A DNA stretch of 21,741 bases from an uncultured Ideonella sp. (GTDB taxonomy: Bacteria; Pseudomonadota; Gammaproteobacteria; Burkholderiales; Burkholderiaceae), in contig CAMLGG010000063.1 in NCBI GenBank assembly GCA_946479475.1, positions 1 through 21,741 on the forward strand, given 5' to 3'. Position 1 is the stretch's first letter, and each line of letters opens with the position of its first letter. The position numbers and the translations under genes are program-made. The notes below the pieces were generated by a model. The model saw only the letters and a list, made by a program, of their open reading frames with translations. It had not been told where the DNA came from and searched no databases. This document shows positions 1 to 21,741 of this stretch, piece by piece.

Positions 1-1
1 C

Positions 2-1348
2 AGCGTGGGCATGCCGGTGAACTACCGCCACTGGAGCTACGGCAAGGAGTTCATCTCGACGGAGAAGAACTACCGCCGCGGCCACATGGGCCTGGCCTAC
101 GAGATCGTCATCAACTCGAATCCCTGCATCAGCTACCTGATGGAGGAGAACACGATGGCGATGCAGGCGCTGGTCATCGCGCACGCGGCGTACGGCCACA
201 ACAGCTTCTTCAAGGGCAACTACCTGTTCCGCATGTGGACCGACGCCGGGTCGATCATCGACTACCTCGTCTACGCCAAGAACTACATCGCGGAGTGCGA
301 GGAGCGCCATGGCGTCGAGACGGTCGAGGAGTTCATCGACTCCTGCCACTCGCTGCAGAACTACGGCGTGGACCGCTACCGCCGGCCGAGCAAGAAGTCG
401 CTGGCGGAGGAGCTGGCGATGCGCAAGGACCGCGAGCAGTACGCGCAGCGGCAGGTCAACGACCTCTGGCGCACCTTGCCCAAGCGGGCCGAGAAGGCCG
501 AGGAGGAGAAGGTCGCCAAGCGATTCCCGGAGGATCCGGAAGAGAACCTGCTGTACTTCATCGAGAAGAACGCGCCCCTGCTCGAGCCGTGGCAGCGGGA
601 GGTGGTGCGCATCGTGCGCAAGATCGCGCAGTACTTCTATCCGCAGCGGCAGACGCAGGTGATGAACGAGGGCTGGGCGACGTTCTGGCACCACAAGATG
701 CTCAACACGCTCTACGACGAGGGCCACCTCACCGACGGCGTGATGATCGAGTGGCTGAAGTCGCACACCAACGTCGTCTACCAGCCCAAGGTGGGTGACC
801 GCGGCTACTCGGGCATCAACCCGTATGCGCTCGGCTTTGCGATGTACACCGACATCAAGCGCATCTGCGATAGTCCCACCGAAGAGGACCGCGCCTGGTT
901 CCCGGACATCGCGGGCAAGCCCTGGCTGCCCACGCTGGACCAGGCGATGCGCAACTACAAGGACGAAAGCTTCGTCGGCCAGTTCCTCAGCCCGAAGCTG
1001 ATGCGGGACTTCCGCTTCTTCGCGATTGCGGATGACGAGAAGGAGCCGGAGCTCGAGGTCAGCGCCATCCACGACGACAGCGGCTACCGCCGCGTGCGCG
1101 AAGCGTTGTCACGCCAGTACGACCTCGGCGCGCGCGAGCCCAACATCCAGGTCTGGAACGTGAACCTGCGCGGCGACCGTTCTCTCACGCTGCGCCACAC
1201 GCAGCACAACGACCGTCCGCTCGACGACTCCGCGCACGAGGTGCTCAAGCACGCCGCGCGCCTGTGGGGCTTCGGCGTGCAGCTCGAGAGCGTCAACGCC
1301 AAGGGCGAAGTGACCCGTCGGTGGAGCGTGCCCGGGCCGGTGAACTGA
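2..1348 (+). CDS. SpoVR family protein, 5'-truncated by window edge
   Basis: This is the C-terminal part of a SpoVR/YcgB-family protein of unknown biochemical function. About 448 codons are visible. The first in-frame start-like codon (GTG at 5) sits inside the conserved N-terminal sequence MPVNYRHWSYGKEF, and family members such as E. coli YcgB are about 510 residues, so roughly 60 residues lie upstream of the window. Visible family hallmarks are the HWSYGK segment, the NSNP and ENTMAMQALVIAHAAYGHN region (about residues 38-66 counted from position 5), and EGWATFWHH (222-230). The family is linked in E. coli to the PrkA (YeaG) kinase/YeaH stationary-phase system, and those genes may lie just upstream, but the window does not show them. 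The gene ends 12 bases from the stop of the convergent FAD oxidase gene, with no obvious terminator between. Confidence 0.93.
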   Translation, partial: SVGMPVNYRHWSYGKEFISTEKNYRRGHMGLAYEIVINSNPCISYLMEENTMAMQALVIAHAAYGHNSFFKGNYLFRMWTDAGSIIDYLVYAKNYIAECEERHGVETVEEFIDSCHSLQNYGVDRYRRPSKKSLAEELAMRKDREQYAQRQVNDLWRTLPKRAEKAEEEKVAKRFPEDPEENLLYFIEKNAPLLEPWQREVVRIVRKIAQYFYPQRQTQVMNEGWATFWHHKMLNTLYDEGHLTDGVMIEWLKSHTNVVYQPKVGDRGYSGINPYALGFAMYTDIKRICDSPTEEDRAWFPDIAGKPWLPTLDQAMRNYKDESFVGQFLSPKLMRDFRFFAIADDEKEPELEVSAIHDDSGYRRVREALSRQYDLGAREPNIQVWNVNLRGDRSLTLRHTQHNDRPLDDSAHEVLKHAARLWGFGVQLESVNAKGEVTRRWSVPGPVN

Positions 1349-1360
1349 GCGCTGCCGATA

Positions 1361-2764
1361 TCAGCCGGCGAAGATCTTCCCCGGATTCATGATGTTGCCT
1401 GGATCAAGCGCCTGCTTGATCCCGCGCATCAGGCCCACCGCGCTCGCGCCGGCCTCGTCGAGCAGGAAGCCCTGCTTGTGCAGGCCGACGCCGTGCTCGC
1501 CGGTGCAGGTGCCTTCGAGCCGCAGCGCGCGCGCCACCAGCTTGCCGTTGAGCGATTCGGCCAGTTCGCGTTCGGCGGGGATGTCCGGGTCGATGAGGTA
1601 GGCGATGTGGAAGTTGCCGTCGCCCACGTGCCCGACGATGAAATAGGGCAGGCCCGATGCGTCGACTTCGGCCACCGAGTCGACGATCGCTTCGGCCAGG
1701 CGCGAGATCGGCACGCAGGCGTCGGTGGTCACGGCGCGGCAGCCGGGCTTCATCTGCAGGCCTGAAAGATAGGCTCGGTGACGGGCCGTCCACAAGCGCG
1801 TGCGGGCCTCCGGCGTGGTCGCCCACTCGAAGGCCTGGCCACCGAACTCGGCGGCGATCTCCTGCACGGTCTCGGCCTGCTCCTTGACGCCGGACTCGGT
1901 GCCGTGGAACTCCATCAGCAGCATCGGCGACTCGGCGAGCGACATCTTCTCGGCGCGATTGACCGCGCGCACCGCGTTGGCATCCAGCAGCTCGCAGCGG
2001 GCGATCGGCACGCCCATCTGGATGATCTGGATGGTGGTGTTCACGGCGCTGGCCACGTCGGGGAAGTGGCACACCGCCGCGGACACCGCCTGCGGCAGGG
2101 GATACAGGCGCAGCGTGACCTCGGTCATCACGCCCAGCGTGCCCTCGCTGCCGACGAACAGGCGAGTGAGGTCGTAGCCGGCGCTGGACTTGCGCGCCCG
2201 CGTGCCGGTCTGGATGACCTGGCCGTTCGCGGTCACGACGGTCAGGCCGAGCACGTTCTCGCGCATCGTGCCGTAGCGCACGGCGTTGGTGCCCGAGGCA
2301 CGGGTGGCGGCCATGCCGCCGAGCGAGGCGTTCGCGCCGGGGTCGATGGGAAAGAACAGGCCGGTGTCGCGGATCTCGCGGTTCAGCTGCTCGCGCGTCA
2401 CGCCGGCCTGCACGGTCGCGGTGAGGTCTTCGGCATGGACCCGCAGGACCTGGTTCATGCGGCTCAGGTCGATGCTCACGCCGCCCTGGATCGCCAGCAG
2501 GTGGCCTTCGAGCGACGAGCCGACGCCGAAGGGGATCACCGGCACGCCATGCTCGCTGGCGAGAGTCACCACGAATGCGACGTCTTCGTTCGACTCGGCG
2601 AACACCACCGCATCGGGCGGCGGCACGTCGAAGGGCGATTCATCGCGGCCATGCTGCTCGCGCACGGCCAGGGCGGTGGACAGGCGGTCGCCGAAGCGCG
2701 CCGCCAGCGCTTCGCGCATGGCCTGCGGCATGGGGCGGGGGTGCAGTTCGAAGGGCGCGTTCAT
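1361..2764 (-). CDS. FAD-linked 2-hydroxyacid dehydrogenase (D-lactate/glycolate oxidase GlcD type)
   Basis: This is a predicted flavoprotein of the FAD-linked oxidase family that contains D-lactate dehydrogenase (cytochrome) and GlcD. Such enzymes oxidise a D-2-hydroxyacid to the 2-oxoacid and pass electrons to a membrane acceptor. The N-terminal PCMH-type FAD domain shows PVIPFGVGSSLEGH (75-88), followed by DPGANASLGGMAATRASG and VGSEGTLG. The C-terminal half carries GHVGDGNFH (378-386) and TGEHGVG (421-427), and ends in the usual DPGNIMNPGKIF. The open frame reaches a GTG at 2818. I chose the ATG at 2764 (MNAPFELHPR, 467 residues) because the extra 18 residues look non-conserved and homologs start near here; no strong ribosome binding site decides it. 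Substrate (lactate, glycolate or other) cannot be told from sequence. The gene stands alone, divergent from the secreted-protein gene. Confidence 0.9.
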   Translation of the reverse strand: MNAPFELHPRPMPQAMREALAARFGDRLSTALAVREQHGRDESPFDVPPPDAVVFAESNEDVAFVVTLASEHGVPVIPFGVGSSLEGHLLAIQGGVSIDLSRMNQVLRVHAEDLTATVQAGVTREQLNREIRDTGLFFPIDPGANASLGGMAATRASGTNAVRYGTMRENVLGLTVVTANGQVIQTGTRARKSSAGYDLTRLFVGSEGTLGVMTEVTLRLYPLPQAVSAAVCHFPDVASAVNTTIQIIQMGVPIARCELLDANAVRAVNRAEKMSLAESPMLLMEFHGTESGVKEQAETVQEIAAEFGGQAFEWATTPEARTRLWTARHRAYLSGLQMKPGCRAVTTDACVPISRLAEAIVDSVAEVDASGLPYFIVGHVGDGNFHIAYLIDPDIPAERELAESLNGKLVARALRLEGTCTGEHGVGLHKQGFLLDEAGASAVGLMRGIKQALDPGNIMNPGKIFAG

Positions 2765-2814
2765 GTCGGGATTGTGCGCCGCAGGCCGGCCCGTCGGTCC
2801 CTCGACCGAAAGCC

Positions 2815-2928
2815 TCACTTTTCATCATGGCCCTCAGAAGAGGTCAGCAAATCGTTGAGGAACCGCTGCAGCGCGTCGGCTACAACCGCTGCGCGCCCGA
2901 GGCCGGTGAGATGGGAGGGCCGGGCGCG
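2815..2928 (-). pseudogene. Possible C-terminal remnant of a lost gene
   Basis: Upstream of the FAD oxidase gene, one minus-strand frame stays open for 37 codons between two TGA stops. It reads like the tail of a real protein (…VVADALQRFLNDLLTSSEGHDEK, stop), with a good amphipathic helix and ordinary codon use. It has no in-frame ATG or GTG, so it cannot be a gene by itself. It may be what remains of a neighbour that was truncated when the divergent secreted-protein gene arrived. The family is not recognised. A chance open frame in GC-rich DNA is a serious alternative. Confidence 0.2.
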
Positions 2929-2974
2929 TCACCACAAAGAGTCCCATTTCTGCTCTATCCGGAAAGAGTTGAAG

Positions 2975-3904
2975 ATGCGCATGCATTCCATTTCGCTGAC
3001 CATCGTGGTCAGTGCCACCCTGGCCATGACGGGCCTGGCCCATGCGGGCAACGCCATCGATCTGTCCAGGTTGAGCCCGAGGCAGCAGGCCCACCTGGCC
3101 AAGCTGCAGGCCCAGAAGCGGGCGATCAGCCCGATGTACAACTACGACATCAAGCCGCCGGTCCTGCGGGGCGTGTCGGTCGGCGGCACGGTCAACGCGG
3201 GCATGCTGGGCGCCCAGGCCGTCGTCTCGCTCACGATGGTCGACAACCTGGCCGGAGTGGGTCATGCGGGCATCTGGCTCCAGGGGCCGAGCGGCCAGCA
3301 GATGTACGGGGAATGGAGTTCGAGCTACGAAACCACGCGGGAAAACGTCCAGGTCGGCATCCCGATGACCGGCGCAAGCGACTCCGGTACCTGGCGAGTC
3401 GTCTCGGTGTCGCTGCAGGATCCGAATGGCAACGTCAGCAACTACGACGAAGCTGCGCTGGCCGCGCTGGGGCCCACGACGTTTACCGTCAAGGGCGCGT
3501 CGGGCGACAGCGAATCGCCCTGGCTGAACGCCGGTGGCACGGTCCTGACGCCTGTCGTCTCGCGCTCCACCCCTCCGGCGGGCATGCTGCCGGGTTCCCC
3601 GGCTCGCGTCGGCGTGACGGTCAAGGCTGCGGATTCCGGAGCAACGGGCTTGCGCTACGCCACCGCGGAGTTCTGCAACGAGTTCTTCGATTGCCTTTAC
3701 CTCAGCGGCGAAGTCGGCGTTCGTGGCAAACATGCGGCCACGCTGACGCTCGGAACGCACGTCAGCGAATGGACGAACGTGGGCACCTACACGGCCTATT
3801 CCCTGTACGTCTATGACTACGCGGGCAACGGCCAGTCGTACTACCAGTGGGACTACGACCTCGGCAGCTTCATCGACACGCCGGTGATCACGATCACCGA
3901 GTAA
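2975..3904 (+). CDS. Secreted protein with two beta-sandwich-like repeats, function unknown
   Basis: This encodes a predicted 309-residue exported protein. The ATG at 2975 is chosen because GGAAAGAG lies 6 bases upstream and a classical signal peptide follows directly (MRMHSISL, hydrophobic core, cleavage after AHA at about residue 24). The long open frame upstream of this ATG is a shadow of the FAD oxidase gene. After a charged linker (DLSRLSPRQQAHLAKLQAQK), the body appears to hold two related units of about 110 residues. Both begin PP/SP…GGTV. Both end in similar strands: GTWRVVSVSLQDPNGNVSNYD in the first and GTYTAYSLYVYDYAGNGQSYY in the second. This resembles Ig-like or other surface beta-sandwich domains, but I recognise no named family. 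The second unit has two cysteines (FCNEFFDCLY) that could form a disulfide. It is a single gene, ending at a hairpin shared with the convergent sigma gene. Confidence 0.75.
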   Translation: MRMHSISLTIVVSATLAMTGLAHAGNAIDLSRLSPRQQAHLAKLQAQKRAISPMYNYDIKPPVLRGVSVGGTVNAGMLGAQAVVSLTMVDNLAGVGHAGIWLQGPSGQQMYGEWSSSYETTRENVQVGIPMTGASDSGTWRVVSVSLQDPNGNVSNYDEAALAALGPTTFTVKGASGDSESPWLNAGGTVLTPVVSRSTPPAGMLPGSPARVGVTVKAADSGATGLRYATAEFCNEFFDCLYLSGEVGVRGKHAATLTLGTHVSEWTNVGTYTAYSLYVYDYAGNGQSYYQWDYDLGSFIDTPVITITE

Positions 3905-3920
3905 GGCGCAAGGCAGCCGC

Positions 3921-3942
3921 CGGTCCTGACGAATCAGGACCG
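3921..3942. terminator. Hairpin between convergent genes, probable bidirectional terminator
   Basis: A perfect 9-bp inverted repeat, CGGTCCTGA and TCAGGACCG, is separated by the tetraloop CGAA. It lies 16 bases after the secreted-protein stop and overlaps the last codons and the TGA of the sigma-factor gene. There is no T-run on either side, so termination efficiency is uncertain. Confidence 0.5.
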
Positions 3943-5214
3943 TGCGCGAGAGATCAGCAGGGCCCTCTCCCGCTCGTTCTTCGCCAGCCCGGCTGCCCGC
4001 AAGAACTCTTCCCGGGCTTCTTCGTCGCGACCGAGCCTGGCCAGCAAGTCGCCGCGCACCGCCGGCAGCCACTGGTAGCTCTTGAGAGCGGGTTCGTCGA
4101 TCAGGGTATCGACCATCGCCAGGCCCGCCGAAGGGCCGAAGGCCATGGCGACGGCCACCGCACGGTTGAGCTCGACCACCGGCGAAGGGGTGACCTGCGC
4201 CAGGGCGTCGTAAAGGGCCGCGATGCCGGCCCAGTCGGTGGCCTCGGCGTGGTGTGCACGTGCATGGCATGCAGCGATCGCGGCCTGCAGCGCGTACGGC
4301 CCGAGCGGCTGGCCCTGCGCGGCACTCAGCTGCTCGGCGCGCGAGAGCGCAGCCAGGCCGCGGCGGATGAGCAGGTGGTCCCAGCGGGCGCGGTTCTGGT
4401 CCGCCAGCAGCACGGGGCGGCCCTGCTCGTCGGTGCGGGCGGCCGTGCGGGACGCCTGAAGCTCCAGCAGGGCCACCAGTCCGTGCACCTCGGGCTCTTC
4501 GGGCGCGAGCTCGGCCAGGATGCGCGCCAGGCGCAGCGCCTCGTCGCACAGGGCGGGGCGCATCCAGTCGTCGCCGGCGGTGGCGGTGTAGCCCTCGTTG
4601 AAGATCAGGTAGACGACCTCCAGCACCGAGGCCAGGCGGGGGGCCAGCTCCTCGCCGCGGGGCACTTCGAAGGGCACGCGCGCCTCGGCGAGCGTGCGCT
4701 TGGCGCGGACGATGCGCTGGGCGATCGTCGGCTCGGGCACCAGGCTCGCGCGGGCGATCTCGCCGGTGGTCAATCCGCCCAGCAGCTTCAGCGTCAACGC
4801 CACCCGCGCGTCGGGTGAAAGCAGCGGGTGGCAGGCGGTGAAGACCAGCCGCAGCAGGTCGTCGCCGATGTCGTCCTGCCTGGCTGCATCCAGGGCGTCG
4901 ACGAAGTCCGGCACGACCAGCGCCTCGCGGGCCTCCAGGTCCAGCCCTATCTGCTCGAGCTTGGCGGCGAGGTTCTTGTCCCGCCGCAGCCTGTCGAGGG
5001 CGCGGTGCTTGGCGGTGGTCATGAGCCAAGCCCCGGGATTGGCGGGCACGCCGTCGGAAGGCCAGTGCTCCAGGGCGGCGACGAGGGCATCCTGTGCGAG
5101 TTCCTCGGCCAGGCCGATGTCGCGGACCATGCGCGCGACGCCGGCCACGATCTTGGCCTGCTCGATGCGCCAGACGGCGGCGATGGCCTCATGGGTGGTG
5201 CGCTCGGTGGGCAT
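3934..5214 (-). CDS. ECF42-type RNA polymerase sigma factor with C-terminal TPR-like extension
   Basis: This is a sigma factor of the ECF42 group (SigJ-like, DUF6596 family), 426 residues long against about 200 for a minimal ECF sigma factor. Region 2 spans roughly residues 10-80 (AEELAQDALVAALEHWP, then NPGAWLMTTAKHRALDRLRR). Region 4 spans about 115-180 and holds LLGGLTTGEIARASLVPEPTIAQRIVRAKRTL. The remaining half (VVYLIFNEGYTATAGDDWMRPALCDEALRLAR onward) is the helical TPR-like extension that marks this group. It is known from other ECF42 members to be needed for activity, and these have no classical anti-sigma factor. It lies 12 bases after a DGPF protein gene, the usual partner, so the two are probably co-transcribed from the promoter at 5676-5702. 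No Shine-Dalgarno sequence is evident before the ATG at 5214. Confidence 0.93.
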   Translation of the reverse strand: MPTERTTHEAIAAVWRIEQAKIVAGVARMVRDIGLAEELAQDALVAALEHWPSDGVPANPGAWLMTTAKHRALDRLRRDKNLAAKLEQIGLDLEAREALVVPDFVDALDAARQDDIGDDLLRLVFTACHPLLSPDARVALTLKLLGGLTTGEIARASLVPEPTIAQRIVRAKRTLAEARVPFEVPRGEELAPRLASVLEVVYLIFNEGYTATAGDDWMRPALCDEALRLARILAELAPEEPEVHGLVALLELQASRTAARTDEQGRPVLLADQNRARWDHLLIRRGLAALSRAEQLSAAQGQPLGPYALQAAIAACHARAHHAEATDWAGIAALYDALAQVTPSPVVELNRAVAVAMAFGPSAGLAMVDTLIDEPALKSYQWLPAVRGDLLARLGRDEEAREEFLRAAGLAKNERERALLISRARS

Positions 5215-5226
5215 CGTTCGTGGAGG

Positions 5227-5640
5227 TCAGCGGCGCGCCGCTTCCAGATCCTTGAATCGCTGGACGGACCCGTCCGCAGCGAAGTCTTCCAGCTCGTACA
5301 GCGGGCGCACCTCGATCTCGCCTTCGACGGCCTCGCCGAAAGGCGCCGGGAAGCGCCGTGCCCATTCCACCGCCTCTTCGCGCGACCGGGCCTGGATCAG
5401 CGTGTAGCCGGCAATGAGTTCCTTGGTTTCGGCAAACGGCCCATCGACGACCGTCGGGCGGCCCTGGTGATAGCGCACCCGAAAACCCTGTGCGCTCGGC
5501 TTCAACCCGTTGGCGTCCAGAAGGACGCCCGCCTGGGCGAGCTTCTCGTGGTAGGCGGCCATGGCGGCCATGAGGCCTTCCTCCGGCATCGCGCCCGATT
5601 CGCTCTGCGCGTTGGCGCGCACCATGATCATGAATCGCAT
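5227..5640 (-). CDS. YCII/DGPF-domain protein, ECF42 partner
   Basis: This is a 137-residue YCII-related (DGPF) protein. The frame is open further upstream, but the ATG at 5640 is preceded by AGAAGGAGAG at ideal spacing and gives the family start MRFMIMV. The signature DGPFAETKE begins at residue 66, within a ferredoxin-like alpha/beta fold (…YHEKLAQAGVLLDANGL…, then RPTVVDGPFAETKELIAGYTLIQ). It ends in the usual LYELEDF segment. The biochemical role of DGPF proteins is unknown; genomically they are the standard partners and targets of ECF42 sigma factors. It probably forms an operon with the downstream sigma gene, under autoregulation through the motif at 5676-5702. Confidence 0.9.
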   Translation of the reverse strand: MRFMIMVRANAQSESGAMPEEGLMAAMAAYHEKLAQAGVLLDANGLKPSAQGFRVRYHQGRPTVVDGPFAETKELIAGYTLIQARSREEAVEWARRFPAPFGEAVEGEIEVRPLYELEDFAADGSVQRFKDLEAARR

Positions 5641-5675
5641 CGCCACTCTCCTTCTTTGTCGGCTGCTATCGACAC

Positions 5676-5702
5676 GACGAAGAAGTGCAACGGATTTCGA
5701 CA
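5676..5702 (-). promoter_or_regulatory. Predicted ECF42-type promoter (TGTCGA-N17-CGTC)
   Basis: On the minus strand TGTCGA (5702-5697) is followed after 17 bases by CGTC (5679-5676). From memory, the published ECF42 target consensus is TGTCGA at -35 and CGA/TC at -10, so this is an exact match. Transcription would start near 5670, about 30 bases before the DGPF gene at 5640, with the Shine-Dalgarno in between. This predicts direct autoregulation of the DGPF-sigma pair. A second TGTCGA at 5674-5669 has no partner -10 element. Confidence 0.65.
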
Positions 5703-5728
5703 CGGCCGGATGCGACCGTGCCCGGCCG

Positions 5729-6094
5729 TCAGGCGTTGGATTCGTCGTAGCAGGGCGACGCCGGCCGCACTTCCACCGTCGCCCATTCGGCCGCCGGGCA
5801 GCGCTCGGCGATGGCCAGGGCCTCTTCCGGGCCGGCGCAGTCGACCAGGTAGAAGCCACCGACCATTTCCTTCGCCTCCGCGAAGGGCCCGTCCAGCAGC
5901 TGACGCTTGCCGCCGCGCACCTGCACGCGCGTGGCCTGCTTCAGCGTGGCGAGCGACTCGACCGCCAGCAGCTTGCCTTCGGCCTCGAGCTCGCCGGCGA
6001 AGCGGCGCATCCGGGCGTAGGCCTCCTCGCCTTCGGCACGGGTGCGGGTGGCACGCTGGCCGGTGGGCTCGACGATCATCAGCATGTAGCGCAT
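5729..6094 (-). CDS. Second YCII/DGPF-domain protein
   Basis: This is a 121-residue YCII-related protein, paralogous to the downstream DGPF protein. The start MRYMLMIVEP at 6094 is the family-typical one; an in-frame ATG four codons upstream (6106, MEPT) is an alternative with GAGG directly against it. DGPFAEAKE begins at residue 68, followed by MVGGFYLVDCAGPEEALAIAERCP and a WATVEVRP strand, as in the family. It is first in the minus-strand cluster, 88 bases ahead of the second DGPF gene. I find no good ECF42 promoter in front of it (best is GGTCGA at 6175-6170, without a -10 partner), so it may be expressed independently. It is divergent from the cobalamin adenosyltransferase gene. Confidence 0.88.
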   Translation of the reverse strand: MRYMLMIVEPTGQRATRTRAEGEEAYARMRRFAGELEAEGKLLAVESLATLKQATRVQVRGGKRQLLDGPFAEAKEMVGGFYLVDCAGPEEALAIAERCPAAEWATVEVRPASPCYDESNA

Positions 6095-6223
6095 GGTGGG
6101 TTCCATCCTCGGGATCGGCGCGGGCAGTGGCCCGGAGCTCGCGATTGGAGCATGGCCGGCGGCCCGCCGTCGACCGGGCGGCCATTGGGCGCCTTGCGGA
6201 AGGGCCCAGCGGCGGACGCGGCC

Positions 6224-6229
6224 TACACT
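6224..6229 (+). promoter_or_regulatory. -10-like hexamer adjacent to start codon (possible leaderless mRNA)
   Basis: TACACT lies 5 bases before the ATG of the cobalamin adenosyltransferase gene, and there is no Shine-Dalgarno. If it is a real -10 element, the transcript would begin at or very near the AUG. No clear -35 was found. Confidence 0.35.
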
Positions 6230-6234
6230 CGCTC

Positions 6235-6819
6235 ATGGCCAACAGACTTTCACAGATCGCCACCCGGACCGGCGACGACGGCACCACCGGCCTGGGCGAC
6301 GGGCAGCGCGTGCCCAAGAGCCACTTGCGCATCGCCGCCATGGGCGACGTGGACGAGCTCAACTCACAGCTGGGCGTGCTGCTCGCCGAGCCCTTGCCGG
6401 AAGACGTGCGCGAGCTGCTGGTCATCATCCAGCACGAGCTGTTCAACCTCGGCGGCGAGCTTTCGATCCCCGGCTTCGAGCTGCTCAAGGCCGATGCCGT
6501 GGCGCGGCTGGACGAGGCGCTCGAGCACTACAACGCGAAGCTGCCGCGCCTGGCGGAGTTCATCCTGCCGGCCGGCACGCGCAGCGCAGCCCTGGCCCAC
6601 GTCGGCCGCACCATCGCCCGGCGGGCGGAGCGGGCTGTCGTGGCGCTGGCGGCTATCGAGACGGTCCACGCCGCTCCGCGGCAGTACCTCAATCGCCTGT
6701 CCGACCTGCTTTTCGTGCTGGCGCGGGTGCTCAACCGCGCCAACCTCGACGGCCTGGGCGGCGACGACGTCTACTGGCACAGCGAGCGCCTGAAGCGCTC
6801 CGGCGCGGACGAAGCCTGA
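6235..6819 (+). CDS. pduO: Cob(I)alamin adenosyltransferase, PduO type
   Basis: This is a 194-residue ATP:cob(I)alamin adenosyltransferase of the PduO/MMAB family, which makes adenosylcobalamin from ATP and cob(I)alamin. The N-terminal ATP-binding segment RTGDDGTTGLGDG is at residues 11-23, then GDVDELNSQLG (37-47), and the family's ILPAGTRSAALAHVGRTIARRAER and NRLSDLLFVLAR segments follow. Length and ends match the usual single-domain enzyme. The ATG at 6235 is the start of the conserved sequence (MANRLSQIATRTGDDG). It has no ribosome binding site but TACACT 5 bases upstream, suggesting a leaderless transcript. The gene's TGA directly abuts the stop of convergent aroG. The gene symbol is by family; cobO-like names are also used. 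Confidence 0.93.
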   Translation: MANRLSQIATRTGDDGTTGLGDGQRVPKSHLRIAAMGDVDELNSQLGVLLAEPLPEDVRELLVIIQHELFNLGGELSIPGFELLKADAVARLDEALEHYNAKLPRLAEFILPAGTRSAALAHVGRTIARRAERAVVALAAIETVHAAPRQYLNRLSDLLFVLARVLNRANLDGLGGDDVYWHSERLKRSGADEA

Positions 6820-7950
<1,131 letters not shown>

Positions 7951-7988
7951 CGGCTGGATCTCCTGGTGGGCTTCGGCGCCCGCCGGCG

Positions 7989-8016
7989 AAAAAAAACCGC
8001 CGGGGCTGCCGGCGGT
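7989..8016 (-). terminator. Intrinsic terminator (attenuator) in the aroG leader
   Basis: On the minus strand an 8-bp perfect GC stem, ACCGCCGG (8016-8009) and CCGGCGGT (8003-7996), has the loop CAGCC and is followed by a run of seven further T residues (7995-7989). It is a canonical Rho-independent terminator, but it lies upstream of aroG (38 bases before its ATG), not after a gene. A competing pairing is possible: CGGCGG inside the leader ORF (8077-8072) can pair with CCGCCG of the 5' arm, which would block the terminator. Confidence 0.85.
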
Positions 8017-8045
8017 CTCTTGGGGGTGTTCGCTTCGCTGTGATC

Positions 8046-8126
8046 TCAGGTGCGTGCGATTGCCTTCCCAGCCGCCGATCGGGGCGAGAACCAAAAGTAC
8101 GCAAAGATAAAGAGCGTGGTACGCAT
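8046..8126 (-). CDS. aroG leader peptide, Phe/Tyr/Trp-rich (attenuation)
   Basis: A 26-codon ORF lies in the aroG 5' region, MRTTLFIFAYFWF then SPRSAAGKAIART and TGA. Residues 6-13 are FIFAYFWF: four Phe, one Tyr and one Trp in eight codons, the classic signature of attenuator leader peptides such as PheL. It ends 29 bases before the terminator stem. Model: a ribosome stalled at scarce aromatic codons leaves CGGCGG (codons 17-19) free to pair with the terminator's 5' arm, so aroG is transcribed. A ribosome that reaches the stop codon masks this segment and the terminator forms. No strong Shine-Dalgarno is seen; TACATT (8142-8137) could place the transcript start about 4 bases before the ATG. 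A GTG one codon upstream is an alternative start. The role is inferred, the ORF and hairpin are seen. Confidence 0.82.
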   Translation of the reverse strand: MRTTLFIFAYFWFSPRSAAGKAIART

Positions 8127-8136
8127 CACGGCGGCA

Positions 8137-8142
8137 AATGTA
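8137..8142 (-). promoter_or_regulatory. -10-like hexamer for the aroG leader transcript
   Basis: TACATT on the minus strand, 10 bases before the leader-peptide ATG, is the best -10 candidate in the 79-base divergent gap to the sulfatase gene. No good -35 is seen. The resulting leader, about 140 nt to the end of the terminator, would have normal attenuator length. Confidence 0.3.
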
Positions 8143-8205
8143 GCATGTCGCCCGCCGGAGGGCCCTTGCTGAAGTCTCCGGGGACCAACAGGGAAGGAAC
8201 CCAAG

Positions 8206-9615
8206 ATGAGGCGGCGAGAGCTATTGCACGTGGCGGCCTTGATGGCGGCCGTGACCGGTTGCGGCGGGGGCGGGTCGTCTGCGCCCGTGGCCTCGGAGCC
8301 TCCACCGCCACCGCCGCCACCCCCACCCCCGCCACCCCCACCCCCGCCACCGCCGCCACCGCCTCCCAACGTCCTGTTCGTCTCGATCGACGACCTCAAC
8401 GACTGGGTCGGCTTTCTCGGCGGGCACCCGCAGGTCCGGACGCCGGCGCTGGACGCCCTGGCCGCTCGCTCCTCCGTCTTCACGCGTGCCTACTGCGCCG
8501 CGCCGGTGTGCTCGGCGTCGCGCGCGACCGTGCTCTCGGGCCTTTCGGTGGAGAACACCCACGTCTACTACAACGACCAGACCTTCCTGGGCGTGAACCC
8601 TGGCAAGAAGCAGGTGGACGACATGTTCGCCGACGCCGGCTACCTGAAGCAGCGCTATGGCAAGGTCGACCACTTCTACTCGACCCATGTCGAGCAGCCG
8701 CTGCCGTCGCCCATGCCGTACGCCAACAAGGTCTGCGCGGCGCCCATAGGAGAAGGGGCCTTCGACTGGGGCCCGGCGCCGGGCGGCGACGAGGCGCAGC
8801 CGGACTACCAGTACGCCCAGAGCGGGATCGACTTCCTGCAGGCCCGGCACGACAAGCCCTTCTTCCTGGCTGTCGGGTTCGCGCGTCCGCACGTCGGCTG
8901 GTACGTCCCTCAGCGATTCTTCGACATGTACCCGAAGGAGACGCTGCAGTTGCCGCCCGCGCCGCCGGACGATCTCGACGACCTCGGGCCGGCCGGCAAG
9001 GCCATTGCCCTGCAGTTCAAGTTCCACGACTGCATCACGCGCCAGAACCTGTGGGCCGATGCCGTGCAGGCCTATCTCGCGAGCATCAGCTGGGCCGACA
9101 GCCAGCTCGCGCGGCTGATCGCCGCCCTGGACGCCAGCGTCTACAAGGACAACACCATCCTGGTCGTCTGGAGCGACCACGGATTCCACCTCGGGGAGAA
9201 GTTCCACTGGCACAAGCTGGCCCTGTGGGAAAGGGCCACGCGGGTCCCCCTGCTGATCCGCCTTCCCGGCCAGGCCGCGAGGACCGACATCGACGCACTG
9301 GTCAGCCTGCGGGACCTGGCGCCCACGCTGCTGGAGCGCTGCGGGGTTGCTCCGGCCTACGCGATGGACGGCCGAAGCTTGAGTCCATTGCTGGCCGACC
9401 CGCACACGGCCTGGGACCATCCGGTGCTGACGACCAAGGACCAGCACGACCACGCCATCCGGACCGCCGACTGGCGCTACATCCGGTATGCCAGTGGCGA
9501 GCGTGAGCTCTATGACGAGAACGCCGACCCTGGCGAGCTGCGCAACCTTTCCGGTGACAGCCGATACGAATCCGTGATGGTGCAGCTCGATGCGCTGATG
9601 CCGCCCAGGCCCTGA
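8206..9615 (+). CDS. Sulfatase lipoprotein with 23-residue polyproline linker
   Basis: This is an exported type I sulfatase of the arylsulfatase/iduronate-2-sulfatase family, predicted to hydrolyse a sulfate ester outside the cytoplasm. The 469-residue protein begins RRRELL (a Tat-like twin arginine) and a hydrophobic stretch with the lipobox VTGC (Cys19), then GGGG and 23 prolines (32-54). The sulfatase domain starts at once with NVLFVSIDDLNDW (metal ligands D62, D63). C102 in CSASRATVLSG is the residue converted to formylglycine; R106, K153, H229 and D324-H325 in VWSDHGFHLGEK also fit the active site. The ATG at 8206 follows AAGGAA. No formylglycine-generating enzyme gene is in the window, so maturation must be supplied elsewhere. 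Substrate is unknown. It is divergent from the aroG leader and followed by a 210-base gap. Confidence 0.92.
   Translation: MRRRELLHVAALMAAVTGCGGGGSSAPVASEPPPPPPPPPPPPPPPPPPPPPPPNVLFVSIDDLNDWVGFLGGHPQVRTPALDALAARSSVFTRAYCAAPVCSASRATVLSGLSVENTHVYYNDQTFLGVNPGKKQVDDMFADAGYLKQRYGKVDHFYSTHVEQPLPSPMPYANKVCAAPIGEGAFDWGPAPGGDEAQPDYQYAQSGIDFLQARHDKPFFLAVGFARPHVGWYVPQRFFDMYPKETLQLPPAPPDDLDDLGPAGKAIALQFKFHDCITRQNLWADAVQAYLASISWADSQLARLIAALDASVYKDNTILVVWSDHGFHLGEKFHWHKLALWERATRVPLLIRLPGQAARTDIDALVSLRDLAPTLLERCGVAPAYAMDGRSLSPLLADPHTAWDHPVLTTKDQHDHAIRTADWRYIRYASGERELYDENADPGELRNLSGDSRYESVMVQLDALMPPRP
8299..8367 (+). repeat. CCN repeat tract encoding 23 prolines
   Basis: 23 consecutive proline codons mix CCA, CCC, CCG and CCT. 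The core is a perfect tandem duplication of the 15-base unit CCACCCCCACCCCCG (8317-8331 and 8332-8346), bracketed by CCACCGCCG-type units. This points to growth by in-frame slippage or duplication. Confidence 0.9.
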
Positions 9616-9793
9616 CACCCACGGCGTGGTGACCGCGGCGCGCCTGGAGCCGCCGACCAGCCGGGCGCCTTATCGGCACGCCGGCCGAGGACTTGAGCCG
9701 GAAAAAGGGTCCGCCGAAGCCGCTCATCCGGCCGGCGATTGACTTCAAGGTCCAGCCCGAACAACCGAAACAACCCGCATGCGCGCCGCAGGT

Positions 9794-9807
9794 GTGGCGC
9801 GCGCCAC
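9794..9807. repeat. 14-bp perfect palindrome upstream of the lipoprotein gene
   Basis: GTGGCGCGCGCCAC, 18 bases before the ATG at 9826, is perfectly self-complementary. It could be an operator or mRNA hairpin near the ribosome binding site. Palindromes of this GC content also arise by chance here. The rest of the gap 9616-9825 holds a TTGACT (9739-9744) without a convincing -10 element and nothing else that I recognise. Confidence 0.3.
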
Positions 9808-9825
9808 CAGAGGCAAGGGTTGGCC

Positions 9826-11211
9826 ATGCGGGCGTTCGTGTACAACAACGGCAAGACTTCTTCCACGGCTCGGTCGAGAGCGCTCGGCATGGTCTCGGTA
9901 CTGATGATGGCTGTGCTTGCCGCCGCTTGTGGCGGCGGCGGTGGTGGCGGCGGCGGGGTCGCCGAAGAGCCGGTCACCGGCGGCGTCGATGAACAGCCCC
10001 AGGGCGACGGCGGTTCCACCGGCCCGGCGCCGCAGGAGGGCGCGGAGGCGGTGTACTTCCGGCCGGCGGCCGCGCTCGCGGCCGCCGGCGCGGTCGACCG
10101 TGTATCGAGCGGCAGCAAGCTCTACGCGGCGTGGAACCCGCAGGACGCCACGACGGCCCTCAAGCCCGGGATGAAGGTGATGTTCTTCGGCTCGGCGCAA
10201 GGCTGCGCCGCGGGCACCGAAGGCCCGCTGGCCACCCTGGCGGACAAACGCCTGGCGGCCGTGGCCGCCCTGACGACGCTGCCCGCGACGAAGGCCGTGC
10301 CGGCCCTTCGCTGGACGCCCGCGGGCGCCGCGGCCGGCTGCGACGCAGAAGCGCAAGGCAAGAGCGGCGCCTCCGCGGTCTTCCTGAATGCGGACGACAC
10401 GTCGGGCGCCGTCGGCATGCTGACCACTTCCGGCAAGCAGGAAGACGGCTCCACGCCGTTCTTCGGGCCCTTCGGCGCCGGCGGCCAGAACGGCTCGGGC
10501 GCCAATGCCTACATCACCGGCACCTTCGTCAACTTCCGCCAGGCGTGGGCGGTGGCCGATCCGCTTCAACCCTGGATCGGCACGGCGGTCGCGCGTGTGC
10601 GCAGCGTCCAGAGCGTGGGCGCGGTCCGGCTCGACACGGCCGGCCCCGCCGTGCAGGCCAAGCAGCAGATGATGGCCACCTTCCTGAACACCACCTGCAT
10701 CCGCACGCTCAAGGGCCAGCCCTGCCAGGTGCAGTACCTGTTCAACACGGCGATCGCGCGCTCCGGCGTCAAGGACTGGTCGCAGGTCGGCTGGTTCAAG
10801 AACGGCGACGTCTGGTTCGACCCGGCCCAGGGCGGCATCCCGATCGTGGATGGCCCCATCCACGACAGCGGTCAGCTGACGCTCGATTCGAAGACCCGCC
10901 TGCCGCTGTTCGTCTCGCAAGGCTCGGCGACTCAGCACGCAGCCTTCTCCGGCCGGACCTTCGACGTGACGATCGCTTTCGATCAACTGCGCAACGTGCT
11001 TCGAATCGTCGCTGCCCGCAAGCTCGGCATCGAGCTCGCGAGCGTGGGTGACGCTCAGGTCGCGCAGGTCTGGGGCACCGCCTGGAACGATCGCAAGGCC
11101 TGGGTTCTGCTGAGCGGGCACGTGGGCCAGGAGGTCTACAACCCGAGCGCCGAACACAAGGTCCAGATCGGCGGCGGCTTCAGAAGTCTGTACGTCGGCC
11201 CCCAAGGCTAG
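9826..11211 (+). CDS. Lipoprotein of unknown function with nine-glycine linker
   Basis: This encodes a predicted 461-residue lipoprotein; I do not recognise the family. The ATG at 9826 (MRAFVYNNGK) is chosen over one 29 codons upstream because AAGGG precedes it and a signal peptide follows: MVSVLMMAVLAAAC, lipidated Cys about residue 35, then nine glycines and an acidic, Gly/Pro-rich linker. The mature part looks globular: YFRPAAALAAAGAVDRVSSG, an N-terminal half rich in Ala/Gly with two cysteines (GSAQGCAAG and AAGCDAEAQ), then a C-terminal half with TTCIRTLKGQPCQVQYLFNTAI, GWFKNGDVWFDPAQGG and IHDSGQLTLDSKTRLPLF. The second Cys pair may form a disulfide. It is probably anchored in the outer membrane. 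A strong terminator follows at 11257, so it may be monocistronic. Function cannot be inferred from its neighbours. Confidence 0.8.
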   Translation: MRAFVYNNGKTSSTARSRALGMVSVLMMAVLAAACGGGGGGGGGVAEEPVTGGVDEQPQGDGGSTGPAPQEGAEAVYFRPAAALAAAGAVDRVSSGSKLYAAWNPQDATTALKPGMKVMFFGSAQGCAAGTEGPLATLADKRLAAVAALTTLPATKAVPALRWTPAGAAAGCDAEAQGKSGASAVFLNADDTSGAVGMLTTSGKQEDGSTPFFGPFGAGGQNGSGANAYITGTFVNFRQAWAVADPLQPWIGTAVARVRSVQSVGAVRLDTAGPAVQAKQQMMATFLNTTCIRTLKGQPCQVQYLFNTAIARSGVKDWSQVGWFKNGDVWFDPAQGGIPIVDGPIHDSGQLTLDSKTRLPLFVSQGSATQHAAFSGRTFDVTIAFDQLRNVLRIVAARKLGIELASVGDAQVAQVWGTAWNDRKAWVLLSGHVGQEVYNPSAEHKVQIGGGFRSLYVGPQG

Positions 11212-11256
11212 GGGGTCGGCCGGCCGGGCACGGCCGGCGGCGCTGGCTAAGATTTC

Positions 11257-11290
11257 AGGCCTCGCCGGCAGCGGCGAGGCCTTTCGTTGT
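11257..11290 (+). terminator. Rho-independent terminator between lipoprotein and acyltransferase genes
   Basis: A perfect 10-bp stem, AGGCCTCGCC (11257-11266) and GGCGAGGCCT (11273-11282), has the loop GGCAGC and is followed by the T-rich TTCGTTGTT. It sits 45 bases after the lipoprotein stop and only about 16-24 bases before the next start codon (11307). It could therefore also be a 5' leader element of the acyltransferase gene. Confidence 0.7.
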
Positions 11291-11306
11291 TCAGCCGCCT
11301 GCCGCC

Positions 11307-12080
11307 ATGCTCGATCAACCCCTGTTGCTGGATCCGCTGCTGCGGCTGATGCCGCTGCCGCATACCCTGGTCCGGCACGCAAGCGCCTCGGTCGAGCGAC
11401 GGCTGCGCACCTTGCGCCTGTCCGACACGCCCCTGGCGGCCCACGTGTCCGCCAGCTTCGACGAGAGCTGCCGCCTCACCATCGCGGAAGACATGGACCT
11501 GGACGCCCTTCCGGTGAAGCTGAGCGTTCCCAGGGGCCGCCGGCGGTTCAGCGGCGTGCACCTGACGGTGCTGAGCGACAAGGGTCAGTTCAAGCTGCTG
11601 GTGGCCGACGACGACTGCCGCGCGTTCATCGGCAGCGGCACCACGGTCCGTGGCGCCATCCAGCTCCTTGGGGCGGCCACGGTCTTCATCGGCGATCACA
11701 CGGTCATCGGCCAGTCCCGACTGATCGTCAACCACGCCGACCTGGTGATCGGCGAAGACTGCCACCTGGTGGAGGACGTGCTCCTTCAGGGCAACGACCC
11801 GCACCTCATCACCGACCTGAGCAACGGCAGGCTGCTCAACGGCTCGCGGCAGCGCACCTATCTCGGCCGCCATGTGCTGGTGAACCGGCGCGCGCTCCTG
11901 ATGCCGGGGGTGCGGATCGGGGATGGCGCCATCGTGCAGGCGGGCGCAGTTGTCGTCTCGGACGTGCCGCCCAACACCTGGGTCGGCGGCTCGCCGGCGC
12001 AGGTGCTGCGAGAGCAGGTCGGGTGGTCGCGCGAGTCGCTGGCCCAACCGGCCAGGCAGAAGGCGCGGCGCGCCGGGTGA
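11307..12080 (+). CDS. Left-handed beta-helix (hexapeptide-repeat) acyltransferase, copy 1
   Basis: This is a 257-residue protein of the LacA/NodL/CysE-like acyltransferase superfamily, probably an acyl- or acetyl-CoA dependent O-acyltransferase acting on a sugar. The N-terminal 100 residues (LLRLMPLPHTLVRHAS…) are not typical of the superfamily. From about residue 105 hexapeptide repeats follow: AFIGSGTTVRGAIQLLG, VFIGDHTVIGQS, LVIGEDCHLVEDVLLQ, then GNDPHLI (candidate catalytic His), TYLGRHVLVNRRALLMPGVRIGDGAIVQAGAVVV and the capping WVGGSPAQVLRE. No Shine-Dalgarno precedes the ATG. It has a clear tandem paralog 137 bases downstream (25 of 42 identical residues in the segment starting FIGD). 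The tandem pair and a nearby GSCFA gene suggest a glycan-modification locus, which is inference. Confidence 0.87.
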   Translation: MLDQPLLLDPLLRLMPLPHTLVRHASASVERRLRTLRLSDTPLAAHVSASFDESCRLTIAEDMDLDALPVKLSVPRGRRRFSGVHLTVLSDKGQFKLLVADDDCRAFIGSGTTVRGAIQLLGAATVFIGDHTVIGQSRLIVNHADLVIGEDCHLVEDVLLQGNDPHLITDLSNGRLLNGSRQRTYLGRHVLVNRRALLMPGVRIGDGAIVQAGAVVVSDVPPNTWVGGSPAQVLREQVGWSRESLAQPARQKARRAG

Positions 12081-12217
12081 GTTGGCCCCGGCGCCGCCTT
12101 CGGCGTCGGTCCCCCGGGGGGCCGTCGTGCACCGAGCGGCCCGTCGACGACCGGCCGATCCCGTAGCATCGCCGGCAGGCGACCCGCGTGGCGGTCGCAA
12201 GTGAACGCGTCCCCCGA

Positions 12218-12952
12218 ATGAGCATCTTCGTAGAGAAACCCCATCCCGAGCCCCTGATGCGGATCATGGGCCTGCCGCCCTCGCTGGTCCGCTACCTGCC
12301 CCTGACGGCGCAGAAGCCCTTGCGCACGGTGCTTCTGCGCGACGCGCCCCTCGTCCAGTCGCTCGGCATGGAATGGGCGGACGACTGCTACCTGACGACG
12401 TTCGATGGCGAGGCCGGGCCGCTGAACCACGTGGTCGTCAGCGTGCCCGGCGCTCGCCGCACCATCAGCGGCGTGCACCTGGCACTGTTCGGGCAGAAGG
12501 GGCAGCTCAACCTGGTGCTCGGCGGCGACCATCTGAAGGTGGTCATCGGCATGGAGACCACTGTGCGCGGCGCACTGCACCTGGCCGCCAAGGCGACGGC
12601 GTTCATCGGCGATCGCACGACCATCGGCCAGGCGCGGATGAACGCCGCGAATGCCGACCTCGTCATCGGCGACGACTGCCAGCTTTCCGAGGACGTGATC
12701 GTCCAGGCCAGCGACCAGCACGCGATCATCGAGCAGGAGGGCGGGGCGCCCGTCTTCGGCTACCGGAGGCACCTGCGGATCGGCCGCCATGTCTGGCTCG
12801 GCCGCCGGACCATGGTGCTGCCGGACGTCTCCATCGGCCAGGGCAGTGTCGTGGAGTCCGGGGCGGTGGTGCGATCCGATGTCCCGGCCAACGTGCTGGT
12901 CGGTGGCTCGCCGGCGCAGGTGCTGCGCGAGAAGATCGACTGGCGGCGCTGA
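12218..12952 (+). CDS. Left-handed beta-helix (hexapeptide-repeat) acyltransferase, copy 2
   Basis: This is a 244-residue paralog of the upstream gene with the same layout: an N-terminal segment (PLMRIMGLPPSLVRYL), the FSGVHL/ISGVHLALF strand pair, hexapeptide repeats (AFIGDRTTIGQA, LVIGDDCQLSEDVIVQ), the candidate catalytic His in SDQHAII, LRIGRHVWLGRRTMVLPDVSIGQGSVVESGAVV and the cap LVGGSPAQVLRE. The frame reaches a GTG at 12188. I prefer the ATG at 12218 because it gives an N-terminus the same length as the paralog's; neither start has a good ribosome binding site. TAGCAT at 12164-12169 could be a -10 element, implying its own promoter. The sugar acceptor and acyl donor are unknown. Confidence 0.87.
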   Translation: MSIFVEKPHPEPLMRIMGLPPSLVRYLPLTAQKPLRTVLLRDAPLVQSLGMEWADDCYLTTFDGEAGPLNHVVVSVPGARRTISGVHLALFGQKGQLNLVLGGDHLKVVIGMETTVRGALHLAAKATAFIGDRTTIGQARMNAANADLVIGDDCQLSEDVIVQASDQHAIIEQEGGAPVFGYRRHLRIGRHVWLGRRTMVLPDVSIGQGSVVESGAVVRSDVPANVLVGGSPAQVLREKIDWRR

Positions 12953-12972
12953 AGCGCGCGGTTCAGCGCGCT
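12953..12972. terminator. Hairpin between convergent acyltransferase and GSCFA genes
   Basis: A 7-bp perfect stem, AGCGCGC (12953-12959) and GCGCGCT (12966-12972), has a 6-base loop. It starts at the base after the acyltransferase TGA and covers the end of the GSCFA gene. There is no T-run. It is a possible bidirectional terminator. Confidence 0.35.
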
Positions 12973-14048
12973 GCTTCGACGTAGTGGCGGCGGAACAGCG
13001 CCATGACGTGGGCCACCAGCTGGGCGTTCACATGGCGATGGTCCCAGGCCCAGGCGCTGCGCGGGTCGGCATGGCAGACCAGCTCGTAGCTGGGGAAGTA
13101 GTCGACGTTGTCATGAAGCGCCGCGAACTCCTGCGCCACCGCGCGCAGCATCGATTTCGAATAGGTGTTCGTCGTGACCACGTCCTGCGACAGGAAGCTG
13201 CGCTCCAACGGCACGGGAGAGACGGTGACGACGATCCGGAAGTCGTCGCCGTGAACCGAACGCAGGAGCTCGTGCAGCGATTCGAGCGCCACGCGGTGCT
13301 GCTCGAAGCGGGTCAGGTGCACGGCGAGCTGCTCCCCGAAGGCGGCCATCACCCGGGGTCCGGGCGTGTTGTTGAGGTAGCGGCCCGCCTTCTCGTCGAA
13401 CCAGCACTCGGCCATGCCGAGCGTGAGCACGAACAACTTGCAGCGCCGCAACAGCGGGCCCAGGTGCTGGCGGACCGCTTGCCGGCGCGCCAGGGTGGTT
13501 TCGATGTCGGCCTGCCGCAGGGATTGGGTGTAGTGCAGGTCGGCCGCGCAGCCGCGGCTCAGCGGGTAGGTCAGCAACCCGTGCTCGATCTCCGGAGCGA
13601 CGCCCAGGAGGTGCCGGAACTCGTCCAGCATGGACATGCTGTTGTACCGGTTCAGGTAGGCCCGCGGACGGGTCCCGGCGCCGGTCGAATCGTCATGCAG
13701 CAGCGGCTCCTGGCCGAACAGCGCGTCGCAGCGGGTGGGGACCTCGAAGCCCAGGTCGGCCAGGGCGTCCTCGACCTCCCGCGCAAAGCACGATCCGACC
13801 GCGAAGACGGCCTGCCCGCGGCCGATGGAGAACTTGGGACGGATGCCGATCTCCGGCCGCGCGGCCCCTATCCGATGGCAGGCGAGACGCCGGTCCGCCT
13901 CGTTGGCCTGCCGGGCGCGTGCAGCCCAGATGCTGTAAGGATTGGCCTTGTGGGCCTCGCGCGCGGCGCTGGCGTCGACGCGCTCGAGCGGGCGTCCGCC
14001 CGCTTCGGCCGAGGCGCCGCCGAGCGCTCGGTCGAACAGCCTCTTCAT
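12963..14048 (-). CDS. GSCFA-domain protein (SGNH-like)
   Basis: This is a 361-residue GSCFA family protein. The family-defining GSCFAREV is at residues 85-92, after VFAV, where the Ser would be the nucleophile of an SGNH-hydrolase-like fold. The later conserved blocks are present: LTLGMAECWFD, VVTVSPVPL, NTYSKSMLRAVAQEF, YFPSYELV and a C-terminal D-x-RHVN that would supply Asp/His. GSCFA proteins are found in polysaccharide and capsule loci and are thought to act as acyl esterases or transferases on glycans; the substrate is unknown. The gene lies 13 bases after tldD on the same strand, so it may be co-transcribed with it, and converges on the acyltransferase pair. Confidence 0.9.
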   Translation of the reverse strand: MKRLFDRALGGASAEAGGRPLERVDASAAREAHKANPYSIWAARARQANEADRRLACHRIGAARPEIGIRPKFSIGRGQAVFAVGSCFAREVEDALADLGFEVPTRCDALFGQEPLLHDDSTGAGTRPRAYLNRYNSMSMLDEFRHLLGVAPEIEHGLLTYPLSRGCAADLHYTQSLRQADIETTLARRQAVRQHLGPLLRRCKLFVLTLGMAECWFDEKAGRYLNNTPGPRVMAAFGEQLAVHLTRFEQHRVALESLHELLRSVHGDDFRIVVTVSPVPLERSFLSQDVVTTNTYSKSMLRAVAQEFAALHDNVDYFPSYELVCHADPRSAWAWDHRHVNAQLVAHVMALFRRHYVEAAR

Positions 14049-14061
14049 GGGGCCAGGGCCC

Positions 14062-15525
14062 TCAGGCGGTGCCGCCGACCGTGATCCCGTCGATGCGCAG
14101 CGTCGGCTGGCCGACGCCCACCGGCACGCTCTGGCCGTCCTTGCCGCAGGTGCCCACGCCCGTGTCGAGCTCCAAGTCGTTGCCGATCATGCTGACGCGG
14201 GTCATCGCCTCGGGGCCGTTGCCGATGAGCGTCGCGCCCTTGACCGGGTAGAGGATCTTGCCGTTCTCGACCCAGAAGGCCTCCGAGGCCGAGAAGACGA
14301 ACTTGCCGCTGGTGATGTCCACCTGGCCGCCGCCGAAGTTGGTGGCGTACAGGCCCCGCTTGATGCTGGCGACGATCTCTTCCTTGGACTTGTCGCCGGC
14401 CAGCATGTAGGTGTTGGTCATGCGGGGCATGGGCACGTGGGCGTAGCTCTCGCGGCGGCCGTTGCCGGTCGGCTTGACGCCCATCAGGCGGGCATTGAGG
14501 CTGTCCTGCATGTAGCCGCGCAGGATGCCGTCCTCGATCAGCACGTTCTTCTGCGTCGGGTTGCCCTCGTCGTCGACGTTGAGCGAGCCGCGGCGGTCGG
14601 TGAGCGTGCCGTCGTCGAGCACGGTGACGCCCTTGGCCGCGACGCGCTGACCCATGCGGCCGGAGAAGGTGGACGAGCCCTTGCGGTTGAAATCGCCCTC
14701 CAGGCCGTGGCCGACGGCCTCGTGCAGCATCACGCCGGGCCAGCCCGAGCCGAGCACCACGGTCATCTCGCCGGCAGGGGCCGGGCGCGACTCGAGGTTG
14801 GTCAGCGCCGCGTTGACCGCCTGCTCGACATACTCGACCAGCTGCGCCTCCTGGAAGTAGCCCAGGCCGAAGCGGCCGCCGCCGCCGCCGGAGCCGATCT
14901 CCCGGCGGCCGTTCTGCTCGGCGATCACGGTGACGGACAAACGCACCAGCGGCCGGACGTCCGCGGCGCGGGTGCCGTCCGCGCGGGCCACCATCACCAC
15001 GTCGTACTCGGCGGCCAGGCCGGCCATCACCTGCACCACGCGCGGGTCGCGCGCGCGGGCGAGCTTCTCGACGCGCTCCAGCAGGGCGACCTTCTGCGTG
15101 CTGTCCAGCGTGGCGATCGGGTCCATCGGCGCGTACAGGGTGCGGCTGCCGGCGACCTTGGTCGGCCCGCCGACCCGCACGCGCCGGCTCTGGCCGGCCG
15201 AGGCGATGGCGCGAACCGTGCGAGCGGCGTCCAGCAGCGCCGCCTCGGAGATGTCGTCCGAGTAGGCGAAGGCCGTCTTCTCGCCGGCGACGGCGCGCAC
15301 GCCCACCCCCTGGTCGATGGAGAAGCTGCCGCTCTTGACGATGCCCTCCTCGAGGCTCCAGCCCTCGTGGCGGGTGTACTGGAAGTACAGGTCCGCGTCG
15401 TCCACGCGGTGCTCGGCGATCTCGCCTAGAGCGCGCTGAAGCGTGGCCTCGCTGAGTTGGTAGGGATCCAGCAGCAGCCCTTGGGCCACGGCCAGGCGCT
15501 CGAGGGTCGGTTCGCGGGCGATCAT
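14062..15525 (-). CDS. tldD: Metalloprotease TldD
   Basis: This is a 487-residue TldD/PmbA-family protein. With its partner TldE (PmbA) it forms a cytoplasmic zinc protease that degrades unfolded peptides and matures some modified peptides such as microcin B17, and it affects CcdA stability. The zinc-binding HEAVGH (H268, E269, H273) is intact, as are GSGGGGGRFG before it and the C-terminal GTCGKDGQ segment. Length matches E. coli TldD (481). The ATG at 15525 gives the family start (…LLLDPYQLSEATLQRAL). It has no Shine-Dalgarno but TACAAT 6 bases upstream. The partner TldE gene is not in the window. The GSCFA gene follows at 13 bases. Confidence 0.95.
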   Translation of the reverse strand: MIAREPTLERLAVAQGLLLDPYQLSEATLQRALGEIAEHRVDDADLYFQYTRHEGWSLEEGIVKSGSFSIDQGVGVRAVAGEKTAFAYSDDISEAALLDAARTVRAIASAGQSRRVRVGGPTKVAGSRTLYAPMDPIATLDSTQKVALLERVEKLARARDPRVVQVMAGLAAEYDVVMVARADGTRAADVRPLVRLSVTVIAEQNGRREIGSGGGGGRFGLGYFQEAQLVEYVEQAVNAALTNLESRPAPAGEMTVVLGSGWPGVMLHEAVGHGLEGDFNRKGSSTFSGRMGQRVAAKGVTVLDDGTLTDRRGSLNVDDEGNPTQKNVLIEDGILRGYMQDSLNARLMGVKPTGNGRRESYAHVPMPRMTNTYMLAGDKSKEEIVASIKRGLYATNFGGGQVDITSGKFVFSASEAFWVENGKILYPVKGATLIGNGPEAMTRVSMIGNDLELDTGVGTCGKDGQSVPVGVGQPTLRIDGITVGGTA

Positions 15526-15531
15526 CGGCCG

Positions 15532-15537
15532 ATTGTA
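15532..15537 (-). promoter_or_regulatory. -10-like hexamer adjacent to tldD start (possible leaderless mRNA)
   Basis: TACAAT on the minus strand ends 6 bases before the tldD ATG, with no ribosome binding site in between. This is a near-consensus -10 element, so the transcript may begin at the start codon. No clear -35 was found. Confidence 0.4.
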
Positions 15538-15684
15538 GGAAAGCCCGATCGCCCCGGCGCGAGGAAGGCGGCTTTACATGGCTTTTCAAATCCCTGTCGG
15601 CCGCGGACCTAACGGCAGACGTTGTGGTGCCATGGCGCTTCAACCCTTCTCTGCAGCGCTTGCCCCCAGTCGAAAGGAACCCCC

Positions 15685-16077
15685 ATGAACATCCGCCACG
15701 TCATCGCCGCTGCCGCCTTCGCGGCCGTTTCGGCCGCCAGCTTCGCGCAGAGCCCGACCCCCGCGCCCACGCCCGCGCCGGTGGACCCGGCCGCCCAGCA
15801 GCAGCGCGGCACGAACACGCCGATGATCGACAAGCACGAGGCCAGCCAGGACCAGCGCATCAAGCAGGGCAAGCAGTCCGGCGAGCTGACGCACCACGAG
15901 GCGCGCCGCCTCAAAGGCGAGCAGAAGGCGGTGGACCGGGCGCAGACCAAGGCCGCTGCCGACGGCACGGTGACCTCGCGCGAGCGCCAGCACATCCGCA
16001 AGATGCAGAACAAGGCCGGCAAGGACATCAGCCGCCAGAAGCACGACGCCGCCAGCGCGCCTTCCACCGGCAAGTGA
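15685..16077 (+). CDS. Small secreted protein, charged and helical, function unknown
   Basis: This is a 130-residue predicted periplasmic protein of a kind common in Burkholderiales but without a known role. The ATG at 15685 is preceded by AAAGGAA. A clear signal peptide (MNIRHVIAAAAFAAVSAASFA, cleavage before Gln22) is followed by a Pro/Thr/Ala linker (TPAPTPAPVDP) and a highly charged helical body. The body seems to hold two related helical hairpins: QSGELTHHEARRLKGEQ, then ADGTVTSRERQHIRKMQ. The second, D-G-x-V-T-x-x-E, is reminiscent of a degenerate EF-hand-type loop. It ends KDISRQKHDAASAPSTGK. It is a single gene in the 159-base gap beyond tldD and convergent with rsmI. Lack of cysteines and high solubility fit a periplasmic stress protein, but this is a guess. 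Confidence 0.8.
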   Translation: MNIRHVIAAAAFAAVSAASFAQSPTPAPTPAPVDPAAQQQRGTNTPMIDKHEASQDQRIKQGKQSGELTHHEARRLKGEQKAVDRAQTKAAADGTVTSRERQHIRKMQNKAGKDISRQKHDAASAPSTGK

Positions 16078-16098
16078 GCCGGACCGGCAGGCGGCCTC

Positions 16099-17022
16099 TC
16101 AACCCTCTGACCTGATCGCCAGCGCGCGCGCATAAAGCGCGTTGCGCGGCGCGCCGCTGAGCTCGGCTGCCAGCGCGACGGCCTGCTTCAACGGCAGCTC
16201 GCGCATCAGTACTTGTAGCGCCCGCTCGGCCGCTTCTCCGAGACCGCCCGCATCGTCGGCCGGCAGCGCCGGCGCCGCATGCAGCACCAGCACGAACTCG
16301 CCTTTCTCCCGGACCGGCCCGGCCGCCAGCCAGGCCGGCAGGGCCGCCGCTGCCACGGTCTCGATCTGCTCGAACTGCTTGGTCAGTTCGCGGCAGACGG
16401 TCACGCGGCGATCGGGCGCGCGCTCGGCAAGCTGCGCGAACAGGGCGCCGATGCGGTGAGGGGCCTCGAACAGCACGCAAGGCACCGGCTGCGCCAACGC
16501 TTCGTCGAGTGCGGCCAGGCGCTCGGCGCCCTTGGCGGGCAGGAAGCCCGCGAAATGGAAGCCGCCCGTGCCGCCTTCCGCACCGGCCGCGCTGAGGGCG
16601 ACCACCACGCTGCTCGCCCCCGGGATGGGCAGCACGCGGAAGCCCGCCTGCCGCGCCTGGGCGACCAGCACGGCGCCCGGGTCCGAGACGGCCGGCGTGC
16701 CGGCGTCGCTCACATAGGCCACCCTTTCGCCCGCTGCCAGGCGGGCCAGCACGCGCTCGCCGGCCGTCCGCTCGTTGTGCTCGTGCAGGGCGACGAGGGG
16801 CTTGTCCAGCCCGAGGTGGCGCAGGAGGCCGCCGGTCACGCGGGTATCCTCGCAGGCCACCGCATCGACCAGCGCCAGCACGTGGATGGCGCGGAGGCTG
16901 AAGTCGGCCAGGTTGCCGATCGGCGTGGCGACGACATAGAGCGCGCCGGCCGGGAAGTGCTGGCCACCGGCCGCCGAGGCAGCCGCATCGCGCAGGGCCG
17001 AGGCGGAAGAAGGGGAGTGCAT
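16099..17022 (-). CDS. rsmI: 16S rRNA (cytidine(1402)-2'-O)-methyltransferase RsmI
   Basis: This is a 307-residue SAM-dependent methyltransferase of the tetrapyrrole-methylase-like fold. It methylates the 2'-OH of C1402 in 16S rRNA. Signature blocks are LYVVATPIGNLAD (28-40), EDTR (58-61), ALHEHNE, SDAGTPAVSDPG (105-116), IPGASS and FEAPHR, with the family C-terminal MRELPLKQAVALAAELSGAPRNALYARAL. The frame is open further upstream, but the ATG at 17022 gives the usual short N-terminal extension; no Shine-Dalgarno supports it. That ATG overlaps the yraN ATG on the other strand. The rsmI/yraN/diaA/dolP order is the same as in E. coli except that lpoA is absent. Confidence 0.95.
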   Translation of the reverse strand: MHSPSSASALRDAAASAAGGQHFPAGALYVVATPIGNLADFSLRAIHVLALVDAVACEDTRVTGGLLRHLGLDKPLVALHEHNERTAGERVLARLAAGERVAYVSDAGTPAVSDPGAVLVAQARQAGFRVLPIPGASSVVVALSAAGAEGGTGGFHFAGFLPAKGAERLAALDEALAQPVPCVLFEAPHRIGALFAQLAERAPDRRVTVCRELTKQFEQIETVAAAALPAWLAAGPVREKGEFVLVLHAAPALPADDAGGLGEAAERALQVLMRELPLKQAVALAAELSGAPRNALYARALAIRSEG

Positions 17023-17419
17023 GTTCTGGAAGTCCAAGCCGGCAGCGGCAACGACGCTGCGCCAGCAGACCGGCGAGAAGGGCGAGGACCGGGCGCTGGC
17101 GCACCTGCAGCGCCACGGGCTGACGCTGGTCGAGCGCAATTATCGAGTGGCGCGGGGCCGTTCCCGCCATGCCGGCGAGATCGACCTGGTGCTGCGCGAT
17201 CGCGATGGCACGCTGGTCTTCGTCGAGGTGCGAACCCGAAGGGGCGCGGAGGCTGGCGGCGCGGCCGCGAGCGTGACGTTCGCCAAGCAATCGCGCCTGG
17301 TCTATGCCGCGCGGCACTACCTTCAGCAGTTCGAACGGTGGCCACCCTGCCGCTTCGACGTGGTCGCGATCGACGGCGACCGGCTGCAGTGGCTGCGCGC
17401 AGCCTTCGATGCCACCTGA
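17021..17419 (+). CDS. yraN: YraN family (UPF0102) nuclease-like protein
   Basis: This is a 132-residue protein of the YraN/UPF0102 family, which has a PD-(D/E)XK endonuclease-like fold; its cellular role is not settled. The N-terminal GEKGEDRALAHLQRHGLTLVERNYR (from residue 18), the core GEIDLVL (52-58) and the FVEVRTR strand (67-73) are all present. E53, D55 and E69 are in the usual positions; the common Glu-Val-Lys is Glu-Val-Arg here. The start at 17021 has AGGGGAG 4 bases upstream. It is first of a plus-strand group with diaA (24 bases downstream) and dolP. Confidence 0.92.
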   Translation: MFWKSKPAAATTLRQQTGEKGEDRALAHLQRHGLTLVERNYRVARGRSRHAGEIDLVLRDRDGTLVFVEVRTRRGAEAGGAAASVTFAKQSRLVYAARHYLQQFERWPPCRFDVVAIDGDRLQWLRAAFDAT

Positions 17420-17430
17420 AGGCCGCCCTT

Positions 17431-17436
17431 TATCAT
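17431..17436 (+). promoter_or_regulatory. -10-like hexamer before diaA
   Basis: TATCAT ends 7 bases before the diaA ATG, with no Shine-Dalgarno in TTCACCC. It may give a leaderless diaA transcript in addition to read-through from yraN. There is no clear -35. Confidence 0.3.
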
Positions 17437-17443
17437 TTCACCC

Positions 17444-18052
17444 ATGCTCGAAGCCCGCATCCAGCAGCAGTTCTTCGAATGCGCGGACCTGATGTACCAG
17501 CTCGCGGAAGGTCTTTCGCGACCGATCGCCGAAGGCGCGCAAGCCATCGTGGGCTGCCTGACCGCCGGCGGCAAGCTGCTCGCCTGCGGGCAGGGCGGTG
17601 GCCAGTGGCTGGCGCAGTGGTTCGCTTCGGCGCTGATGCTGCGCTTCGAACGCGAGCGCCCTCCGCTGGCCGCACTGGCCCTCGGGCCGGCGCTCGCGAC
17701 GCCACTGGTGCCGCACGACGAACTGGCCGCCGACCCGTCTCTCGCGGTCGCCCTGCAATTGCGGGCCCTGGGGCAGCCCGGCGACCTGCTGCTGATCTGC
17801 TCGGCCAGCGACGACGAGCCGGCGATGATGGCGGCCGTCCGCGAGGCGCACGCCAAGGAGATGAGCGTGCTGCTGCTGAGCGGCCCCGTCACCGAGGGCG
17901 CGACCCTGCCCGCCCTGCTGGGCGAGACCGACACCTGGATCACCGTGCCGCACGAGCGGCTGGCACGCGTCCACGAGCTGCACCTGCTGGTGCTGCACGC
18001 CCTGTGCGATGCGATCGACCTTCAACTGCTGGGCGACGCCGAGCCGGCCTGA
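17444..18052 (+). CDS. diaA: SIS-domain protein DiaA-like (DnaA initiator-associating)
   Basis: This is a 202-residue SIS-domain protein of the GmhA/DiaA group. By synteny between yraN and dolP it is most likely DiaA, which forms tetramers that bind DnaA and promote initiation at oriC in E. coli (196 residues). The SIS core is seen at LLACGQGGGQWLAQWF (45-60), RFERERPPLAALAL (67-80) and LLLICSASDDEPAMMAAV, with the C-terminal ELHLLVLHALCDAID typical of the GmhA/DiaA pair. The alternative, phosphoheptose isomerase (GmhA), is less likely from gene order. No heptose genes are nearby. Confidence 0.88.
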   Translation: MLEARIQQQFFECADLMYQLAEGLSRPIAEGAQAIVGCLTAGGKLLACGQGGGQWLAQWFASALMLRFERERPPLAALALGPALATPLVPHDELAADPSLAVALQLRALGQPGDLLLICSASDDEPAMMAAVREAHAKEMSVLLLSGPVTEGATLPALLGETDTWITVPHERLARVHELHLLVLHALCDAIDLQLLGDAEPA

Positions 18053-18107
18053 CCCAGTCCCTGCACCGGCCGGCGCGCCGATTGCCCCATTCCACCCACG
18101 CACTGAC

Positions 18108-18740
18108 ATGACCCAAGCCCAACGCCCCCGCCTGCCCTCGTCGACCCTGGCCACCCTCATCGTCGCTGGTGCCGCCAGCGTGCTGATGAGTGCGTGTGCA
18201 CCGATCCTGATCGGTGGCGCAGCCGTCTCCGGCGCGCTGATGTATACCGACCGCCGCACCTCCGGCGCGCAACTCGAGGACGAGGCGATCGAGCTCAAGG
18301 CCGGCCCTCGCCTGAAGGAGGCGCTGGGCGACCGGGCCCACCTGAACGTGACGAGCTACAACCGCCTGGTGCTGATCACCGGCGAGGTCGGCAGCGACGC
18401 CGACCGCGAGGCCGCCGAAAAGGCGGTAGGGGCCATCGACAACGTGCGTTCGGTCGTCAACGAGGCGGCGGTCACGATGCTGACCTCGCTGACGGCGCGC
18501 TCGAACGATGCGCTGCTGACGACCAAGGTCAAGGCGGCCTTCATCGATGACGGCTACATCCAGGCCAATGCCGTCAAGGTCACCACCGAGCGCGGCATCG
18601 TCTACCTGATGGGCCGGGTGACGGAGAAGGAGGCCGCCAAGGCCACCGAAGTCGCGCGCGGCGTCAGCGGCGTGCAGAAGGTCGTGCGCGTCTTCGAGAT
18701 CATCAGCGACGCGGAGCTGAAGGCCCTCGAGTCGAAGTGA
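18108..18740 (+). CDS. dolP: Dual BON-domain outer-membrane lipoprotein DolP (YraP)
   Basis: This is a 210-residue lipoprotein with two BON domains, matching DolP (YraP), which sits at the inner face of the outer membrane and supports envelope integrity and BAM function. The signal sequence ends LMSAC with lipidated Cys30. A Gly/Ala stretch with the DRRTSGAQLEDEAIE linker follows, as in E. coli. BON1 spans about 61-125 (HLNVTSYNRLVLITGEV) and BON2 about 134-198 (TTKVKAAFIDDGYIQANAVKVTTERGIVYLMGRVTEKEA). The ATG at 18108 gives the signal peptide directly; the frame upstream overlaps diaA. It is last gene of the yraN-diaA-dolP group, ending at a hairpin. Confidence 0.94.
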   Translation: MTQAQRPRLPSSTLATLIVAGAASVLMSACAPILIGGAAVSGALMYTDRRTSGAQLEDEAIELKAGPRLKEALGDRAHLNVTSYNRLVLITGEVGSDADREAAEKAVGAIDNVRSVVNEAAVTMLTSLTARSNDALLTTKVKAAFIDDGYIQANAVKVTTERGIVYLMGRVTEKEAAKATEVARGVSGVQKVVRVFEIISDAELKALESK

Positions 18741-18751
18741 ATGCCGCCATC

Positions 18752-18773
18752 AGGCGCCGGAGTCCCGGCGCCT
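18752..18773. terminator. Hairpin between dolP and convergent dehydrogenase gene
   Basis: A 9-bp perfect stem, AGGCGCCGG (18752-18760) and CCGGCGCCT (18765-18773), has the tetraloop AGTC and sits in the 39-base gap between convergent stops. No T-run is present on either strand. It is probably a bidirectional terminator. Confidence 0.55.
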
Positions 18774-18779
18774 ATGCGG

Positions 18780-19673
18780 TCATTTCAGGCGCTTGACCAG
18801 GCTGGAGGTGTCCCAGCGGTGGCCGCCCATGGCCTGCACGTCGGCATAGAACTGGTCGACGAGGGCGGTGACGGGCAGCTTGGCGCCGTTGCGCCGGGCC
18901 TCCTCGAGCACGAGGCCGAGGTCCTTGCGCATCCAGTCCACGGCGAAGCCGAAGTCGAAGCGGTCCTCGATCATCGTGCGGGCGCGGTTGTCCATCTGCC
19001 AGCTCTGGGCTGCGCCCTTGCTGATGACCTCGATGACCTGCGCCATGTCGAGGCCGGCCTTCTGCCCGAAGGCGATGGCCTCCGACAGGCCCTGGACCAG
19101 CCCGGCGATGGCGATCTGGTTGACCATCTTCGCCAGCTGGCCGGCGCCGCTCGCCCCCAGCAGGGTGACGGCCCTCGAGTAGGCCATCGCGATCGGCTTC
19201 ATCGCCTCGAAGGGCTTGGCGTCGCCACCGCACATCACGGTCAGGACTCCGTTGACGGCACCGGCCTGCCCGCCGGACACGGGGGCGTCGACGAAGTGGA
19301 TGCCGTGCAGCAGCCCGGCGCGGTGCAGCTCGCGCGCGACGTGGGCCGAGGCCGTGGTGTGATCGACGAAGACGGTGCCGGGCGCCATGCCGGCGAAGGC
19401 GCCTTGCTGGCCCAGCGTGACGGCGCGCAGGTCATCGTCGTTGCCGACGCAGGCGAAGACGAACTCGGCGCCCTCCGCAGCGGCCCTCGGCGTGCCGGCC
19501 GACGAGCCGCCGTTCTCGGCGACCCAGGCCTGCGCCTTGGACGAGGTGCGGTTGTAGACCGTGACGGCATGGCCCGCGGCGGCGAGATGCGCCGCCATCG
19601 GCGCGCCCATCACGCCCAGCCCGAGGAAAGCCACGCGGCGCGGCTCGATCGGCTCGTAGGTCTTGCTGCTCAT
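18780..19673 (-). CDS. Beta-hydroxyacid dehydrogenase (3-hydroxyisobutyrate dehydrogenase / tartronate semialdehyde reductase family)
   Basis: This is a 297-residue NAD(P)-dependent dehydrogenase of the 3-hydroxyisobutyrate dehydrogenase family. The N-terminal Rossmann motif FLGLGVMGAPMAAHL is at 17-30, with NRT at the end of the second strand (41-43). The substrate-binding DAPVSGGQAGA follows at 129-139, and the catalytic Lys is K182 in GAGQLAKMVNQ. The C-terminal helical domain ends in the usual GGHRWDTSSLVKRL. The substrate (3-hydroxyisobutyrate, tartronate semialdehyde or a related short hydroxyacid) cannot be told. It starts 13 bases after the pilU stop on the same strand, so it is likely co-transcribed with pilT-pilU, though no functional link is evident. 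Confidence 0.92.
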   Translation of the reverse strand: MSSKTYEPIEPRRVAFLGLGVMGAPMAAHLAAAGHAVTVYNRTSSKAQAWVAENGGSSAGTPRAAAEGAEFVFACVGNDDDLRAVTLGQQGAFAGMAPGTVFVDHTTASAHVARELHRAGLLHGIHFVDAPVSGGQAGAVNGVLTVMCGGDAKPFEAMKPIAMAYSRAVTLLGASGAGQLAKMVNQIAIAGLVQGLSEAIAFGQKAGLDMAQVIEVISKGAAQSWQMDNRARTMIEDRFDFGFAVDWMRKDLGLVLEEARRNGAKLPVTALVDQFYADVQAMGGHRWDTSSLVKRLK

Positions 19674-19686
19674 GGACCGGTCGCCC

Positions 19687-20823
19687 TCAAACGATCGTCA
19701 GATGCTCGGTGCCGGCCGACAGGTCGCTCACCCGCGCTCGCTGGCTGTTGAGCTTGATCTGCAGCCGCAGGTCGTTGACGGAATCGGCGTTGCGCAGGGC
19801 GTCCTCGTAGGAGATGACGTTGGCCTCGTAGAGGTCGAACAGCGCCTGGTCGAAGGTCTGCATGCCCAGCTCGCGCGAGCGCTTCATCAGCTCCTTCAGC
19901 TCGCCCACCTGGCCCTTGAAGATCAGGTCGGCCATCAGCGGCGTGTTGAGCATGATCTCGACGGCGGCGATGCGGCCCTTTCCCTCCTGGCGAGGCACGA
20001 GGCGCTGCGAGATCAGCGCCTTCAGGTTCAGCGACACGTCCATCAGCAGCTGGTCGCGCCGCTCCTCGGGGAAGAAGTTGATGATCCGGTCCAGCGCCTG
20101 GTTGGCGCTGTTGGCGTGCAGGGTGGCCATGCACAGGTGGCCCGTCTCGGCGAAGGCGACCGCCAGCTCCATGGTCTTGCGGTCGCGGATCTCGCCCATC
20201 AGGATCACGTCGGGCGCCTGGCGCAGCGAGTTTTTCAGCGCGATGTCCCAGTCCTCGGTGTCGAGGCCGACTTCGCGCTGGGTGATGATGCAGTTCTTGT
20301 GCGGGTGGACGAACTCGACCGGGTCTTCCACCGTGATGATGTGGTCCTGCGCGTTCTCGTTGCGCCAGTCGATCATCCCGGCCAGCGAGGTGCTCTTGCC
20401 GGAGCCCGTGGCGCCCACCATGATGACCAGCCCCCGCTTGGTCATCGCCACGTCCTTCAGGATGGTCGGCAGGCCCAGCTCGTCGACCGTCGGGATGTGG
20501 GCCGGGATGGTCCGCAGCACCATGCCGACGTGGCCCTGCTGCATGAAGGCGCTGACACGGAAGCGCCCGACGCCGCCCGGCGAGATCGCGAAGTTGCACT
20601 CCTTGGTGCGCTCGAACTCGGCCGCCTGCTTGTCGTTCATGATCGCCCGCGCCAGCGTCATGGTGTGGGCGCCGGAAAGCGGCTGCGGGGAGACCTTGCT
20701 GACCTTGCCGTCGACCTTGATGGCCGGCGGGAATTCGGCGGTGAGGAACAGGTCCGAGCCGTTGCGGGTGACCAGAAGCCTCAGCAGGTCGTTGACGAAT
20801 TTCGATGCCTGGTCGCGTTCCAT
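19687..20823 (-). CDS. pilU: Type IV pilus retraction ATPase PilU
   Basis: This is a 378-residue PilT-like secretion ATPase. PilU works with PilT to power retraction of type IV pili for twitching and DNA uptake. Walker A GATGSGKST is at 137-145, the Asp-box region ITVEDPVEFVH at 163-173, Walker B DVILMGEIRD at 205-214 and the His box AETGHLCMATLHANSANQ from 225. The start MERDQASKFVNDLLRLLV and the C-terminal tail distinguish PilU from PilT. The ATG at 20823 has GAAGGAGAG just upstream, overlapping the pilT stop. Gene order pilT-pilU is the usual one. Confidence 0.96.
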   Translation of the reverse strand: MERDQASKFVNDLLRLLVTRNGSDLFLTAEFPPAIKVDGKVSKVSPQPLSGAHTMTLARAIMNDKQAAEFERTKECNFAISPGGVGRFRVSAFMQQGHVGMVLRTIPAHIPTVDELGLPTILKDVAMTKRGLVIMVGATGSGKSTSLAGMIDWRNENAQDHIITVEDPVEFVHPHKNCIITQREVGLDTEDWDIALKNSLRQAPDVILMGEIRDRKTMELAVAFAETGHLCMATLHANSANQALDRIINFFPEERRDQLLMDVSLNLKALISQRLVPRQEGKGRIAAVEIMLNTPLMADLIFKGQVGELKELMKRSRELGMQTFDQALFDLYEANVISYEDALRNADSVNDLRLQIKLNSQRARVSDLSAGTEHLTIV

Positions 20824-20836
20824 GGATCTCTCCTTC

Positions 20837-21741
20837 TCAGCCCGGGAAGTTCTCGGGGAACTTCGCCTTGACGCGGGCCTCGGCCGCGCTGATCACGTTT
20901 CGGCGCACCAGGTCCGCCAGGCACTGGTCGAGGGTCTGCATGCCCAGGTTCTGGCCGGTCTGGATCGACGAGTACATCTGGGCGATCTTGTTCTCGCGGA
21001 TCAGGTTGCGGATGGCCGCGGTGCCCAGCATGATCTCGTGCGCCGCCACGCGGCCCGAGCCGTCCTTCGTCTTGCACAGCGTCTGCGAGATGATGGCCTG
21101 CATCGACTCGGAAAGCATCGCCCGCACCATGTCCTTCTCGGCCGCGGGGAAGACGTCGACCACGCGGTCGATGGTCTTGGCGGCGCTGGAGGTGTGCAGG
21201 GTGCCGAAGACCAGGTGGCCCGTCTCGGCGGCGGTGAGCGCCAGGCGGATCGTCTCCAGGTCGCGCAGCTCGCCCACCAGGATCGCGTCCGGGTCCTCGC
21301 GCAGCGCGGCGCGCAGGGCGTTGGAGAAGCTCAGCGTGTGCGGGCCGACTTCACGCTGGTTGACCAGGCATTTCTTGGACTCGTGCACGAACTCGATCGG
21401 GTCCTCGAGCGTCAGCACGTGGCCGTACTCGTTCTCGTTCAGGTGGTCGATGATCGCGGCCAGCGTCGTCGACTTGCCGGAGCCGGTCGGCCCGGTGACC
21501 AGGACCAGGCCCCGTGGCTTCATGGCCAGCTCGGCGAACACCGGCGGGCAGTTCAGCTGGGCCAGCGTCAGGATCTTCGACGGGATGGTCCGGAAGACCG
21601 AGGCCGCGCCGCGGTTCTGGTGGAAGGCGTTGACCCGGAAGCGCGCCAGGCCCTGGACCTCGAAGCTGAAGTCGCACTCCAGCGTGTCCTCGTACTGCTT
21701 GCGCTGGGTGTCGTTCATGATGTCGTACACCATGGCGTGCA
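20837..21741 (-). CDS. pilT: Type IV pilus twitching motility ATPase PilT, 5'-truncated by window edge
   Basis: This is the C-terminal 301 or so residues of PilT, the main retraction ATPase of type IV pili. The frame is still open at the window edge. PilT is normally about 345 residues, and the ATG at 21733 is an internal Met (HAMVYDIMND), so roughly 45 residues are missing. Counted from that Met, Walker A GPTGSGKST is at 81-89, followed by LEDPIEFVHE, the Walker B region DAILVGELRDLET and the His box AETGHLVFGTLHTSSA. The conserved C-terminal segment AAIRNLIRENKIAQMYSSIQTG is present. It is followed after 13 bases by pilU. Confidence 0.96.
   Translation of the reverse strand, partial: HAMVYDIMNDTQRKQYEDTLECDFSFEVQGLARFRVNAFHQNRGAASVFRTIPSKILTLAQLNCPPVFAELAMKPRGLVLVTGPTGSGKSTTLAAIIDHLNENEYGHVLTLEDPIEFVHESKKCLVNQREVGPHTLSFSNALRAALREDPDAILVGELRDLETIRLALTAAETGHLVFGTLHTSSAAKTIDRVVDVFPAAEKDMVRAMLSESMQAIISQTLCKTKDGSGRVAAHEIMLGTAAIRNLIRENKIAQMYSSIQTGQNLGMQTLDQCLADLVRRNVISAAEARVKAKFPENFPG

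Follow-up and report, generated by a model that had tools for sequence, protein, structure and literature searches.

How is aroG, the gene of a DAHP synthase at the entry of the aromatic pathway, controlled when it is preceded by a short open reading frame (ORF) that is rich in aromatic codons and by a terminator? In E. coli, the DAHP synthase genes are controlled by the TyrR and TrpR repressors. For the DNA analyzed here, a stretch of 21,741 nt from an uncultured Ideonella sp. (in the following, the window), an earlier note had proposed an attenuator in front of aroG that senses Phe, Tyr, and Trp jointly. The elements on which this proposal was built are all present: the ORF of 26 codons with FIFAYFWF, for which coordinates and residue counts were exact on rechecking, the perfect 8-bp stem with a T-run exactly 38 bases from the aroG ATG, and CGGCGG in codons 17–19, which is complementary to the 5' arm of the terminator. 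The leader ORF is translated as MRTTLFIFAYFWFSPRSAAGKAIART, and its codons 6–13 include four Phe, one Tyr, and one Trp codon. The terminator has the sequence ACCGCCGG(CAGCC)CCGGCGGT (8016–7996, minus strand), and the 38 bases are counted from the end of the T-run to the ATG at 7950. The AroG protein of the window scored 529 bits with TIGR00034 (cut-off 173) and is 84–85% identical to the AroG proteins of an uncultured betaproteobacterium and of an Ideonella MAG (L001, L016), which makes a betaproteobacterial origin of the window probable. The features are compiled in Table 1. The intergenic gap of the aroG leader is shared with a divergent sulfatase-like gene, which has a long Pro-rich stretch past its N-terminus. 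Directly past the T-run, CGCCGGCGGGCG at 7977–7988 (minus strand) could also pair with CCGCCGG of the 5' arm.

Table 1. Features of the aroG leader region and further genes in the window.
Feature	Position	Strand	Remark
Extended −10 promoter-like box TGCTACATT	8137..8145	minus	TGnTAnnnT
Alternative start of the leader ORF	8129-8127	minus	in-frame GTG
Leader ORF, 26 codons + TGA	8126..8046	minus	ATG 8126, TGA 8048-8046
Presumed sensing codons 6–13, F I F A Y F W F	8088..8111	minus	amino acids conserved
Possible segment 1:2 hairpin	8065..8090	minus	TTCTCG 8090-8085 with TGGGAA 8070-8065; single folds, statistically unsupported
Antiterminator segment TCGGCGG (segment 2), codons 17–19	8072..8078	minus	GGCGG conservation
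Terminator 5' arm ACCGCCGG (segment 3), also partner of segment 2	8009..8016	minus	
Terminator 3' arm CCGGCGGT (segment 4)	7996..8003	minus	
T8 run, intrinsic terminator	7989..7996	minus	
Shine-Dalgarno-like AGGAG of aroG	7960..7964	minus	sequence inspection
aroG, DAHP synthase type I, 376 aa, regulated gene	6820..7950	minus	TIGR00034
SpoVR-like gene	5-1348	plus	
GlcD-like gene	1361-2818	minus	below NCBIfam cut-offs
ECF-sigma-like gene	3934-5214	minus	below NCBIfam cut-offs
YCII-domain gene	5227-5859	minus	
Sulfatase-like gene	8206-9615	plus	below NCBIfam cut-offs
PmbA/TldD metallopeptidase gene	14062-15525	minus	
BON-domain gene	18009-18740	plus	
T2SSE ATPase gene	20837-21733	minus	

In the window, antiterminator and terminator are predicted to be mutually alternative folds. 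A transcript ending at 8002, from which most of the 3' arm is absent, was predicted to adopt the antiterminator fold (−25.0 kcal/mol), and a transcript including the 3' arm the terminator fold (−32.5 kcal/mol). The statistics obtained from the window alone were weak: the fold of the 191-nt leader had a z-score of −1.60, the antiterminator duplex was equalled by 8% of the shuffled ORF tails, and a simple promoter and terminator scan of the window detected neither element. These values are barely above chance and would allow for a fortuitous arrangement, namely, a Phe-rich frame that happens to precede an unremarkable terminator in an intergenic gap of high GC content. At the level of sequence, it is the conservation among relatives that is decisive.

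To this end, we used an AroG scan, the best 80 of whose 588 confirmed loci, which represent close relatives only, were analyzed together with the window (81 sequences). ORFs of 10–36 aa with an ATG, GTG, or TTG start and at least four aromatic residues in nine codons, located within 330 nt upstream of aroG, were regarded as leader candidates. Such an aromatic-run ORF was found upstream of aroG in 67 of the 81 sequences, and in 66 of these 67 candidates a hairpin with a T-run, that is, the intrinsic terminator expected of an attenuator between leader ORF and structural gene, precedes aroG; the 5' arm includes CCGCC in each of the 66. The sole candidate lacking a terminator (L078) appears to be spurious. 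A leader ORF with codons for the end products of the pathway, likewise expected of an attenuator, is present in the window and in the 66 leaders. Fifteen of the 80 loci show no leader: L026, L029, and L031 (all three Polynucleobacter), L064, L035 and L041 (both Cupriavidus), L046, L049, L050, L052, L070, L074, L076, L078, and L037; the sequence of the last is truncated 43 nt upstream of aroG and thus cannot be judged. At least six aromatic residues in nine codons are present in 62 of the 66 leaders, but in none of the 2,573 other short ATG ORFs of the same loci, a comparison that is biased toward the leaders, since these had been preselected at a minimum of four in nine. The conservation contradicts a fortuitous arrangement, which was therefore rejected as having a practically negligible probability. 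The earlier note had named orthologous leaders lacking the run or the terminator as evidence against its proposal; the orthologues were found to carry both, together with the complementary segment.

The complementary segment deserves closer attention. Downstream of the aromatic run, a GGCGG motif (once GGTGG) is present in 64 of the 66 leaders, the exceptions being L007 and L013. In all 64 it pairs over its full length with the CCGCC in the 5' arm of the terminator. This pairing provides an antiterminator that lies partly within the leader ORF and is incompatible with the terminator, as expected of ribosome-mediated attenuation. The motif is read in frame 0 in 28 leaders, in frame 2 in 35, and in frame 1 in a single one, and is variously translated as Gly-Gly, Ala-Ala, Leu-Ala-Asp, Ala-Val, and others. 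Its retention in 64 of 66 leaders while the frame changes indicates that RNA pairing is selected at this site. The duplex formed by segment 2 was better than 95% of the shuffles in 44 of the 66 leaders, the window not being among them. The flanking bases pointed in the same direction: in a permutation test with 54 distinct sequences, in which relatedness was not removed, the three bases preceding segment 2 matched the respective own 5' arm at 102 of 162 positions versus 85.9 ± 3.7 after permutation (0 of 5,000 as high), and all seven flanking positions gave 169 matches versus 152.3 (1 of 5,000 as high). One position beyond GGCGG, an A in the 5' arm is combined with a T in the 3' arm in 63 of the 64 leaders. 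In 14 of 17 further loci this outer A-T pair of the terminator is replaced by G-C, and segment 2 has a C at this position in 11 of them and a T in three. As judged from the sequences, the pattern is what one segment alternating between antiterminator and terminator should look like. Segment 2 starts 8–17 nt beyond the aromatic run in 60 of the 64 leaders, which is, given the footprint of a stalled ribosome, approximately where such a ribosome would leave it free.

Taken together, the best explanation is a ribosome-mediated transcription attenuator of aroG, a conclusion that we draw with high confidence. Attenuation by ribosome stalling and a choice between antiterminator and terminator is a textbook mechanism. 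In the case of aroG, transcription would begin at, or a few bases from, the start codon of the leader, which the ribosome would translate without a Shine-Dalgarno site. A shortage of charged tRNAs for Phe and Tyr, as well as for Trp in leaders that encode it, would make the ribosome stall at codons 6–13. Segment 2 would then remain available for pairing with the 5' arm of the terminator, and RNA polymerase would continue into aroG. With an ample supply of aromatic amino acids, the ribosome would move over segment 2, the 3:4 hairpin would form, and transcription would end at T8. This arrangement very probably lets the cell switch on the aromatic pathway at a shortage of aromatic amino acids. 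The attenuator reading of the earlier note is thus supported by the orthologous leaders, which share run, terminator, and complementary segment, and also by a promoter-like box upstream of the leader.

The fate of segment 2 behind a ribosome that does not stall is less clear-cut. The stop codon of the leader ends 4–32 nt beyond segment 2 (26 nt in the window), and therefore a ribosome waiting there may leave segment 2 unmasked in many species. A segment 1:2 hairpin would sequester segment 2 in this situation. Consensus folding with RNAalifold yielded 0 pairs for this hairpin, and dinucleotide shuffles of 58 distinct segments gave a mean z-score of −0.51, with p < 0.05 in 5% of the segments and a z-score of 0.1 for the window. 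Permutation of the 1:2 arms resulted in a mean of 11.27, compared to 11.18 for the own arms (625 of 1,000 as high), and 37 of 300 letter shuffles were as high. The 1:2 hairpin, which appears in single folds but was supported by none of these tests, is retained here only as a possible element.

Which amino acids would be sensed? Phe is present in all 66 leaders, Tyr in 65, and Trp in 53. Across 65 loci (window excluded), Phe is encoded by TTT (186) and TTC (99), Tyr by TAC (69) and TAT (50), and Trp occurs 55 times; as Phe and Tyr are each specified by either of their two codons, the aromatic run is, by these sequences, conserved at the amino-acid level. Phe and Tyr codons are near-universal, but Trp is absent from 13 of the 66 leaders, and the joint sensing of all three amino acids that the earlier note had proposed is therefore only an inference. 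The same attenuator might respond only to Phe, perhaps to Phe and Tyr, with the Trp codon as a passenger, an option that comes close to an even chance without reaching it. The lower frequency of Trp would fit such a narrower sensor, as does AroR of Corynebacterium glutamicum, which has the sequence Phe-Tyr-Phe, yet, according to a review, did not respond to Tyr availability (PMC11802643). On the other hand, Trp, where present, usually lies within the run (..YFWF.., ..YFFW..), and it again occurs inside the runs of alphaproteobacterial-type leaders (FWYF, YWYF), which speaks against a passenger.

The promoter-like box and its spacing were likewise conserved. The sequence TGnTAnnnT was found 5–11 nt upstream of the start codon in 40 of the 66 leaders, including that of the window, versus 10 of 6,321 other ATGs in the loci. 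The gap between box and start codon is 6–8 nt in 38 of these 40 leaders and 9–10 nt in the remaining two. A Shine-Dalgarno-like tetramer was detected in 1 of the 66 leaders and in none of the 40 with a box, and no conserved −35 element was found among the 66. In the window, the box is 10 nt away from the ATG and 7 nt from the in-frame GTG, so that translation may in fact begin at GTG 8129. In a second set of 17 loci, which represents another lineage, [G/A]TGACA-17-TAnnnn ends 6–7 nt before the ATG in 13 cases, with TATATG in eight; the exceptions are L152, L154, and L164, for which the scan chose another arrangement, and L163, which has a weaker TTTACA. A −10 box so near to the start codon would place the +1 position at or beside the start codon, and the leader ORF is therefore probably translated leaderless, a feature absent from the earlier note. 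Burkholderia- and Oxalobacteraceae-type leaders have boxes resembling TATAAA or TATAGT, mostly about 25–40 nt upstream, and, by the same box-distance argument, would not be leaderless.

To explore the distribution across genomes, we built a covariance model (R1) from 37 leaders, the window among them. It recovered all 28 held-out leaders with 57–104 bits (L027 was not given to the model) and matched none of 14 leader-lacking loci. In an order draw of 250 genomes, of which the central one (G001) is the genome of a model member (L002) and others may be as well, 112 genomes had a match at E ≤ 0.001, many of them to the terminator only, and 63 had a best match to the whole model at E ≤ 1.5e-6. In 61 of these 63 cases the whole-length match is followed, in the same orientation, by a DAHP synthase match that starts 9–141 bp further downstream. 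Both the recovery of the held-out leaders and this position before aroG are further arguments against a fortuitous arrangement. Matches at E ≤ 1e-6 were found in 9 of 321 genomes of a class draw and in 35 of 299 genomes of a phylum draw, and all 18 places fetched from the latter precede an AroG homolog (57–83% identity). The 16S gene was recovered from three of the six genomes tried; compared among plasmid-borne 16S copies, that of G601 is nearest to Bosea (92.0%) and that of G693 to Pseudosulfitobacter (94.7%), which identifies both, by this marker, as alphaproteobacteria. Thirteen further loci have the leader type of G601 and were assigned to its group by inference. PrrF as a marker for Pseudomonas gave no match anywhere, controls included, and was hence uninformative. 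As far as these sequences indicate, the leader extends beyond the Burkholderiales into some alphaproteobacteria, which had not been part of the earlier note. Among 18 stretches upstream of more distant DAHP synthase paralogs, no combination of an aromatic ORF and a terminator was found: L125 has an ORF that starts with GTG, encodes FFF, and itself contains a hairpin, L126 a Trp-rich ORF and no terminator, and L128, L133, L134, L136, and L137 a hairpin but no such ORF. In G158 and G028 (L114), two tandem DAHP synthase genes are located downstream of the leader.

The close linkage to aroG also bears on a different function, in which the short terminated RNA or the peptide would be the working product in trans and attenuation of aroG would be secondary. 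The seemingly leaderless start, which resembles that of rnTrpL at the trpL start codon, and the conserved aromatic run would be compatible with such a product, and rnTrpL/peTrpL of Sinorhizobium have been reported to act in trans. In contrast, 61 of 63 and 18 of 18 matches are tied to aroG, and the residues encoded by segment 2 vary while the RNA motif is kept, which makes a primary function in trans improbable. An attenuator of aroG thus remains the preferred reading. In its broadest version, which is tentative and which we regard as rather less than probable, it would be a leaderless composite attenuator that reads all three end products, Phe, Tyr, and Trp, at the pathway entry, belongs to an uncatalogued RNA family of many beta- and some alphaproteobacteria, plays the role that TyrR and TrpR have in E. 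coli, and releases an RNA that perhaps acts in trans as well.

Is the leader a member of a known family? The earlier note had suggested a search of Rfam, and with Rfam 15 no named family reached its threshold for the window leader. Phe_leader and Trp_leader also comprise a leader ORF with aromatic codons, a terminator, and an antiterminator, but precede other target genes and respond to one amino acid each. Membership in Phe_leader (RF01859) was rejected because its weak alignment, although spanning the element entirely, scored 19.2 bits (E 0.58), far below the gathering cut-off of 55, and membership in Trp_leader (RF00513) because it was absent at the gathering threshold and among the matches to E 10. 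Further matches below the cut-off were sroD (E 0.88) and isrK (E 4.9). NCBIfam had no model for the six aroG leader peptides that were tried.

Attenuation at a DAHP synthase gene is not new in principle. The AroR leader peptide precedes aroF, a DAHP synthase gene, in C. glutamicum (Neshat et al., 2014, as cited in PMC11802643 and PMC4046766) and shares with the aroG leader the aromatic codons, the ribosome-mediated attenuation, and the target step; it differs in that it belongs to an actinobacterium and has only Phe-Tyr-Phe, with Tyr reported to be irrelevant (PMC11802643), and the two are likened by description. uORFC-13-1, located before aroF in Acholeplasma, is similar in being a Phe-coding upstream ORF with a terminator at a DAHP synthase gene, but is a prediction only, has a ribosome-binding site, and comprises 24 sequences from Acholeplasma and unnamed environmental sources (PMC8632094); according to the same source, aroF of E. 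coli has been the subject of a comparable hypothesis. For operons that comprise a DAHP synthase gene and tyrA, for example in Vibrio, putative attenuators are listed on Merino's prediction website; they share the target, but are predictions only (PMC1173090). The transcript of trpL/rnTrpL in Sinorhizobium meliloti also starts at the leader AUG and is leaderless, but the leader has Trp codons and precedes trpE(G) (PMC7298713, PMC10117765). Upstream ORFs with Phe and Tyr codons at shikimate genes have been depicted as well (PMC6429828, Fig. 6b). In the open-access literature, we recognized no report of an aroG leader peptide for Burkholderiales or alphaproteobacteria, and an earlier description is possible. 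The probable leaderless start and the composite aromatic run are the distinctive features of the aroG leader. The leader may provide a testable account of how the entry of the aromatic pathway is controlled in many Burkholderiales and some alphaproteobacteria, an RNA family to annotate, and, for use in metabolic engineering, a natural sensor of several amino acids whose translation probably starts leaderless.

The two whole-length matches in the order draw that do not precede a DAHP synthase gene were found in G123 (L111:2229-2374, minus strand) and G198 (L112:2125-2275, minus strand). In both, a similar aromatic-rich leader, which is MVTFSVVYNVYFYWYRSSGGAKGC in L111, and a terminator precede an unrelated gene of about 205 aa. 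No Pfam or NCBIfam family matched this gene at cut-off, and its named homologs are mostly hypothetical proteins of Aquitalea, Chromobacterium, and Paludibacterium, one of them with the UniRef label "Type III secretion protein". The presence of the leader suggests that this gene, too, is linked to the supply of aromatic amino acids.
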